Translations under genes and position numbers: made by a program
Shown: one piece after another, positions 1 through 64,000 of the stretch
Layout of the letters: each line of letters opens with the position of its first letter
Numbering within the stretch: the stretch's first letter is position 1
Notes under the pieces: generated by a model
The model's input: the letters and a program-made list of their open reading frames with translations, nothing else
Databases searched by the model: none
What the model was told of the DNA's origin: nothing
Source: Streptomyces sp. Je 1-332
GTDB lineage: Bacteria; Actinomycetota; Actinomycetes; Streptomycetales; Streptomycetaceae
Length of the DNA: 64,000 nt
NCBI RefSeq assembly: GCF_040730185.1
Contig: NZ_CP160402.1
Location: forward strand, 434,001 to 498,000
Reading direction: 5' to 3'

Positions 1-1
1 C

Positions 2-664
2 GACCCGCTGCCGGAGATCTTCTTCGGTGGTTCGTCGGCGGCGGCCGGTCCGGTCGCGGCACGGCACACGGATGTGTATCTGACGTGGGGCGAGCCGCCG
101 GAGCAGGTCAAGGAGAAGATCGACTGGATTCGCGCTCTGGCCGAGGAGCAGGGGCGCACGGTCCGGTTCGGGATCCGCCTGCACACCATCTCGCGTGATT
201 CCGCCGCCGAGGCCTGGGCCACGGCGAACCGGCTGCTCGACGACCTCGACCCGGACACCATCGCCGCCGCCCAGCAGGCTCTCGGCCGTAGCGAGTCGGT
301 CGGCCAGCAGCGGATGCTCGCGCTGCACGGCGGTTCCCGCGACAAGCTGGAGATCTCGCCGAATCTGTGGGCGGGCGTCGGTCTCGTACGGGGCGGCGCG
401 GGCACCGCGCTGGTCGGCAGCCACGCGGACGTCGCGGACCGGATCGAGGAGTATCACGCGCTGGGGGTCGAGCACTTCGTGCTTTCGGGCTATCCGCATC
501 TGGAAGAGGCGTACTGGTTCGGCGAGGGTGTGATCCCTGATCTGGCGGCGCGCGGGCTGCTGCCCCGGATTCCGGCCTCGCAGCGGGCCGGTGTGCCCGC
601 GGTGAACGGTCGTCCGGCCTCGGCTCCCGGCGGCGCTCCGCTGCTGGTGGCGGGCGGGCGCTGA
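2..664 (+). CDS. ssuD: FMNH2-dependent alkanesulfonate monooxygenase, C-terminal part (window edge)
   Basis: The open frame runs in from the left edge, so the N-terminus is missing; the first ATG at 74 is internal. The visible part starts with [12 protein letters not shown], then [13 protein letters not shown] and [11 protein letters not shown], which are strong SsuD (bacterial luciferase-like TIM barrel) signatures. SsuD uses FMNH2 supplied by a partner reductase to split C1-C4+ alkanesulfonates into aldehyde and sulfite for sulfur scavenging in the cytoplasm. About 220 residues remain of a roughly 370-residue enzyme. The C-terminal tail after residue ~190 is Ala/Pro/Gly-rich and probably disordered. 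The flavoprotein gene 60 bp downstream may be co-transcribed. Confidence 0.9.
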
Positions 665-724
665 CGTAACCCGGACGGCCGCCGACGCGGGAAGATCCCG
701 GGCCCCGATGGAGTTAGTAGAAAC

Positions 725-1834
725 GTGAACGACATCGGGGCACAGGACGCGGCCGCACACGAGGCGGTACAAGAGGTGGACGCGGTGGTCACAGGCGCCG
801 GTCAGGCGGGTCTGTCCAGCGCCTATCACCTGCGCAGGGCCGGTTTCGAGCCGGACCGGGACTTCGTCGTCCTGGACCACTCGCCACGCCCCGGCGGCGC
901 GTGGCAGTTCCGCTGGCCCTCGCTCACCTACGGGAAAGTGCACGGCATGCACTCACTCCCCGGCATGGAACTGACCGGGGCCGACCCCGCACGCCCCTCG
1001 TCGGACGTCATCCGGGAGTACTTCGACGCGTACGAGCAGCGCTTCGACCTGCGCGTGCGCCGGCCCGTCGACGTCCATCGGGTGCGTGAGGGCGACGGTG
1101 GGCGGCTGCTGGTCGAGACGTCGGCCGGCGCGTGGGCGACCCGCACCCTGATCAATGCCACGGGTACGTGGGACCGGCCGTTCTGGCCGCGCTATCCGGG
1201 GCAGGACACCTTCCGCGGGCGGCAGTTGCACACGGCCGTCTATCCCGGGCCCGAGGCGTTCAAGGGGCAGCGCGTGATCGTCGTGGGCGGCGGGGCATCG
1301 GGCACCCAGCATCTGATGGAGATCGCCCCGTACGCCGCGCAGACCACCTGGGTCACTCGGCGTGAGCCCGTCTTCCGTGAGGGGCCGTTCGACGAGAACT
1401 GGGGCCGCTCGGCCGTGGCCATGGTCGAGGAGCGGGTGCGGCAGGGGCTCGCGCCACAGAGCGTGGTCTCCGTGACGGGGCTGCCCGTCAACGACGCCAT
1501 CCGGCAGGCTCGGGCCGACGGGGTGCTCGACCGGCTTCCGATGTTCGACCGCATCACGCCGAGCGGCGTCGAGTGGGACGACGGGCGGCGCGTGGACGCC
1601 GACGTCATTCTCTGGGCCACCGGCTTCCGGGCCGCCATCGAACACCTGGCACCGCTGCGGCTGCGCGAGGCGGGGGGCGGCATCCGGATCGAGGGCACCC
1701 GCGCCGCCGCCGACCCCCGCATCCACCTGGTGGGGTACGGGCCGTCGGCCAGCACGATCGGCGCGAACCGTGCGGGGCGAGCGGCGGTGCGGGACATCAA
1801 GAGGCTTCTGCGGGAGGTACCCGCCACCGTGTGA
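725..1834 (+). CDS. FAD/NAD(P)-dependent flavoprotein monooxygenase-like oxidoreductase
   Basis: The 369-residue protein has two dinucleotide-binding motifs: GAGQAGLSSAYHL (FAD, about residues 21-33) and VVGGGASGTQH (NADPH, about 185-195). A late ATGFR box fits flavin monooxygenases and the CzcO/TrkA-like 'flavoprotein involved in K+ transport' group. The start is GTG at 725, preceded by GGAG at about 709. It probably oxygenates or reduces a small substrate with NADPH; the substrate cannot be read from sequence. It sits 60 bp after ssuD on the same strand, so a role in organosulfur use is possible but inferred. It ends 25 bp from the convergent mltG-like gene. Confidence 0.85.
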   Translation: MNDIGAQDAAAHEAVQEVDAVVTGAGQAGLSSAYHLRRAGFEPDRDFVVLDHSPRPGGAWQFRWPSLTYGKVHGMHSLPGMELTGADPARPSSDVIREYFDAYEQRFDLRVRRPVDVHRVREGDGGRLLVETSAGAWATRTLINATGTWDRPFWPRYPGQDTFRGRQLHTAVYPGPEAFKGQRVIVVGGGASGTQHLMEIAPYAAQTTWVTRREPVFREGPFDENWGRSAVAMVEERVRQGLAPQSVVSVTGLPVNDAIRQARADGVLDRLPMFDRITPSGVEWDDGRRVDADVILWATGFRAAIEHLAPLRLREAGGGIRIEGTRAAADPRIHLVGYGPSASTIGANRAGRAAVRDIKRLLREVPATV

Positions 1835-1859
1835 CACACCGGGGGCGGGCCGCCCGTTC

Positions 1860-2702
1860 TCAGGACCCTTGCTTCTTCTGGTCCTTGCTCTGGTTCCTGT
1901 TGAACTCCGCCACGTTCTTCTGCTGCTCCTCGAAGCTCGCCGTGAAGCGGGTGTCCCCCGGCTTCACCGTCACGAAGTACAGCCAGTTGCCCTGCGTCGG
2001 GTTGGTTGCCGCACGCATCGCCTCCTCGCCGGGGTTACCGATCGGGGTGGGGGGCAGGCCCATGCGCGCGTAGGTGTTGTAAGGGCTGTTGATCTCGGTG
2101 TCGCGTTCACGGGTGTTCAGCGTGGAGCGGTTCAGGGCGTAGTTGATCGTGGAGTCCATCTGGAGCGGCATGCCCTGTTCGAGGCGGTTGTAGATGACCC
2201 GGGACACCTTGCCCATGTCCGCCTTGGAGCCTGCCTCGGCCTCGATCATGCTGGCGATGGTGAGGGTCTGGTAGACGTTCACGGCGTTGCGTTCGGCGCC
2301 CGCCGTGACCTGGCCGCCGCTGAACCTCTTGGTCGCCGTGTTCACCATGTACGAGAGCACGGAGGCGGGGGTCGACTTGTCGTTGATGGGATACGTGGCA
2401 GGGAAGAGGTAACCCTCTGGGTTGCCGCGGGCGTCGGCGGGGAGTTTGAGGCCCGCCTTGGGAAGGGCCTTCTTCGTGGTGCCGGTCGGCACACCGAGGA
2501 CCTTGTCGACGGCCCCGTACACCTGGCTGGAGCGCCAGCCTTCCGGGATGGTCAGGGATTGGGGGCGTCCCTCGTCTTCCGGGAGCAGCAGCGGCACCGC
2601 CACGGCGGTGACCGCCGCGACGGTTCCGGTCGCGATCAGGGCGATCCGGCCCCGACGCGTCAGTCGAATCGTGCCCCGGCGCGGAGTCTTGGTCTGCAGC
2701 AT
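1860..2702 (-). CDS. mltG: Endolytic transglycosylase, MltG/YceG-like
   Basis: MltG cleaves nascent glycan strands at the inner membrane and so ends peptidoglycan chains. The 280-residue protein has a basic N-terminus, one transmembrane segment (about residues 19-40, IALIATGTVAAVTAVAVPLL), a LysM-like stretch, then YceG hallmarks: EGYLFPATY, IASMIEAEAG carrying the presumed catalytic Glu, VIYNRLEQGMPLQMDST and NTYARMGLPPTPIGNPG. It is shorter than the roughly 340-residue E. coli enzyme and not in the usual ruvX-aroE context, so it is probably a second, compact paralogue. The start ATG at 2702 gives the expected cytoplasmic basic tail. Confidence 0.9.
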   Translation of the reverse strand: MLQTKTPRRGTIRLTRRGRIALIATGTVAAVTAVAVPLLLPEDEGRPQSLTIPEGWRSSQVYGAVDKVLGVPTGTTKKALPKAGLKLPADARGNPEGYLFPATYPINDKSTPASVLSYMVNTATKRFSGGQVTAGAERNAVNVYQTLTIASMIEAEAGSKADMGKVSRVIYNRLEQGMPLQMDSTINYALNRSTLNTRERDTEINSPYNTYARMGLPPTPIGNPGEEAMRAATNPTQGNWLYFVTVKPGDTRFTASFEEQQKNVAEFNRNQSKDQKKQGS

Positions 2703-2745
2703 GCGGTCACATTATCTCGCAAATGCGGACATACCGAGCATATTT

Positions 2746-4563
2746 TCATGTCGCTGGCTCCAGTTGGGCGTCTCTTCGGACCAGGGCGGCGTAACGGTCA
2801 CCCCTTTCCAGGAGCTCCTCGTGGGTGCCGCGCTCGGCGGTCCGGCCCGCGTCCAGGACCACGATCTGGTCGGCACCGCGGACGGTGGAGAGCCGGTGGG
2901 CGATCGTGAGGGTCGTCCGGTCGGCGGACAGGGCGTCGATGGCCTCCTGCACGGCGTGCTCGGTGTGCGTGTCCAGGGCGCTGGTCGCCTCGTCCAGGAT
3001 GAGCACGGGCGGATCGCGCAGGATCGTACGGGCGATGGCGAGGCGCTGTTTCTCGCCTCCGGAGAAGCGGTGGCCGCGCTCGCCGACCACCGTGTCGTAA
3101 CCATCGGGGAGGGACGCGATGTGGTCGTGGATCTGGGCGGCGCCCGCTGCCGCGATCAGCTCGTCGTCCGTGGCGTCGGGCTTGGCGAAACGAAGGTTCT
3201 CGGCGACCGACGCGTGGAAGAGATACGTCTCCTGGGAGACGACGCCGACCGCACGGGCCAGCGTGTCGAAGTCCAGGTCGCGCACGTCCACACCGTCGAT
3301 CGTGACGCGCCCGCCCGTCACGTCGTACAGCCGCGGCACCAGATAGCTGAGGGTCGACTTTCCCGATCCGGTGGGGCCGACGACGGCCAGGCTGCCGCCG
3401 GCGGGGACGGTGATGTCGATGCCGTCGAGGATCGGGCGGCTCTGGCCGTCGTCGCCGTCGTAGCGGAACTCGACGTCTTCGAAGCGGACTTCGCCCTTGA
3501 TCTTGTCCAGGCGCACCGGGTGCTCGGGCTCGGTGATGTCGATGGGCAGGTCCAGATACTCGAAGATGCGCTGGAAGAGCGCGAGCGAGGTCTGGATCTG
3601 TACGCCGGTGGACAGCAGGCTCACGGTGGGCCGGAACAGGCCCTGCTGGAGCGAGACGAAGGCCACGAGTGTGCCGATCGAGACCGTCGGGCCGCCCGTC
3701 TGGAGTGCGAGGCCCGCGGTCCAGTAGATGACGGCAGGCATGGCGGCCATGACGATCGAGATGACGGCCATGCGCCAGCGACCCGCCATGTTCGAGCGGA
3801 CCTCGAGGTCGACGAGGCGCTCGGACTCGTCGGCGAAGGACCGGGTGAGCGAGTCGGCGCGGCCCATCGTGCGACCCAGCAGGATGCCGCTGACGGAGAG
3901 CGATTCGGTGACCGTCGCCGCCATCGCGGCCATCTGCTTCTGCCGCTGCGTGGCGATCTTCTTGCGCTCGCGGCCGACCCGGCGGCTGATCCACACGAAG
4001 ACGGGCAGCAGGAGCAGCGACACGGCCGTCAGGCGCCAGTCGAGGGCGAGCATGGCGACGATCGTGGCGATCACGCTGGTGAAGTTCGAGACCAGGGAGG
4101 TGGCGGTGGAGGTGACCGTCGCCTGCATGCCGCCGATGTCGCTGGCGATGCGGGACTGGACCTCACCGGTGCGGGTCCTGGTGAAGAAGGCGAGCGACAT
4201 GCTCTGCAGCCGGCCGTAGACAGCGGTGCGCAGATCGTGCATGACGCGCTGCCCGACCGTCGTACTGATCAGGGTCTGCAGGACGCCGAAGATGCTGGTG
4301 ACGACCGCGCTGAGGATCATCCCGAGGGCCAGCAGGCTCAGCAGGCCCGTCCGCCCCTGCGGGATGGCGGTGTCGAGGATCTCCTTCAGCAGGAAGGGGG
4401 TGGCGACCGAGACCAGGGAGGCGGCGCCGACCAGCAGGCCGACGACCGAGAGACGGGCGCGGTAAGGGCGGAAGAGGCGCAGGATGCGGCGGATCTGCCG
4501 CGGCTGTTCCTCCTGGCCGGGGACCAGGGGCTGCGGTGTCCACTTGGGTTCGTCGTGTGGCAT
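2746..4563 (-). CDS. ABC exporter, fused membrane and ATPase domains
   Basis: The 605-residue half-transporter has an N-terminal six-helix exporter domain (about 30-320) and a C-terminal ATPase domain with all motifs intact: Walker A VGPTGSGKSTL, signature FSGGEKQR, Walker B LILDEATSALD and H-loop IAHRLSTV. It should therefore work as a homodimer, unlike the pair at 12.4-16 kb. It resembles multidrug/lipid exporters (MsbA/LmrA type). The gene is divergent from a MarR regulator 116 bp away, the usual layout for a drug-inducible pump under its own MarR repressor. The start ATG has AGGAG three bases upstream. Confidence 0.93.
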   Translation of the reverse strand: MPHDEPKWTPQPLVPGQEEQPRQIRRILRLFRPYRARLSVVGLLVGAASLVSVATPFLLKEILDTAIPQGRTGLLSLLALGMILSAVVTSIFGVLQTLISTTVGQRVMHDLRTAVYGRLQSMSLAFFTRTRTGEVQSRIASDIGGMQATVTSTATSLVSNFTSVIATIVAMLALDWRLTAVSLLLLPVFVWISRRVGRERKKIATQRQKQMAAMAATVTESLSVSGILLGRTMGRADSLTRSFADESERLVDLEVRSNMAGRWRMAVISIVMAAMPAVIYWTAGLALQTGGPTVSIGTLVAFVSLQQGLFRPTVSLLSTGVQIQTSLALFQRIFEYLDLPIDITEPEHPVRLDKIKGEVRFEDVEFRYDGDDGQSRPILDGIDITVPAGGSLAVVGPTGSGKSTLSYLVPRLYDVTGGRVTIDGVDVRDLDFDTLARAVGVVSQETYLFHASVAENLRFAKPDATDDELIAAAGAAQIHDHIASLPDGYDTVVGERGHRFSGGEKQRLAIARTILRDPPVLILDEATSALDTHTEHAVQEAIDALSADRTTLTIAHRLSTVRGADQIVVLDAGRTAERGTHEELLERGDRYAALVRRDAQLEPAT

Positions 4564-4679
4564 GGGCTCCTACGGGAGGTGAGACGGCCGTCGGCAGCAA
4601 TACAGCCGACGATGACTGAGGGAGCATAGCTCACTGTTACCTATACTCACAATGCACAAGGTCCTGATAATGTTCCCGC
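4564..4679. promoter_or_regulatory. Shared promoter region of the ABC exporter and marR genes
   Basis: These 116 bp separate the two divergent starts and are AT-richer in the middle than their surroundings. TATACT at 4642-4647 is a plausible plus-strand -10, and TATGCT on the opposite strand (about 4624-4629) a minus-strand one, so the two promoters would overlap. The segment CTGTTACCTATACTCACA is the most likely place for a MarR operator, but I could not find a clean palindrome. Confidence 0.4.
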
Positions 4680-5123
4680 ATGAACACCCCGGACGCCGAC
4701 GGACTGCTCGCCGAACAGCTGCTGCGGCTGACCCGCAGGCTGCACCGCATCCAGAAGCGCCATCTGGTGCCGATCGGCATCACCCCGGCCCAGTCACGCC
4801 TGCTGCGCACCCTCGTGCAGTACGACTCCCCGCCCCGCATGGCCGACCTCGCCGAGCGCCTCGAGGTGGTCCCGCGCGCCGTGACGAGCCTGGTCGACGG
4901 CCTGGAGGCCGGTGATCTCGTGCGCCGCGTCCCCGATCCGACCAACCGCCGGGTGATCCGTATCGAGCTCACGGACGCGGGGCGCAAGTCGCTGAGGGAG
5001 TTGCGCAGCGCGCGCCGGGCCGCCGCGGAGGACATCCTTGCCCCACTGGACGCGGAGCAGCGCGAGCAGCTGGGCGGCCTGCTGAACGCGTTGTTCGATG
5101 TGCCGGACGTCCGCCGCTGCTGA
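4680..5123 (+). CDS. MarR-family transcriptional regulator
   Basis: The 147-residue protein has the MarR winged-helix layout: N-terminal dimer helix (RLHRIQKRHLVPIGI), helix-turn-helix with RMADLAERLEVVPRAVTSLV at about 54-74, wing with DPTNRRVIRIELTDAGR at about 88-104, and a C-terminal dimer helix. DPxxRR and LTxxGR are family hallmarks. Position suggests a repressor of the divergent ABC exporter; it might also act on the FAD/Fe-S gene 86 bp downstream. The ATG at 4680 is the only start that keeps the full first helix. Confidence 0.9.
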   Translation: MNTPDADGLLAEQLLRLTRRLHRIQKRHLVPIGITPAQSRLLRTLVQYDSPPRMADLAERLEVVPRAVTSLVDGLEAGDLVRRVPDPTNRRVIRIELTDAGRKSLRELRSARRAAAEDILAPLDAEQREQLGGLLNALFDVPDVRRC

Positions 5124-5129
5124 CACCGT

Positions 5130-5180
5130 GGGCCACCCGAGACCGCGGGCCACCCGAGACCGCGGGCCACCCGAGACCGC
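5130..5180. repeat. Three exact 17-bp tandem repeats
   Basis: GGGCCACCCGAGACCGC occurs three times head to tail at 5130-5146, 5147-5163 and 5164-5180, filling most of the gap between marR and the FAD/Fe-S gene. There are no spacers, so it is not a CRISPR. It lies just upstream of the ribosome-binding site of the next gene. Confidence 0.95.
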
Positions 5181-5209
5181 TGACCGTTCGACCCCGCCGA
5201 GGAGAGCTC

Positions 5210-8128
5210 ATGCCGATCCTGGAGCCCAAGCCGGAAGCTCTGCGCCCCACGTCGCGCCCGGAGGCACCGGCTCACGACCGGGTGCCGGACCGGCAGGCCA
5301 AGGGCACCCCCGAGCCCCTGCGCTCGGAGCTGACAGCGCTGCTCGGCGAGGGCAAGGTCCTGACGAAGATCTCCGACCTCGTGCGGTACGCGTCCGACGC
5401 GAGCCCCTACCGCTTCGTGCCGCAGACCGTGGTCGTCGCCGAGGACATCGACGACATCTCCGCCGTCCTGTCGTACGCGCACAGCAGGAGCCGCGAGGTC
5501 GTCTTCCGCGCGGCGGGCACCTCGCTCAACGGCCAGGCCCAGGGCGAGGACATCCTGGTCGACGTCCGCAAGCACTGGGCCGGCGTCGAGGTCATCGGCG
5601 CGGGCGAGCGTGCGCGCATCGGCCCCGGCACGACCATCCTGCGGGCCAACGCCACACTCGCCCGGCACGGAAGGGTGCTCGGCCCCGACCCGGCGAGCGC
5701 CATCGCCTGCACGATCGGCGGGGTCGTCGCGAACAACGCGTCCGGCATGACGGCGGGCACCACACGCAACTCGTACCGCACGGTCGCCTCGCTCACCTTC
5801 GTCCTGCCGACGGGCACGGTCGTCGACACGGCGGACCCGGATGCCGACGAACAGCTGGCGCATGCCGAACCCGCCCTGTGCGAGGGACTGTTGGCGATCA
5901 AACGGGAGATCGAGGCGGACCAGGAGCTCACGGCCCGCATCCGCGCCAAGTACGAGATCAAGAACACGAACGGCTATCGTCTGGACGCCTTCCTGGACGG
6001 CGCGACGCCCGTCGAGATCCTGCGCGGCCTGATGGTCGGCTCCGAGGGCACCTTCGGGTTCATCTCGGAGGTCGTGTTCGACACGCTTCCACTGGACCGG
6101 CATGTCACCACCGGTCTGCTGTTCTTCCCCTCCCTGCCGGCCGCGGCGGCGGCCGTCCCGCTGTTCAACGAAGCGGGGGCGCTGGCTGTCGAGTTGATGG
6201 ACGGCAACACCCTGCGCGCCTCGACCAGCGTGGCGGGGGTGCCCGCCGACTGGGCGCGGCTCCCGAAGTCGACGGCCGCGCTCCTGGTGGAGTTCCGCGC
6301 ACCGGACGAGACGCGTCAGGAGGCGTACGAGGCTGCGGCCGCCAAGGTGGCCGAGGGGCTCGAACTGGTCGCGCCGGTCGCCTCGGTGACCAACGCCTTC
6401 ACCCGCGACCCCAAGACGATCGGCGGCTACTGGAAGGCCCGCAAGGCGTTCGTGACGGCGGTGGGCGGCTCACGCCCCTCCGGGACGACACTGATCACCG
6501 AGGACTTCGCGGTCCCGCCGTCGCAGCTCGCCGACGCCTGCGAGGCCCTCCTCGAACTCCAGACGCGGCACGGCTTCGACGCGGCCGTCGCGGGGCATGC
6601 CGCGCACGGCAACCTGCACTTCCTGCTCGCGTTCGACGCTGGCCTGCCGTCGGACGTGGAGCGCTATGCCGCGTTCATGGACGAGTTCTGCCGGCTGACC
6701 GTCGAGCGCTTCGACGGCTCGCTCAAGGCCGAGCACGCGACCGGACGCAACATCGCCCCGTTCCTGGAGCTCGAATGGGGCCCGAGGGCCACGGAGTTGA
6801 TGTGGCGCACCAAGCAGGTCATCGATCCTGACGGGGTGCTGGCGCCACGCATCGTCCTCGACCGCGACCCGAAGGCCCACCTCCGCGGCCTGAAGACCAT
6901 CCCCAAGGTGGAGCTGATCGCGGACCCCTGCATCGAGTGCGGCTTCTGCGAACCGACCTGCCCCAGCGAGGACTTGACGACCACTCCACGCCAGCGCATC
7001 GTGCTGCGCCGCGAAATGATGCGCCAGCCCGCCGGTTCCCCGGTCGAGGACGGCCTGGTCGAGGCGTACGGATACGACGCGGTGGACACCTGCGCCGGTG
7101 ACTCCACCTGCAAGCTGGCCTGCCCGGTGGGCATCGACACGGGCGCCCTGATGAAGGACTTCCGGCACGCACGGCACACACCGCGCGAGGAGAAGACGGC
7201 CGCCCTCGCTGCCAGAAACTTCAAGGCGGTGGAGGCCGCAGCACGGCTCGCCGTGGCCGCCGCCGACCGCATCAGCGACCGGCTCCTGACCTCGGTGACG
7301 CGCGCCGCGCGCACAGCGGTCCGCCCCGATCTGGTCCCCGAGTGGCTGCCGAGCATCCCGGGAGCGGCCGCCCGCAAGCTGCCGCGCACCACGCGCGCGG
7401 GGGCGAGCGCCGTCTACTACCCCGCGTGCGTCAACCGCATCTTCAAGAGCCCCGGCGACCGCTCCCTGCCGGAGGCGATGGTCGCCGTCTCGACGCGCGC
7501 GGGAAGGCCCGTCTGGATTCCGGACGATGTCGCGGGAACGTGCTGCGCGACGATCTGGCACTCGAAGGGGTACGACGAGGGCAACGCGGTGATGGCCAAC
7601 CGCATCGTCGAGGCGGCGTGGGGTTGGACGGCGGGCGGCAGGCTGCCTCTGGTCGTGGACGCCTCGTCCTGCACGCTCGGCATCGCCCACGAAGTCGGCC
7701 CCTATCTCACGGCCGACAACAGGCAGTTGCACCGAGAGCTGAACATCGTCGACTCCCTCGTCTGGGCCGCCGACGAACTGCTCCCCCACCTGAACGTGTT
7801 CCGCACGGTCGGCTCCGCCGTCCTGCACCCCACCTGCTCCATGAGCCACCTCGGTGACGAGGCCCAGCTGCGCGCCGTCGCCGAGGCCTGCGCGGACGAG
7901 GTGGTGGTCCCGGACGACGCGGGCTGCTGCGCCTTCGCGGGCGACCGCGGCATGCTGCACAAGGAGTTGACGGAGTCCGCCACCCGCAAGGAGGCGGCCG
8001 AAGTCACCGCCCGCCCCTTCGACGCGCACCTCTCGGCGAACCGCATGTGCGAGGTCGGCATGGATCACGCCACGGGCCGCGCGTACTACTCCGTACTCCT
8101 GGAGCTGGAGCGCGCGACACGACCGTGA
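5210..8128 (+). CDS. FAD-linked, Fe-S-binding D-2-hydroxyacid dehydrogenase (Dld/GlcD-GlcF fusion type)
   Basis: This 972-residue protein joins three modules. First is an FAD-binding PCMH domain (about 40-270, with RAAGTSLNGQAQGEDILVDV and TIGGVVANNASGMTAGTTR) plus an FAD-oxidase C-terminal domain. Next is a ferredoxin-like pair of clusters (CIECGFCEPTCP at about 573 and CAGDSTCKLACPVG at about 628). Last are two CCG cysteine-rich halves (GTCCATIW ~777, HPTCSMSH ~873, DDAGCCAFAG ~903). This is the layout of membrane-associated dehydrogenases that oxidise D-lactate or related 2-hydroxyacids and pass electrons to quinone. The start ATG has GGAGAG seven bases upstream. The exact substrate is not determined. 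Confidence 0.9.
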   Translation: MPILEPKPEALRPTSRPEAPAHDRVPDRQAKGTPEPLRSELTALLGEGKVLTKISDLVRYASDASPYRFVPQTVVVAEDIDDISAVLSYAHSRSREVVFRAAGTSLNGQAQGEDILVDVRKHWAGVEVIGAGERARIGPGTTILRANATLARHGRVLGPDPASAIACTIGGVVANNASGMTAGTTRNSYRTVASLTFVLPTGTVVDTADPDADEQLAHAEPALCEGLLAIKREIEADQELTARIRAKYEIKNTNGYRLDAFLDGATPVEILRGLMVGSEGTFGFISEVVFDTLPLDRHVTTGLLFFPSLPAAAAAVPLFNEAGALAVELMDGNTLRASTSVAGVPADWARLPKSTAALLVEFRAPDETRQEAYEAAAAKVAEGLELVAPVASVTNAFTRDPKTIGGYWKARKAFVTAVGGSRPSGTTLITEDFAVPPSQLADACEALLELQTRHGFDAAVAGHAAHGNLHFLLAFDAGLPSDVERYAAFMDEFCRLTVERFDGSLKAEHATGRNIAPFLELEWGPRATELMWRTKQVIDPDGVLAPRIVLDRDPKAHLRGLKTIPKVELIADPCIECGFCEPTCPSEDLTTTPRQRIVLRREMMRQPAGSPVEDGLVEAYGYDAVDTCAGDSTCKLACPVGIDTGALMKDFRHARHTPREEKTAALAARNFKAVEAAARLAVAAADRISDRLLTSVTRAARTAVRPDLVPEWLPSIPGAAARKLPRTTRAGASAVYYPACVNRIFKSPGDRSLPEAMVAVSTRAGRPVWIPDDVAGTCCATIWHSKGYDEGNAVMANRIVEAAWGWTAGGRLPLVVDASSCTLGIAHEVGPYLTADNRQLHRELNIVDSLVWAADELLPHLNVFRTVGSAVLHPTCSMSHLGDEAQLRAVAEACADEVVVPDDAGCCAFAGDRGMLHKELTESATRKEAAEVTARPFDAHLSANRMCEVGMDHATGRAYYSVLLELERATRP

Positions 8129-8290
8129 ACCCACCCCCACGGCCCCACCGGAACGCACCGGCAGCACTCCCCGCGCCGGAGTGCGCGAAATAAATCCAAC
8201 TCCCTGGCCACTTCGGTCCCTTGCGCCACGCCCGTCGCCCCATCAGGGTGGCATCCGTTCCAGCGCAGGCATCCAAGCCACGGAGGTCCG

Positions 8291-9760
8291 ATGCACGACG
8301 AGCACGCGAAACCGAACCCTGACGAGTCCGCGACCCCTGACGAGTCCACCGACGGGGCATCCCGCCGCGCCGTGCTCCGCACCGCCGGCCTCGCCGGAGC
8401 CGGGATCGGTCTCGGCGCCCTCGCCGGCGGCACGGCCCACGCGGATGCCCCGCAGGGTGCGCCGGCGGTGCCCGCGGCCGCGGACTCGGCCGCACAGGCG
8501 CCGCCCCGCAAGGGCAAGACCATGATCGGCGTACCGTTCGAGCGGCGTTCCACGGTGCGTGTCGGCATCGTCGGGCTCGGCAACCGCGGCGGCAGCATGA
8601 TCGACCTGTTCCTCGCGGTCCCCGGGGTGAAGGTCGTCGCGCTCTGCGACCCGGTCAAGGACAAGACGGCGGCCGCGGCGAAGAAGGTCACCGACGCGGG
8701 CCAGCCCGCTCCGGCGACGTACACCAAGGGTGACCACGACTACGAGAACCTGTGCAAGCGCGGAGACCTGGACTTCGTGTACGTGGCGACGCCCTGGGAC
8801 TGGCACTTCGAGATGGCCAAGTCCGCGATGCTGAACGGCAAGCACGTGGGTGTGGAGTGTCCTGTCTCCCTCCAGCTCGACCAGCTCTGGGAACTGGTCG
8901 ACCTCTCCGAGCGGACCCGCAGACACTGCATGCAGTTGGAGAACTGCTGCTACGGCAAGAACGAGATGCGCGTCCTGCGCATGGCCCACGCGGGCAAGTT
9001 CGGCGATCTGCTGCACGGAGCGGGCGCCTACAACCACGATCTGCGCGGCCTGATGTTCGACCCGGACTACTACGAGGGGCCCTGGCGGCGCCTGTGGCAC
9101 ACGCGGCTGCGCGGCGATCTCTACCCCAACCACGGCTTCGGCCCGGTCTCCAACTACATGGACATCAACCGCGGCGACCGCGTCACGCACATCTCCAGCT
9201 TCGGCACACCCGCCCTCGGTCTTGCCGAGTACCGCAAGGCGCACATGCCGCCGGGCGACCCGAGCTGGAAGGAGACGTACATCGAGAGCGACCGCACGAT
9301 CAGCCTCGTCCAGACGGCGAAGGGGCGGGTGATCCGCCTGGAGCACGACGTGAGCACCCCGCACCCCTACTCCCGGATCAACAGCCTCGGGGGCACGCGG
9401 GGCGTGTTCGAGGACTACCCCGAGCGCATCTACATCGAGCCGGACCACACGAACGACGAGTGGGGCGACTTCGACAAGTACGCCACCGAGTTCGACCACT
9501 GGCTGTGGAAGGAGCACGCCAACCCGCCGGGCGGGCACGGCGGCATGGACTACATCATGATCTTCCGTCTGATGCAGACCATGCAGCTCGGCCTCGTTCC
9601 TGACTTCGACGTCTACGACGCCGCGGTCTGGACGTCGCCCGTCCCCCTGAGCCATCTGTCGATCAAGGCTAAGGGCGCGCCGCAGGCGATCCCGGACTTC
9701 ACTCGCGGGCTGTGGAAGAAGGCCCGTCCGGGAGTGGACTCCCAGAAGCCGCAGGCGTAA
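8291..9760 (+). CDS. Tat-exported Gfo/Idh/MocA oxidoreductase, GH109-like
   Basis: The 489-residue protein begins with a twin-arginine signal ([17 protein letters not shown], cleavage near AHA at about residue 54). A Rossmann fold follows with [16 protein letters not shown] and [11 protein letters not shown]. Further on are [55 protein letters not shown] and [10 protein letters not shown], which match GH109 alpha-N-acetylgalactosaminidases that use bound NAD in a redox-assisted cleavage. A secreted glycosidase with tightly bound NAD fits Tat export of a folded protein. The substrate is inferred from family only. Its 3' end overlaps that of convergent dctA by about 62 bp. Confidence 0.85.
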
Positions 9761-11124
9761 GGGACTTGGGCCCGGCAGTGCTCACATCGGCGCTGCCGGG
9801 CTCCTCCACCGGTTCGCCCTGTTCCGGCACGAAGGCGATCTCGCCGCCCAGGACCTTCTTCGCCCGCGCCGTGTCCAGTGCGCCCTCCCAGCGCGAGACC
9901 ACGAAGACGGCGACGCAGTTGCCGAGCAGGTTCGTGGCGACGCGCATGGCGTCCATGATGCGGTCCACGCCGAGCAGCAGCGCGACCGCGCCGGCCGGGA
10001 TGACCCCGAGCGCGGAGGCGGTCGCGGACAGCGCGAGGAACGCCGAACCGGGCACGCCGGCCATGCCCTTGCTGGTCAGCATCAGGACGAGGACGACCGT
10101 GATCTGCTGGCCCAGGCTCAGGTCCACGCCCACGGCCTGCGCGATGAACAACGTACCGACGGAGAGATAGATCGAGGCTCCGTCGAGGTTGAAGGAGTAC
10201 CCCGTCGGCAGGACCAGGCCCACCGCGTCGTCCCGGCAGCCTGCCTGACGCAGCTTCTGCATCATGTGCGGCATGACGGCTTCGCTGGAGGCCGTGCCGA
10301 GCGCGAGCAGCATCTCCTCGCGGGTGTAGCGGACGAACTTCCACAGGCTCAGGCCTGTCAGTGCCTTCAGGGCGACGCCGAGCAGGACGAGGAAGAGCAG
10401 AGCCACCGCGTAACAGACACCGATGAGCTTGCCGTACGTCGACAGGGCGCCGAGACCGTACTCCCCCACCAGATGCGCGGTGGCGCCGAAGACGGCGAGC
10501 GGTGCCAGCTTCATGATGAAGCCGACGATCGCGAAGACGACCTCCTGGGCCTGCTCGATGGCGGGCAGGATCGCGGGGACCTTGGTGGTGCAGATGCAGC
10601 AGGGCGGCGCCCACCAGGCAGGACAGGACGAGGACTTGGAGCAGCGAGTTCTCCGCGAAGGCCCCGATCGCGCTGTCGGGCAGCGAGTGCAGGATGAATT
10701 CGCTGGTCGAGGGAAGTTCGCCGCCGCCGGTCTTCTCATCGACCGCGGTCGCGTCGAGCTTGGCGGGGTCGACGTTCATGCCGGTGCCGGGGCTGACGAG
10801 GTTTCCGGCGACCAGACCGACGACGAGGGCGACCGTGGTCGCGACCTCGAACCAGATGAGGGCCTTGATCCCGATGCGCCCGAAGGCCTTGAGGTCTCCG
10901 GCCTTGGTGATTCCTGCGACGACCACGCAGAAGACGAGCGGGGCGATCATCGCCTTGATGAGACGTACGAAGCCGTCGCCGAGCGGCTGGACGGCGGTGC
11001 CCGCGTCGGGCCACAGCCGGCCGACGAGGACTCCGAGCGCCAACGCGCAGGCGACCTGCGCGAACAGTGAGGTTCGCAAGGTGCGTGCTACGCGTCGCGG
11101 CAGGGACGGTACGGACTGCGGCAC
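9699..11124 (-). pseudogene. dctA: C4-dicarboxylate symporter, frameshifted
   Basis: Two overlapping minus frames together spell a full DctA (DAACS family) symporter. The N-terminal part holds PLGDGFVRLIKAMIAPLVFC and PGTGMNVDP; the C-terminal part holds VGFIMKLAPLAVFGA, RYTREEMLLALGTASSEA, LVLPTGYSFNLDGASIYLS and LGVDRIMDAMRVATNLLGN. The switch lies between about 10585 and 10605, where one base is extra or two are missing. As read, the product would stop making sense after about 160 residues, removing the substrate-binding hairpins and TM7-8. Both halves are otherwise well preserved, so the lesion is recent or an assembly error. GTG at 11124 is preferred as start because AGGAG lies six bases upstream; ATG at 11163 is the alternative. 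Confidence 0.85.
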
Positions 11125-11164
11125 GGGCACTCCTGTGGTGAGGCTCCAACTGGCTTCTGCCATA

Positions 11165-11180
11165 CGGAAATTTGTTTCCG
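11165..11180. promoter_or_regulatory. Inverted repeat upstream of dctA, possible operator
   Basis: CGGAAA-TTTG-TTTCCG is a perfect 6-bp inverted repeat with a 4-bp spacer, 41-56 bp upstream of the preferred dctA start. An 8-bp palindrome TTCCGGAA at 11209-11216 shares the TTCCG core. The spacing suits a repressor or activator of dctA, perhaps an IclR-type protein, but no regulator gene is next to it. Confidence 0.4.
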
Positions 11181-11280
11181 CGAGGCGCCACTATGGCGGA
11201 GTGCCCTCTTCCGGAAAAGACCTCCAGATCACATCGACGTAAATCTTGGATCTTGCTCCAAGGGGTCAGGTCAGCAGGGG

Positions 11281-12021
11281 CTAGCCCTTGAGATGCGCCT
11301 TGTCGCCCATCAGCACCACCGGGTGCTGCTTCGGGTCGAGGTTCCCGAGGAGGTACTTCATGCCCTGCTTCGACAGGCTCACGCAGCCCGACGTGCCGCT
11401 GCCGTGGTCCATGTGCAGCCAGATGCTGCCGCCCTTGGACTGGCCCTGGGGGCGGGTCGGGTCGTTGGGCGGAGTGTTCTTGGCGCGGTTGTAGTCGATC
11501 GCGACGACGTAGTCGAAGTCGTGCCAGTGCGTCTTGGGCCAGTAGTGCGGAGCCTGCATCGACGCGCTCTGCGTGTACGGGAGCTTCGCGCCGGGATCGG
11601 CGAGGACGCCGCCCGCGTCGGTGAGCGTGAAGACACCGACCGGGCTGCGCTTGTCGTTCTCGCGGTGGTCGGTCGTCCAGCCCTTCTTGCCGTTGTGCGC
11701 GGCCCAGCTGCGGGTCTTGTCCCAGGTCGAACCGGACTTCTCGTACAGGACGACGGTGGACTTCGCCGAGTCCTCGCCCTCTCCGTAGACCGCGACGACC
11801 TGCCGGGAGTTCTTGGGGATCTTGTTCTGCAGGCGGTCACCCACATCGGGGATGCGCTTGAGGTCGGTCGTCGCCGACGCCTCGGCTCTCTTCGCCCGGC
11901 CCGCGCCCTCGTCGTTCTTCGCTCCGGCCTTCACCCCGCCGCCCGAGCTTCCGCAGGACGTCAACAGAACACCACAGGCCGCGAGGGCGGCCGCCGTTCG
12001 CACCGCACCGGCTATACGCAT
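11281..12021 (-). CDS. L,D-transpeptidase-like lipoprotein
   Basis: The 246-residue protein opens with a lipoprotein signal (AAALAACGVLLTSCGSS, lipobox Cys at about 23), so it should be anchored outside the membrane. The C-terminal half has a YkuD/ErfK-like active-site region, SIWLHMDHGSGTSGCVSLSK, with the expected His and Cys at about residues 203-213. Such enzymes form 3-3 cross-links or attach proteins to peptidoglycan. The spacing between His and Cys differs from the classic SHGCIR box, so it may be a divergent branch or a catalytically altered member. It diverges from the ABC exporter genes across a 333-bp gap. Confidence 0.75.
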   Translation of the reverse strand: MRIAGAVRTAAALAACGVLLTSCGSSGGGVKAGAKNDEGAGRAKRAEASATTDLKRIPDVGDRLQNKIPKNSRQVVAVYGEGEDSAKSTVVLYEKSGSTWDKTRSWAAHNGKKGWTTDHRENDKRSPVGVFTLTDAGGVLADPGAKLPYTQSASMQAPHYWPKTHWHDFDYVVAIDYNRAKNTPPNDPTRPQGQSKGGSIWLHMDHGSGTSGCVSLSKQGMKYLLGNLDPKQHPVVLMGDKAHLKG

Positions 12022-12302
12022 CCGTCCATGGTCGCACCCGGTGCGCGGGAGCCGTCCCGGCGCCCGGCCGCCGTCGAAGAAGGGGCCGAATCTTTACTCC
12101 CCTACGGAAAACCGTTTGCTTCGCGCCACCGAGCGAGGCGAACCTTTCACGGCGAGTTACCGCAGCTCGACGTCAGCTTCTCCCCATGTGGAGCCGCTTT
12201 CCCTCTCCGCCGCTTCCCTGCCGCCTCCCCGCTGCCTCACCTCCCGTCCAGCACCGTCCGTTCACGCCGGCACGCTCCGCCGAACCGACGGCCCCTCTCT
12301 TT

Positions 12303-12338
12303 CGACACCGACACCGACACCGACCCCGACCCCGACCC
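12303..12338. repeat. Six 6-bp tandem repeats in the gap before the ABC pair
   Basis: CGACAC occurs three times, followed at once by CGACCC three times. The array ends 16 bp before the ATG at 12355 and lies in the 333-bp intergenic region 12022-12354, which otherwise shows only C-rich sequence and no gene. It may occupy the 5' leader of the exporter mRNA. Confidence 0.85.
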
Positions 12339-12354
12339 TGGGACGTCACACGTC

Positions 12355-14211
12355 ATGCAGATTCGCGATCTTCCGTTCTCCGACCCGGGCATGCCGGATG
12401 CCCGCTCGGGCCCCCACTTCCTGCGCTGGCTGGGGCGCAACCAGCTCGACGGCCAGCTGAAGTCCCTCGCCTGGGGCATCCTGCACTTCGGCTCCATCGC
12501 GGTGCTCCCCTACCTCGTCGGCCTCGCCGTGCAGGCCGCGGTCGACCGCTCCGGGGGACGGCTCGCCGTGGCTGGCGGGGTGATGGCCCTGTGCGGCATC
12601 GCCATCGCCCTGGGCGACACCATGCTGCACCGCACCGCGGTCACCAACTGGATCACCGCGGCCGCCCGCGTCCAGCAGCTGCTGGCCCGCAAGACCTCCC
12701 AGCTCGGCTCGGCGCTCACGCGGCGCGTCGCCGCCGGTGAAGTGGTGGCCGTATCCACCGGTGACGTCGAGAAGATCGGCTGGTTCGTGGAGGCGATCTC
12801 GCGGTTCACGGCGGCCGCCCTCACGGTCGTCTTCGTCTGCGTGGGCCTCGTCGTGTACCAGCCCGCACTCGGTGTGGTCGTCGCGGTGGGGGTGCCGGTG
12901 CTGGCGCTCGCCGTGCTCCCGTTGCTGCCGCGCGCCACCCGGCGGGCCGACCACCAGCGGGAGAAGGCCGGGCGAGCGACCGAGCTCGCCTCGGACACCG
13001 TGGCGGGGCTGCGGGTGCTGCGCGGCATCGGCGGCGAGGACCTCTTCCTCGACCGCTACCGCCGCGCCTCGCAGGAAGTGCGTACGGCCGCCGTGCGCAG
13101 CGCCCGGATGTGGGCGGCGATCTCGGCAGTGCAGGTGCTGCTGCCGGGGCTGCTCCTGATCGTGGTCGTCTGGCACGGCGTGCACCTGGCCCGCGAGGGC
13201 CGGATCACCATCGGCGAACTGGTCACTGTCTACAGCGCGGTGACGATGCTGACCTACCCCTTGCGGCACTTCGAGGAGATCGCGATGGCCTACAGCTTCT
13301 CGCGCCCCTCGGCCAAGCGTGCCGCGCGGGTGCTCTCGCTCCAGCGCACGACGCATGCCGATGGCGAGCGGACGACGAGCACCGAGCACGCGGAGGTCGG
13401 GCCGCACGACGACGCTCCGACGCCCACCGGTGATCTCCTGACGCCCACCGGTGATCTCTACGACCCGGCGACCGGGCTTCTCGCTCCCTCCGGCCGTCTC
13501 ACCGCCGTGGTGTGCGGCGACCCGGACGAGGCGGGGCGACTCGCCGAACGCCTCGGCGGGCACGCGGCGTTCGACGACGCTCAGGAGCTGCCGTCCGTGC
13601 TGCTCGGCGGGGTGCCGCTCGACGAGGCGGCGCTGGCCACCGCCCGCACCGCCGTCCTCGTACAGGACAAGGACCCGGTGCTGCTCTCCGGCACGCTCCG
13701 CGGACTCCTCGACGTACCGTCATCGGGAGCGGTGAGCGCCGAGGAGGCCCTGGACGCCGCGCAGTGCGCCGACGTTCTGGACGCTCTGGCGCAGGGTTCG
13801 GTGAGCGAGGACGCGCTGGACGCCCACGTCACCGAGCGCGGACGTTCCCTGTCGGGCGGGCAGCGGCAACGGCTCGCGCTGGCCCGCTCGTTGATCACCG
13901 ACCCCGAAGTCCTCGTACTCGACGAGCCGACGTCAGCCGTCGACTCGCACACCGAGGCGCGGGTCGCCGACGGCGTCAAGGGGCTGCGCAAGGGGCGTAC
14001 GACGGTGGTGCTCACCTCGTCGCCACTGCTCCTCGACCGGGCCGAGCGCGTGGTCTTCCTCCACGAGGGGGAGGTCGCGGCGGTGGGCGTGCACCGCGAT
14101 CTCGTGCACAGCGAGCCGCGCTACCGGGCGGTCGTGACGCGTGAGACGGACGAGGAACAAGCCTCCCTGAACCTGACCGACATCAAGATCGACATCGAGG
14201 AGACGGCATGA
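12355..14211 (+). CDS. ABC exporter half A, degenerate Walker A and H-loop
   Basis: This 618-residue half-transporter has a six-helix exporter domain (about 40-320) and an ATPase domain. The P-loop position reads AVVCGDPDEAGRLAERLGG (about 382-400) and lacks the GKS/T of Walker A. The H-loop histidine is replaced by Ser/Pro (VVLTSSPLLL, about 553). In contrast the signature LSGGQRQRLALA (about 499) and Walker B LVLDEPTSAVD are intact. It therefore cannot form a full ATP site alone but can supply its signature to half B. ATG at 12355 is chosen because it starts the conserved region; the frame is open far upstream, but that is non-coding. The linker before the ATPase domain contains a duplicated TPTGDL segment. 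Confidence 0.88.
   Translation: MQIRDLPFSDPGMPDARSGPHFLRWLGRNQLDGQLKSLAWGILHFGSIAVLPYLVGLAVQAAVDRSGGRLAVAGGVMALCGIAIALGDTMLHRTAVTNWITAAARVQQLLARKTSQLGSALTRRVAAGEVVAVSTGDVEKIGWFVEAISRFTAAALTVVFVCVGLVVYQPALGVVVAVGVPVLALAVLPLLPRATRRADHQREKAGRATELASDTVAGLRVLRGIGGEDLFLDRYRRASQEVRTAAVRSARMWAAISAVQVLLPGLLLIVVVWHGVHLAREGRITIGELVTVYSAVTMLTYPLRHFEEIAMAYSFSRPSAKRAARVLSLQRTTHADGERTTSTEHAEVGPHDDAPTPTGDLLTPTGDLYDPATGLLAPSGRLTAVVCGDPDEAGRLAERLGGHAAFDDAQELPSVLLGGVPLDEAALATARTAVLVQDKDPVLLSGTLRGLLDVPSSGAVSAEEALDAAQCADVLDALAQGSVSEDALDAHVTERGRSLSGGQRQRLALARSLITDPEVLVLDEPTSAVDSHTEARVADGVKGLRKGRTTVVLTSSPLLLDRAERVVFLHEGEVAAVGVHRDLVHSEPRYRAVVTRETDEEQASLNLTDIKIDIEETA
13420..13458 (+). repeat. In-frame direct duplication inside ABC half A
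   Basis: The 18-bp sequence ACGCCCACCGGTGATCTC occurs at 13420-13437 and 13441-13458, a period of 21 bp. It adds seven residues (TPTGDLL/TPTGDLY) to the loop between the membrane and ATPase domains without breaking the frame. Confidence 0.9.
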
Positions 14212-15989
14212 TCGGCCTGGCGCCACCGGAGTACGATCCGGCGGCCCCGACCACCGCGGACACCCTGCCCGTGGGCGCGCCCGCGACGGTAGGGGCCTAC
14301 GTACGCGAACTGGTCAGGCGGCACCGCCGGGCCTTCGCCCTGCTCATCACGGTCAACACCTGCGCCGTGATCGCCTCGATGGCCGGTCCCTACTTGCTGG
14401 GTGATCTGGTCGAGAACGTCGCGGACAGCGCCCGTGACCTCCATCTGGGGCGCACCATCGGCCTCTTCACCGTCGCCCTGCTCGTGCAGGCCTGCTTCGT
14501 CCAGCAGGTGCGGCTGCGCGGCGCGATGCTCGGCGAGCGGATGCTGGCCGATCTGCGCGAGGACTTCCTCGTACGGTCGGTCGGGCTGCCGCCGGGGGTG
14601 CTTGAGCGGGCGGGGACGGGGGATCTCCTTTCGCGGATCACCACGGACGTCGACCGGCTCGCGAACGCCATGCGGGAGGCCGTGCCGCAGCTCGCGATCG
14701 GGGTGGTGTGGGCCGGGCTCCTGATCGGCGGTCTCGCCGTGACCGCGCCGCCGCTCGCGCCCGCCGTGCTCGCCGCGGTGCCGCTTCTCGTCGTCGGCTG
14801 TCGCTGGTACTTCAAGCGGGCGCCCTCCGCCTACCGTTCGGAGGCAGCGGGGTACGCCGCTGTCGCCGCGGCCCTCGCCGAGACCATCGACGCTGGCCGC
14901 ACAGTGGAGGCACACCGGCTCGGAAAGCGCCGCGTGGAGCTGTCGGAGCGGCGCATCAAAGAGTGGACGGCGTGGGAACGGCACACTCTCTATCTGCGCT
15001 CCGTCCTCTTCCCGGTCATCACCTTCACCCACACCCTCGTGCTCTGCTCGGTCCTGATGATCGGCGGCGTGTTCGTCCTGCAGGGCTGGATCGGCGTCGG
15101 CCAGCTGGCCACGGGCGCACTCATCGCACAGATGCTCGTCGACCCGCTTGGCATCATCCTGCGCTGGTACGACGAACTGCAGGTCGCCCAGGTCTCACTG
15201 GCCCGCCTGGTCGGCGTACGGGACATCGAACCGGACGTGGGCGACGGCTCCGTCGCTCCTGACGGACGCGACGTGCTCGCGGATGACGTGCATTTCAGCT
15301 ACCGGCCGGGCGTGGACGTGCTGCGCGAGGTGTCCCTCGCCGTCGAGCCGGGATCACGCGTCGCCCTGGTCGGACCGTCCGGGGCGGGCAAGTCCACGCT
15401 CGGCAGGCTGCTCGCCGGGATCTACGCACCGCGCGACGGTCATGTGACGCTGGGCGGGGCGGAGCTTTCGGCCATGCCCGCGGAAGACGTCCGCTCCCAT
15501 GTCGCGCTGGTCAACCAGGAGCACCACGTCTTCGTGGGCTCCCTGCGCGACAACCTCCTGCTCGCGAGGACCGGGGCGCGGGACGCCGAACTGTGGGCGG
15601 CCCTTGGCGCGGTCGACGCGGACACCTGGGCCCGGGCCCTGAGCGAGGGTCTTGACACCGAGGTGGGCTCGGGTGGTTACGCCCTCACACCGGCACAGGC
15701 CCAGCAGATCGCCCTGGCTCGCCTGGTCCTGGCCGACCCGCACACCCTGGTCCTCGACGAGGCGACCTCGCTCCTGGACCCGCGCGCTGCACGCCACTTG
15801 GAGCGTTCCCTCGCGCGCGTCCTGGACGGCCGCACCGTCGTCGCCATCGCTCACCGCCTGCACACCGCGCACGACGCGGATGTCATCGCGGTGGTCGAGA
15901 ACGGCCGCATCAGCGAGCTGGGCAGCCATGACGAGCTGGTGGGGGCGGGCGGCGCGTACGCGGCGCTCTGGCGGTCCTGGCACGGGTAG
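14208..15989 (+). CDS. ABC exporter half B, degenerate signature motif
   Basis: The 593-residue partner starts in an ATGA overlap with half A, so the two are translationally coupled. It has a six-helix membrane domain (about 35-320) and an ATPase domain with intact Walker A VGPSGAGKSTLG (about 388), Walker B LVLDEATSLLD (about 515) and H-loop IAHRLHT (about 548). The signature reads LTPAQAQQIALA (about 492) instead of LSGGQ. In a heterodimer its Walker A pairs with half A's good signature to give one competent site; the other site is defective on both sides. The likely role is export of a small molecule, lipid or peptide; the cargo is unknown. A strong hairpin follows 6 bp after the stop. Confidence 0.9.
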   Translation: MIGLAPPEYDPAAPTTADTLPVGAPATVGAYVRELVRRHRRAFALLITVNTCAVIASMAGPYLLGDLVENVADSARDLHLGRTIGLFTVALLVQACFVQQVRLRGAMLGERMLADLREDFLVRSVGLPPGVLERAGTGDLLSRITTDVDRLANAMREAVPQLAIGVVWAGLLIGGLAVTAPPLAPAVLAAVPLLVVGCRWYFKRAPSAYRSEAAGYAAVAAALAETIDAGRTVEAHRLGKRRVELSERRIKEWTAWERHTLYLRSVLFPVITFTHTLVLCSVLMIGGVFVLQGWIGVGQLATGALIAQMLVDPLGIILRWYDELQVAQVSLARLVGVRDIEPDVGDGSVAPDGRDVLADDVHFSYRPGVDVLREVSLAVEPGSRVALVGPSGAGKSTLGRLLAGIYAPRDGHVTLGGAELSAMPAEDVRSHVALVNQEHHVFVGSLRDNLLLARTGARDAELWAALGAVDADTWARALSEGLDTEVGSGGYALTPAQAQQIALARLVLADPHTLVLDEATSLLDPRAARHLERSLARVLDGRTVVAIAHRLHTAHDADVIAVVENGRISELGSHDELVGAGGAYAALWRSWHG

Positions 15990-15995
15990 CGGAGC

Positions 15996-16037
15996 CTCGG
16001 CGGGACGGAGGGGTCCTCACTGCTCCGTCCCGCCGAG
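15996..16037 (+). terminator. Strong hairpin after the heterodimeric ABC genes
   Basis: A perfect 15-bp stem (CTCGGCGGGACGGAG with its complement at 16023-16037) encloses a 12-nt loop, beginning six bases after the stop codon. There is no T-tract, as is common for high-GC actinomycete terminators. It may also serve the convergent hydrolase gene. Confidence 0.8.
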
Positions 16038-16040
16038 AGG

Positions 16041-16088
16041 GCCGTACTCCCGGTCGGCCGTAGTCCCAGTCGGCCGTACTCCCGGCCG
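16041..16088. repeat. Three 16-bp tandem repeats
   Basis: Units at 16041-16056, 16057-16072 and 16073-16088 share GCCGTACTCCCGGTCG with one or two differences, and a partial fourth runs to about 16097. The array fills the space between the terminator hairpin and the 3' end of the hydrolase gene. Confidence 0.85.
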
Positions 16089-16097
16089 GCCGTACGG

Positions 16098-16979
16098 TCA
16101 ACTGCCCCCGGAAGCGGCGTTGTCGAGCACCTCGCGCAGCCTGAGCGCGAACTCGTCCGGCTTGCCCGGGTATCCGGACTCACCGTCCGTGAAGCCGCCG
16201 TGGTGACTCGGGAAGACGGTCGGCCGCTGTCCAAGGAGCGCGGCTGCCGCTTCCGAGGTACGCCAGGTGACCACGCCCTGCGACTCCTCGCCCACCGCGA
16301 TCACGATCCGCGTCGAGGCCGCGGCAAGCGCGCCGACGTCGAGTTGATGCCCGCTGACCGCCCACGACCGGTCGGAGAGCAGCGGGTCATCGCGCGAGCC
16401 GTCGTCCTCCGTCGGCAGACCGAACGCGGCAGGATCAGGCGCGGGCTCGGCGAAGTAGGCGTCGGTGTACGCGCCCTGCCATGACGTCATCGCGATGAAG
16501 GCCGCCATACCGGCACCCCAGCCACTCTTGTCGTACGCCGCCAGCACGCCGGCCCTCGCGCGCTCGGCCGCCGGAGCGTCGGGGAGCGCGGCGAGCAGCG
16601 GCGGCTCGTGCGCGACCACGGTGGTCACGTCGTCGGGGTAGGCCGCCACCAGTGCCAGCGCGACCACCGCGCCACCGCTGCTCCCGAACAGCTCGACGGG
16701 GCCGGCCCCCAGCGCCTGGATCAGGGCGTGCACGTCGCCGGCCTGGACCGTGGGGTCATGGTCGGTCCTGCCGTCGCTGCGGCTGCTGCGGCCGAGGCCG
16801 CGCGGGTCGTAGGTGATCACGGTGCGGTCGGGGAAGCGGGCCGCCAGGGCTCCGAACCCGTCGGCGGTCATGGGCTGGCCGATCATGAGCAGCGGAGGGC
16901 GCCCGTCCACCGTCGGCACCGGGCCGCGGACGTCGTAGGCGAGCTCGGCCTCACGTGTGGTGAGCATGTGCGTCGTCAT
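16098..16979 (-). CDS. Alpha/beta-fold hydrolase
   Basis: The product (293 residues from ATG 16979) shows the alpha/beta-hydrolase pattern. It has an oxyanion region near PPLLMIGQPM, strand plus DPRGLGRSSR (about 60-72), the nucleophile elbow FGSSGGAVVALA with the Ser at about 104, and a C-terminal His in FPSHHGGF. It probably hydrolyses a small ester, lactone or amide in the cytoplasm; no signal peptide is seen. A start seven codons upstream (GTG at 17000) is possible, but MTTHML has the better match to the family start and a weak AGGG upstream. The substrate is unknown. Confidence 0.82.
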   Translation of the reverse strand: MTTHMLTTREAELAYDVRGPVPTVDGRPPLLMIGQPMTADGFGALAARFPDRTVITYDPRGLGRSSRSDGRTDHDPTVQAGDVHALIQALGAGPVELFGSSGGAVVALALVAAYPDDVTTVVAHEPPLLAALPDAPAAERARAGVLAAYDKSGWGAGMAAFIAMTSWQGAYTDAYFAEPAPDPAAFGLPTEDDGSRDDPLLSDRSWAVSGHQLDVGALAAASTRIVIAVGEESQGVVTWRTSEAAAALLGQRPTVFPSHHGGFTDGESGYPGKPDEFALRLREVLDNAASGGS

Positions 16980-17058
16980 GTCCGTGTAGACCCTGACCAC
17001 GGCCAGAAGTCATCGCCGGGGCGGTATCGGACGAGGGTGCGCCCCCGCAGGGCCTCCC

Positions 17059-17853
17059 TCAGATGAAGTTCAGCGCCGCCGCGCCGCCCGCTCCCCCGAG
17101 CAGCATGAACGCCGGCATCAGGACCTTCAGCTCGACCCAGCTGCCCGCCCGGAACCGCATCAGCTTCGGCGGTCCGATGGGGTACCAGCGCTTGCGGCCG
17201 ATGGGGATGGGCCACAGGATCGGGCAGCCGGAGACCGTGAGCGCGTCCCCGATGTCGTGCACCAGCGCGCCGAGCACGACCGGCAGACCCAGCCACAGGT
17301 ACTCCTGGCCCGGCGCCGTGAACAGCCAGTCCGCGCCGTTTCCGGGCTTGTCCAGGACTCCGGCGAGGATCCAGGCGCTCGTCGCGGCGAGCAGCCACAC
17401 CAGCACATCGCTGCTCGACCCGCGCGCGGCCCGCCACAGCAGGCCTTCGATGGCGAGCACCACGTGGACGAAGAGCAGCGCGAGGACCGCCCAGCGCCCA
17501 CCGAAGATCGCGAGCGCGGAGGACCCGGCGCCGATGAGGACGGCCCACAGCCAGGTGTGCGTGAGGGTGCGGTGCCCGCCGGCCCTGCGCGGGTCGCCCT
17601 GCTTGCGGGTCGCCTTGTAGACGGCGGCCGAGAGCTTGTCGACGATCTCGCACAGGCCCCGGGAGACGGGTCCGAAGGCCCGCGAGATGGTCGCCGACTT
17701 GTGGTCGAGGTCGGGTGCGAGCGCGGCCCCGGCGCAGATCAGGGCTCCGACGAGGAGGACGGGCCAGGGCATCGTGTGTCCGGCGGCCGCCGCGGCCGCT
17801 CCGACGCCGAGCCAGGCCGCCGCCCCCGACAGTGAGTGTGCCGGACCCATCAT
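17059..17853 (-). CDS. YdjM-type membrane-bound metal-dependent hydrolase
   Basis: The product of about 264 residues has four to six hydrophobic segments and the acidic/His motifs of the YdjM (LexA-regulated inner-membrane hydrolase) family: APDLDHKSAT near residue 44, GGHRTLTHTWLW near 91 and LVHDIGDALTVSGCP near 196. These His/Asp residues would bind a metal at the membrane face. ATG at 17853 (MMGPAHS) is preferred to 17871 because GGGGA lies just upstream and the conserved region starts there. It diverges from the helicase gene with 121 bp between. The physiological substrate is unknown for the family. Confidence 0.8.
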   Translation of the reverse strand: MMGPAHSLSGAAAWLGVGAAAAAAGHTMPWPVLLVGALICAGAALAPDLDHKSATISRAFGPVSRGLCEIVDKLSAAVYKATRKQGDPRRAGGHRTLTHTWLWAVLIGAGSSALAIFGGRWAVLALLFVHVVLAIEGLLWRAARGSSSDVLVWLLAATSAWILAGVLDKPGNGADWLFTAPGQEYLWLGLPVVLGALVHDIGDALTVSGCPILWPIPIGRKRWYPIGPPKLMRFRAGSWVELKVLMPAFMLLGGAGGAAALNFI

Positions 17854-17974
17854 GGCTGTTCCCCGCCCCATTTCTGTTGTGCTGACGCCCCGTTGGCCAC
17901 ACAGCGTAGCGTTCGTGATCTTCGTGGAGCCCGCCGGTTCCCGGATCGGGACAGAAGGAAGGCAAGATGGGGGT

Positions 17975-20488
17975 GTGACCCTTATTGATCAGCTGCCGCC
18001 GGATGCCGACCCCGATGCCCTCTTCGAAGCCTTCTCCTCGTGGGCCGAGGAGACGGGGATCACTCTCTATCCGGCTCAGGAGGAGGCGCTGATCGAGGTG
18101 GTCTCCGGAGCCAACGTGATCTTGTCCACGCCGACCGGCTCCGGAAAGAGCCTGGTCGCTGCGGGCGCGCACTTCACGGCGCTGGCTCAGGACAAGGTCA
18201 CCTTCTACACGGCTCCGATCAAGGCTCTGGTGTCGGAGAAGTTCTTCGACCTGTGCAAGCTCTTCGGCACCGAGAACGTCGGCATGCTGACCGGCGACGC
18301 GTCCGTGAACTCCGACGCCCCCGTCATCTGCTGCACGGCCGAGGTCCTCGCGTCCATCGCGCTGCGGGACGGCAAGAACGCCGACGTCGGCCAGGTCGTG
18401 ATGGACGAGTTCCACTTCTACGCGGAGGGGGACCGCGGCTGGGCCTGGCAGATCCCGATCCTCGAACTGCCGCAGGCACAGTTCATCCTCATGTCCGCGA
18501 CGCTCGGCGACGTGTCGATGTTCGAGAAGGACCTGACGCGCCGCACGGGACGCCCCACCTCGGTCGTCCGCTCCGCGACCCGCCCCGTGCCCCTGTCGTA
18601 CGAGTACCGCCTGACGCCCATCACGGAGACGCTCACCGAGCTCCTGGAGACCAAGCAGGCACCGGTCTACATCGTCCACTTCACGCAGGCACAGGCCGTC
18701 GAGCGCGCGCAGTCGCTGATGAGCATCAACATGTGCACCCGCGAGGAGAAGGACAAGATCGCCGAGCTGATCGGCAACTTCCGCTTCACCACCAAGTTCG
18801 GCCGCAACCTCTCGCGGTACGTGCGCCACGGGATCGGCGTGCACCACGCGGGCATGCTGCCGAAGTACCGGCGGCTCGTCGAGAAGCTGGCGCAGGCCGG
18901 TCTGCTGAAGGTCATCTGCGGCACGGACACCCTGGGCGTCGGCGTCAACGTCCCGATCCGCACGGTGCTTTTCACCGCCCTCACCAAGTACGACGGCACG
19001 CGCGTACGGACCCTGCGCGCCCGGGAGTTCCACCAGATCGCGGGCCGCGCGGGACGTGCGGGCTTCGACACGGCGGGCCTGGTCGTGGCGCAGGCGCCAG
19101 AGCACGTCATCGAGAACGAGAAGGCGCTCAACAAGGCGGGCGACGACCCGAAGAAGCGCCGCAAGGTGGTGCGCAAGAAGGCCCCCGAGGGCTTCGTCGG
19201 GTGGACCGAGTCCGGCTTCGAGAAGCTCATCGCCTCCGAGCCCGAGCCGCTGACCTCCCGTTTCCGCGTCACGCACACCATGCTCCTGGCGGTGATCGCC
19301 CGCCCGGGCAACGCCTTCGAGGCGATGCGTCACCTCCTCGAGGACAACCACGAGCCGCGCAAGCAGCAGCTGCGGCACATCCGCCGCGCCATCGCGATCT
19401 ACCGTTCGCTGCTCGACGGCGGTGTGGTGGAGAAGCTCGACGAGCCGGACGCGTCGGGCCGCATCGTGCGTCTGACGGTCGACCTCCAGCAGAACTTCGC
19501 ACTGAACCAGCCGCTGTCGACGTTCGCGCTGGCCGCCTTCGACCTGCTCGACCAGGAATCCCCCTCGTACGCCCTGGACATGGTGTCCGTCGTCGAGTCC
19601 ACCCTGGACGACCCGCGCCAGATCCTCGCCGCCCAGCAGAACAAGGCGCGCGGCGAGGCCGTGGCCCTGATGAAGGCGGACGGCGTCGAGTACGAGGACC
19701 GCATGGAGCGCCTCCAGGACGTCACCTACCCCAAGCCGTTGGAGGAGCTGCTCTTCCACGCGTACAACACCTACAAGACGAGCCACCCGTGGGTCGGCGA
19801 CCACCCGCTCTCCCCCAAGTCCGTGATCCGCGACATGTACGAACGGGCGCTGACCTTCACGGAGTTCACGTCCTTCTACGAGCTCGCCCGCACCGAAGGC
19901 ATCGTCCTTCGCTACCTCGCGAGCGCGTACAAGGCCTTTGAGCACACCATCCCGGACGACCTGAAGTCCGAGGACCTGGAAGACCTCATCGCCTGGCTCG
20001 GCGAGATGGTCCGGCAGGTCGACTCCAGCCTGCTCGACGAGTGGGAGCAACTCGCCAACCCCGAGGTCATGACCGCGGAGGAGGCCCAGGAGAAGGCCGA
20101 CCAGGTCAAGCCGGTCACGGCCAACGCCCGCGCCTTCCGCGTCCTGGTCCGCAACGCGCTCTTCCGCCGCGTCGAGCTCGCCGCGCTCGACCACGTCGAG
20201 GAGCTGGGCGAACTGGACGCCGACTCCGGCTGGGACGCGGACGCCTGGGGCGCGGCCATGGACAAGTACTGGGACGAGTACGAGGATCTCGGCACCGGCC
20301 CCGACGCTCGCGGCCCCAAGCTGCTGCTCATCGAGGAGGACGCGGAGCACGGTCTGTGGCGCGTCCGGCAGACGTTCGCCGACCCGAACGGCGACCATGA
20401 CTGGGGTATCAGCGCGGAGGTCGATCTCGCGGCTTCCGACGAGGAGGGGCGGGCCGTCGTGCGGGTCACCGACGTCGGTCAGCTCTGA
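17975..20488 (+). CDS. DEAD/DEAH-box helicase with DUF3516-type C-terminus
   Basis: The 837-residue superfamily-2 helicase has a Q-like YPAQEEAL, Walker A STPTGSGKSLV (about 52-62), motif II MDEFHFYAEGDRGWAW (about 142-157), motif III LMSATLG (about 170), and motifs V-VI GTDTLGVGVNVP and [14 protein letters not shown] (about 310 and 351). The long C-terminal part is typical of the actinobacterial DUF3516 helicases, related to Ski2-like RNA helicases. It probably unwinds RNA or RNA/DNA in the cytoplasm. GTG at 17975 is the start, with GGAAGG 12 bases upstream; the frame is open further upstream but not conserved-looking. Confidence 0.92.
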   Translation: MTLIDQLPPDADPDALFEAFSSWAEETGITLYPAQEEALIEVVSGANVILSTPTGSGKSLVAAGAHFTALAQDKVTFYTAPIKALVSEKFFDLCKLFGTENVGMLTGDASVNSDAPVICCTAEVLASIALRDGKNADVGQVVMDEFHFYAEGDRGWAWQIPILELPQAQFILMSATLGDVSMFEKDLTRRTGRPTSVVRSATRPVPLSYEYRLTPITETLTELLETKQAPVYIVHFTQAQAVERAQSLMSINMCTREEKDKIAELIGNFRFTTKFGRNLSRYVRHGIGVHHAGMLPKYRRLVEKLAQAGLLKVICGTDTLGVGVNVPIRTVLFTALTKYDGTRVRTLRAREFHQIAGRAGRAGFDTAGLVVAQAPEHVIENEKALNKAGDDPKKRRKVVRKKAPEGFVGWTESGFEKLIASEPEPLTSRFRVTHTMLLAVIARPGNAFEAMRHLLEDNHEPRKQQLRHIRRAIAIYRSLLDGGVVEKLDEPDASGRIVRLTVDLQQNFALNQPLSTFALAAFDLLDQESPSYALDMVSVVESTLDDPRQILAAQQNKARGEAVALMKADGVEYEDRMERLQDVTYPKPLEELLFHAYNTYKTSHPWVGDHPLSPKSVIRDMYERALTFTEFTSFYELARTEGIVLRYLASAYKAFEHTIPDDLKSEDLEDLIAWLGEMVRQVDSSLLDEWEQLANPEVMTAEEAQEKADQVKPVTANARAFRVLVRNALFRRVELAALDHVEELGELDADSGWDADAWGAAMDKYWDEYEDLGTGPDARGPKLLLIEEDAEHGLWRVRQTFADPNGDHDWGISAEVDLAASDEEGRAVVRVTDVGQL

Positions 20489-20533
20489 CGGCTGTCGGCT
20501 GACACCTGCTGAGCAGTGACCGCCGACCGCTGA

Positions 20534-20569
<36 letters not shown>

Positions 20570-20605
20570 CCGGAGCTTCCCCCGGACAGGAGTCGAGGAA
20601 CCACC

Positions 20606-21511
20606 ATGAGCAATCCCGCCGACCGTCTTGTCGACGTGCTGGACCTGGAGCAGATCGAGCTCAACATCTTCCGTGGTCGCAGCCCGCAGGAATCCCTCCA
20701 GCGGGTGTTCGGCGGGCAGGTAGCCGGGCAGGCGCTGGTGGCCGCCGGCCGCACCACCGAGGGCGAGCGCCCGGTGCACTCGCTGCACGCCTACTTCCTG
20801 CGGCCCGGCCGCCCCGGCGTGCCGATCGTGTACCAGGTCGAGCGGGTGCGGGACGGGCGCTCGTTCACCACGCGCCGGGTGACCGCGGTGCAGCAGGGAC
20901 GCACCATCTTCAACCTCACCGCATCCTTCCATCAGCCCGAGGAAGGAGCGTTCGAGCACCAGTTGCCGCCGCGCATCACGGCTCCCGACCCCGAGTCACT
21001 GCCGACGGTCGCCCAGGAGATCACCGAGCATCTGGGCGAGCTCCCCGAGCAGCTGGAGCGGATGGCCAGACGTCAGCCCTTCGACATCCGCTACGTGGAC
21101 CGGCTGCGCTGGACCGCCGAGGAGGTCAAGGACGCCGAGCCGCGCAGCGCGGTCTGGATGCGCGCGGTCGGCCCGCTCGGCGACGATCCGCTCGTCCACA
21201 CCTGCGCGCTGACGTATGCGAGCGACATGACGCTCCTGGACGCCGTCCGCATCCCGGTGGAACCGCTGTGGGGTCCGCGTGGCTTCGACATGGCTTCGCT
21301 GGACCACGCCATGTGGTTCCACCGCCCCTTCCGCGCGGACGAGTGGTTCCTGTACGACCAGGAGTCCCCCATCGCGACGGGCGGCCGCGGCCTCGCACGC
21401 GGCCGTATCTACGACATCGAGGGCAGGCTGCTGGTCTCGGTCGTGCAGGAAGGGCTCTTCCGGGCTTATGGGGAGCGGCACATGGACGGGCGGCCGTCGA
21501 CGGGCGCGTGA
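20606..21511 (+). CDS. tesB: Acyl-CoA thioesterase II
   Basis: The 301-residue double hot-dog protein has the TesB hallmarks RVFGGQVAGQALVAAGRT (about 30-48), VHSLHAYFLRPG (about 58-69), RSFTTRRVTAVQ (about 87) and, in the second fold, SLDHAMWFHRPFRADEW near residue 230 with the expected Asp and the downstream ARGRIYD strand. TesB cleaves medium and long acyl-CoA to free fatty acid and CoA in the cytoplasm. The length and domain order are normal. The start ATG follows a GAGGAACC ribosome-binding site. Confidence 0.95.
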   Translation: MSNPADRLVDVLDLEQIELNIFRGRSPQESLQRVFGGQVAGQALVAAGRTTEGERPVHSLHAYFLRPGRPGVPIVYQVERVRDGRSFTTRRVTAVQQGRTIFNLTASFHQPEEGAFEHQLPPRITAPDPESLPTVAQEITEHLGELPEQLERMARRQPFDIRYVDRLRWTAEEVKDAEPRSAVWMRAVGPLGDDPLVHTCALTYASDMTLLDAVRIPVEPLWGPRGFDMASLDHAMWFHRPFRADEWFLYDQESPIATGGRGLARGRIYDIEGRLLVSVVQEGLFRAYGERHMDGRPSTGA

Positions 21512-21546
21512 GCGTCTCCCGCCGGCACGCCGGTTTTAGCCCGGCG

Positions 21547-21580
21547 CGTCGGTCAGTCCAATGCGTCGGTCAGTCCAATG
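21547..21580. repeat. Exact 17-bp duplication over the stop of a small gene
   Basis: CGTCGGTCAGTCCAATG occurs twice in tandem (21547-21563 and 21564-21580). It spans the last codons and stop of the small minus-strand gene at 21570-21845, so the second copy lies beyond the stop and does not alter the protein. Confidence 0.95.
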
Positions 21581-21845
21581 CGTCGGCGAAAGGGTCCCCC
21601 AAGACGCCGGCGAGACGGACGAGTCCGAGCCTGTCACCGTCGCTGACCGCCGTGTAGACGGTGTACGACCACCCGCGGTCGGCTGCGTATCGCGACGCCC
21701 ACTCCAGGAGTTCGCCGATGTCGACGGTGTCGAGGACTTCGTACTCGTGCGCCGTCGCGGCGGGAACGTCCCAGAAGTAGACGCGGTAACGGGCGTGGTC
21801 CAGTTCCCACGTGGCGTCACGGGGATCGATGCCGCGGATCTTCAT
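21570..21845 (-). CDS. Small uncharacterised soluble protein
   Basis: From the ATG at 21845 the product is 91 residues. It starts MKIRGIDPRDATWELDH and contains RYRVYFWDV, ELLEWASRYAADRGWSYTVYT and GLVRLAGVLGDPF. Alternating strands and helices without Cys or membrane segments suggest a small globular domain. Streptomycetes carry similar short proteins of unknown role. A start ten codons upstream (21875) is possible, but the conserved-looking region begins at MKIRG. It is convergent with tesB. Confidence 0.7.
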   Translation of the reverse strand: MKIRGIDPRDATWELDHARYRVYFWDVPAATAHEYEVLDTVDIGELLEWASRYAADRGWSYTVYTAVSDGDRLGLVRLAGVLGDPFADALD

Positions 21846-21892
21846 ACGGATGAGCCTAGAGCGTGGGGCCATCACGAGGAGTTCATCGGCCG

Positions 21893-24223
21893 TCAGGTGT
21901 GATCGTTAGGCTTCCCGGCCTGCCCGGCCTGCCCGGCCTGCCCGGCCTGCCCGGCCTGCCCGGCCGGCTGGCTTTCGCCCTCGGCGTCGATATGCGGAAG
22001 CAGACGGTCCAGCCAACGAGGCGTCCACCAGGCGGACTTGCCCAGGAGCGTCATGACCGCCGGCACCAGCAACAGCCGCACCACTGTGGCATCAATGAGC
22101 ACGCTGGCCGCGAGGCCGAGACCCAGCATCTTCACCACGATGTTGTCGCTGATGATGAACGCTGCGAACACGCTCACCATGATCAATGCGGCGCACGTGA
22201 TGACCCGCGCGGTGATCTCCAGGGCGTGAGCGACGCTCGCCTTGGCGTCGCGGGTGCGCAACCATGCCTCGTGGACCCGGGACAGCAGGAAGATCTCGTA
22301 GTCCATGCTCAGCCCGAAGACGATCGCGAACATCATCATCGGTACGTAGCTCTCAATCGGCACCTCCCCCGACACCCCGAGCGCAGGGCCGCCCCAGCCC
22401 CACTGGAAGACGGCCACCACGACCCCGTACGAGGCGGCGATCGACAGGACGTTGAGCACCGCTGCCTTGACCGCGACGAGCAGGCCGCGGAACACGACGA
22501 GGATGACGAGGAAGGCCAGGGCGACGACCACCGCGATGATCAGTGGCAGCTTCTTGGAGACGATCTCCAGGAAGTCCGCCTGCGCGGCGGTCGTCCCTGT
22601 GACGTACGTACTGGCCTTCGTCCCTGACACCGCCTGCGGGAGCACGTCGTCGCTCAGGTGCTCGTGCAGCTCGGTGGTCCGCTCGTCCTGCGGAGCGGCC
22701 ACGGAGTAGGCCGTGGAGATCAGGACGTCACCGTCCGACGTGGCCTTCAACGGGGTGATCGCGGCCGCGTCGGGTACGCCGGTGAGGGCCTTTTGCGCCT
22801 GGCTCGCCAGCGCCGCCCTGTCCGACTGGGGCACGTCGCTCTGATCGATGACGAGTGTCATCGGGCCGTTCGAGCCGGGACCGAACGCGGAGGACATCAG
22901 GTCGAAGGCGCGCCGGTCGGTGAAGGACTTGGGATCCGCTCCGTCGCCGATGTGCCCCAGCTGGATGGAGAAGACCGGGACGGACAGGACGGCGAGCACG
23001 GCGGCGCCGCCGACGAGGAACCACCACGGCCGTCGCTCCACGCGCTGTGCGTAGCGATGCCAGCCGCCCTGGTCGGCGGATCCCGGCTCGGTGCTCGTCT
23101 CGGCGATCGGGGTCCGCACCCGGAGTTTGTCGATCCGGCGCCCGATCAGTCCGAGGAGTGCGGGCACCAGCGTCAGCGCGCCGAGTACCGCCGTGACGAC
23201 GGTGACCGCGGCAGCCAGGCCCAGCTTGCCGATGAACGAGATCCCGGAGACCCACAGTCCGGACAGGGCGATGATCACCGTGCATCCGGATACCAGGACC
23301 GCCCGGCCACTGGTCGCCGTCGCGTGCCCCGCTGCCGTGACCGGGTCCTGGCCCAGGAGGTTCTGACGGTGGCGGGTGACCAGGAAGAGGGCGTAGTCGA
23401 TCCCGACGCCGAGACCGATCATCGTGGCCAGCGTCGGCGAGACCGTGGCGAAGGTGAACACCCCCGCAAGGAGGCCCAGGCAGGCGAGGCCGCAGAGCAC
23501 GCTGATCAGCGCGGTCACCAGCGGCAGCAGCGCGGCGAGCACGCTGCCGAATCCGATCAGCAGGACCACGATCGCCACGCCGAACCCGATGGCCTCGCTC
23601 GTGCGGTCGTCCGCCTCGGGGCGGGCGAGCTCGCCCAGCGGGCCTCCGTACTCCACCTCCACACCGGCGCTGCGCAACGGCTGCACCGCCTTGTCGACAC
23701 CCTTCAGGTAGTCGTCGCCGAGCGTGGAGGGCTGAACGTCGAAGCGGACGGTGATATAGCCGGTCTTGCCGTCGGAGGACAGCGGGCCGACGTTCGGCGT
23801 ACCGGCTGGCTGCTGCTGCGCGGGCAGCGGGCTCTGCGCGGACAGCACGTGGGGGAGCTTCTGCAGGCTGCTGACGGCCGAGCCGACCTGGTCGCTCTTG
23901 TCACTGAGGGGCTTGCCCGAGTCGTGCAGGACGACCTGGGCGCTGTAGCCGCCGGCCGCGGGCTCGTGGGCCTGGAGAACGTCCAGGCCCGCCTGCGACT
24001 CGGTGCCGGGCAGGGAGAAGTCGTCGGAGTACTGACCTCCGTAGGCGTGGTTCAGGACCTGCAGCCCGACCAGAGCGGCCAGCCACACCACCACGACGAC
24101 CGCACAGTGGCGGGCGCACCACTGCCCGATCCGCCGAAGCAGGCCCGGCCGTGGCGGTGAGGCGTTCGGCCGGCGTGATGAAGCGCTCGCCGGTGGCTCA
24201 CTCGGCCCGCGTGACACAGACAT
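21893..24223 (-). CDS. MMPL/RND-family membrane transporter
   Basis: The 776-residue protein has the MMPL layout: TM1 near residue 45 ([13 protein letters not shown]), a large periplasmic-type loop (60-200), TM2-6 with [15 protein letters not shown], a cytoplasmic loop, TM7 (~415), a second loop, then TM8-12 with [19 protein letters not shown]. The paired (G)xDY motifs are the proton-relay signatures that drive lipid or drug export. The C-terminus ends in a Gln-Ala-Gly repeat encoded by a 9-bp array. ATG at 24223 has GGGGAG six bases upstream. It overlaps the end of a small Cys-rich ORF by 26 bp. Confidence 0.92.
21914..21958 (-). repeat. 9-bp coding repeat at the MMPL C-terminus
   Basis: CCCGGCCTG occurs five times exactly (21914-21958), with an imperfect sixth. 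On the coding strand it gives repeated GlnAlaGly near the end of the transporter, after the last membrane segment. Its copy number could vary without harming the fold. Confidence 0.95.
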
Positions 24224-24398
24224 GCTTGCTCCCCGAGGCATAGGTCACCTCGGATTCAACGCAACGGCGACACTCGGGGCACCTCGGGAGCGGGGAAACG
24301 GGTGACGGCCCCTGCTCCCCTGCGGCACAGTGCGCACGGGTGCTCGCACCCACTCTCAGGAGCGCGGTGCGGGAGATGTGCTCCGGGCAAAATGGCAT
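24198..24398 (-). CDS. Small Cys-rich, zinc-ribbon-like protein upstream of the MMPL gene
   Basis: This ORF encodes 66 residues starting [10 protein letters not shown] and containing [12 protein letters not shown] and KHVC, five of its six cysteines being in a CxxC-rich second half. The start ATG has a near-perfect GGAGG five bases upstream, stronger than most sites nearby. It ends inside the MMPL start region (26-bp overlap), which suggests translational coupling. The spacing of Cys and His could bind one zinc. I do not recognise the family, and a chance ORF is possible, but the ribosome-binding site and coupling argue for a real gene. Confidence 0.6.
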
Positions 24399-24540
24399 GT
24401 GTACCTCCGGTCGGCTTGGGACCTCAGGACTTCGGAGCCTTGGACCTCGGAGCCTCGGGATTTCGGGGCCTCGGGACTTCGGGCGGGCTGAGGAAGGATT
24501 GGAGAAAGGTGTGGGGGCGTTGAAGAGGGTGAACGAGGAC

Positions 24541-25045
24541 ATGACCGGGGATCGTGACCGCCTGCTGGCCGAGGCCGTGCGGCTCCGGGCGGAAGGCCAC
24601 CGCGAGGAGGCCCGGGATCAACTCCTCGCCCTGTGCGAGCAGTTCCCCCAGGACGCGGAGGTGGCGTACCAGACCGCGTGGGTGCACGACACGCTGGGCC
24701 TGGAGGCCGAGGCGGTTCCGCACTACGTACGCGCGGTCGAGCAACCGGGCCTTTCTCTGGATGACCGCCGGGGCGCACTCCTGGGTCTGGGCAGCACTTA
24801 CCGCGTCCTTGGCCGCTATCCGGAATCCGGAATCCGTCACGATCTTGAGCGGCGCGGCGGCGGAATTCCCGGACGACGCCGCGCTCAAGACCTTCCTGGC
24901 CATGGCGCTCTACAACACCGGCCGGGCGCACGACGCGATGGAGATTCTGTTGACCCTGCTCGCCACCACGAGCCAGGATCCGGACATCGCCGGCTACCGT
25001 CCCGCGATCGAGCACTACGCCAAGGACCTCGACGCGACCATGTAG
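24541..25045 (+). pseudogene. Tetratricopeptide-repeat protein broken by a 7-bp duplication
   Basis: The first frame reads a TPR protein from ATG 24541 (ALCEQFPQDAEVAYQTAWVHD, then GLGSTYRVLGRYPES). The sense then continues in another frame (SGAAAEFPDDAALKTFLAMALYN onward) to the stop at 25045. At the switch, CCGGAAT occurs twice in tandem (24820-24826 and 24827-24833). Removing one copy restores a 165-residue protein with about three helix pairs, probably a small scaffold or adaptor. As read, translation would run in the wrong frame through to about 25509. Just upstream (24415-24485) are degenerate repeats of GGACTTCGGAGCCT type; the rest of the 24399-24540 gap shows no gene. Confidence 0.85.
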
Positions 25046-25086
25046 GGACGCGCCCCGCGGCCGGCTCTGCTCTCATGCCCGTCTGG

Positions 25087-26073
25087 CTAGGCTCCCCTGC
25101 GACGCATCCACTTCAGCAGGCCTCGCGGTTCCTGCGCCCGTCCTCCGTTGCCCTCGTCGGGCTGTGCGGCGCGTGGTGCTGGGGGGTGCGGCGCGGGGTG
25201 TGGGCTCGACTCGGCATCGGGCTCCGCATGAGAAGCAGGAACGGTGCCGGGCGCCGGGTGGGGCTCAGGCTTCGGTGCGGGCCGTGGCGCCGGCCGTTCG
25301 CCCCTTGCCTGAGAGAGACCGATGGTGAGGTTGGCCCGCAGCCACCGGATCTCGTCCGGGTCGTCCGCGGTCGTGATCTTTTCGATGATCCGTCCCGCCG
25401 GTGTCTCCGGTGCGCCCTGGGCGAAGGGGTGGGGCATGAGCCTTCGCACGTAGGCGCGTTCGTACGGGTCCTTGATGATTTCCGCGATCTGGACCGGGTC
25501 GAGCAGTGAGGCCACGGCCGCGGCGCGCTCCCAGGGATCAGCGGACTGCCGCAGCAGTGCTCCCGCGTGGCGGCCCCGCCAGTTCCGTGCGCGCAGGTCC
25601 ACGCCCGCCTCCAACTGGGCGCGGATCGTGCCGGGGGCGCGACCGGTCAACAGGCTTGCGTTGACCTCGGACTCGGCGAAGTGCTTCAGCTCTTCGGCCA
25701 GATACAGCCACACCACGGCTCGGTAGCGGTTGAGGTAGAACTTCACCGGCGTGACGAAGCCTGCGCGTGTGAGCCGCGTGAACCGAGCCGTGGAGATGTT
25801 CATGAGAGCGGCGCCCTCCGTGGTCCCCACGGCTCTGATGCGCTCCATCCACGCCTCGGGGAAGCCCCCCCCGGCACGGACGCGCTCGATCTCCTCGCGT
25901 GTGACGCGGCGCCGTCCGCCGATCGCGTCGCTGACGGTGCGGATGCGCCCCAGCATCACTGCGAGCTCGAACTCGCCGCGTTTCAGCCCCAGTTCGCGTG
26001 CCGCACGGCTCTGCGTGACCGGGGCCCGCTCTGCCGTGTCGGCGGTTTCCTGCGTGATCGTGTGACCTGTCAT
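25087..26073 (-). CDS. Uncharacterised DNA-binding-like protein (DUF6397-like)
   Basis: The 328-residue protein begins with a helix-turn-helix-like region (SRAARELGLKRGEFELAVMLG, about 22-42, then RRRVTREEIERV), followed by a helical middle domain with NRYRAVVWLYLAEELKHFA and DPWERAAAVASLLDPVQI. It ends in a long Pro/Ala/Glu-rich, probably disordered tail (about 265-315) and a basic LLKWMRRRGA. The start looks like the Streptomyces DUF6397 proteins as I remember them, but I cannot confirm this. A nucleoid-associated or regulatory role is a guess. It is convergent with the broken TPR gene. Confidence 0.7.
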   Translation of the reverse strand: MTGHTITQETADTAERAPVTQSRAARELGLKRGEFELAVMLGRIRTVSDAIGGRRRVTREEIERVRAGGGFPEAWMERIRAVGTTEGAALMNISTARFTRLTRAGFVTPVKFYLNRYRAVVWLYLAEELKHFAESEVNASLLTGRAPGTIRAQLEAGVDLRARNWRGRHAGALLRQSADPWERAAAVASLLDPVQIAEIIKDPYERAYVRRLMPHPFAQGAPETPAGRIIEKITTADDPDEIRWLRANLTIGLSQARGERPAPRPAPKPEPHPAPGTVPASHAEPDAESSPHPAPHPPAPRAAQPDEGNGGRAQEPRGLLKWMRRRGA

Positions 26074-26182
26074 GGTGGTTCTCCCCCGTGAGGCGTCTTT
26101 GCTCTCGGGAAAACCGTAGCGCGATCAGCGCAATCCGCGTCGGGCCTGTGGATAACTCTCGCCGCACTGCCGTCTCAGCAGG

Positions 26183-26596
26183 TCAGAGGTCTACGACCGG
26201 TGTCCGTTCCGGCTGCCGGGCGCCTACCCCGAGGTGCTCGCCGACGCGATTGACGAGGAGCGTCATCTCGTACGCGACCTGACCGATGTCCGCCTCCGCG
26301 GAGCTGAGGACGCACAGGCAGCTGCCGTCGCCGGCGGCGGTGACGAACAGCACGGCGTCGTCGAACTCGATCATCGTCTGCCGCACGGTGCCCGCCCGGA
26401 AATGCCGCCCCGATCCCTTGGCCAGGCTGTGCAGGCCCGACGAGACCGCGGCCAGGTGCTCCGCGTCCTCGCGCTTCAACTCCGAGCTCGCGCCGGTCAC
26501 CAAGCCGTCGTTGGACAGCACCAAGGCGTGCCGTACGGACTCCATCCGCTTGGTCAAGTCGTCGAGCAGCCAACCGAGGCCCGTGTTCTGCGCCAT
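26183..26596 (-). CDS. Roadblock/LC7-domain protein, CvnB paralogue
   Basis: The 137-residue protein has the roadblock/LC7 fold throughout: LLDDLTKRMESVRHALVLSN, DGLVTGASSELKREDAEHLAA, RQTMIEFDDAVLFVTAAGDGS and VAYEMTLLVNRVGEHL. It is closely similar to CvnB at 28220-28654, line by line, so it is a duplicate outside the operon. Roadblock proteins act as co-regulators of small GTPases and here could compete with or replace CvnB at the CvnD GTPase. ATG at 26596 has GGGGAG about nine bases upstream; the frame is open beyond but not coding-like. It diverges from the PPOX gene by 93 bp. Confidence 0.88.
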   Translation of the reverse strand: MAQNTGLGWLLDDLTKRMESVRHALVLSNDGLVTGASSELKREDAEHLAAVSSGLHSLAKGSGRHFRAGTVRQTMIEFDDAVLFVTAAGDGSCLCVLSSAEADIGQVAYEMTLLVNRVGEHLGVGARQPERTPVVDL

Positions 26597-26689
26597 GTTC
26601 CCGTCTCCCCGCTTTCTGTTCCCCCTGGCTGAAGGAACTGACCTGCCAGCCTTCCCCACCATCGGCCGCCCGGCAAGCATGATGAGGAC

Positions 26690-27118
26690 ATGGCACAGAA
26701 GATGACCGAGGACCAGTGGCGGGCTTTCGTCTCGCAGGGCACCCGTACCGGCAAGCTGTCGACCGTCCGGGCGGACGGCAGCCCACATATCGCACCGATC
26801 TGGTTCCTGCTGGACGGGGAGGAGTTGGTGTTCAACACCGGGGCCGAGACCGTCAAGGGACGGAATCTGGCGCGGGACGGGCGTGTCGCCCTCTGTGTGG
26901 ACGACGACAGGCCTCCGTTCGCGTTCGTGGTGATTCAAGGCCAGGCACGTCTGATCGACGATCTCGACAAAGTGCGGCACTGGGCCGGGCGGCTCGGCGC
27001 GCGCTACATGGGCGAGAGTCGCGCCGAGGAGTTCGGCGAGCGCAATGGCGTGCCCGGCGAGCTGCTCGTACGCGTCAAGATCGACAAGGTGGTCGCTCAC
27101 GGCGGCGTCGCCGACTGA
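26690..27118 (+). CDS. PPOX-class F420/flavin-dependent oxidoreductase
   Basis: The 142-residue protein is a single split-barrel domain of the pyridoxamine-phosphate-oxidase class: GKLSTVRADGSPHIAPIWFLLDG (first 20-45), ELVFNTGAETVKGRNL, RVALCVDDDRPPFAFV, and RLGARYMGESRAEEFG late. This pattern fits the small actinobacterial F420-dependent reductases (TIGR03618 type) that reduce unsaturated or quinone-like substrates. It probably acts as a cytoplasmic dimer. The start ATG has GAGG four bases upstream. It lies between the orphan roadblock gene and the conservon, convergent with cvnD. Confidence 0.85.
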   Translation: MAQKMTEDQWRAFVSQGTRTGKLSTVRADGSPHIAPIWFLLDGEELVFNTGAETVKGRNLARDGRVALCVDDDRPPFAFVVIQGQARLIDDLDKVRHWAGRLGARYMGESRAEEFGERNGVPGELLVRVKIDKVVAHGGVAD

Positions 27119-27200
27119 CGACGCCTCAGCCCACCTCGCCGTGCTCGTCGCTTGGGCCGTACTCAGCCCAAACGGCGCTGTACTCACCCAACGGCAGTGT

Positions 27201-27806
27201 TCAGCCCACCGTGTCGAGCAGCCGGGCGGTATGCATCCGCCCGGCGTACTCGACCAGGCGTATCAGCACCTCCTTTCCCGAATCGCGGTCCCGTGCGTCG
27301 CACAGCACCACGGGGGTGCCGCGGTCGAGGTCCAGGGCCCGTGACACTTCATGTGCGCCGTACGTACGCGCGGTCGCGAAGCAGTTGACTGCCACCACGA
27401 ACGGGATGTGCCGGTGCTCGAAGTAGTCGACGGCGGGGAAGCAGTCCTCGAGCCGTCGGGTGTCCGCGAGGACGACGGCTCCGAGCGCGCCCTGGGACAA
27501 CTCGTCCCACAGGAACCAGAAACGGTCCTGCCCGGGTGTACCGAAGAGGTACAGCGACAGGCCCGACCTGATGGTGATGCGGCCGAAGTCCATGGCGACG
27601 GTCGTCGTGGTCTTGCGGTCGACTCCGCCGGTGTCGTCCACCGACTGGCCCACCTCGCTGAGGAGTTCCTCGGTGCGCAGCGGGCGGATCTCGCTGACCG
27701 CGCCGACCAGGGTGGTCTTGCCCACCCCGAAGCCGCCCGCGACCAGAATCTTCAACGCCATGGCGGTCGTGTCGCCGCCGTCGGCGTCAGAGCGCTCGGA
27801 GCCCAT
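27201..27806 (-). CDS. cvnD: Conservon GTPase CvnD
   Basis: The 201-residue small Ras-like GTPase has a P-loop GGFGVGKTTLVGAV (about 24-37), a switch region with DRKTTTTVAMDFGRI, the G3-like FGTPGQDRFWFLWDEL and VNCF near the G4 position (about 138). In Streptomyces conservons, CvnD works with the roadblock protein CvnB, the DUF742 protein CvnC and the sensor kinase-like CvnA in a membrane-linked switch that affects development and metabolism. It overlaps cvnC by 20 bp, so coupled translation is expected. It is last in the operon. Confidence 0.93.
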   Translation of the reverse strand: MGSERSDADGGDTTAMALKILVAGGFGVGKTTLVGAVSEIRPLRTEELLSEVGQSVDDTGGVDRKTTTTVAMDFGRITIRSGLSLYLFGTPGQDRFWFLWDELSQGALGAVVLADTRRLEDCFPAVDYFEHRHIPFVVAVNCFATARTYGAHEVSRALDLDRGTPVVLCDARDRDSGKEVLIRLVEYAGRMHTARLLDTVG

Positions 27807-28200
27807 CGATCACCTCTCGCAGGATCTTCTCGTCGGGTAGCTGCGCGGGGGGCACGGGTCGGTGCACGTTCACGCAGCCCATTTCCAGCAGGTCGCCGAG
27901 CAGCACCCTGACCACCCCCACGGGCAGGTCGGCGTCGGCTGCCAGCTCGGCGACCGTCTGGGTCTCCGTGCGGCACAGTTCGATGAGCGACCGGTGTTCC
28001 GGGCCGAGCGCGGTGTCGTCCCCGGGGCCCGGTGCGCTCTGGTCCAGCGTGACGAGTGCGATCAGATCGAAACGCACTCCACTGGGGCCGGGCCGGGTCC
28101 GCCCGCCCGTCATCGCGTAGGGACGGACCAGCGGTCCGGCCTCGTTGTCGTACCACTGGCTGCCCGCGTCGCGCGGGTCGCCGCTTCTGTTCTCGGTCAT
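27787..28200 (-). CDS. cvnC: Conservon DUF742 protein CvnC
   Basis: The 137-residue protein is of the DUF742 family, with PLVRPYAMTGGRTRP near residue 24, LIALVTLDQ, a winged-helix-like core (IELCRTETQTVAELAADADLPVGVVRVLLGDL, about 73-104) and a C-terminal KILREVIDGLRAL. It is the third member of the conservon and is thought to bridge CvnA or CvnB to the GTPase; the winged helix may be used for protein rather than DNA contact. It starts 19 bp after cvnB. Confidence 0.92.
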   Translation of the reverse strand: MTENRSGDPRDAGSQWYDNEAGPLVRPYAMTGGRTRPGPSGVRFDLIALVTLDQSAPGPGDDTALGPEHRSLIELCRTETQTVAELAADADLPVGVVRVLLGDLLEMGCVNVHRPVPPAQLPDEKILREVIDGLRAL

Positions 28201-28219
28201 CTGCGTCGACCGCCCTGTG

Positions 28220-28654
28220 TCATCCGACGGCGGGTGGCTGCGCCGCGAAACGCGGCGGCGTGTACAGGTGCTCGCCGACCCGTTTGACCAGACGCGCCAT
28301 CTCGTAGGCGACCAGACCGATGTCTGCGGTCACGGCACTGAGTACGGCGAGACAGGAGCCGTCACCCGCCGCCGCCACGAACAGGAAGCCGTCGTCCATC
28401 TCGACCATGGTCTGGCGCACTCCCCCGGCCCCGAAATGCCGGCCCGCGCCCTTGGCGAGGCTGTGGAACCCGGAGGCGACAGCGGCGAGATGTTCGGCGT
28501 CCTCTCGGGTGAGGGCGGTCGAGGCTCCTACGGCGAGTCCGTCGTTGGAGAGCACCACGGCGTGCCGCACCTCACCGACGCGCGATACCAAGTCATCGAG
28601 CAGCCAGTCGAGTTCGCTGGCCCTGCCTGCGGTGATGCTCTGATCCTGGATCAT
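28220..28654 (-). CDS. cvnB: Conservon roadblock/LC7 protein CvnB
   Basis: The 144-residue roadblock/LC7 protein contains LDWLLDDLVSRVGEVRHAVV, GLAVGASTALTREDAEHLAA, RQTMVEMDDGFLFVAAAGDG and YEMARLVKRVGEHL. It starts within the last codon of cvnA (ATGA overlap), so the two are translationally coupled. It is the expected GTPase-regulating partner of CvnD. A second copy lies outside the operon at 26183-26596. Confidence 0.93.
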   Translation of the reverse strand: MIQDQSITAGRASELDWLLDDLVSRVGEVRHAVVLSNDGLAVGASTALTREDAEHLAAVASGFHSLAKGAGRHFGAGGVRQTMVEMDDGFLFVAAAGDGSCLAVLSAVTADIGLVAYEMARLVKRVGEHLYTPPRFAAQPPAVG

Positions 28655-31203
28655 GCGTGATCTCCTTCGGTGCTGTCACTGGCCGGGGCGGACCCTGGGG
28701 TGTCGGGGACCGCGCCGACGATGCCCGGCCTGCGGCCGCCGCCGCGGGCCCAGCCGTCGCGATAGGCGGACATGCGGTCCCGTACCTCTTCGGGGCTGCG
28801 TTCGGTGTCTTCGGGGACGCTCGCGGATGTGGGCGCGTCGCCGCGGGGTCGCTCACGCAGCTGGGGGGCGAGGCTGGCCTGGCGCACGCGGCGCGGGAGG
28901 TCGTCCGAGGATTCCGGGGCGTGGTCGGGTTCCGCCTCCGGGGGCTTGTTCAGGCGCAGAGCCGTGACGCCTGGGGGTGTCGCCGCCGGGGTCTCCGTGG
29001 ACGCGGCCAGTGCGGGGCGGGCGGCCGGGGCGGGCACGGGGCTGCCGTTCATCGGTGCGGCATCGGGCACGCGCGCGTGCCCGATCTGTTCGCGGTCGCG
29101 TTCCATGGCGTGTGCTCCGGTGCTCTCCGGGGTGGTGCTCTGCAGCAGTGCGGTGGGCAGGAGGACGACGGCGGTGGTACCTCCGTAGGGGGACGTGCCG
29201 AGGTGCACTTTGATCCCGTGTCGCGCGGCGAGCCTGCTGACGACGAAGAGCCCGAGTTGGTCGCTGTCGAACAGGTCGAGTGTTTCGGACTGCTCGATGC
29301 GGTGGTTGGCGTCGGCCAGGGCCTCTTCGCCCATGCCGAGGCCACGGTCCTCGATCTCCAGGGCGTAGCCGTTGCCGACCGGTTCGCCGTTGACCCGCAC
29401 CTTGGTGTGGGGCGGTGAGAACTGGGCGGCGTTCTCGACGAGTTCGGCCAGGAGGTGGGTGAGGTCGGCGACGGCCGTGCCGACGACCGCGGCGGTGGGG
29501 AGTTGTCGTACCTCCACGCGCGCGTAGTCCTCGACTTCGGATACGGCCGCACGGACGACGTTCGTCAGGGAGACGGGCAGGCGCCAGGCTCGCCCCGGGG
29601 CGGCTCCGGAGAGGATGATCAGGCTCTCGGCGTGCCGCCTCATCCGGGTGGTGAGGTGGTCGAGCCGGAAGAGGTCGCTGAGCTCGTTCGGGTCGTCCGC
29701 CCTGCGTTCCATGCTGTCGAGGAGGCTGAGCTGGCGGTGGACGAGTACCTGACTCCTGCGGGCGAGGTTGACGAAGACGCCCGAGATGCCGCTGGCGAGC
29801 TCGGCACGCTCGATGGCAGCACGCAGGGCTGCCCGGTGCACCGTGCCGAGCGCTTCATTGACCTGCCCCGTCTCGTCCTCCGCGGGCGGGCCGGGTGGCG
29901 CTTCGGCGTGGATGTCGATCTCCTCGCCGGCGCGCAACCGCCGCATGGCGTGCGGAAGTTTGTGCCGCGCGATCTCCAGGGCGCCGTTGCGCAGGCTCAC
30001 CAGCTCGACGACCAGGCCTCGCCCGATGCGCACGGAGATGACCAGTGAGGCGGCGACGGCCAGGAGCCCGAGCAGGACGGCGGCGCCTGCCGGGGTGAGC
30101 AACCCGCGCGTGAACGGGTCGGCGCGGCCGGCGGCGCTGCGGCTCGCACCCTCGTCGATCGCGCGCAGCTCGTCCCGTACGACCGTATGGGCGCTGTCCC
30201 ACTTGGCGGCGGACGACGCGTCTGCGGCCTTGCGTCCCGGTGGCGCGACGAGCACCTTGTCCTCGACGGCGCGCACGTCGGCGTACGCGCTCCCCTCCAC
30301 GAGGTCCTGCCAGGCTGCTCGTTCGGGTCCGCGCAGATCCGCCACCGCCGCGTCGGTCAGGGTCCGCCGGGTGTCGACGGCTCCGGTGAACTGCCGCAGC
30401 CGCTCGCCGTCCAGGGTGCCCTCCAGCCGTGCGCTTGACAGGACGACGTCCTCACGCGCCAGCATCTCGGCGGCCCTGGAGAATTCGAGCAGCACGCGCG
30501 CGTCGGAGCCGCGTTCGGCGTCCTTGATGCCGGTGAGTGCGCCGCCGACCCCGAAGGCGGCCGAGATGGTCCTGGTGTACTGGCCGTAGGCCGCGTCCCA
30601 GCCGGTGCGCCGGTCGAGCACGTCGGTCCGCACCGTGCTCAGATCCTCGGCAGCGGAGACGAACGACTCGAGCCTGGACGCCACGCCGGTGGGCAGCCCG
30701 GCGCCGTCGGCGACTGTTCCGCCATCGCCGCGGCGCAGCTTGGCCACCGCGCGGTCCGTGCGTTCCGCCTGCCTCTCGAGTTCGCCGCCGCGGTCGGCGG
30801 CGGGCTCGGTCGCGTAACGCACGGCGGCCACGCGCTCGGCCTGCAGTGTGGCGATGGCAGCGTCGACGGGGTCGCGCACCTGAGCGTCGACGCGCTGCAA
30901 CTGCCGCAGGTTCGCCACGTCTTGGGCTGTGGTGACTGTGGCGTAGCCCCACAACCCGAGCAGGGAAACCACCGGCACCATCAGCAGGCACACGATCTTG
31001 GCCCGTACGGTGCGTGGGCGCGGCCACCACGAGCGCTCGCGTGACGCGGGGTGCGTGAGCGGTCCGGACTCCAAGGAGGCTTCCGCGTCGGGCCGTTCGT
31101 CGGCGGGTGGTCCCGCGTGGGCGCGTCGACCGCGCGCCGGGGCCTCGGGCTTCGGCGGCGCTATGCCGTCGGCCGGGTCAGGGGTCCTACGGGGTGTACG
31201 CAT
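28651..31203 (-). CDS. cvnA: Conservon sensor histidine-kinase-like protein CvnA
   Basis: The 850-residue membrane protein has a disordered N-tail (1-60), TM1 at about 69-90 (IVCLLMVPVVSLLGLWGY), an extracytoplasmic nitrate-sensor-like helical domain (about 95-360), TM2 near 375-393, a HAMP-like linker, a dimer/phosphoacceptor-like helical region and a HATPase domain with LLAELVENAAQFSPPHTKV (N box), EIEDRGLGMGEEAL (G1) and LGLFVVSRLAARHGI. The C-terminal 180 residues are disordered. A clear phospho-acceptor His box is not obvious, as is usual for CvnA. It is the membrane sensor of the conservon and follows the MHYT gene by 65 bp. Confidence 0.92.
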   Translation of the reverse strand: MRTPRRTPDPADGIAPPKPEAPARGRRAHAGPPADERPDAEASLESGPLTHPASRERSWWPRPRTVRAKIVCLLMVPVVSLLGLWGYATVTTAQDVANLRQLQRVDAQVRDPVDAAIATLQAERVAAVRYATEPAADRGGELERQAERTDRAVAKLRRGDGGTVADGAGLPTGVASRLESFVSAAEDLSTVRTDVLDRRTGWDAAYGQYTRTISAAFGVGGALTGIKDAERGSDARVLLEFSRAAEMLAREDVVLSSARLEGTLDGERLRQFTGAVDTRRTLTDAAVADLRGPERAAWQDLVEGSAYADVRAVEDKVLVAPPGRKAADASSAAKWDSAHTVVRDELRAIDEGASRSAAGRADPFTRGLLTPAGAAVLLGLLAVAASLVISVRIGRGLVVELVSLRNGALEIARHKLPHAMRRLRAGEEIDIHAEAPPGPPAEDETGQVNEALGTVHRAALRAAIERAELASGISGVFVNLARRSQVLVHRQLSLLDSMERRADDPNELSDLFRLDHLTTRMRRHAESLIILSGAAPGRAWRLPVSLTNVVRAAVSEVEDYARVEVRQLPTAAVVGTAVADLTHLLAELVENAAQFSPPHTKVRVNGEPVGNGYALEIEDRGLGMGEEALADANHRIEQSETLDLFDSDQLGLFVVSRLAARHGIKVHLGTSPYGGTTAVVLLPTALLQSTTPESTGAHAMERDREQIGHARVPDAAPMNGSPVPAPAARPALAASTETPAATPPGVTALRLNKPPEAEPDHAPESSDDLPRRVRQASLAPQLRERPRGDAPTSASVPEDTERSPEEVRDRMSAYRDGWARGGGRRPGIVGAVPDTPGSAPASDSTEGDHA

Positions 31204-31268
31204 GGCCTCCTCGCTCGGGGAGATTTCTGGGGCGTGTCCGCCGGGCCGTGACCGGTTCGGTCGTGCCG

Positions 31269-32042
31269 CTACTGGGCGGCGCCCTCCACTGGTCGTTGGG
31301 CCGCCACGGAGGCCTCACGCTCCCCCGAGGTCGGAGAGAGCGCGACAAAAGCCGAGGTCAGGAAGAGGTAGGAGCCGAGGCCGACGGCGAGGGGGAAGAT
31401 GAACTGCATGGTCGTCGCCCCGGGTAGCGCCGCACCCGACTCGGTGACCCGCACGCTCACGGCCAGCATGCCGGTGTAGTGCATGCTGCTCACCGCTCCG
31501 CCCATGACAAGTGATGCGACGGCGACCGCGAGCGGCGACTTGATGTTGAGCGCCGCCCACAGGGCCGCGGTCGCCGCGACGACGGCGATGACCACGGAGG
31601 CGCCGACGAGGACGGGGTCGTAGCGAACGTCGCCGTGCAGTCGCAGCGCGGCCATGCCCAGGTAGTGCATGCTCGCGACGCCGAGACCGGTCGTGAGCCC
31701 GCCGAGCGCCAGCGCACGCCCGCGGTCACGGCCGTAACCGACGGCGAAGACGCCGACTCCGACGACGGCCATCGCGACGACGAGGCTCAGGATCGTCAGT
31801 GGCACGTTGTAGTGGATCTCGGTGCCGGTGACGCCGAAGCCGAGCATCGCCACGAAGTGCATCGTCCAGATCCCCGTGCCGATGGCCGAGGCCGCGGTGA
31901 TGAGCCAGTTACGACGTGACGCGCCCGTGGCGCCGAGCGCTCGGACGGTGCAACGCAGCCCTAGGGCTGCGCCGATACAGGCCATCGCGTACGACAGCAC
32001 GGGGGTCAGCCAGCCGAAGGTGGCGTGGTCCAGGTGTCCCAT
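31269..32042 (-). CDS. MHYT-domain integral membrane sensor
   Basis: The 257-residue protein has seven predicted membrane segments and three copies of the MHYT motif: TGIWTMHFVAMLGF, GVASMHYLGMAAL and GAVSSMHYTGMLAVS. MHYT domains are proposed to bind copper and sense O2, CO or NO in the membrane. It has no attached output domain, so it may signal through a partner. The next gene on the strand is cvnA (65 bp away), so it is probably the first gene of the conservon operon and could be its sensor. The start ATG has GGAG just upstream. Confidence 0.9.
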   Translation of the reverse strand: MGHLDHATFGWLTPVLSYAMACIGAALGLRCTVRALGATGASRRNWLITAASAIGTGIWTMHFVAMLGFGVTGTEIHYNVPLTILSLVVAMAVVGVGVFAVGYGRDRGRALALGGLTTGLGVASMHYLGMAALRLHGDVRYDPVLVGASVVIAVVAATAALWAALNIKSPLAVAVASLVMGGAVSSMHYTGMLAVSVRVTESGAALPGATTMQFIFPLAVGLGSYLFLTSAFVALSPTSGEREASVAAQRPVEGAAQ

Positions 32043-32193
32043 GGCTCCGGGACGCTAGTCCGCACAGGGGCGCACAACAGGGGCGCAGTTCGAAAGGTGT
32101 TGGAATATGACAGAGAGAGGGTCCTGAACGATCGCGTCACGCTCGAACGTGTGCCCCCAGCGCGCAGCCGAGTCGTTGCGTAATCATGTCCAC

Positions 32194-32793
32194 ATGAGCG
32201 ATGACCAGACGCGCGTCCGTGACTTCTTCTCCGCCCGTGCTGCCGACTGGGACAGCCGGTTCCCCGACGACGGTCCCGCCTATCGGGACGCCGCGTTCGA
32301 GCTCGGCCTGCACCACGGCGACCGCGTTCTCGACGCCGGGTGCGGCACCGGGCGTGCGCTGCCCGCGCTCAGGGAGGCCGTGGGCCCCTCCGGGGTCGTC
32401 GTGGGGATCGACCTGACTCCCGCCATGCTGGAGGCCGCCACGCGGGCGGGCAGGGACCGCGAAGGGCAGCTTCTGCTCGGGGACGTGACCCGTCTCCCGG
32501 TACGCGACGCCTCACTCGACGCCGTGTTCGGCGCGGGGCTGGTCTCCCATCTGCCCGATCCGGCGGCGAACCTGCGGGAGTTGAGGCGCATCGTGCGCCC
32601 CGGAGGGACCCTCGCCCTTTTCCACCCCATCGGCCGGGCGGCGCTCGCCGCGCGGCAGGGCCGGCAGATCACCCCGGACGATCTGCGGGCCGAGGCGAAC
32701 CTCCGCCCGTTGCTCACCGGTGCGGGCTGGCAACTGACGTCGTACGTCGACGAGGACGCGCGGTTCCTCGCGCTTGCCGTACGGGAGGACTAG
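32194..32793 (+). CDS. Class I SAM-dependent methyltransferase
   Basis: The 199-residue protein has the Rossmann methyltransferase motifs: VLDAGCGTGRALPAL (motif I, about 47-61), VVGIDLTPAMLEAA (motif II), LLGDVTRLPVRDASLDAVFGAG and a post-motif RPGGTLALFHPIG. It resembles small UbiE/Coq5-like enzymes; the acceptor is unknown. ATG at 32194 (MSDDQTRVRDFF) fits the family start, though its ribosome-binding site is weak. The stop at 32793 is followed, in the same frame, by a PadR-like tail fragment. Confidence 0.87.
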   Translation: MSDDQTRVRDFFSARAADWDSRFPDDGPAYRDAAFELGLHHGDRVLDAGCGTGRALPALREAVGPSGVVVGIDLTPAMLEAATRAGRDREGQLLLGDVTRLPVRDASLDAVFGAGLVSHLPDPAANLRELRRIVRPGGTLALFHPIGRAALAARQGRQITPDDLRAEANLRPLLTGAGWQLTSYVDEDARFLALAVRED

Positions 32794-33009
32794 CCCTCGG
32801 GGGCGGCCACTCTCGCACGGCAAGCCGCGGTCCTCGAACGCCGCCTGGCGTTCCTCGAGGAGCCGGCCAGCTTCTTCTACGAGGGCGAGCGGCCGTTGCG
32901 CGCCGAGGAGATGGGCGACCCGTTCCGACGCGGCATCCTCACCATCGCCCGCGCGACGAGCCGAGCCGAACTCGCTTGGCTGCGGACGACGTTGGCTTCA
33001 CTCCGCTGA
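32794..33009 (+). pseudogene. C-terminal remnant of a PadR-like regulator, no start
   Basis: Directly after the methyltransferase stop the same frame continues for 71 sense codons to a TGA. The text has protein-like quality: ARQAAVLERRLAFLEEPASF, then DPFRRGILTIARATSRAELAW and a Leu-rich end. The helical pattern with a closing AELAWL resembles the C-terminal dimerisation domain of PadR regulators. No ribosome-binding site, start or DNA-binding domain precedes it, so it is read as a gene fossil rather than an extension of the enzyme. The family call is tentative. Confidence 0.45.
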
Positions 33010-33017
33010 CGTCGAGC

Positions 33018-33923
33018 TCACTCCGCCGAAGTGACCGCCGATCCGTCGGTGTGGACGACGGGGCAGCCGCGGACACCGGGCACCGGGAACGTGCCGAGTT
33101 CGCCCACCCGATACCCCTTCGGGTAGCCCCTGATCTCCCAGTTCTGCCGGGCGTAGTGCGGCGCCTTTCTGGGCGGCATCAAGCGCACGGCACGGCCGCG
33201 CAACCGCACCGCGTGCCTGACCAGCGTCCGGGTGGCGGAACTGGGCGGTTCGTAGCGAAAGGCACGCAGGAGGGGTTCGTCGAGAAGCGCGAGAGTCGAG
33301 GCACGCAACACGGGCGCCAGCGGACGCGGATACCACGAGGCCATGAGGTCGAGGGTCGCGTCGGAGACCCTGCGCGCGCCCTCGTCCCACGCGAAGTGGG
33401 CCTCTTCGTAGTCATCGAGACACTTTTCGAAGGCTTCGTAGGAGTCCGGTATGCCCTGGATCCCCATGTGGCGCCCCAGGGTGCGGTAGTAGACGGCGGC
33501 CGCGGTCCTCTCGTGGCGTGACAGCTTGCGCCATCCGTAGGCGTCGATCCAGCGCTTGGGCATCACTACGAACGTGCACAACACGTAGCGCATGTCTTCA
33601 TTGCTGATGTCGTAGCTGCGGTGCATCTGGTTGATGCGGCGGATCGCGGTGCGGCCCTCGTCCGTGCCGAAGCCGTGCTCCACGACGGTGTCGAGGAGCA
33701 GGGCCGTGTCGTCGTACCGCTTCTGCGTCCGGCCCGTCAGTTCCGCGGTCTCGGCCAGGAGTCGACCGATAGTGGGTACGGCGTAGGTGCGGTAGAGCGC
33801 GAGCTCCAGAGCGCGGGTGTAATCCCAGGGGAACTCGTACGTCGCGGTGAGCCGGTAGATCGTCAGGGCGTCCTTCTCCGGGTCGAGACGCCGAACCTCC
33901 TTGAGCCGGTCATAGCGCTGCAC
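33018..33923 (-). CDS. MpaB/DUF2236-type oxygenase-like protein
   Basis: From the GTG at 33923 the product is 301 residues. It has the DUF2236 hallmarks: QRYDRLKEVRRLDP at the start, LALYRTYAVPTIGRLLAET, TQKRYDDTALLLDTVVEHG, INQMHRSYDISNEDMRYVL, and ERTAAAVYYRTLGRHMGIQG, with conserved Arg/His for a b-type heme as in the rubber oxygenase LcpA and MpaB. The role is likely oxidative attack on a lipid-like substrate, inferred from the family. The GTG is favoured over upstream ATGs because AAGGGGGA lies seven bases before it and conserved sequence begins there. Confidence 0.82.
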   Translation of the reverse strand: MQRYDRLKEVRRLDPEKDALTIYRLTATYEFPWDYTRALELALYRTYAVPTIGRLLAETAELTGRTQKRYDDTALLLDTVVEHGFGTDEGRTAIRRINQMHRSYDISNEDMRYVLCTFVVMPKRWIDAYGWRKLSRHERTAAAVYYRTLGRHMGIQGIPDSYEAFEKCLDDYEEAHFAWDEGARRVSDATLDLMASWYPRPLAPVLRASTLALLDEPLLRAFRYEPPSSATRTLVRHAVRLRGRAVRLMPPRKAPHYARQNWEIRGYPKGYRVGELGTFPVPGVRGCPVVHTDGSAVTSAE

Positions 33924-34023
33924 CGCACCGTCCCCCTTCTTTCGCTGGAACTCCAACTCTACGTTGGGGTAGAGCAGATGAGTGATCATCAGCGGAAACC
34001 ACGACCGGGGGAAGGTGGCCCAC

Positions 34024-34305
34024 ATGTTCGACAAGCTCCGCAAGCTGTGGCGCTCGGAGGAAACGGTTGGCGTCCAGAAGGGGGAGCGCCCGCGCAACCT
34101 CTTCGAGGCGGCCGCCGTCTACGTGGCGGCGTGCGCCGAGGACGACCAGGACCGTCAGGACGAGGCCACGGGCTGGGTGTCGCCGGAGGCCTTGTCCTTC
34201 GGTGTCAGCGAACTCGCCTGCCGAGCGGTCATCGCCCTCGCACGGGAACGCGACGAGTCGCCGACGGATGTGGCGCGTACGCTCCTCGGCCTGCCTGCCG
34301 CCTGA
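34024..34305 (+). CDS. Small uncharacterised helical protein
   Basis: The 93-residue product starts MFDKLRKLWRSEETV and has RNLFEAAAVYVAACAEDDQD and SFGVSELACRAVIALARERD. It is helical, acidic in the middle and has no membrane segment. ATG at 34024 follows GGGGGAAGG at ideal spacing, which supports expression. It is divergent from the DUF2236 gene. No family is recognised; a small accessory or adaptor protein is possible. Confidence 0.7.
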   Translation: MFDKLRKLWRSEETVGVQKGERPRNLFEAAAVYVAACAEDDQDRQDEATGWVSPEALSFGVSELACRAVIALARERDESPTDVARTLLGLPAA

Positions 34306-34514
34306 CATCCGTGTGCGTGGGGTCGGGGCAGGCCGGTGCCGCACGGAGGGGGTTGCCTGTCCCGGCCGCGTGCGTGAGGCGCTCTCGGACCTCGCGGGGG
34401 GGCACGAGCGAGTTCCCGGTGCGTACGAGCGACTCTCCTGGTCACGCACCCCTCGACGATCATGCTGACCTGTGGTTAGGGTGCGCCGACGGATGAAGCG
34501 ATGGGGAGGCTGGC

Positions 34515-35402
34515 ATGGCCGGAACGGACGACGCTGTCGCCGCCGAGGACGACGCGCTGTACGTGCTGACCGCGGTGCTGCTGACACCCGCGAAGTTCCC
34601 GAGTGTGCTCGGTGACGACTATCCGGAGGCGTGCGCGGCCCTGGGGCTCGCGCCGCTCGCCGCCGGGTACGGTCTGGTGCTCGGTCAGGACGGTGCGGGC
34701 GCCCGGTGGACGGTCGTGGTCGACGACGTGTCACTCGTGGCCGTCGCCATCGCCTCCTGGGACTGCGGCATGGAGTACGACCTGTCTCCCGACGAACGTA
34801 CGGTGGTCGCCGCCCTGCCCGGCTGGCCGCTGGCGGTCGCCGTCGCGGCGCCCAACGTCCCCCCGCCGCACGACCCCGAGCCCGAGGAAGCGGACCAGAA
34901 GCCGCTCTCACCTCCGCAGTCCGACACCTGGGGACCTGCTCAGCGTCGGCTCGGCGCCGACGAGATCGCGCTCCAGTGGGCGGCGTGGCGCGAGCAGATC
35001 GACGACGCGGATTTCTTGACCGACAGCGTCGAGAAGGACGCGGCGCCCGACGGCGGGGAAGCCATCCCGGAGAGCGGCGAGATCCCTGAGCCAGAAGCCG
35101 CCGCGGGAGCCGAACCCGACGCCGAACAGGCTCCCCTCACCGGCGTACGTCGCGTGCTGGCGGAAGCTCGGGCCTACGTGAGCACTCCGCCGCCCCTGGG
35201 CCGCGTGCGGTCGTCTTTCGCCTCTGGGGAGGCGCGCACCCTGCGAGCCGACGGTCCTGGCTGGTCCATGGTGGCCAGGACCGACGACATCGCGTTCGTT
35301 CTTCTCGACGAAGAGCCGGGAGAGGTGCTGCCGGTGGGCCGCGGGCCCGAACTCCCCTGGCTCCTGGACGCACTCGACAAGATGGCCGTACGTCCCGCCT
35401 GA
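34515..35402 (+). CDS. Uncharacterised acidic protein
   Basis: The 295-residue protein has a folded N-terminal domain (about 1-115, with ALYVLTAVLLTPAKFPSVLG and DCGMEYDLSPDERTVVAALPG), an acidic Pro/Glu-rich linker (about 118-205), and a short C-terminal domain (RSSFASGEARTLRADGPGWS, FVLLDEEPGEVLPVGRGPEL). There is no signal peptide or membrane segment. It starts with a GGGAGG ribosome-binding site and is separated from the upstream small gene by 209 bp without recognisable features. It is convergent with the 1137-residue gene. I do not recognise the family. Confidence 0.75.
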   Translation: MAGTDDAVAAEDDALYVLTAVLLTPAKFPSVLGDDYPEACAALGLAPLAAGYGLVLGQDGAGARWTVVVDDVSLVAVAIASWDCGMEYDLSPDERTVVAALPGWPLAVAVAAPNVPPPHDPEPEEADQKPLSPPQSDTWGPAQRRLGADEIALQWAAWREQIDDADFLTDSVEKDAAPDGGEAIPESGEIPEPEAAAGAEPDAEQAPLTGVRRVLAEARAYVSTPPPLGRVRSSFASGEARTLRADGPGWSMVARTDDIAFVLLDEEPGEVLPVGRGPELPWLLDALDKMAVRPA

Positions 35403-35441
35403 TCCCCCTCGTCCCGCTGGTCCCGCTGGTCCCGCATCTTG

Positions 35442-38400
35442 TCAAAGGCTCTGCTCGGGGTCGAGAAGAAGCGCGGCCATCGCCGTGTCGTGGTCAGCGT
35501 GAGCGCGCAGCGCCGCCAGTTCAGCACGCCAGGTCTCGTCCCAGGATGTCGCCCGGCCACCGACGCGCACCAACGCGAGCGCCATCACTCCGGCCGCCGG
35601 AGTGCCTCGTTCACGCAGCAGACGAACGGCGGCGAGCAGGGCCGCACGCGCGCGTGGCGTCGGTATTTCCGGATGGGACCCCCTCTCCACGGGAAGCCGT
35701 TCGGGGCGTTCCTCGACCAGATCCAGCAGCCGCTCCCACCGCCCTGCGTGATGTACGCCGTGGCGCACGGCGGCCAGCGACGTGTCCCATGTCAGGGTCG
35801 CCGCGTCGGCGTACAGGCCCACGGCGTGCAGCGAGTGGGCCAGTGCGTCGGCGATGCGGAGTGTCTGGCCGGAGCCTCGCCGAACGCGCATGGCCGCGCC
35901 GATGCCGGAGAGGCGACGGAGCGCGTCGGCACGCAACTGCGGATCCGGGGCGAGGGCGCGATCCCGAAGCCGCCGGATGACGTCCCTGAGGATGCGCCCT
36001 GCCACCGGCCCCAGGGGGAACCAGACCAGCTGTTGTGCGGCCGTGTCCCACTCCCGTCGGCGCCGATCGGGGTCTGCGGCGACGTGGGCCACGGCTCGCA
36101 TGGCGTCGGCCGACGTCGGTGTGAACCAGGCGGGCAGGGCACGGCATGCGGCGATGACGGTCTCTTGGTCGCCCTCCCTCACGAGGCGGGCCAGAAAGTC
36201 CGCGTAGGCCTCCCCCACGGATTCGCTCACCGCCCCCACGCGCGCGTGGATCACCGCTTCCCGTACGGCGGGTTCTTGCGCCGCACGAGCCAGGCGGTCG
36301 GCGACGGCAGGACGGTCGATCGCGGGAATGAGGTGGAGCGCCACGACGGCGCGTACGTCACGGTGTTGCCGAGGCGCGTCCCAGGCAGCCACCAGAGCGG
36401 CGAAGGCCGCGTCCCCCGTGAGCGCGCCAAGGGCTCGCACGGCTTCCTTGCGGGAGCCGACCGGGGCGTCCGCCGCACAGGCCGCGGGGCCGAGCAGGGA
36501 GACTGCCTGCGGGTTCGGCACCGCCTCCAGGAGTCGACGGATGGCCGCCATGGCAGCCCTCCCCCGGACGCCGCCCGTCGCGGCGTGCCGCAGCAAGACC
36601 CCCAGCAGTGGCTCCTCGCAGGGCTGCGCGTCCGCGTGAGTCCTGCCGAGGGCGCCGCCCAGCGCTCCAAGTGCCGCTGCCGCGACAGGCTGTGGCGCCG
36701 ACTCGGCAAGTGTGGTGAGCAGCACCGGCTCGCGCACCTGAGCTGCGGCGTCGGCACGCGTGTGCAGGGGAGCCAGCTCGTCGGCGGCCACGCGCGCGTG
36801 GTGCTCGTCCCACCCACGGCGTTGTTCGGGCAGCCAGCGGCCGCAGACGCTTTTGTGCACCTCTGCGGCCCAGGGGGCGCCTCGAGGGCGTACCCGGTCG
36901 GTGAGACCTCCTCGAGCGGCGTGCAGCACAGAGTCCAGCAGATCGGTACGACGGGTGACGACGGTGCGCAGGATGACCGGAAGCGTTGCGAACGAGGCGT
37001 CGTAGTCGACCAGTTCGGCGCTGCGTCGCTCCCGAAACTCCGTCGGCCCCACCCAGGCGGCTGCTGCGCGAGAGGCGATGTCCGGGTCGTCGGACTCTCG
37101 CGCCAAGGCGTGCACCAGGGCGTCGAGTTCCGGCAACGCGGTGAGGTGCGGTGCGAGAAGTTCCGCGAGGGAGGCTCGCAGATCAGGGCGCGCCGACGTG
37201 ACCGACTGGGTGGCGGACCAGAGGGCACGTGCCGCTTCCTCTCCGATACGCAAAGGCGTGGTGGTCCTGCGGGAGCGCTGGTCGGAGACGACGTGGCAGA
37301 GCAACTCCGCGGCGTGGGCCGCACGGGTCAACCCGCCGGTCGCAGCGGCGCTCTCCGCGGCACGGCGGAGCAGTTGTTCCGCCGCGGCCAAAGTGCGGGT
37401 GGTCGAGTCGCGGGACTGGACAGTGGTCAGCGCCGCGTCGCGCAGGACCGTGTCGGGCAGCGCCGCGAGCAGACGCGGGGGCGCCCCCGCGAGCTGCTGG
37501 AGGGCAGCCCTGCGTACCTCCTCCTGGTCGTGCCAGGCCCGCTCGCAGGCCGCTGCTATCCGTGCGAACTCGTCCGGGTCATCTTCGAGTTCGGCGCAGG
37601 CGAGGAGCGCGGGCCAGGCCATCAGACGCTGGTGGACGCGGTGCTGGCCGGCCATGTCGCGCAGGATCGGCTCGCCCAGGGCGAGCGGGAGTGCGACGGC
37701 CAGTCGGCTCGATGTCCACTCCCGATGGGACCAACGCTCCACCCAGGGCATGACGAGCGCCGCCCTGTCGGCAGGCTCCAGGGCCGTGAGGGCGGCCACG
37801 GGCAGGCTTCGCACCGAGCGGCGGCGGGCGATGCGTTCCTCGACGAGGCTGCGGCGCTCCGGCGCGGGCAGCAGCATGAGCAGACTGTCGGGCTCGACCT
37901 CGTGACGCCCCGGGCCCCGGTGCCGTGGCTGTGTCACGGAGCAGCGACGGGCGAGGTCAACCAAGTCCGCGGGCGGGAGGGCACGCAGGGCTCGCAGCGT
38001 GGCAGGCGGCAACGCCCCGGCGGAGAACCGTAGTTCGAGGGGCGCGTCGGCCTGGCCGGGCGGGGCCGCGCGCAGGATTTCGAGGATTTCCACCGGCCGA
38101 CGCAGCAACGTGCGCGCCGCACGTGGGGTCAGGAGGTCCGGAGCCCGCGCCAGGAGCAGCAGTCCCGCTTCCGGGTCGCGTTCCGCGGCCATGCTCGCGA
38201 GCGCGCGATGGCGTCCCGTGAAGCGGTAGCGGTCGCGGTCGGTGCGGCTCTCGCCACGGGTGACGAGCAGCTGGGCCACGGCGAGCGGTGCGGTACGGGT
38301 CAGTTCACGCAGGACACCCGCCGGTGGATCCAGCCGGGGTAGCCAGGTGGCAGCTGTCTCGGCGGGGCACGCGGGCAGTAGACGGGCGGCGTCCCGGGCC

Positions 38401-38855
38401 CCGAACCGTTCGTGGAGCTCGGGCAGCAGGCGTGCGGCGAGGGTGTGTCGGCGGCTGAGGCGAAGGACGCGGTACGTCTCGTGCCGTACCGCCCCGATGT
38501 CGCTCAACGCGAGCTGTTCCAGGGCTGCTTCCGGCACGGGCAGTCGAATCGCGGCCGCGAGGGCCCGGCGGCGCAGGAGGGGGTCGGTCAGGGCTTCGGC
38601 GATGGTGGTGAGGTCGCGACGGGCGACGGCGAGGAAGAGGCCGGTGTGACGTTCGTCAGGCGTGCCGGCGGCGAGAGCCGTGCGGAGTGAGCCGTACGCG
38701 TCTTCGGTGAGCGCACGGGCGTAGCGGGCGAGGGCGCTCATGCGGGCCGGGAAGGGCAGTGGGTCGAAGTGGGCCTTCAGCCAGGCCGCCGTCAGCGGCG
38801 CGGGAGTGGGCTGAGGCTGGGAAAACGGCGTCTGCGACGCTTCGTGTGCGGCCAT
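35442..38855 (-). CDS. Large helical-repeat (HEAT-like) protein of unknown function
   Basis: The 1137-residue cytoplasmic protein is made of repeated pairs of helices rich in Ala, Leu and Arg, for example ALEQLALSDIGAVRHETYRVL, AAAIRLPVPEAALEQLALSD and AVRALGALTGDAAFAALVAAW. Each block is about 35-45 residues, the spacing of HEAT/ARM repeats, along its whole length. Such superhelices usually act as protein or nucleic-acid scaffolds. No catalytic motif, Cys cluster or membrane segment was seen. The start is fixed at ATG 38855 because an in-frame TGA lies nine bases upstream. A hairpin lies between that ATG and its AGGAGG. Confidence 0.82.
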   Translation of the reverse strand: MAAHEASQTPFSQPQPTPAPLTAAWLKAHFDPLPFPARMSALARYARALTEDAYGSLRTALAAGTPDERHTGLFLAVARRDLTTIAEALTDPLLRRRALAAAIRLPVPEAALEQLALSDIGAVRHETYRVLRLSRRHTLAARLLPELHERFGARDAARLLPACPAETAATWLPRLDPPAGVLRELTRTAPLAVAQLLVTRGESRTDRDRYRFTGRHRALASMAAERDPEAGLLLLARAPDLLTPRAARTLLRRPVEILEILRAAPPGQADAPLELRFSAGALPPATLRALRALPPADLVDLARRCSVTQPRHRGPGRHEVEPDSLLMLLPAPERRSLVEERIARRRSVRSLPVAALTALEPADRAALVMPWVERWSHREWTSSRLAVALPLALGEPILRDMAGQHRVHQRLMAWPALLACAELEDDPDEFARIAAACERAWHDQEEVRRAALQQLAGAPPRLLAALPDTVLRDAALTTVQSRDSTTRTLAAAEQLLRRAAESAAATGGLTRAAHAAELLCHVVSDQRSRRTTTPLRIGEEAARALWSATQSVTSARPDLRASLAELLAPHLTALPELDALVHALARESDDPDIASRAAAAWVGPTEFRERRSAELVDYDASFATLPVILRTVVTRRTDLLDSVLHAARGGLTDRVRPRGAPWAAEVHKSVCGRWLPEQRRGWDEHHARVAADELAPLHTRADAAAQVREPVLLTTLAESAPQPVAAAALGALGGALGRTHADAQPCEEPLLGVLLRHAATGGVRGRAAMAAIRRLLEAVPNPQAVSLLGPAACAADAPVGSRKEAVRALGALTGDAAFAALVAAWDAPRQHRDVRAVVALHLIPAIDRPAVADRLARAAQEPAVREAVIHARVGAVSESVGEAYADFLARLVREGDQETVIAACRALPAWFTPTSADAMRAVAHVAADPDRRRREWDTAAQQLVWFPLGPVAGRILRDVIRRLRDRALAPDPQLRADALRRLSGIGAAMRVRRGSGQTLRIADALAHSLHAVGLYADAATLTWDTSLAAVRHGVHHAGRWERLLDLVEERPERLPVERGSHPEIPTPRARAALLAAVRLLRERGTPAAGVMALALVRVGGRATSWDETWRAELAALRAHADHDTAMAALLLDPEQSL

Positions 38856-38886
38856 CAGCGATCACCGTGAGATCGCTGGGCCTCCT
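38856..38886 (-). promoter_or_regulatory. Hairpin between the AGGAGG and the start of the 1137-residue gene
   Basis: CAGCGATC (38856-38863) and its exact complement GATCGCTG (38871-38878) flank a 7-nt loop and abut the ATG at 38855. The Shine-Dalgarno AGGAGG is at 38881-38886, on the other side. Folding would loop out the distance from about 25 nt to about 2-3 nt. It could also be an operator. The rest of the 38856-39054 gap shows no gene. Confidence 0.5.
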
Positions 38887-39054
38887 CTCGAGAAGTCATG
38901 TGCGCCATGGTCACCGCGGAACAGCTGGGGCGCAATGGGTTTTCCGCTCGCGGTGCCGCCTTGGGCGGGACCGCGAGCGGAGAGGCCGTCAGCTGTCAGC
39001 ACCTGCGCGTCGAGTGTCCGCATCCCGGCGCGGCGCCCGCCCCGGGGTGCTGGG

Positions 39055-39237
39055 TCAGTGGCCGAGTTCCTTGCGCGAGACGCGGCGCAGCCTGCGCCGC
39101 TGTCCGGGATCCAGGGTCAGATAGGCCGCGGCCGGGACCCCGAGCACGATCAGGAGGGCGGCCCACCAGGGCAGCCAGATCAACAGGATGATGCCGGCCG
39201 CCACACCCCCCGCAGCGATCTTCGCGTTCTTCGACAT
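39055..39237 (-). CDS. Small single-pass or hairpin membrane protein
   Basis: From ATG 39237, preceded by AAGGAGG at eight bases, the product is 60 residues. It starts MSKNAKIAAGGVAAGIILL, with two hydrophobic stretches (about 8-22 and 24-42, broken by LPWWAA) and a basic tail RRRLRRVSRKELGH. Short two-helix membrane proteins of this type are widespread in streptomycetes with unknown function. It lies between the large helical-repeat gene and the desaturase gene, all on the minus strand, but the gaps are too wide to call an operon. Confidence 0.72.
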   Translation of the reverse strand: MSKNAKIAAGGVAAGIILLIWLPWWAALLIVLGVPAAAYLTLDPGQRRRLRRVSRKELGH

Positions 39238-39379
39238 GTGCGTCGCCTCCTTCGCGGCTGCTGCCGCTCTCTGTCTTGAGAAACGGGCTCGGACCGCCCA
39301 CAGTTCCAGACTGCACCCCTGATAGACCCCTGAGGAGCGACCCTGACGCAACCCTGAGCCGCGGCGCGTGGCCGCGTGG

Positions 39380-40435
39380 CTACTCAACCCTCAGCGGCTC
39401 ACCGACCTCGTACATGTGACGCAGTACCTGCCGGTAGGAGTCGATGAATCCGGCCTCGGTGTACGGCATGGCCAGCTGGGCGCAGTGGGCGCGGACCAGG
39501 GGCTGGGCGCGCCGCAGGCTGGGGCGGGGCATGCTCGGGAAGAGGTGGTGCTCGATCTGGTAGTTGAGTCCGCCCAGAAACCAGTCGGTCAGCGCGCTGC
39601 CGCGGATGTTGCGCGAGGTGAGGACCTGTCGGCTGAGGTGGCCCCAGCGCTCCCCGTCCGGGTCGGGCATCTCCATGCCCTTGTGGTTGGGTGCGAAGGC
39701 CAGTCCGAGGTGCAGGCCGAAGAGTGCCTGGTGGATGGCGGCGAAGGCGAGGGCATGGCCCACCGGCATGGTGACGAGCAGGAGCGTCACGTAGCCGACG
39801 AGGTGCGCCACGAGGAGTAGGCCTTCGAGCATGCGTTCGCGTGGCGCTTGGCGGCGCAGGTCCTGGAAACCGTAGATCTTCATGGCGACGCCCTGGAGCA
39901 GTGTCAGCGGAAAGAACAGCCAGGCCTGGTTGCGGGTGAGCCAGCGCCGAAAGCCGACACGGACCTTGGCCTGCTTGCTGGTCCAGACGAGGACGTCCGC
40001 GGCGACGTCGGGGTCCTTCTCGAGGTGATTGGGGTTGGCGTGGTGGCGGTTGTGCTTGTCGTTCCACCAGGCCGAGCTCATGCCGAGGAGGAGGTTGCCG
40101 TGCACGAGCCCGATGGCGCGGCTCACGTCGCGGTCGCCGGTGATCTGGGAGTGGCCCGCGTCGTGGCCTATGAACGCCGTTCGGGCGCACAGCACGGACA
40201 GGAGGGGTGCGAGGAGCAGCACCCACCAGGAGCCTCCGATGAGGAACATGCCCGTCGCCACCGCGGCCAGCGCAAGGGCGTTGACCACGATCGTGCGGGC
40301 ATACCAGCCGGTGCGGCGGCCCAGCAGCCCCTGCTCCTTGACGGTGCGCAGGAGAGGCGCGAAATCGCTCCCTGCGGGCTGCCTTGCGCTGGTACTCGAG
40401 GGGCGCTCCGCGACTGCTGGGACGGCCTGGGACAT
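39380..40435 (-). CDS. Membrane fatty-acid desaturase
   Basis: The 351-residue protein has four membrane segments and the three histidine boxes of di-iron acyl desaturases: GHDAGH (about 89-94), HNRHHANPNH (about 125-134) and QIEHHLFPSMPRPSLRRAQP (about 290). The HDAGH and QxxHH pattern is that of the front-end or acyl-CoA/lipid desaturase branch that uses ferredoxin or cytochrome b5-like electron donors. The likely role is adjusting membrane fluidity. ATG at 40435 follows GGAGACC; an ATG 15 codons upstream is less likely. Confidence 0.92.
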   Translation of the reverse strand: MSQAVPAVAERPSSTSARQPAGSDFAPLLRTVKEQGLLGRRTGWYARTIVVNALALAAVATGMFLIGGSWWVLLLAPLLSVLCARTAFIGHDAGHSQITGDRDVSRAIGLVHGNLLLGMSSAWWNDKHNRHHANPNHLEKDPDVAADVLVWTSKQAKVRVGFRRWLTRNQAWLFFPLTLLQGVAMKIYGFQDLRRQAPRERMLEGLLLVAHLVGYVTLLLVTMPVGHALAFAAIHQALFGLHLGLAFAPNHKGMEMPDPDGERWGHLSRQVLTSRNIRGSALTDWFLGGLNYQIEHHLFPSMPRPSLRRAQPLVRAHCAQLAMPYTEAGFIDSYRQVLRHMYEVGEPLRVE

Positions 40436-40593
40436 GGTGAGGTCTCCGGTCTCTGACTGGATCGGGCTGACGTTGCCCAACGTATGAGCCCGTGACCTGG
40501 GGAAACCATGACGCCCTCACCCGTCTTGGGAGGGGGCCAGCACCGCCCGGAAGGGGGGTTAGGTACACCTCCGGGCAGCGCCCCCTGACTTTC

Positions 40594-40616
40594 GTGACGT
40601 GGATCACTTCGTGATC
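40594..40616. promoter_or_regulatory. Palindromic sites between desaturase and SNF2 helicase genes
   Basis: The 260-bp divergent gap 40436-40695 holds GTGACGTGGATCAC (40594-40607), which fits the GTGA-N6-TCAC shape of a Crp/Fnr-type site, overlapping the perfect inverted repeat GATCAC-TTC-GTGATC (40602-40616). A third near-match (GTGATCACTAACAC) follows. The cluster is about 90 bp before the helicase start. Crp control is an inference from shape only. Confidence 0.4.
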
Positions 40617-40695
40617 ACTAACACCTGAGGAGGGACGTGTTGTACTCTCGGCCGCTCCGGTCCCAGTAGTCAAGTTTGAGGAATGCGCCATCGCC

Positions 40696-43566
40696 GTGCC
40701 CAGGCCCCCTGCCGCGTCACCTTCCGAGATCTCTGAACTGTCCAGCTGCTCAGTCCTGTTCGTCACCGGCGAACCGGCGCGCACCGGCCGCGTTGCCTTT
40801 TGGCGCCCTGACGGGGACGCACCGCCCACCTGCTCGGCAGGCACCGTCGAGGAGCTGACCATCGCGGTGCCCGGCGAGGAGGGAGTCCGGCTCAGCGATG
40901 TGTCCGCAATGGTTCTCCCGCTGCGCACAGCGCTGCCCGTCCTGACACGCGCGCGTGCGTCGGCAGGGGTCCACCCGACGGCCGCCTTCTGGGGCACCGC
41001 AGGCGTGCTCGCGCTGCAACTCGCCGCGCGTGGACTGCTGTTGCCCGGCCTGACGCCGAGTGATCACGACGCATGGCGCTCGGGCCCCCTGGGCGCCGAC
41101 GATCTGCGACGCCTGCGGGACCTCGCCGCCGCGATGCCCCCCGCCGCGCACGCCCTTCCGCTGGAGGGCGGTCCGGAACCCCTGCGGCTGCCCGAACCGG
41201 AGCGGCTGCTGCGCCAGTTCCTCGACGCGGTGGCCGACACACTGCCGCGCTCCCCCGCCGCCACGCTGGCCGCCGGCGCCCCGGCCTTCGCCTCCGCGCA
41301 GCCCCAGCACATCCCCGCACAGCGCCCCTGGGCCACCGATGTCGCCGCCGGGCACGATGCCGGCGTACGGATCTCACTGCGCGTCGAGGTGCCCGGCCTG
41401 GTGTCGGACACTCCTGACGGGGCCCGGCTGCCGTTCCGCGCCGTGCTGCAGATGCACAGCGTCAGCGACCCCTCGCTCGTCGCGGACGCGGCGGAGGTGT
41501 GGGCCGCTTCGGGCGCCTCGGGGCAGGCCTTCGGGGCGCGGTCGCGGATGGACGCCCTGCTCGCGCTGCGGCGCGCCACGCGCGCGTGGCCGCCGCTCGC
41601 TCCGCTCCTCTCGGCCACCGTTCCCGATGCGATCGAGCTCGCCGACGAAGAAGTCACCTCACTCCTGGGCGAAGGTTCCCGCATGCTCGCCACCGCGGGC
41701 GTCGACGTGCACTGGCCCAGGGAACTGGCACGCAACCTGACCGCCCGTGCGGTCATCGGCCCGCCCGACGACGAGGCGAAAGATCCGGACAAGCCGTCGT
41801 CGGACACGCCCTCCTACCTCTCCACCGACGCGTTGCTCGCTTTCAACTGGCGGTTCGCGCTGGGCGATCAGCAGTTGACACGCGCGGAGCTCGACCACCT
41901 CGCCGAAGCCAACCGTCCGGTGGTGCGCCTGCGCGACCAGTGGGTGCTCATCGACCCCGAAGAAGCCCGGCGTGCTCGCGCGCACCAGGACCACAAGGTC
42001 ACCCCGATCGACGCCCTGAGCGCCGTCCTGACGGGCACCACCGAAGTGGGCGGGCAGCGCATCGACGTCCAACCGACCGGCTGGCTCGCCACGCTGCGCG
42101 AACGCCTCGCGGACCCCGAGGGCATGGAGCCCGTCGGTCAGCCAGCGGCGCTCGCCGCGAACCTGCGCGACTACCAGCTGCGCGGCCTGAACTGGCTGGC
42201 CCGGATGACCTCCCTGGGCCTGGGCGGCTGCCTCGCGGACGACATGGGCCTCGGCAAGACGATCACGCTCATCTCCCTGCATCTGCACCGGCAGACCGAC
42301 AGCGCCTCCGCCGGGCCCACCCTCGTCGTCTGCCCCACGTCCCTCATGGGCAACTGGCAGCGTGAGATCGAGAAGTTCGCCCCCGGCACCCCCGTACGCC
42401 GCTTCCACGGCGCTCAGCGCAGCCTGGAGGGCCTCGCCGACGGGGAGTTCGTGCTCACCACGTACGGCACGATGCGGCTCGACGCGGACGCCTTGGCGCA
42501 CGCCTCGTGGGGCATGGTCGTCGCCGACGAGGCCCAGCACGTCAAGAACCCGTACTCCGCCACCGCCAAGCAACTGCGCACGATCGGCGCACGCGCGCGC
42601 GTGGCGCTCACCGGCACTCCCGTGGAGAACAACCTCTCCGAGCTGTGGGCCATCCTCGACTGGACGACGCCGGGCCTGCTCGGCAAGCTCGGCACCTTCC
42701 GCACCCGCTACGCACAAGCCGTCGAGAGCGGCAAGGACCCGGCGGCCGCCGAGCGGCTCGGCCAGCTCGTACGCCCCTTCCTGCTCCGCAGGCGCAAGTC
42801 CGACCCGGGCATCGCACCCGAACTGCCGCCCAAGACGGAGACCGACCGAGCCGTTTCCCTCACCACGGAGCAGACGGGCCTCTACGAAGCCGTGGTGCGC
42901 GAGACGCTCGCAGAGATCTCCGGTGCCGACGGCTTCGCACGGCGGGGCCTGATCGTCAAACTGCTCACCAGTCTCAAGCAGATCTGCAACCACCCCGCGC
43001 AGTACCTCAAGGAGGACAAGCCACGGATCGAGGGCCGTTCCGGAAAGCTGGAACTCCTCGACGAGTTGCTCGAAACGATCCTCTCCGAAGACGCAAGCGT
43101 GCTCATCTTCACGCAGTACGTCCAGATGGCGCGCCTCATCGAGCAGCACCTGGCGGCCCGCGGTACCCCGTCCCAGTTCCTGCACGGCGGCACGCCCATC
43201 GCGGCGCGCGAGGCGATGGTGGAGCGCTTCCAGAACGGCGAAGTCCCCGTCTTCCTGCTGTCGTTGAAGGCGGCCGGCACCGGACTGAACCTGACACGCG
43301 CCGAGCACGTCGTGCACTACGACCGCTGGTGGAACCCCGCGGTCGAGGCGCAGGCCACCGACCGTGCGTACCGCATCGGGCAGACGCAGCCGGTGCAGGT
43401 GCACCGCCTGATCGCGGAGGGGACGATCGAGGACCGCATCGCCGACATGCTGTTGCGCAAGAGGGAGTTGGCGGACTCGGTGCTCGGCTCCGGGGAGGCC
43501 GCGCTGACGGAACTCACCGACGCCGAGCTGTCGGATCTGGTGGAACTGCGCGGGGGGACTCGATGA
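40696..43566 (+). CDS. SNF2/Rad54-family helicase-like ATPase
   Basis: The 956-residue protein has a long N-terminal domain (1-480, typical of bacterial SNF2 proteins) and a SNF2 motor: NLRDYQLRGLNWLARM (Q), Walker A ADDMGLGKTITL (about 514-525), DEAQHVKNP (about 611), LTGTPVENNLSELW (motif III), then LIFTQYVQMARLIE, KAAGTGLNLTRAEHVVHYDR and the RAYRIGQTQPVQVHRL box (motif VI). Such motors translocate on double-stranded DNA and remodel nucleoprotein complexes. The start is GTG 40696, with GAGGA 14 bases upstream. It overlaps the SWIM gene in ATGA, so both are made together. Confidence 0.93.
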   Translation: MPRPPAASPSEISELSSCSVLFVTGEPARTGRVAFWRPDGDAPPTCSAGTVEELTIAVPGEEGVRLSDVSAMVLPLRTALPVLTRARASAGVHPTAAFWGTAGVLALQLAARGLLLPGLTPSDHDAWRSGPLGADDLRRLRDLAAAMPPAAHALPLEGGPEPLRLPEPERLLRQFLDAVADTLPRSPAATLAAGAPAFASAQPQHIPAQRPWATDVAAGHDAGVRISLRVEVPGLVSDTPDGARLPFRAVLQMHSVSDPSLVADAAEVWAASGASGQAFGARSRMDALLALRRATRAWPPLAPLLSATVPDAIELADEEVTSLLGEGSRMLATAGVDVHWPRELARNLTARAVIGPPDDEAKDPDKPSSDTPSYLSTDALLAFNWRFALGDQQLTRAELDHLAEANRPVVRLRDQWVLIDPEEARRARAHQDHKVTPIDALSAVLTGTTEVGGQRIDVQPTGWLATLRERLADPEGMEPVGQPAALAANLRDYQLRGLNWLARMTSLGLGGCLADDMGLGKTITLISLHLHRQTDSASAGPTLVVCPTSLMGNWQREIEKFAPGTPVRRFHGAQRSLEGLADGEFVLTTYGTMRLDADALAHASWGMVVADEAQHVKNPYSATAKQLRTIGARARVALTGTPVENNLSELWAILDWTTPGLLGKLGTFRTRYAQAVESGKDPAAAERLGQLVRPFLLRRRKSDPGIAPELPPKTETDRAVSLTTEQTGLYEAVVRETLAEISGADGFARRGLIVKLLTSLKQICNHPAQYLKEDKPRIEGRSGKLELLDELLETILSEDASVLIFTQYVQMARLIEQHLAARGTPSQFLHGGTPIAAREAMVERFQNGEVPVFLLSLKAAGTGLNLTRAEHVVHYDRWWNPAVEAQATDRAYRIGQTQPVQVHRLIAEGTIEDRIADMLLRKRELADSVLGSGEAALTELTDAELSDLVELRGGTR

Positions 43567-44888
43567 ACGACATCTACGAAGAGCCGAACGGCGAGCCCCA
43601 CGGGGACGGCGGTCACGGGGAGGGCGGGTACGAGCACGAGCGCACCTTTGCCGCGCTTCCGCCCTCGCACGGCAGGGGGTTCGCGCAGAGCTGGTGGGGC
43701 CAGGCCTGGCTGAAGGCCCTGGAGGACACGGCGCTGGACCTCGCGCAGTTGAAGGCCGGACGCAGGCTTGCGCGCGCGGGAGCCGTGGGTGCGGTCTCGG
43801 TGCGCCCCGGCCGGATCACCGCGGTCGTCCAGGACCGCGACGGCACCCCACGCCGCTCCGACGTGCTGCTGCAGCGGCTCGGCGAGGACGAGTGGGACCG
43901 TTTCCTGGGCATGGCCGTCGAGCGGGCCGGGCACATCGCGGCGCTGCTCGACCGGGAGATGCCGCCGCATCTGGTGGAGGACGCGGCGGCAGCGGGTGTC
44001 GAACTCCTGCCGGGCATCGGCGACCTGGAGCCGGAGTGCGACTGCGAGGCCTGGGACCACTGCGGGCACACCGCCGCGCTCTGCTACCAGGTGGCCCGGC
44101 TCCTCGACCAGGATCCGTTCGTGCTGTTCCTGATGCGTGGACGGGCGGAGCGCGAGCTGCTGGACGAGCTGCAAGTACGGAGCGTGGCGCGGACGGAGGC
44201 CGAAGAGGCACCGGCACAGGAGCAGGAGGGGGCCCAGGAGGGCGTGGATGCCGACAAGGCGTACGCGGAGGGTGCCATCCTGCCTCCGCTGCCCGAGCTG
44301 CCTCCGTTGCCGCCAGAGCCGGGCCTGCCGCCTTCCCTCGACACGGAGGCGGAACCCGCGCCCGGTCTCGATGTGGCGGCACTCGAGTTCTTGGCGGCGC
44401 AGGCGGCCGTGGAGGCGCACCGGATGCTGGCCGAGGCGCTGTCCCCCGGGCACGAACGGCACCCGGTCGAGCAGGAACTGACGCTCGACGAGGATGCCGT
44501 ACGCCTCGCCGCCGCGGCCCCCGCGCCGGTGGTCTCGCGCCTCGCGACCGCCGCGGACCGCGGCAAGGACGGCCTCGCGCTGGCCATACAGGCCTGGGAG
44601 TACGGAGGTCCGGCCGCGCTGTCCGTCCTGGAGGAGGAGTGGGCCCCTGAGGCGGACGCACTGGCACGCGCGCGTGCGGCGCTGGACGTGGCCTGGGACG
44701 ACGGGGAGCGGCCGCAGCTGCGGGCCGCCCGCAACCGCTGGACCGTGGTGGGCGGCGACGCCCAGCTGCGGCACGGCCGGGACGGCCGCTGGTGGCCCTA
44801 CCGCAAGGAGCGTGGCCGCTGGGCTCCGGCGGGTCCAGCGGCCCACGACCCCGCGACGGCACTGGCCGTGGTGACCGGCGGCGAATAG
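43563..44888 (+). CDS. SWIM zinc-finger protein coupled to the SNF2 helicase
   Basis: The 441-residue protein begins in an ATGA overlap with the helicase. It has an N-terminal RGFAQSWWGQAWLKALEDT block, a conserved middle (AGAVGAVSVRPGRITAVVQ) and the SWIM finger ECDCEAWDHCGHTAALCY (about 159-176: CxC then CGH), which binds zinc and contacts DNA or protein. The C-terminal 230 residues include an Ala/Pro/Glu-rich linker and a helical domain. The coupled pair is common in streptomycetes; a joint role in DNA repair or chromosome remodelling is likely but not shown. Confidence 0.88.
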   Translation: MNDIYEEPNGEPHGDGGHGEGGYEHERTFAALPPSHGRGFAQSWWGQAWLKALEDTALDLAQLKAGRRLARAGAVGAVSVRPGRITAVVQDRDGTPRRSDVLLQRLGEDEWDRFLGMAVERAGHIAALLDREMPPHLVEDAAAAGVELLPGIGDLEPECDCEAWDHCGHTAALCYQVARLLDQDPFVLFLMRGRAERELLDELQVRSVARTEAEEAPAQEQEGAQEGVDADKAYAEGAILPPLPELPPLPPEPGLPPSLDTEAEPAPGLDVAALEFLAAQAAVEAHRMLAEALSPGHERHPVEQELTLDEDAVRLAAAAPAPVVSRLATAADRGKDGLALAIQAWEYGGPAALSVLEEEWAPEADALARARAALDVAWDDGERPQLRAARNRWTVVGGDAQLRHGRDGRWWPYRKERGRWAPAGPAAHDPATALAVVTGGE

Positions 44889-45243
44889 GACGGGAGGTCC
44901 GGTGCGAGCCGCCTCCCGCACGCCCGCACCGGACGCCAGCCACGACACGCTCGCTACAGCACCGGAGCCCGGCCACGGCGGCCCCAGCTACAGCCACAGC
45001 TCACTAACGCCAGCATCGGCCCCGAACCCCCAACCCGCTCGCTCCGACAGCCCGGAAGCGTCCGCCTCCCCGGCCCGGCGCCCACCGGCGCATCCGAGCC
45101 GCTCACGCGCACGCCGGGAACACCGACGCGTGCACTCCCCCTGACCAGCGATTGAGCGCGAGCATGACATCCGCCAGGGTGGATCACACCGGTGCAGGGG
45201 TGCCGACCGCGACTGGGCTCCCCCGTCCCGCAGGGCCTGAGCG

Positions 45244-45309
45244 ATGGAGTACGTCAGCACGATCCAGCCGAAGGGGGGCGACAAGGGCCAGAAGCCCAAC
45301 TACCGCTGA
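45244..45309 (+). CDS. Possible 21-residue micro-ORF followed by a strong terminator
   Basis: Within the 570-bp gap 44889-45458, ATG 45244 opens 21 codons reading MEYVSTIQPKGG... with a Lys/Gly/Gln-rich basic second half. An in-frame stop lies six bases upstream, so it cannot be a longer gene's end. AGGG lies about eight bases before the ATG, a weak but usable site. A perfect 12-bp hairpin starts 17 bp after the stop. The peptide could be a secreted signal, a leader or noise. The stretch 44889-45243 shows no other gene, only Pro/Ala-rich chance ORFs. Confidence 0.4.
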   Translation: MEYVSTIQPKGGDKGQKPNYR

Positions 45310-45325
45310 CCGGCCCGTTGGTGAC

Positions 45326-45360
45326 GGCGGCGCCTCCTGCCCCTCGCGGGAGGCGCCGCC
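45326..45360 (+). terminator. Strong GC hairpin after the micro-ORF
   Basis: GGCGGCGCCTCC (45326-45337) pairs perfectly with GGAGGCGCCGCC (45349-45360) around an 11-nt loop. It has the shape of a factor-independent terminator without a T-tract and would end a transcript carrying the 45244-45309 ORF. It lies 98 bp before the phytase-like gene. Confidence 0.75.
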
Positions 45361-45458
45361 AGTGCGCCCCCTCACGTTCACCTTTCTGCCTCCTTGCGTT
45401 CGTGGCGACGGCGAAGTCTGACCGCTGTCACCGAACACTTGCGCCCCAGGAGGCAGTC

Positions 45459-46811
45459 ATGTCCCCGCACGCCGCCCGAAAGCGTCGCGTCCGCCGTTCA
45501 GTCGCCGCGGGTGTGCCGTTCGCCGTGCTCGCGGCGATCGCGGTGACCGGCACTGCTACAGGTGCCCAGACCAGCGGCAAGGAGAAGGCGCCTCGGATCA
45601 CCTCGACGGCGACCCTCGGTGACGTTCCACTGGGGACGTTCAGCAACTCCCTGCTGCCCGGCACGGTGAGCGACGACCGTGGTGTTGATCTCGGCGGCAT
45701 CGGCAGTGACATCTATCCGGCGGGCCGCAAGGGCGAATTCTGGACGGTCACCGACCGCGGGCCCAATGGCCAGATCAAGGTGGACGGCAAGAAGCGACGC
45801 ACATTCCCCGTCCCCGGTTTCGATCCGGCGATCGTGAAGGTCCGCGTCTCAGGTGACACGGTGAAGGTCACCGACGCGCTCCCGCTGACGACTTCCTCCG
45901 GTAAGCCCGTCACCGGGCTACCCAATCAGGAGGGGCGCGATGAGGCCCCGTACACGTACGACGCGAAGACGGCGCTGACCTACGACCCGAACGGCCTCGA
46001 CACCGAGGGCATCGTGCGGGCGCGCGACGGCGGCTTCTGGCTGGTGGACGAGTACGGCCCCTCGCTCGTCCACGTCTCCGCGCGCGGAGAGGTGCTCAAG
46101 CGCTATGTCCCCGAGGGCCTGGAGCTGGCGGGTGCCGACTATCCGGTCGTCGAGGCACTTCCGAGCGTCCTGCTGCACCGCAAGGGCAACCGCGGCTTCG
46201 AAGGGCTTGCGCAACTCCCGGGCGGGGACCTGGTGATGGCGGTTCAGAGCCCTCTGTCGGTGCCGGACGAGGACGCGGGTGACGCGTCGCGGACGGCACG
46301 GTTGCTGCGCTTCTCTCCGAAGAAGCAGGCGGTCACGGCCGAGTACGCGTACCGCTTCGACGCGGTGAGTGTGGTCGACCCCGGCGAGGACGACACGTCC
46401 GAGCTGAAGATCTCTTCCGTGGTGGCCGTCGGCCGTGACCGGCTCCTGGTCGAGGAGCGCACCGACAAGGCCGCTCGGCTGCAGACGGTGAAGCTGGACC
46501 GTGGCTCCGACATCCTCGGCGAGCGGTGGGACGACGCGTCGACGAAGCCCTCCTTGGAGGAGCTCGACGATCCGGCGGCCTCCGGAGTGCCCATCCTGAG
46601 GAAGCGTCTCCTGGTCGACCTCGGCGTCATGGAGGGTGTTCCCGACAAGATCGAGGGCGTGGCGCGCGTGAACCGTCACACCCTCGCCCTGATCAACGAC
46701 AACGACTTCGGGATGACGGACGGAGCGGAGGCGTTCGACGAGGAGGGCCGGCTCGTGGACAGTGGCGTGCAAACCACTGTGACGTACGTGCGGCTGCCGA
46801 AAGGCCTCTGA
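45459..46811 (+). CDS. Secreted phytase-like esterase-domain protein
   Basis: The 450-residue protein has a signal peptide (RKRRVRR then AAGVPFAVLAAIAVTGTATGA, cleavage near 36-40), so it is exported. The body is a six-bladed propeller of the 'esterase-like activity of phytase' (PF13449) group: GEFWTVTDRGPNG, GLDTEGIVRARDGGFWLVDE, FEGLAQLPGGDLVMAVQSPL, and near the end VARVNRHTLALINDND. The family is found as calcium-dependent phosphoesterases and related enzymes, but the substrate is unproven. ATG 45459 is preceded by CAGGAGG at the right spacing. Confidence 0.85.
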   Translation: MSPHAARKRRVRRSVAAGVPFAVLAAIAVTGTATGAQTSGKEKAPRITSTATLGDVPLGTFSNSLLPGTVSDDRGVDLGGIGSDIYPAGRKGEFWTVTDRGPNGQIKVDGKKRRTFPVPGFDPAIVKVRVSGDTVKVTDALPLTTSSGKPVTGLPNQEGRDEAPYTYDAKTALTYDPNGLDTEGIVRARDGGFWLVDEYGPSLVHVSARGEVLKRYVPEGLELAGADYPVVEALPSVLLHRKGNRGFEGLAQLPGGDLVMAVQSPLSVPDEDAGDASRTARLLRFSPKKQAVTAEYAYRFDAVSVVDPGEDDTSELKISSVVAVGRDRLLVEERTDKAARLQTVKLDRGSDILGERWDDASTKPSLEELDDPAASGVPILRKRLLVDLGVMEGVPDKIEGVARVNRHTLALINDNDFGMTDGAEAFDEEGRLVDSGVQTTVTYVRLPKGL

Positions 46812-46840
46812 GTCCGTCGGCCTCGCGACCGGCACGCCGA

Positions 46841-47458
46841 TCAGGAACCCGGTTCGGTGACGCCTGCTTTGATGACCTCCACCCTCAGGAAGTAGTAGCT
46901 CAGGAAGTAGTAGCGCGCTTCACTGTCCGCGCGTGACGGGACCAGGGAGTCCAAGTCGTTCGGCAGTTCGCTCGGCAGTTCGCTGGGAAGCTCCGACGGC
47001 AGACCGCTGGGCAGGTTCGAGGGCAGCTCTGTCGGCGGTTCCGTCGGCAGCTCGGAGGGGAACTCCGACGGGATGCTCAGCGATGGCGTGGGCTTACCGC
47101 CCGAGCTCTCACTGCTCTTGGAGGGGCCCTTCTTGTCGTCCGAGCCGTCACCACCGGTGGCCACCAGGACAACAGCGACGACGGCGCCGATCGCGACGAT
47201 CACCGCGAGCAGGACGAACAGGCCACCTCGGCGCCCTGACGGCCCGCCCGGTGGCGGAGCAGGCGGCCACCCGCCGCCGCCCGGGGGCATACCGTCGCCT
47301 GCCGCTGGAGGCCATCCCCCACCGCCCGGAGGTGGTCCGAACCCGCCGCCCGGAGGCGGGCCGTACCCTCCACCGGGCGGACCGTAGCCACCATCGCCCG
47401 GAGGGGGCGGGTCACCCGACGGAGGGGGCGGCGGTGGCGGTACGGGCGGCATGGCCAT
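46841..47458 (-). CDS. Proline/glycine-rich single-pass membrane protein
   Basis: The 205-residue protein has a low-complexity N-terminus (about 1-75, Pro/Gly runs such as PPPPPPPSGDPPPPGDGGYG), one membrane segment (about 79-102, LFVLLAVIVAIGAVVAVVLVA) and a Ser/Pro/Leu-rich exterior (repeats of SELP) before a short end RVEVIKAGVTEPGS. It is a typical actinobacterial Pro-rich membrane protein of unknown role, perhaps part of a cell-surface or type VII-like assembly. An exact 15-bp duplication adds five residues (YYFLS) near the C-terminus. Confidence 0.7.
   Translation of the reverse strand: MAMPPVPPPPPPPSGDPPPPGDGGYGPPGGGYGPPPGGGFGPPPGGGGWPPAAGDGMPPGGGGWPPAPPPGGPSGRRGGLFVLLAVIVAIGAVVAVVLVATGGDGSDDKKGPSKSSESSGGKPTPSLSIPSEFPSELPTEPPTELPSNLPSGLPSELPSELPSELPNDLDSLVPSRADSEARYYFLSYYFLRVEVIKAGVTEPGS
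46884..46913 (-). repeat. In-frame 15-bp duplication in the Pro-rich membrane protein
   Basis: CTCAGGAAGTAGTAG occurs twice in tandem (46884-46898 and 46899-46913). On the coding strand it gives YYFLS followed by YYFLR near residue 183, an in-frame expansion of five residues. Confidence 0.95.
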
Positions 47459-47536
47459 ACCGTCCAGAGTCGCCTCGAAAGGGTCAAGATGCGACCCCTA
47501 CGCAGAACTTGACGCCTCGGGAATCGGGGCGTCGGG

Positions 47537-48703
47537 TCAGCCCCGCGCCCCCAGAAGGTGATCCATGGCCAGCTGGTCGAGGTGCTCGAAGGCCATGCCC
47601 CGGTCCGCGGCTGCCGTCACGTCGAAGTCCTCGAAGGCGGCGCGGTCGGCGAGCAGTCCGGAGAGGCCGTCCTCGGCGGTCGGCAGGGACAGCTCGTCCA
47701 GGCGGGACGCACGCAGGGCCTCCTGGACCTCCGGGTCGGCGCGGAAAGCGGCCGAACGCTCCCGAAGGATGAGGTAGTTGCGCATGCAGCCGGCGGCCGA
47801 CGCCCACACGCCCGTGTAGTCCTCCGTACGCGGCGGCTTGAAGTCGAAGTGTCGCGGACCTTCGTATCCACCCCTCTCCAGGAGGTCGACCAGCCAGAAG
47901 GCGCTGCGCAGATCGCCCGCCCCGAAGCGCAGGTCCTGGTCGTACTTGATGCCGGTCTGGCCGTTGAGGTCGATGTGGAAGAGCTTGCCCGCCCACAGGG
48001 CCTGGGCGATGGAGTGCGGGAAGTTGAGGCCGGCCATCTGTTCATGACCCACTTCGGGGTTGACGCCGAACAGTTCGGAGCGCTCCAGGCGCTCGATGAA
48101 GGCAAGGGCGTGCCCCACAGTGGGCAGAAGAATGTCGCCGCGCGGCTCGTTCGGCTTGGGCTCGATCGCGAAGCGCAGGTCGTAACCCTGCTCCGTCACG
48201 TAGTCGCCGAGCAGGTCGAAGGCCTCCTTCATGCGGTCGAGGGCGACACGTACGTCCTTCGCCGCACCGGATTCGGCGCCTTCCCTGCCGCCCCACGCGA
48301 CGTAGGTGTGTGCGCCCAGTTCCACCGCGAGGTCGATGTTGCGGATGGTCTTGCGCAGCGCGTAGCGGCGTACGTCCCGGTCGTTGGCGGTGAACCCCCC
48401 GTCCTTGAAGACGGGGTGTGTGAAGAGGTTCGTGGTCGCCATCGGCACGACGAGGCCTGTCGCGTCGAGTGCCTGCCGGAAGCGCTTGATGTGCGACTCG
48501 CGCTCGGTGTCCGTGGCGCCGAAGGGGATCAGGTCGTCGTCGTGGAAGGTCACTCCGTAGGCCCCCAGTTCGGCCAGGTGCCGTACGGAGTCGGCCGGGT
48601 CGATGGCCGCCCTGGTCGCGTCACCGAACGGGTCCCTTCCCTGCCAGCCGACGGTCCACAGGCCGAAGGTGAACTTGTCCTCAGGAGTGGGCTGGTACGT
48701 CAT
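47537..48703 (-). CDS. xylA: Xylose isomerase
   Basis: The 388-residue TIM-barrel enzyme converts D-xylose to D-xylulose (and D-glucose to D-fructose) with two divalent metals. All active-site groups known for the Streptomyces enzyme are in place: His54 (GVTFHDDD), the Glu/Lys of [12 protein letters not shown] (about 181-183), Glu/His of [11 protein letters not shown] (about 217-220), Asp of HIDLNGQ, and Asp pairs in [12 protein letters not shown] and RHFDFKP. Length is exactly as in S. rubiginosus. ATG 48703 follows GGGAGCGAAC. It is divergent from xylB across 191 bp. Confidence 0.97.
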
Positions 48704-48894
48704 GTTCGCTCCCTGGATGGCTGGTGCACGGCTGTGTGGCGGAGCGGGCATGGCTGCGTGCCCCCTCGTGCGCGGCTGCCGCGACTATTTCGTCATGGCG
48801 CTTAACAAATTAGTATCCGGAGGCATCCCTGGGAAGGTCGGACGGAAAGAAGTCCGGGTGTGCCCGGAAAGAGCCGCGGGAACGGAGACCCCCG
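48704..48894. promoter_or_regulatory. xylA-xylB divergent control region
   Basis: This 191-bp region must hold both xyl promoters. Its only AT-rich stretch, around 48785-48816, contains TTAACAAATTAGTA (48802-48815), which resembles one half of the xylose operator known from Bacillus (AACAAACTAAT core). The matching second half is not clear. It is the best candidate for binding of the downstream ROK-family regulator. Confidence 0.45.
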
Positions 48895-50376
48895 ATGTCA
48901 TCAGCCCCAGCAGCCGACGGGCCCCTCGTCGTCGGCGTGGACAGCTCCACGCAGTCCACGAAGGTCCTGGTCGTCGACGCCGCCACGGGCAGGGTGGTGG
49001 CGAGCGGTCAGGCCCCGCACCGCGTCAGCTCGGGGCCCGCCCGCGAGAGTGACCCCGAGGACTGGTGGAACGCCCTGTGCGCGGCCCTCGACCAGTGCGG
49101 CGAACCGGCGCGCGAGGCCGCCGCGGTGTCGGTCGGCGGCCAGCAGCACGGGCTCGTCACGCTGGACGCGCGGTCCAGGCCGGTGCGGCCCGCACTGCTG
49201 TGGAACGACGTGCGCTCGGCGTCGCAGGCCCGCTCTCTGGTGGACCGCCTGGGAGGCCCGAAGGCGTGGGCCGAGCGCGTCGGCAGCGTGCCGGGGCCCT
49301 CCTTCACGGTGACCAAGTGGGCCTGGCTCAGCGAGCACGAGCCCGAGGCGGCGCGTGCCACCGTGGCCGTGCGACTCCCCCACGACTACCTCACCGAGCG
49401 CCTCACGGGATCCGGCACGACCGACCGGGGCGACGCCTCCGGTACGGGGTGGTGGGCGTCGTCGACGGAGGCGTACGACGAGGAGATTCTGGGACTCGTC
49501 GGCCTCGACCCCGAGCTGCTGCCGCGTGTGGCGCGCCCCGGTGAGGTCGTCGGCACCGTACGCGGGAGCGGCGAGCTGCCCTTCTCCAAGGGCACGCTCG
49601 TCGCCCCCGGGACCGGCGACAACGCGGCGGCGGCGCTCGGACTCGGCCTGCGCCCCGGAACGCCGGTCCTGAGCCTCGGAACGTCGGGCACCGTGTACGC
49701 GGTCTCCACGCGGCGCCAGGCGGATCCCACGGGCACCGTGGCCGGGTTCGCCGACGCACGCGGCGACTGGCTGCCGCTGGCCTGCACCCTCAACTGCACT
49801 CTGGCCGTGGACCGGGTGGCCGCGCTGCTGAGCCTCGACCGTGAGGCGGTGGAGGCGGGCGGCGCCGTCACCCTGCTGCCCTACCTGGACGGTGAGCGCA
49901 CTCCGGACCTTCCGCATGCTTCGGGACTGCTGCACGGGCTGCGACATGACACGACTCCGGGGCAGCTGCTGCAAGCGGCCTACGACGGGGCCGTGCACTC
50001 GCTGTTGGGCGCACTCGACCTGGTCCTGGACGCGGACGCGGACCGCTCGGCTCCGCTCCTGCTCATCGGTGGCGGGGCACGGGGCACGGCGTGGCAGGAC
50101 ACAGTTCGGCGCCTTTCGGGGCGGGCCGTTCAGGTGCCCGAGGCCAGGGAACTGGTCGCCCTCGGTGCCGCCGCCCAAGCCGCGGGCCTCCTCACGGGCG
50201 AGGATCCTGCGGCTGTCGCCCGCCGCTGGGGCACGGCTGACGGGCCTGTGCTGCCCCCTGTGGAGCGGGACGAGTCGGCGCTGGCCCGAATCGCCGGGGT
50301 AGTCTCCGACGCGGCGTCGCTGCTCGACGACAGGGGCCATCTCGACGCCAGGGGCCATGAGGAAACTCGGCCATGA
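48895..50376 (+). CDS. xylB: Xylulokinase
   Basis: The 493-residue FGGY-type kinase phosphorylates D-xylulose at C5. The ASKHA motifs are present: N-terminal VVGVDSSTQSTKVLVVDA (phosphate 1), VGGQQHGLVTLD, NDVRS near 100, then GTGDNAAAALGLGL (phosphate 2) and LLIGGGARGTAWQDTVRRL (adenosine) near 385. Length and order are normal. It starts at ATG 48895, diverging from xylA, and is followed after 27 bp by the ROK regulator on the same strand, so the two form an operon. Confidence 0.96.
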   Translation: MSSAPAADGPLVVGVDSSTQSTKVLVVDAATGRVVASGQAPHRVSSGPARESDPEDWWNALCAALDQCGEPAREAAAVSVGGQQHGLVTLDARSRPVRPALLWNDVRSASQARSLVDRLGGPKAWAERVGSVPGPSFTVTKWAWLSEHEPEAARATVAVRLPHDYLTERLTGSGTTDRGDASGTGWWASSTEAYDEEILGLVGLDPELLPRVARPGEVVGTVRGSGELPFSKGTLVAPGTGDNAAAALGLGLRPGTPVLSLGTSGTVYAVSTRRQADPTGTVAGFADARGDWLPLACTLNCTLAVDRVAALLSLDREAVEAGGAVTLLPYLDGERTPDLPHASGLLHGLRHDTTPGQLLQAAYDGAVHSLLGALDLVLDADADRSAPLLLIGGGARGTAWQDTVRRLSGRAVQVPEARELVALGAAAQAAGLLTGEDPAAVARRWGTADGPVLPPVERDESALARIAGVVSDAASLLDDRGHLDARGHEETRP

Positions 50377-50403
50377 GGACGGAAGACAGGGACTGACGGG
50401 GGC

Positions 50404-51609
50404 ATGACCGCACCACCGCACGACGCGAGCCGTGGCACGTCCGGAGCGCCGCTGCCCGACACCCAGCAGGGGATGCGCCGCCGCAACCTCTCGCGTGTCA
50501 TGCACGCCGTCGCGGCGCACGGGCCGCTGTCCCGTGCCGCCGTGGCCACCCGGATCGGCTTGACGCGGGCGGCAGTCTCCACCCTGGTGGACGAGTTGAT
50601 CCGCGCCGGTCTCCTGGACGAGCTGGGCCCCGGGCGGCCCGGCAAGGTCGGCCGCCCGGGATCCGCGCTCGCGGTCAGCGGGAGCGGGCCTGCCGGCATC
50701 GGCGCCGAGATCGGCGTGGACCACCTCTCGGTGTGCGTGGTCGACCTGCGCGGAGAGGTACGCGCGCGTGCCGTGCGACAGGGAGACAATCGGGGGCGCG
50801 CCCCGCAACCCGTCCTCAGGGAACTCGTCGCGCTGGTGCGCCAGGTGAGCGACGAAGCCCAGCTGGCAGGGCTACGTCCGGCGGGCCTTGCCCTCGCCGT
50901 CCCGGGCCTCGTCGCCCGCGGTACGGGGGTGGTGGTGCGCGCCCCCAATCTCGACTGGCACGACGTCGATCTCGGCGCCCTGCTGCCGGACGGGCTGCCG
51001 CTGACAATGGACAACGAGGCCAACTTCGGCGCACTGGCCGAGCTGTGGCTCGGCGACGCGGCGCCCCAGGACTTCCTCCACGTGTCGGCGGAGATCGGCA
51101 TCGGCGCCGCGCTGGTCGTCGACGGAAGGCTGCTGCGCGGGACACGCGGCTTCGCGGGCGAGTTGGGGCATGTACCGGTGTGGCCCGACGGTCCACCGTG
51201 TCCGTGCGGCGGCCGTGGCTGCCTGGAGCAGTACGCGGGCGAGGAGGCGGTGCTGCGTGCGGCGGGACTCGATCCCGGCACGGACCGCGTCGGCCTCCTC
51301 GCGGAGCGCGCCGCGCAGGGCGACGAAAACGTACGAACGGCGTTGCACGGTGCGGGAGCCGCACTGGGCACAGCGCTCACCGGTGCGGTGAATCTGCTGG
51401 ACCCGCGCTCGGTGGTGCTCGGCGGCGCCCTGTCGCGGCTCGCGCCGTGGCTGCTGCCGTCGCTGGAGGGCGAGTTGGAACGCCGCACGGCAGGCACGGC
51501 ATGCGCTGTCGCCGTCTCCGGCCTTGGCTCCGACGGCCCGCTGCTGGGGGCTGCACACTCGGTCGTACGGGCTGTGCTAGATGACCCGGCGGGGGCGGCA
51601 GTGGCGTAG
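50404..51609 (+). CDS. xylR: ROK-family transcriptional regulator, likely XylR
   Basis: The 401-residue protein has an N-terminal winged helix (GPLSRAAVATRIGLTRAAVSTLVDELIRAG, about 40-69) and a ROK sugar-kinase-like domain with IGAEIGVDHLSVCVVDLRG, NEANFGALAELWLG, IGAALVVDGRLLRG, GFAGELGHVPVW and the zinc motif PCPCGGRGCLEQYAG (about 261-275). It probably represses xylA and xylB and releases on xylose. It follows xylB by 27 bp. Its 3' end abuts the remnants of a MerR-type gene. Confidence 0.92.
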   Translation: MTAPPHDASRGTSGAPLPDTQQGMRRRNLSRVMHAVAAHGPLSRAAVATRIGLTRAAVSTLVDELIRAGLLDELGPGRPGKVGRPGSALAVSGSGPAGIGAEIGVDHLSVCVVDLRGEVRARAVRQGDNRGRAPQPVLRELVALVRQVSDEAQLAGLRPAGLALAVPGLVARGTGVVVRAPNLDWHDVDLGALLPDGLPLTMDNEANFGALAELWLGDAAPQDFLHVSAEIGIGAALVVDGRLLRGTRGFAGELGHVPVWPDGPPCPCGGRGCLEQYAGEEAVLRAAGLDPGTDRVGLLAERAAQGDENVRTALHGAGAALGTALTGAVNLLDPRSVVLGGALSRLAPWLLPSLEGELERRTAGTACAVAVSGLGSDGPLLGAAHSVVRAVLDDPAGAAVA

Positions 51610-51652
51610 GGTCCGCTGCCTGCTTGGCGGGGGCCACGTAGCTGACCGGGCT

Positions 51653-51952
51653 AGCTTTGGCCAGCTTGTGCATGAGATCCAACTCCTCCGGGGTGGTCCC
51701 GCGCTTGGCGACCGCTGTCAGGACCGCCCGCCGCAGACGCAGCACGCGGATCTGTACCTCCAGCACGTCCGCGTGCACCGCGGCGACCTCGGGAGGCGAG
51801 ACTTCCCGGTCCACGACCCTCCGGACGGTGGGAAGGTCAAGACCCAGGTCGCGCAGAGTGCGTACGAGGTCGAGGCGGGCGACTGCGTCGGTGCCGTACA
51901 GGCGGTAGCCGACCGGGCTGCGGTCGGCCGGCGGCACGATCCCCGCGTCGGA
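51653..51952 (-). pseudogene. MerR-type regulator remnant, N-terminal block
   Basis: Minus-strand codons from 51952 to about 51653 read SDAGIVPPADRSPVGYRLYG, then ARLDLVRTLRDLGLDLPTVRR and LRLRRAVLTAVAKRG, ending near LDLMHKLAK. This is the second half of a MerR winged helix plus its coiled-coil linker. The first ~25 residues of the domain are gone: just upstream in the same frame is a TAG (51953-51955), preceded by an unrelated block of the same family. After LMHKLAK the frame loses family likeness. Confidence 0.75.
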
Positions 51953-51955
51953 CTA

Positions 51956-52027
51956 GTCGTACAGGCCGTCAAGAACGCTACCGAGGAAATCGTCGACGAT
52001 CAGGCGTCGAGGTTCGTTCTCGGAAAC
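51956..52027 (-). pseudogene. MerR-type regulator remnant, middle block out of order
   Basis: The 24 codons from 52027 to 51956 read SENEPRRLIVDDFLGSVLDG and a few more residues before a TAG. In related MerR/TipA-like proteins an almost identical ERRRLIEDFLDSVFDGL stretch follows the linker, directly after LMHxLA. Here it lies upstream, not downstream, of the N-terminal block on the same strand, so the two are in swapped order. Confidence 0.6.
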
Positions 52028-52085
52028 CACCCCGCCTTCGCGGCGGTCACCCGCTCCCTCACACCCCCGCGCCGGCTGGCCATGT

Positions 52086-52259
52086 TTCCTCGCCGAGGCC
52101 GTTCGAGCACAGGTCACCGCGACCCTGACGGCAGGCATCGATTCGGCCTCGCCCGAAGCCGACCCGATTGCCACGGGCATCGCGACGCACTACGCGCACA
52201 TCCTCGGCCTCCCCGACGACACCACCGTGCGCCGACGCCCGGTAGCCCGCAAGACATGA
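52086..52259 (+). pseudogene. MerR-type regulator remnant, C-terminal block inverted
   Basis: On the plus strand 57 codons ending at TGA 52257-52259 read FLAEAVRAQVTATLTAGIDS, then ASPEADPIATGIATHYAHIL. This matches the effector domain of the same regulator family (VREQVAAALAAGIDPASPEAD type). It is on the opposite strand to the other two blocks and has no start codon or ribosome-binding site. The rest of the 51610-52492 gap shows no gene. Confidence 0.65.
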
Positions 52260-52492
52260 CGGGCGAAGCCGTGGCGGGCGGAGCCGACCCGGAGATGTCA
52301 TGGCCTACCGCGGCCCTGCCCCTGTGTCACACCGACGAACCGAGCGTCACCCTCGAATCCCACGGGCGGAATCGCGAGACTGGAACGACCGACTGAATCG
52401 GCTGTACCGACTGAACCGCTAACGCGCTAGGACGGGCCGATCCGACGGAAGACAGACGGAAGACAGAAGGCGGAAGAAGGACAGCGATAAAA

Positions 52493-53903
52493 ATGGACCG
52501 GCATGCCCACGCGCTGAGTCGTACCGGCGACGAAGCCGCACGCCACTACGAGCGAGCGCTCGACGCGCTGTTGTTCTTCCGTGCCGAAGTCGCCGACGAG
52601 GCGCAGGCGATGGCGGCGGCCTCCCCGCATTCCGTGATGGCGCACGTCTTCGACGCCTACCTCGGGCTACTCGGCACCGAGGAGCAGGAGGCGGCCGATG
52701 CCCGACGTTCCTTCGGCGCCTTCCGTAGCACGGTCGACCCCGCCGGGCTCTCGCCCCGCGAAAGAATGCATGCGGCGGCCGCCCAGACGTGGCTGGACGG
52801 GAACATGTCGCGGGCCGGGGAGATCCTCGGCGAGATCAGCACCGAGTACCCCCCTCGACGCCCTCGCCCTGGCCGTCGGACACCAGATCGACTTCTTCAC
52901 CGGGGACGCTCAGCGGCTGCGCGACCGGATCGGTGGCGCGCTTTCCGCGTGGGACGGTGAGGATCCGCACTACGGTCCGCTCCTGGGGATGTATGCCTTC
53001 GGACTCGAGGAAGCGGGGCACTACGGCCAAGCCGAGGAGATCGGACTGCGGGCGGTCGAACGGCACCCGCGGGATGTATGGGGCATCCATGCGGTCGTCC
53101 ACACGTACGAGATGCGAGGGCTGTTCGGCGAGGGGATCCGCTATCTCGACGCGCGGACCGAGGACTGGGCCGACGGCAACTACCTCTCCGTACACAATGC
53201 TTGGCACTACGCCCTGTACGCGCTGGAGGCCGGCAGCATCGGACAGGTCCTCGCCGTCTACGACAACACTCTCCACAACGAGGCATCGCAGTCCGTCGCC
53301 ATGGAACTCCTCGACGCCTCCGCCCTGCTGTGGCGACTGCTCCTGATCGATATCGACGTCGAGCCCCGCTGGATGGCGCTCGCCCAGGCCTGGGCAGGCC
53401 GCGAGGTCGGCGCCTACTACGCCTTCAACGACGTCCATGCCGTGATGGCGTACGTGGGAGCGGGTCGGCTTTCCGATGCTGAGCGACTGGTGAAGGAGCG
53501 TGAGCAGTGGCTCTCCCGGGCCGACCCTTCGGTGACGAACCACGCGATGACACGCGAGATCGGCGTCCCGGTGTGCCGCGCCCTCATCGCCTACCGGCAG
53601 CAGCGGTACGCCAATGTGGTCGAGTTGCTGGCCCCCATCCGCTACCGCCTCAACTCCTTCGGCGGCAGTCACGCACAGCGTGATGCCATTCAGCGGACGC
53701 TCGTGGAGGCTGCCATCCGCTCCGGCCGGCACGACCTGGCGCGGGCTTTGCTCAGCGAACGCATCAACCTGCGTCCCATCTGCCCCTACAACCGGCGGGC
53801 CCGTGCCCGGCTCGCCGACCGCCTCGGAGACACGGATCAGGCTGCGACCGCCCTCGCTCGCGCGGAGGAACAGGCTGCTGTGGGTGCGGCCGCCTTGGGC
53901 TGA
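52493..53903 (+). pseudogene. TTC38-like tetratricopeptide protein, frameshifted
   Basis: The first frame from ATG 52493 reads RHYERALDALLFFRAEVADE and [20 protein letters not shown] up to ISTEYP. The sense then continues one base further on as [40 protein letters not shown] and [20 protein letters not shown] to the stop at 53903. The switch falls in a run of six C at 52849-52854 where five would keep frame. With five C the protein has about 469 residues in TPR-type repeats, as in bacterial TTC38 homologues. The lesion may be real or a homopolymer error. Confidence 0.85.
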
Positions 53904-54195
53904 TGCTCGGCTCGTCCCTTCGTCTTCATCCGTCAGAGTGACCACGTTTTCCACAATCACGGTGCTGTACACAGATTTGGATCGCACCCTTCCGACCCAA
54001 CCGACCCTCGCCGTACCGTAATTGACGCGGGACACCACCGGCCCGGCCCTGGCTGCGGTGTCGTGTCCACACGGATCGGGGGAATCAGGTGTCGGGAAGC
54101 AGAGCCGTCCTGGGCGGCGTCGCGGGGCCGTCGGGCCGAGCACGGACCCCGAGTTCCCCACGGAGCGACGGAGCGACAAAAGAGAGCAGCCCGCC

Positions 54196-55209
54196 ATGAA
54201 CCAGCCTCGGATCCTGACCGTACGGCCCGACCCGGGTGAATACGCCTGGACGTTCGGCGGCGCGCCACCCGTGGCACGGATCGCTCCGGGCACAGTGCTC
54301 GACCTGTTCACCGAAGACTGCTTCGCGGGAAGCGTGCGCTCCGAGAAGGATCTGGTGTCGGAGGTCTGCCAGTTCCCCTTCCTGAATCCACAGACCGGAC
54401 CCTTTTACGTCGAGGGCGCGGAGCCGGGTGACACCGTCGCCGTGCATTTCGTGTCGATCGAACCGGCTCGCGACTGGGCGGCCTCCACCACGGTCCCCCT
54501 CTTCGGGGCACTCACCTCCACCCACACCACCGCATCGCTCCAGCCGCCACTGCCCGAGACCGTATGGATCTGGCAGCTCGATCGGGACCGGCGCACCGCC
54601 CACTTCAGCGCGCGGGACGGCGACTTCGAGATCGCGCTGCCGATGGATCCGATGCACGGCACGGTCGGCGTCGCGCCCGCCAATCTGGAGGTGCGCTCGG
54701 CGCTCGTCCCCGACGCGCACGGCGGGAACATGGACACTCCCGAGATGCGGGCCGGGGTCACCTGCTACCTCGGGGTGAATGTGGAGGGCGCGCTCCTGAG
54801 CCTGGGCGACGGGCACGCGCGGCAAGGCGAGGGGGAAACCTGCGGAGTCGCCGTCGAGTGCGCGATGAACACTGTCGTGATCGTCGAACTCCTGAAGGGG
54901 ATCGCCACGCCCTGGCCGCGACTGGAATCCGACACCCACATCATTTCCACTGGCTCGGCACGCCCGCTCGAGGACGCCTTTCGAATATCCCAACTCGACC
55001 TTGTCCAGTGGCTGGTGCGCGATTTCGGCTTCAGCGAACTCGACGCCTACCAGTTCGCGACACAGACCGTCGAGTCCCCGCTCGCCAACGTCTGCGACAC
55101 CAACTACACGTGTGTGGCCAAGATCCGCAAGGAGTGGCTGCCCGCGCGCGAAACTCACCGGGGACTGCACGCGCGGCTACGAGAGTCGGCCAAGCTGCTG
55201 CCCCACTGA
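54196..55209 (+). CDS. Acetamidase/formamidase-family amidohydrolase
   Basis: The 337-residue protein is an FmdA/AmdA-family beta-rich enzyme: PQTGPFYVEGAEPGDTVAVH (about 62-81), FEIALPMDPMHGTVGVAP (about 139-156), ALVPDAHGGNMDTPEMRAGV and GDGHARQGEGETCGVAVE (about 207-224), plus FATQTVESPLANVCDTNYTC near the end. These hold the conserved His/Asp/Glu that bind zinc in the family. It probably releases ammonia from formamide or short amides in the cytoplasm. ATG 54196 is chosen; the frame is open for 58 codons upstream without likeness. The gap 53904-54195 shows no gene. Confidence 0.88.
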   Translation: MNQPRILTVRPDPGEYAWTFGGAPPVARIAPGTVLDLFTEDCFAGSVRSEKDLVSEVCQFPFLNPQTGPFYVEGAEPGDTVAVHFVSIEPARDWAASTTVPLFGALTSTHTTASLQPPLPETVWIWQLDRDRRTAHFSARDGDFEIALPMDPMHGTVGVAPANLEVRSALVPDAHGGNMDTPEMRAGVTCYLGVNVEGALLSLGDGHARQGEGETCGVAVECAMNTVVIVELLKGIATPWPRLESDTHIISTGSARPLEDAFRISQLDLVQWLVRDFGFSELDAYQFATQTVESPLANVCDTNYTCVAKIRKEWLPARETHRGLHARLRESAKLLPH

Positions 55210-55248
55210 TAAGTCCAGCTGTTCCCCCCACCGAGAGGCAGGCCAGCC

Positions 55249-55860
55249 ATGGATCACCGCACCAGAGGATTTCCCAGCCGGCGCAGGCTGTTGCAAGGGG
55301 CAGCCCTGGCCGCCATCCCCGCCGTCCCCGCCATGCTCCTCCCCGCCACCCGCGCCACGGCCCGGCCTCGGGCGGACGACTATCCGCTCGCCGAGTGGGT
55401 TCCGGCCAGCACCTCCAACTACACGGCGGCCAATCGCCCCAGCACCTACCCCGTTGACTACGTCGTCGTCCACGTCACCCAGGAGACCTACGCCGACACG
55501 CTCGCCATCTTCCAGAACTCGGCGAAGAAGGTGTCGGCCCACTATGTGGTGCGCTCCAAGGACGGACGTATCGCCCAGTGCGTACGCGAGCGCAACGTCG
55601 GCTGGCACGCGGGCAACTGGGACTACAACACCCGAAGCATCGGTATCGAGCACGAAGGATGGGTGGATCAGCCCGAGTACTTCACCGACGCGATGTACGA
55701 GCAGTCCGCGCTGCTGACCGCGGCCATCTGCGACCGGTATGCCATTCCCAAGGACCGCAAGCACATCATCGGGCATGTCGAAGTGCCCGGCGCCGACCAC
55801 ACCGATCCCGGACCGCACTGGGACTGGACGCGCTATATCCGCCTGGTCAACTCTGCCTGA
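55249..55860 (+). CDS. Tat-exported N-acetylmuramoyl-L-alanine amidase
   Basis: The 203-residue protein has a twin-arginine signal (SRRRLLQGAALAAIPAVPAM, cleavage near ATA at about 38) and an Amidase_2 (T7-lysozyme-like) domain: DYVVVHVTQE (zinc His), SAHYVVRSKDGRIAQCV, RNVGWHAGNWDYNTRSIGIEH and GADHTDPGPHWDWTRY (zinc His and the catalytic Lys-type region). It cuts the amide bond between muramic acid and the stem peptide in the cell wall. It lies 39 bp after the amidohydrolase gene, so co-transcription is possible. Confidence 0.92.
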   Translation: MDHRTRGFPSRRRLLQGAALAAIPAVPAMLLPATRATARPRADDYPLAEWVPASTSNYTAANRPSTYPVDYVVVHVTQETYADTLAIFQNSAKKVSAHYVVRSKDGRIAQCVRERNVGWHAGNWDYNTRSIGIEHEGWVDQPEYFTDAMYEQSALLTAAICDRYAIPKDRKHIIGHVEVPGADHTDPGPHWDWTRYIRLVNSA

Positions 55861-55900
55861 CGCCGTCGGCTCACACCGCCACGGTTCCCGAGGCCTTCTC

Positions 55901-55948
55901 GGAGCACCTGTCGGGGCGCTTATCGGAGCGCTTGTCGGGGCGCTTGTC
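55901..55948. repeat. 12-bp tandem repeat in the gap before the GAF regulator
   Basis: Four units of about 12 bp (GGGGCGCTTGTC type) run from 55901 to 55948, with a decayed fifth. The array ends 57 bp before the TTG start of the regulator gene and would lie in its leader. Confidence 0.85.
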
Positions 55949-56005
55949 GGGGCGTCCTCGCGGGGCGACGATGGCAGAACCGCATCGCCGTCCCGGGAGG
56001 CCGAG

Positions 56006-57262
56006 TTGACCGAACCATGGGTGGCCCTGGAAGCCGGTGCCGATCCTGCCGAGCGGGTGCGGGTGCTGCGGCGGGCCCACGAGAGGTTCACGCAGGCGGG
56101 GACGCTCACGCGACCGGTGCGCTCCGTGGTGGCCGAGTCGTGGAGGCGCTCGGCCAGGGCCAGGGTCAGCCCGGAGGACAGCGGCGCGGCAGTGGAGCTC
56201 ACCGACGGTGACCTCGGTTCGTACCGTGCCGAGCATCCGTTGGCCGGGGTGATGCCGCTGTTCCGTGAGCTGATGGGCACGTTCGCGATGGACGGTGAGC
56301 ATCTTCTCGCGGTGTGCGACGCGCACGGCAGACTGCTCTGGGTCGAGGGGCATTCGGCGACCCGGCGGCAGGCCGGGCGGATGAACTTCGTGCCGGGCGC
56401 GCGGTGGGCGGAGTCCGCGATGGGGACGAACGCACCGGGCACGGCGGTGGCGGTGGACCGACCGGTGCAGGTGTTCGCGGCCGAGCACTTCATCCGGCGC
56501 GTCCAGCCGTGGACGTGCGCGGCGGCCCCGGTGCACGATCCGCGGACCGGCCGGCTGCTCGGGGCAGTGGACATCACCGGAGGCGACGGTCTGGCGCATC
56601 CGCACAGCCTCGCCTTCGTGCAGGCGGTCGCTCGGGCAGCGGAGTCGCAACTGGCGTTGCTGTCACCACCGGTGGCGGCCGCGGACTGGGTCGGTCTCAC
56701 CGCGCTCGGCCGCGATGAGGCGTTGCTGCTGACCGGCGGACGCAAGGTGCGGCTGAGCCGTAGGCACAGCGAGATCCTCGTCCTGCTGGCCCGCCACCCC
56801 GAGGGGTTGACCGGCGAGGAGCTGCTGTGCGCGCTGTACGAGGACGAGTCGGTGACGCCGGTGACGCTGCGGGCCGAGTTCGCCCGGCTGCGGCGGCTCC
56901 TCGGGCCGGAACTGCTGCGGTCGCGCCCGTACAGGCTCTCGGTGCCGGTCGAGTCGGATATCGATGCCGTGGAGCGAAGGCTCGGATCAGGAGCGGTCAC
57001 CGCGGCCGCCGCCGCGTACGCGGGTCCGCTTCTGCCCGCTTCACAGGCACCTGCGGTGGCCAGGCTGCGGCGCAGGCTCGCCGATCAGCTGCGGGCCGCG
57101 TTGATCGCCCGCCGTGACCCGGATCTCCTGGCCGACTGGGTCCACGCACCGTGGGGTGAGGACGACCTGGCGGTATGGCGGGCGCTGGCCCAGGTACGGA
57201 CGACGCCACCGGTGCTGGCTCGACTCCGAGAGCTGGATGCGGAGTTGACTGACGCGAGGTAA
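56006..57262 (+). CDS. GAF-domain regulator of the adjacent aldehyde dehydrogenase
   Basis: From TTG 56006 (GGGAGG five bases upstream) the product is 418 residues. It has an N-terminal helical segment with [20 protein letters not shown], a GAF domain ([20 protein letters not shown], about 90-110, and [20 protein letters not shown]), and a winged-helix-like C-terminal region ([34 protein letters not shown]). The layout is that of the GAF regulators that control acetoin or ethanol/aldehyde catabolism. The ExaC-like aldehyde dehydrogenase gene follows in the same direction after 175 bp and is the likely target. An ORF extending upstream runs through the 12-bp repeat and is not likely to be coding. 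Confidence 0.82.
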
Positions 57263-57437
57263 GAGCGCTCCCAGAGCGCTCCCAGGCACCTCAACACAGC
57301 CCAGCGCCCACGACCGACGCCCTTCACGAACGAGCCGCAGGCCGACAGCTCCCGCAACGTACCTGCAACGTCCGTCCTCCTACTCTCCCGGCGAGAGCTG
57401 CCCAACGGCGGGCAGCCTTCCCCGGGAGGCCACCAAG

Positions 57438-58961
57438 ATGACCCGTTACGCAGCGCCCGGCGCCGATGGCGCAGTTGTCTCCTACCAGTCCCGCTACGAC
57501 CACTTCATCGACGGTGAGTACGTCCCGCCCGCGCGCGGCCAGTACTTCGAGAACCCGAGCCCCGTCAACGGGCAGCCCTTCACCGAGATCGCCCGCGGTA
57601 CGGCCGAGGACGTGGAGAAGGCCCTCGACGCGGCGCATGCCGCCGCGCCCGCGTGGGGCCGCACCTCACCGACCGAACGCGCGGACGTCCTGCGGAAGAT
57701 CGCCGACCGCATGGAGGCGAACCTCGAACAGCTCGCGGTGGCCGAGAGCTGGGAGAACGGCAAGCCGGTACGCGAGACGCTGGCCGCCGACATCCCGCTG
57801 GCCATCGACCACTTCCGCTACTTCGCGGGGGTCATCCGCGCGCAGGAGGGGTCGCTGAGCGAGGTGGACGACGACACCGTCGCGTACCACTTCCACGAGC
57901 CGCTCGGCGCCGTCGCGCAGATCATCCCGTGGAACTTCCCCATCCTGATGGCGACATGGAAGCTCGCGCCCGCACTCGCGGCGGGCAACGCGGTCGTCCT
58001 CAAGCCCGCCGAACAGACCCCGGCGTCCATCCACTACTGGATGAGCCTGGTCTCCGATCTACTGCCGCCGGGTGTGGTCAACGTCGTCAACGGCTTCGGC
58101 GTCGAGGCGGGCAAGCCCCTCGCCTCAAGCCCGCGCGTCGCGAAGGTCGCCTTCACCGGTGAGACCACCACGGGGCGGCTGATCATGCAGTACGCCTCGG
58201 AGAACATCAAACCGGTGACCCTTGAGCTGGGCGGGAAGTCGCCGAACATCTTCTTCGACGACGTGTGGGCCGCCAACGACGACTTCCGCGACAAGGCGCT
58301 GGAGGGCTTCACGATGTTCGCCCTCAACAACGGCGAGGTGTGTACCTGCCCGTCACGTGCTCTCGTCCAGCGGGGTCACTACAGCGAGTTCATGGAAGCG
58401 GCGGTCGCCCGTACCGAGCAGATCGTGCCGGGCCACCCGCTGGACACCGACACGATGATCGGAGCCCAGGCCTCCAACGACCAGCTGGAGAAGATCCTCT
58501 CCTACCTGGACATCGGCCAGCAGGAGGGCGCCAAGGTCCTGACGGGCGGCCAGCGCATCACGTACGACGGTGAGTTGGCGGGTGGCTACTACGTCCAGCC
58601 GACGATCTTCGAGGGCGACAACCGCATGCGGATCTTCCAGGAGGAGATCTTCGGCCCGGTCGTCTCGGTCGCGTCGTTCAACGACTTCGACGATGCGATC
58701 AAGACCGCCAACGACACTCTGTACGGTTTGGGCGCCGGAGTGTGGACACGCGACATGAACACCGCCTACCGGGCGGGCCGTGCGATCCAGGCGGGCCGGG
58801 TCTGGACGAACTGCTACCACGCGTACCCCGCGCATGCTGCGTTCGGCGGCTACAAGCAGTCCGGGATCGGGCGCGAGACGCACAAGATGATGCTGGAGCA
58901 CTACCAGCAGACGAAGAACCTTCTGGTGTCGTACTCGCCGAAGAAGCTGGGCTTCTTCTAG
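57438..58961 (+). CDS. exaC: Aldehyde dehydrogenase, ExaC/AcoD-like
   Basis: The 507-residue NAD-dependent dehydrogenase oxidises acetaldehyde and related aldehydes. It has the Rossmann region [18 protein letters not shown] (about 155-172), [32 protein letters not shown] with the general base Glu at about 262, and the catalytic Cys in [13 protein letters not shown] (about 296-308). The end holds [20 protein letters not shown]. The double CTC around the nucleophile and C-terminal SPKKLGFF are typical of the ExaC/AcoD branch. A hairpin follows six bases after the stop. Confidence 0.94.
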
Positions 58962-58967
58962 CCGCAC

Positions 58968-59013
58968 AAGGAAGGCGCCTGACCAGGGGTTTCCCCGTCA
59001 GGCGCCCTTCCTT
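58968..59013 (+). terminator. Strong hairpin after the aldehyde dehydrogenase gene
   Basis: AAGGAAGGCGCCTGAC (58968-58983) pairs with 58997-59013, with one bulged C at 59007, around a 13-nt loop. It starts six bases after the stop codon and marks the edge of the intact genes before the scar at 59-61 kb. Confidence 0.8.
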
Positions 59014-59131
59014 CCGCACTTTGGAGTTACCGGTCAGAACGTGAAGCTAATCCCGATATCTCCCGCCCCTCTCCCACCTCTGACCAGCTGTTCCGGGGCA
59101 TATCCGGGCCGAGGTCCTACCCGGGTGCGCC

Positions 59132-59461
59132 CTATGCGCCGCTCTCCGGCTCGTCCCACCGCCGCATCGACTCCTCAATCATCTTGTTCGCGTGGTTACG
59201 CGCTTCGGCCAGGAACTTGGCGTAATACCGGAAGAGAACCTGGATGCTCTGTCAGGCCCTGCGCGCACACTCTGCGGGGTCGACGCCGGAGGCGAGCCAG
59301 AACGAGATACCCGCGTGGCGCAGGTCGTACGGGCGCTTCGCCAGCACAAGGGCGTGCTCATCGAGGGTGAGTGTGGCCTCGCGAGCCCGTCCCCAAGTAA
59401 TGCCGTAAGCCCCAGCCTCAATGTAGTTTCCCGCTGCGTTGCGAAACAGTCGGAAGTTTGA
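59132..59461 (-). pseudogene. Tyrosine integrase, C-terminal remnant with an internal stop
   Basis: Minus-strand codons from 59461 to the TAG at 59132 read FRLFRNAAGNYIEAGAYGIT, then LAKRPYDLRHAGISFWLASG and, after a stop, QSIQVLFRYYAKFLAEARNH. The YDLRHAG and FRYYAKFL boxes are the Arg/His and Tyr catalytic regions of phage/AICE-type integrases. A TGA at 59252-59254 sits where Gly is usual (ARRAGQS), and the frame is closed upstream at 59462-59464. The N-terminal two thirds are missing. The fragment overlaps the end of the truncated excisionase. Confidence 0.82.
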
Positions 59462-59567
59462 TCATCCGGGGAGCCAAACCACGAGCACGCAAGCGGTAGA
59501 AAGCAGATGGGCTCATTCGGATCTCACCCAACACCTCGGAAAGTTTGAGTGCAGGAGGGCGAGCCAT
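59418..59567 (-). pseudogene. Excisionase-like protein, truncated and joined to the integrase scar
   Basis: ATG 59567 (GGGGA six bases upstream) opens 49 codons starting MARPPALKLSEVLGEIRMSP, then SAFYRLRARGLAPRMIKLP. This is the helix-turn-helix of the small AlpA/Xis-like proteins that precede integrases in actinomycete integrative elements. After IKLP the family likeness ends and a short unrelated tail runs to TGA. The missing wing and the missing integrase N-terminus are explained by one deletion with its junction near 59452-59458. Confidence 0.72.
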
Positions 59568-60919
59568 GTTTCCCCAGGAGTGTCGAGATTGGCCAGACGC
59601 TGAGCGGTGCTAAGTAGGCAACCGCACTGAACGTTGGCACGATGACTGGTGCATCCGCGCAGCTCCACCGCCAGGTTGCGCCGCTGCGAACTCCTCAATC
59701 GTCGTCAGAAACGCCAGTTTGGCTAACCGGCGATCGTGGTCTATGTTGCGCGCCGAATCGTCAGAGTCCGGTCACTCCCGTGCTGGCTTCGGTTGGGAAG
59801 CCAACCGGTATGAGCGAGGGCTGGGGGTAGCGCCATCCGTGACGATCACCAGCAGACCGTCACCAGTGGGGCAGTCAAGATTGCGACTACACCCCGCGCA
59901 GGGACCCAATCGAACGGGCCACGCGTCGAGTTGTAGATCCAGGGTGCGCCGCAATGTGTGCGAGGACCACCCGGTCGCGCGATAGCCGCGTTGCAGCAGG
60001 TCCTCGCCGAACAGACTGGCCGCGCAGACGCAGACACACAGCCAGTGGACACAGATCCGTAGTCACCCGCTGTCTGACCGGACCAAGCGCCCACTGCACC
60101 GAGTGCACAGAGGACATGCGAAATGAAGCGGGCGGGTCGAATTGCGGATTAAGACAGACGGGCCTCCAAAGTAGAAGCTACGCCAGCGGGCCAAAAATGC
60201 GCGGCGCATCATTCTGAGCGGTTTCGGAAGCCTGATCGTGGCCGAGCAGTAGCACCGTCTGGCCTGGTGTTCTACGGGACGCCGTACGTTGACATAGTCC
60301 TCGCGGAGCTATCCAGTCTTTCGGTGCTCTTTCTTGTCTGCCGTAGGCGAATGCCTCGCCATCACAGTCACAGCGTCACGGCATGAAAGGTGGGGCGGGC
60401 CCCAAGTAGCCCATCGAGCGACAGAGTCGAGCCCAATCCTCCGAAACGAGTGGCCACGTCCTGCGGCCCAAGGCCCCCAGCGGCCGGACGGAATGGGGCT
60501 TCAGCAAGGCCCTGTTAGCCAGCACGTAACCCTTCCGTCCAAAGAGCTCCAGCAGGACGCGGGTGGAAATCCCTGCCGCCTTTACGCTCCGCTACTCCCA
60601 GCCGATGACATCCAGCACGCAGGCCAGTAGCCAGGACCTGCGCCTCGTCCTGCTCTGGCCCTGGGCCAGAGCAGGACAGTGAGGTGAGGACTCATCACGA
60701 GATTGGCTTCCGCCGCCTTCCCGCGCCCGGCCCGCGAGGTCCTGTACGCCGGGTCCCCCGCTCGGGGGAGAGATGTCCCCGGGCTGTGGGACGCATCGTC
60801 GCGGAGCCGTTCCTACGCTCGGTCCCGTGAACTTCGCCCGACCGCCACCGAGGCTGTCTTCGCTTCCCGCGACGGCCGCAGGCGACAGAAGTTCCATGGT
60901 CACTCGAGAAGGGCTAGCA
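59568..60919. other. Gene-poor scar of a lost integrated element
   Basis: No complete gene is supported in this 1.35-kb stretch, which is less GC-biased than its neighbours and full of stops in all frames. Faint protein-like traces occur on the minus strand: LLQRGYRATGWSSHTLRRTL then AGCSRNLDCPTGDGLLVIVT (about 59772-60000), and in another frame VLAHIAAHPGSTTRRVARSI, reminiscent of a winged helix. They are frameshifted relative to each other. Between 60678 and 60919 the sequence becomes normal GC-rich DNA leading into the FAD oxidase gene. Confidence 0.6.
60647..60677. repeat. Perfect 31-bp palindrome centred on one T
   Basis: GTCCTGCTCTGGCCC (60647-60661), T (60662) and the exact reverse complement GGGCCAGAGCAGGAC (60663-60677) form a perfect fold-back. 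It could be a bidirectional terminator for the GlcD-side and scar-side transcripts, or a leftover end of the lost element. No T-tract follows. Confidence 0.85.
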
Positions 60920-62302
60920 ATGAGCAGTGTCGCGGCACGGTTCGCGGAGATCGTCGGGGGCTCGTATCTGCTGTCCGGCGATGCGATTCCCGAAGACTAC
61001 GCACACGACGAGGCCTTGACGGCACCCCCGCGGCCCCCCGCCCATCTGGCCAAGCCGCAGAGCACCCGGGAGGTCGCCGACCTGCTCAAGGCGGCGAATG
61101 AGCTCGGCGTTCCGGTCACCGCACGTGGCTCGGGCACGGGCCTCTCCGGTGGCGCACGACCCCGCGCGGATGGACTGCTGGTCTCGTTCGAGCGGATGAA
61201 CGCGGTTCTCGAGATCGACACCGCCAACCACGTCGCCGTCGTCCAACCAGGGGTCACACTCGCTGAGTTGAATACGCAGGCTGCCGAGGCAGGGCTCGGC
61301 TATACCGTCTCCCCCGGTGAACCGAGCGCCAGTATCGGCGGCAATGTCGGGACGAACGCCGGCGGGATGCGGGCGATCAAGTACGGCGTCACGCGGCACC
61401 ATGTCGTAGGGCTCGAGGCCGTGCTGGCGACCGGCGACATCATCCGGACCGGCGGCAAGATCTCCAAGGTCTCGTCCGGATACGACCTGACCCAGCTGAT
61501 CATCGGCTCCGAGGGGACCCTCGCGGTCGTCACCGAGATCATCGTGAAGCTCCATCCGCGGCTGGCGCACAGCGCCACGGTGCTCGCTCCGTTCACCACC
61601 TTCGACGAGGTGCTGACCGCCGTACCGAAGATCGTCTCCAGCGGGCTCGAGCCGCACATCCTCGAGTACATCGACAGTCAGACGCTGGCGGCGATCAGCG
61701 AATACACCGAGCACGGCCTCGGCGTCCCGGACCGGATCCGTGATACCGCGCAGGCCTACCTGGTGGTGGCGCTGGAGAACCGCGACAACGACCGGTTGCA
61801 GGCCGACGTCGTTGCACTCGGTGGTCTGCTCGACGAACTCGGTGCGATCGAGGTTTACGTACTCGAAGGCAACTCCGCCCGCGAGCTGATCGAGGCCCGT
61901 GAGAAATCATTCTGGACGGCCAAGGCCCGCGGTGCCGACGACATCATCGACGTGGTGGTCCCGCGAGCCGCAATGCCCGAATTCCTCCGCCGCACGCGGG
62001 AGACGGTGCAGTCGTACGGTGCGGGAGCCGCCGGTTGCGGGCATGCCGGAGACGGCAATGTGCATCTCGGCATCTTCTGCGAGGAACCGGAGAGGCGCGA
62101 GAAGCTGCTGACCGAGATCTTTGCGCTCGGTATGGAACTGGGCGGCGCGATCTCCGGCGAACACGGCCTAGGGCAGACCAAATCGGAGTATTTCCTCGAC
62201 CTTGAGGACCCGGCGAAGATCGCGCTGATGCGCCGAATCAAGGAGAGCTTCGATCCGGCCGGGATTCTCAATCCAGGTGACCCGTACGTGGAGAGGGGCT
62301 GA
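60920..62302 (+). CDS. FAD-linked 2-hydroxyacid oxidase, GlcD-like
   Basis: The 460-residue protein has a PCMH FAD-binding domain (VTARGSGTGLSGGARPRADG at about 65-84, VSPGEPSASIGGNVGTNAGG at about 132-151, SGYDLTQLIIGSEGTLAVVT at about 187) and the FAD-oxidase C-terminal domain (GCGHAGDGNVHLGIFCEE, ISGEHGLGQTKSEYF). It probably oxidises glycolate, D-lactate or a similar 2-hydroxyacid. ATG 60920 has AAGGG seven bases upstream; the frame is open upstream but not similar. It is followed after 4 bp by a ThDP enzyme, clearly an operon. Confidence 0.93.
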   Translation: MSSVAARFAEIVGGSYLLSGDAIPEDYAHDEALTAPPRPPAHLAKPQSTREVADLLKAANELGVPVTARGSGTGLSGGARPRADGLLVSFERMNAVLEIDTANHVAVVQPGVTLAELNTQAAEAGLGYTVSPGEPSASIGGNVGTNAGGMRAIKYGVTRHHVVGLEAVLATGDIIRTGGKISKVSSGYDLTQLIIGSEGTLAVVTEIIVKLHPRLAHSATVLAPFTTFDEVLTAVPKIVSSGLEPHILEYIDSQTLAAISEYTEHGLGVPDRIRDTAQAYLVVALENRDNDRLQADVVALGGLLDELGAIEVYVLEGNSARELIEAREKSFWTAKARGADDIIDVVVPRAAMPEFLRRTRETVQSYGAGAAGCGHAGDGNVHLGIFCEEPERREKLLTEIFALGMELGGAISGEHGLGQTKSEYFLDLEDPAKIALMRRIKESFDPAGILNPGDPYVERG

Positions 62303-62306
62303 GGAC

Positions 62307-63869
62307 ATGAGTGTGACGAACGGCGCGCGGTCCCTGATCCGCACGCTCGTCGACGCCGGTGTGGAGGTCTGCTTCGCCAACCCCGGCACCTCGGAGATGC
62401 ACTTCGTGGCCGCACTCGACGGCGTACCCGAAATGCGGGGAGTGCTCGGCCTGTTCGAAGGTGTCGTCACCGGGGCCGCGGACGGGTACGCACGAATCGC
62501 CGGGAAGCCGGCCGCCACTCTGTTACACCTCGGGCCGGGGCTCGGGAACGGGCTGGCGAACCTGCACAACGCGCGCCGTGCGCACACTCCGATCGTCAAT
62601 GTGGTCGGTGATCACGCGACGTACCACAAGCAGTACGACGCTCCCCTCGACTCGGACATCGAGACCGTGGCACGGTCGCTAGAGGGCTGGGTCCGCCGGT
62701 CAGAGCGGACGAAGGACATCGGCGCGGACGCGGCCGCGGCGGTCGCAGCGGCTCAGGACGCCCCAGGGCGGATCGCCACGCTGATCCTCCCGGCCGACTC
62801 ATCGTGGGGCGCGGGCGGTGAAAGGGGCGCTCCCGTTCCGTCGCGCGGGCCGGAGGCCGTCGACCGGGCCACGGTGGAGCGCATCGCCAAGGTGCTGGCC
62901 GGTGGCGAGTCGGTGGCGCTGCTCATCGGTGGCAGCGCCTGCCACGAGCACGGGCTGCGCGCAACCAGCCGTATCACCGCGGCGACCGGGGTGAGGGCGT
63001 ACGCCGAGACGTTCCCCGCGCGGCTCGAGCGGGGCGCGGGCCTGCCGGCGATCGAGCGGCTCGGTTATCTCTCCGAGCAAGTCTCCCAGCAACTCGGCGG
63101 GGTCAAGCACGTGATCACCGCCGGAGCGAGAGCGCCCGCGTCGTTCTTCGCCTACCCGGGCAAGGCCAGCAATCTGATGCCCGACGGCGCGCGGATTCAC
63201 GTGCTGGCCGAGGTGTGGCAGGACGTTCCTGGTGCGCTGCATGACGTCGCGGAACTGGTCGCCGCCGCAACGCAACCGGTGCTCGCGGAGGCCGCCAGGC
63301 CCGCGCTGCCGTCCGGCCCGCTGACCCCGCAGAACTGGGTCGACGTCATCGGCGCTCTGCTGCCGGACCGGGCGATCATCGCGGACGAGGCGAACACTTC
63401 GGGGCTGCGTCTGCCGACCGCGACCGCGGGCGCGCCACGGCACGACGTACTGACCCTGACCGGAGGAGCGATCGGCTTCGGCATGCCCGTAGCGACCGGT
63501 GCGGCCATCGCCGCACCCGGCCGGCCGGTGATCAGCCTGCAGTCCGACGGCAGCGCGCTCTACACGATCTCGGCGCTGTGGACGCAGGCCCGGGAGAACC
63601 TCGACGTCACCACCGTGCTCCTGAACAACCGCGCTTACGCGATCCTGCGCATGGAGTTGCTAAGGGTGGGGGCTCAGACCGGTGGCCCGGCGGCGAACCA
63701 ACTGCTCAACCTGGCACGGCCGGACCTCGACTTCGCCAGGATCGCCGAGGGAATGGGTGTGCCGGCGACGCGGGCGACGACCGCGGAGGAACTGGCCGAA
63801 CAATTCGGGCGCGCGCTCGCCGAGCCCGGGCCGCATCTGATCGACGCGATGGTGCCGCCGCTGCTCTGA
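62307..63869 (+). CDS. Thiamine-diphosphate enzyme, acetolactate synthase large-subunit-like
   Basis: The 520-residue ThDP enzyme has an N-terminal Pyr domain (VCFANPGTSEMHFVAALDGV with the cofactor-activating Glu region at about 46, GAADGYARIAGKPAATLLHL), a middle domain, and a PP domain with the ThDP motif SDGSALYTISALWTQAREN (about 412-430) closing in VLLNNRAYAIL. It resembles the ALS/benzoylformate-decarboxylase-like group used with a GlcD partner. An oxo-acid from the upstream oxidase may be its substrate; this is an inference. It contains an in-frame TTA codon at 62523-62525. The start ATG 62307 lies 4 bp after the glcD-like stop. Confidence 0.92.
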   Translation: MSVTNGARSLIRTLVDAGVEVCFANPGTSEMHFVAALDGVPEMRGVLGLFEGVVTGAADGYARIAGKPAATLLHLGPGLGNGLANLHNARRAHTPIVNVVGDHATYHKQYDAPLDSDIETVARSLEGWVRRSERTKDIGADAAAAVAAAQDAPGRIATLILPADSSWGAGGERGAPVPSRGPEAVDRATVERIAKVLAGGESVALLIGGSACHEHGLRATSRITAATGVRAYAETFPARLERGAGLPAIERLGYLSEQVSQQLGGVKHVITAGARAPASFFAYPGKASNLMPDGARIHVLAEVWQDVPGALHDVAELVAAATQPVLAEAARPALPSGPLTPQNWVDVIGALLPDRAIIADEANTSGLRLPTATAGAPRHDVLTLTGGAIGFGMPVATGAAIAAPGRPVISLQSDGSALYTISALWTQARENLDVTTVLLNNRAYAILRMELLRVGAQTGGPAANQLLNLARPDLDFARIAEGMGVPATRATTAEELAEQFGRALAEPGPHLIDAMVPPLL

Positions 63870-64000
63870 GCTGTGAACGGCATGCCGTGACCGTGTCGCG
63901 GCCGCCTGCCTGCCGCGGCTCCCGTCCATGGCCAGAGCCCGCGTTTCGCTGCCACAGCCATGAGTTCGGCCTGATCGTTGGCGTGCCCGGACGGCGGCAC
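63870..64000. other. Right edge, no gene assigned
   Basis: The last 131 bp contain a short minus-strand open frame entering from the right edge that reads GHANDQAELMAVAAKRGLWP, which is weakly protein-like, but its N-terminus lies outside and no family is recognised. I leave it unassigned. Confidence 0.3.

Follow-up and report, generated by a model that had tools for sequence, protein, structure and literature searches.

Complementary motif loss in a conserved pair of Streptomyces ABC half transporter genes suggests a single composite ATP site

Can an ABC half transporter whose P-loop is gone still be part of a working pump? Two adjoining genes of the window, i.e., the whole stretch of 64,000 nucleotides that was analysed, raise this question. 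The window occupies positions 434001-498000 of a contig of 8.27 Mb. Half A (12355-14211, 618 amino acids) consists of a membrane domain and an NBD without a P-loop; half B (14208-15989, 593 amino acids) consists of a membrane domain and an NBD that is predicted to be catalytic. Both genes, and all the features given below, are on the plus strand. Here, we report how widely the two halves are kept together, which motifs each has kept or lost, and what kind of transporter they probably form.

Gene pair and its relatives

The genes are arranged head to tail, and the ATG of B overlaps the TGA of A. This ATGA overlap, already described in the earlier note, is confirmed and is found at the end of A in 96/96 distinct orthologous pairs, and ATGA or GTGA stands there in 67 of the 87 other P-loop-less pairs. 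PF00664 and PF00005 are over the cut-off in both halves, and a Pfam search at E 0.001 found no domain beyond these two in A or B. The membrane domain spans residues 50-302 in A and 45-313 in B, followed by the NBD in each. The Pfam ABC_tran model aligns with B over its whole length, whereas only its C-terminal half (model positions 79-137 of 137) aligns with A.

Relatives were gathered by likeness to A from three sources: a scan of named genomes, from which the best 80 of 523 confirmed relatives were taken (these are nearly all from Streptomyces); 61 genomes, the own genome included; and a class sample of 148 genomes together with a phylum sample of 100, for which the query was half A as an alignment of 17 rows. 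The stretches around the hits were taken with them. The 248 loci gave 209 adjacent pairs, which became 200 after removal of nine whose two members came from separate, neighbouring pairs; the second copies of six loci present twice were then removed, giving 194 distinct pairs (and bringing the P-loop-less ones from 189 to 183), with the cluster counts unaffected. In 183 of these 194 the upstream half is P-loop-less and in 11 it is intact, and clustering at 65% identity of A produced 51 clusters, 41 P-loop-less and 10 intact. Please note that the P-loop-less group was defined by its absent Walker A, so that the lack of Walker A in A is true of the 183 pairs by definition whereas the other counts are not; only the state of B, the other motifs of A and the tree are independent of how the group was chosen.

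In the first 150 loci, 151 of the 152 half-A relatives have an adjoining B, the one exception being locus L114, whose B fell outside the distance rule. An ortholog (714 bits or more) is present in 35/37 genomes of the genus; one of the two genomes without it is 79% complete and the other is complete. With a best E of 1e-110 or lower as the score criterion, and with counting by eye (not all hits were read), the clade is found in 70/148 genomes of the class sample and in 4 of the 91 phylum-sample genomes that belong to other classes, one of these four being a partial match.

Motif states, selection and descent

The P-loop-equivalent segment of A (residues 380-400, 13492-13554) is a strand, a 2-residue turn and a helix. 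Its Walker A position reads AVVCGDPDEAGRLAERL, with no GxxxxGK[S/T] and no Lys, and Walker A is present in 0/152 half-A relatives of the first 150 loci. In the AlphaFold2 model of A (pLDDT 90.4), the 2-residue turn is located where the 6-residue P-loop stands in B. Ser555 (LTSSP, 14017-14019) occupies the position of the H-loop His, and His is found here in 0/183 distinct pairs. The signature LSGGQ (residues 499-503, 13849-13863), with which A is predicted to complete B's ATP site, is intact in A and appears as SGGQ/E in 183/183 distinct pairs. The A-loop of A, the element that stacks against adenine, is lost as well.

Q-loop Gln437 of A (13663-13665) is kept in close orthologs and in 115 of the 152 half-A relatives, but in only five of the 41 clusters; Walker B (VLVLDE) and the D-loop (SAVD) lie at 13909-13944. 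Counted by cluster, an aromatic A-loop, Walker A and the H-loop His of A are each found in 0/41, Walker B Asp in 9 and Walker B Glu in 25, whereas SGG(Q/E) and the D-loop Asp are both found in 41/41. In the window subfamily, however, A retains both the DE of Walker B and the Gln of the Q-loop, which is beyond what a pure signature donor would need and counts against the single-site reading given below.

Half B has an A-loop Tyr365 (15300-15302), a position that is aromatic or His in 41/41 clusters, and its Walker A (GPSGAGKST, 15372-15398) is present in 183/183 distinct pairs. Walker B (TLVLDE, 15744-15761) has DE, and the H-loop (His549 in AHR, 15852-15854) has His, in 150/150 readable distinct pairs each. 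The signature is degenerate: LTPAQ (residues 493-497, 15684-15698) stands in its place, expected to lie opposite the dead site, and SGG is found in 0/171 readable distinct pairs. The cluster counts of B agree, with A-loop, Walker A and Q-loop Gln each in 41/41 and SGG in 0/41, and, among readable clusters, Walker B DE in 36/36, His in 36/36 and the D-loop Asp in 23/36. One sub-clade of 13 clusters has the D-loop Asp of B in 0/13, together with Walker B Asp of A in 1/13 and Walker B Glu of A in 2/13.

The earlier note had read half A as lacking Walker A and the H-loop His while keeping LSGGQ, and half B as keeping Walker A, Walker B and the H-loop with LTPAQ for LSGGQ; by translation, these letters are right for both halves. 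The loss of the A-loop in A was absent from that account. Its statement that both halves retain the Walker B Glu holds in the window and does not extend to the clade, given the cluster count of A above. Its central proposal, i.e., complementary defects that leave one complete composite site and one broken on both faces, fits the motifs of all 171 readable pairs, each of which joins a P-loop-less A to a B without SGG. As far as the motifs tell, A has retained what is lent to B but no longer has the means to hold a nucleotide itself, and the reverse is true of B.

The loss of SGG in B is also seen in the 11 intact pairs. Walker A is present in both halves of 11/11, and their gene order and polarity are as in the window. 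The upstream half has SGGQ, and in 10/11 its Walker B Glu is replaced by Asp; the downstream half has DE and an SAGE/SAGQ-like signature, SGG being found in 0/11. These are ordinary heterodimers outside the clade, and we take them to be of the kind of TM287/288, TmrAB, BmrCD and MsRv1273c/72c; three more heterodimer-like pairs of the own genome (L249, L251 and L253) resemble them. Since the degenerate B signature is shared with these ordinary heterodimers, what sets the clade apart is confined to A, where P-loop, A-loop and H-loop are all lost. The earlier note had named homologues of half A with an intact Walker A as evidence that would speak against its reading. The clade yielded none; the 11 upstream halves with an intact Walker A belong to the separate heterodimers.

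A tree of 125 halves was built with the motif columns removed (LG+G4, quick search, SH-aLRT, without bootstrap). The 41 A rows and the 41 B rows form one branch each (SH-aLRT 100 for both), the loss of the P-loop is one change, and two sub-clades are mirrored between A and B; the position of the A clade among the other halves is supported by 58 only. The A and B distances are correlated with r = 0.93 over 41 pairs (the largest of 1000 permutations gave 0.19) and r = 0.85 over the 28 pairs of the larger sub-clade, a correlation that comes partly from shared organism history.

Omega was estimated from 81 orthologs and 400 random pairs by the simple pairwise method of Nei and Gojobori. The P-loop-equivalent segment of A is under purifying selection (0.087). 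The signature of A (residues 494-513) has the lowest value of the stretches measured (0.004), followed in A by Walker B/D-loop (0.028), the former H-loop (0.061) and the membrane domain (0.173), with the linker (0.417) and the C-terminus (0.531) least constrained. The values for B are 0.033 in Walker A, 0.076 in the LTPAQ region (residues 487-508) and 0.178 in the membrane domain. The low omega on the dead side indicates that this side is maintained and not decaying. Two trivial origins of the missing P-loop were rejected: a wrong start or frame of A, because the close orthologs when aligned share the start region and the P-loop segment is far inside the frame; and a pseudogene or sequencing error, because the same state is found in 183 distinct pairs and, by score, in 35/37 genomes of the genus, with low omega.

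One relative carries the annotation "ABC transporter ATP-binding protein". The findings on the clade suggest that "ATP-binding protein" is a misnomer for half A.

Proposed single-site mechanism and its rivals

We consider it probable that A and B are the two obligate partners of a heterodimeric type IV (MDR/TAP-like) ABC transporter, in which only one ATP site, a composite one, is at work. NBDs of ABC dimers are arranged head to tail, as an excerpt of a review describes (PMC7756269), and in this geometry the working site would be built from the A-loop, Walker A, Q-loop, Walker B and H-loop of B and from the LSGGQ and D-loop of A. The NBD of A would then have two roles, donor of the signature and platform for coupling to the membrane domain of A itself.

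By analogy with the closest folds, the direction of transport is most likely export. The first Foldseek rows by E-value are the heterodimeric exporters TM287/288, TmrAB and MsRv1273c/72c; the top row for A is TM287 (3qf4_A, with an E-value tied with 9iqg_A) and the top rows for B are TM288 chains. IrtAB chains and YbtPQ are also among the structural matches, and the same fold could belong to an importer (for siderophores, of the IrtAB/YbtPQ type) or to a lipid flippase, in which case the word exporter would be wrong and the one-site ATPase still right. We regard this as unlikely, given that exporters take the first rows and that neither half has a Pfam domain beyond PF00664 and PF00005, although no neighbour gene hints at a substrate, which leaves some room for it. 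Around the 80 named loci (up to 6 kb on each side, gene names assigned by eye), DUF457-like genes are found at 75, a helicase at 73, YkuD-like genes at 61 and DctA-like genes at 31, with Gfo/Idh-like genes at 9, FAD oxidase-like genes at 8 and an alpha/beta hydrolase at 0; these neighbours give no clue to the substrate, only a shared chromosomal setting. The neighbours of ten relatives, by listing, appear to differ among themselves.

At the mirror site, P-loop, A-loop and H-loop are missing from A and LSGGQ is missing from B, so that no nucleotide should bind there; what remains of the canonical motifs is only Walker B and the Q-loop, both on A. The site is probably a nucleotide-free contact, and may be kept as one between proteins only, in which the conserved GDPD turn of A would face the TPAQ loop of B. 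A rival reading keeps the two-nucleotide sandwich, with one ATP that is not hydrolysed: the second site would still accept ATP in a non-canonical pocket that A forms with its Walker B Asp-Glu and its Q-loop Gln. This seems to us quite improbable. The window subfamily does have these residues in A (the Gln in 115/152 relatives), and MgATP is thought to remain at the dead site of other degenerate exporters, according to the review excerpt (PMC7756269). However, Walker A and the His of A are found in 0/183 pairs, SGG of B in 0/171 readable ones and an aromatic A-loop in 0/41 clusters, the model predicts only a 2-residue turn where a P-loop would be, and Walker B Asp of A is kept in only 9/41 clusters.

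That A is a decaying subunit and B functions as a homodimer is hardly credible: the cis motifs of A are indeed gone, but neither site of a B homodimer would have an intact signature, no other stretch measured is as constrained as the signature of A (omega 0.004), 151/152 half-A relatives have an adjoining B, and A and B co-diverge.

The heterodimer with one ATP site leads to a broader reading, which we offer tentatively and with slightly more doubt than trust: these pairs may be a conserved actinobacterial clade of natural one-ATP transporters, in which the second nucleotide sandwich would be permanently replaced by a protein-only interface, and in which ATP binding and hydrolysis at the one site would drive both transport and resetting. 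The functional advantages of a degenerate site are called unclear in the review excerpt, where bound MgATP is suggested to be a stationary hub (PMC7756269); the protein-only interface would do the hub job ascribed to MgATP in those other degenerate exporters. The clade can be seen as a natural experiment: if its members transport, the cycle can do without ATP bound at the degenerate site, and a protein can serve as the hub. The A-B pump could also help to find out if transporters of this sort require one ATP or two.

Comparison with known systems

CydDC is made of heterodimeric half transporters, as A-B would be. Two pairs of the own genome (L252 and L254), presumably CydDC, have Walker A in both halves. 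With the CydDC models TIGR02857 and TIGR02868, A scores 108 bits with each and B scores 230 (CydC) and 202 (CydD), the cut-offs being 329 (CydC) and 435 (CydD). Of the 177 and 179 NCBIfam models matched by the two halves, 25 were listed for each, and none of those listed reached its cut-off. Siderophore importers of the IrtAB type have a siderophore-interacting domain on one half, whereas A and B carry no further Pfam domain (E 0.001). ABCG5/G8 belongs to another fold class. It resembles the window pair in that Walker A and signature changes are paired in the degenerate site, and differs from it in that its Walker A change is only Lys->Arg, as given in the review excerpt (PMC7756269).

Pdr5 and the fungal PDR transporters likewise have all motifs of the degenerate site altered; Pdr5, which among the cases in the excerpt is degenerate to the greatest extent, is listed there with Walker A Lys->Cys, Walker B Glu->Asn, H-loop->Tyr and the signature LNVEQ (PMC7756269). 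Pdr5 is a single chain in which the NBD precedes the TMD, whereas A and B have the TMD first and are two genes; its Walker A was changed by substitution, whereas in the model of A the P-loop itself appears shortened. The view in the earlier note that known heterodimeric exporters usually show a mild defect is thus only partly right, since Pdr5 is degenerate in all four motifs, while its judgement that the loss of a whole P-loop is extreme is borne out against both the Lys->Arg of ABCG5/G8 and the Lys->Cys of Pdr5 in that excerpt (PMC7756269). In degenerate exporters generally, the two sites bind MgATP about equally well, according to the same source (PMC7756269).

The closest likeness is to TM287/288 of Thermotoga maritima, which is also made of two half transporters, with A resembling TM287 and B resembling TM288 by fold. 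As read from the sequences, A and B have the features of a degenerate-site exporter, i.e., two halves each with a membrane domain followed by an NBD, one consensus composite site, and a degenerate signature in the Walker-consensus half. The 11 intact pairs, our presumed examples of the TM287/288 kind, have SGGQ upstream and a degenerate signature downstream, as in the window; they have Walker A in both halves, whereas in the window pair Walker A, A-loop and H-loop are gone from A. The degenerate half lacks the usual Walker A, so the pair is a variant and not a typical member of the heterodimeric type IV (B-subfamily) exporters. It looks like an extreme derivative of the TM287/288 kind, and by analogy it may work like TM287/288, TmrAB and BmrCD.

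Repeats around the half A gene

Two repeats were spotted by eye in and near the gene of half A, the putative exporter half without a Walker A motif. One is a direct repeat of 18 bases with a period of 21 at 13420-13458 of the window, located in the linker of half A and coding for TPTGDLL / TPTGDLY. The other is a simple repeat of the CCGACA/CCGACC type at 12310-12345, immediately 5' of the start codon, and no clear ribosome-binding site was seen by eye in the sequence upstream of this start.

ABC half transporters in the window and its genome

A separate ABC half transporter is encoded upstream of the pair, on the minus strand at 2746-4569 (607-aa open frame), and its motifs, as read from the sequence, are intact (GPTGSGKST, FSGGE, DEATS, and AHR). 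Many of the loci compared carry an opposite-strand ABC frame upstream, a candidate counterpart of this gene.

The genome of the window holds a second P-loop-less pair (L149, G000:C1:7157000-7167000), a member of the other sub-clade: Walker B of its half A reads HDPTT, and its half B has the signature LTSAQ and has lost the D-loop (DEATAEAG).

Tandem arrays and annotation among relatives

Two P-loop-less pairs stand in tandem, in the order A-B-A'-B', at loci L002 and L004 (Streptomyces sp. WAC 01529 and S. atriruber). At L130, L132, L133, L138, L140, L141, L146, and L259, a canonical heterodimeric pair is followed immediately by a P-loop-less pair, and as many as four genes for ABC half transporters stand side by side; where the locus ends within the canonical pair, it takes in only the downstream half of that pair.

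In the Arthrobacter relative (L265), both halves are annotated as "ABC transporter ATP-binding protein"; despite this annotation, its half A should not bind ATP.
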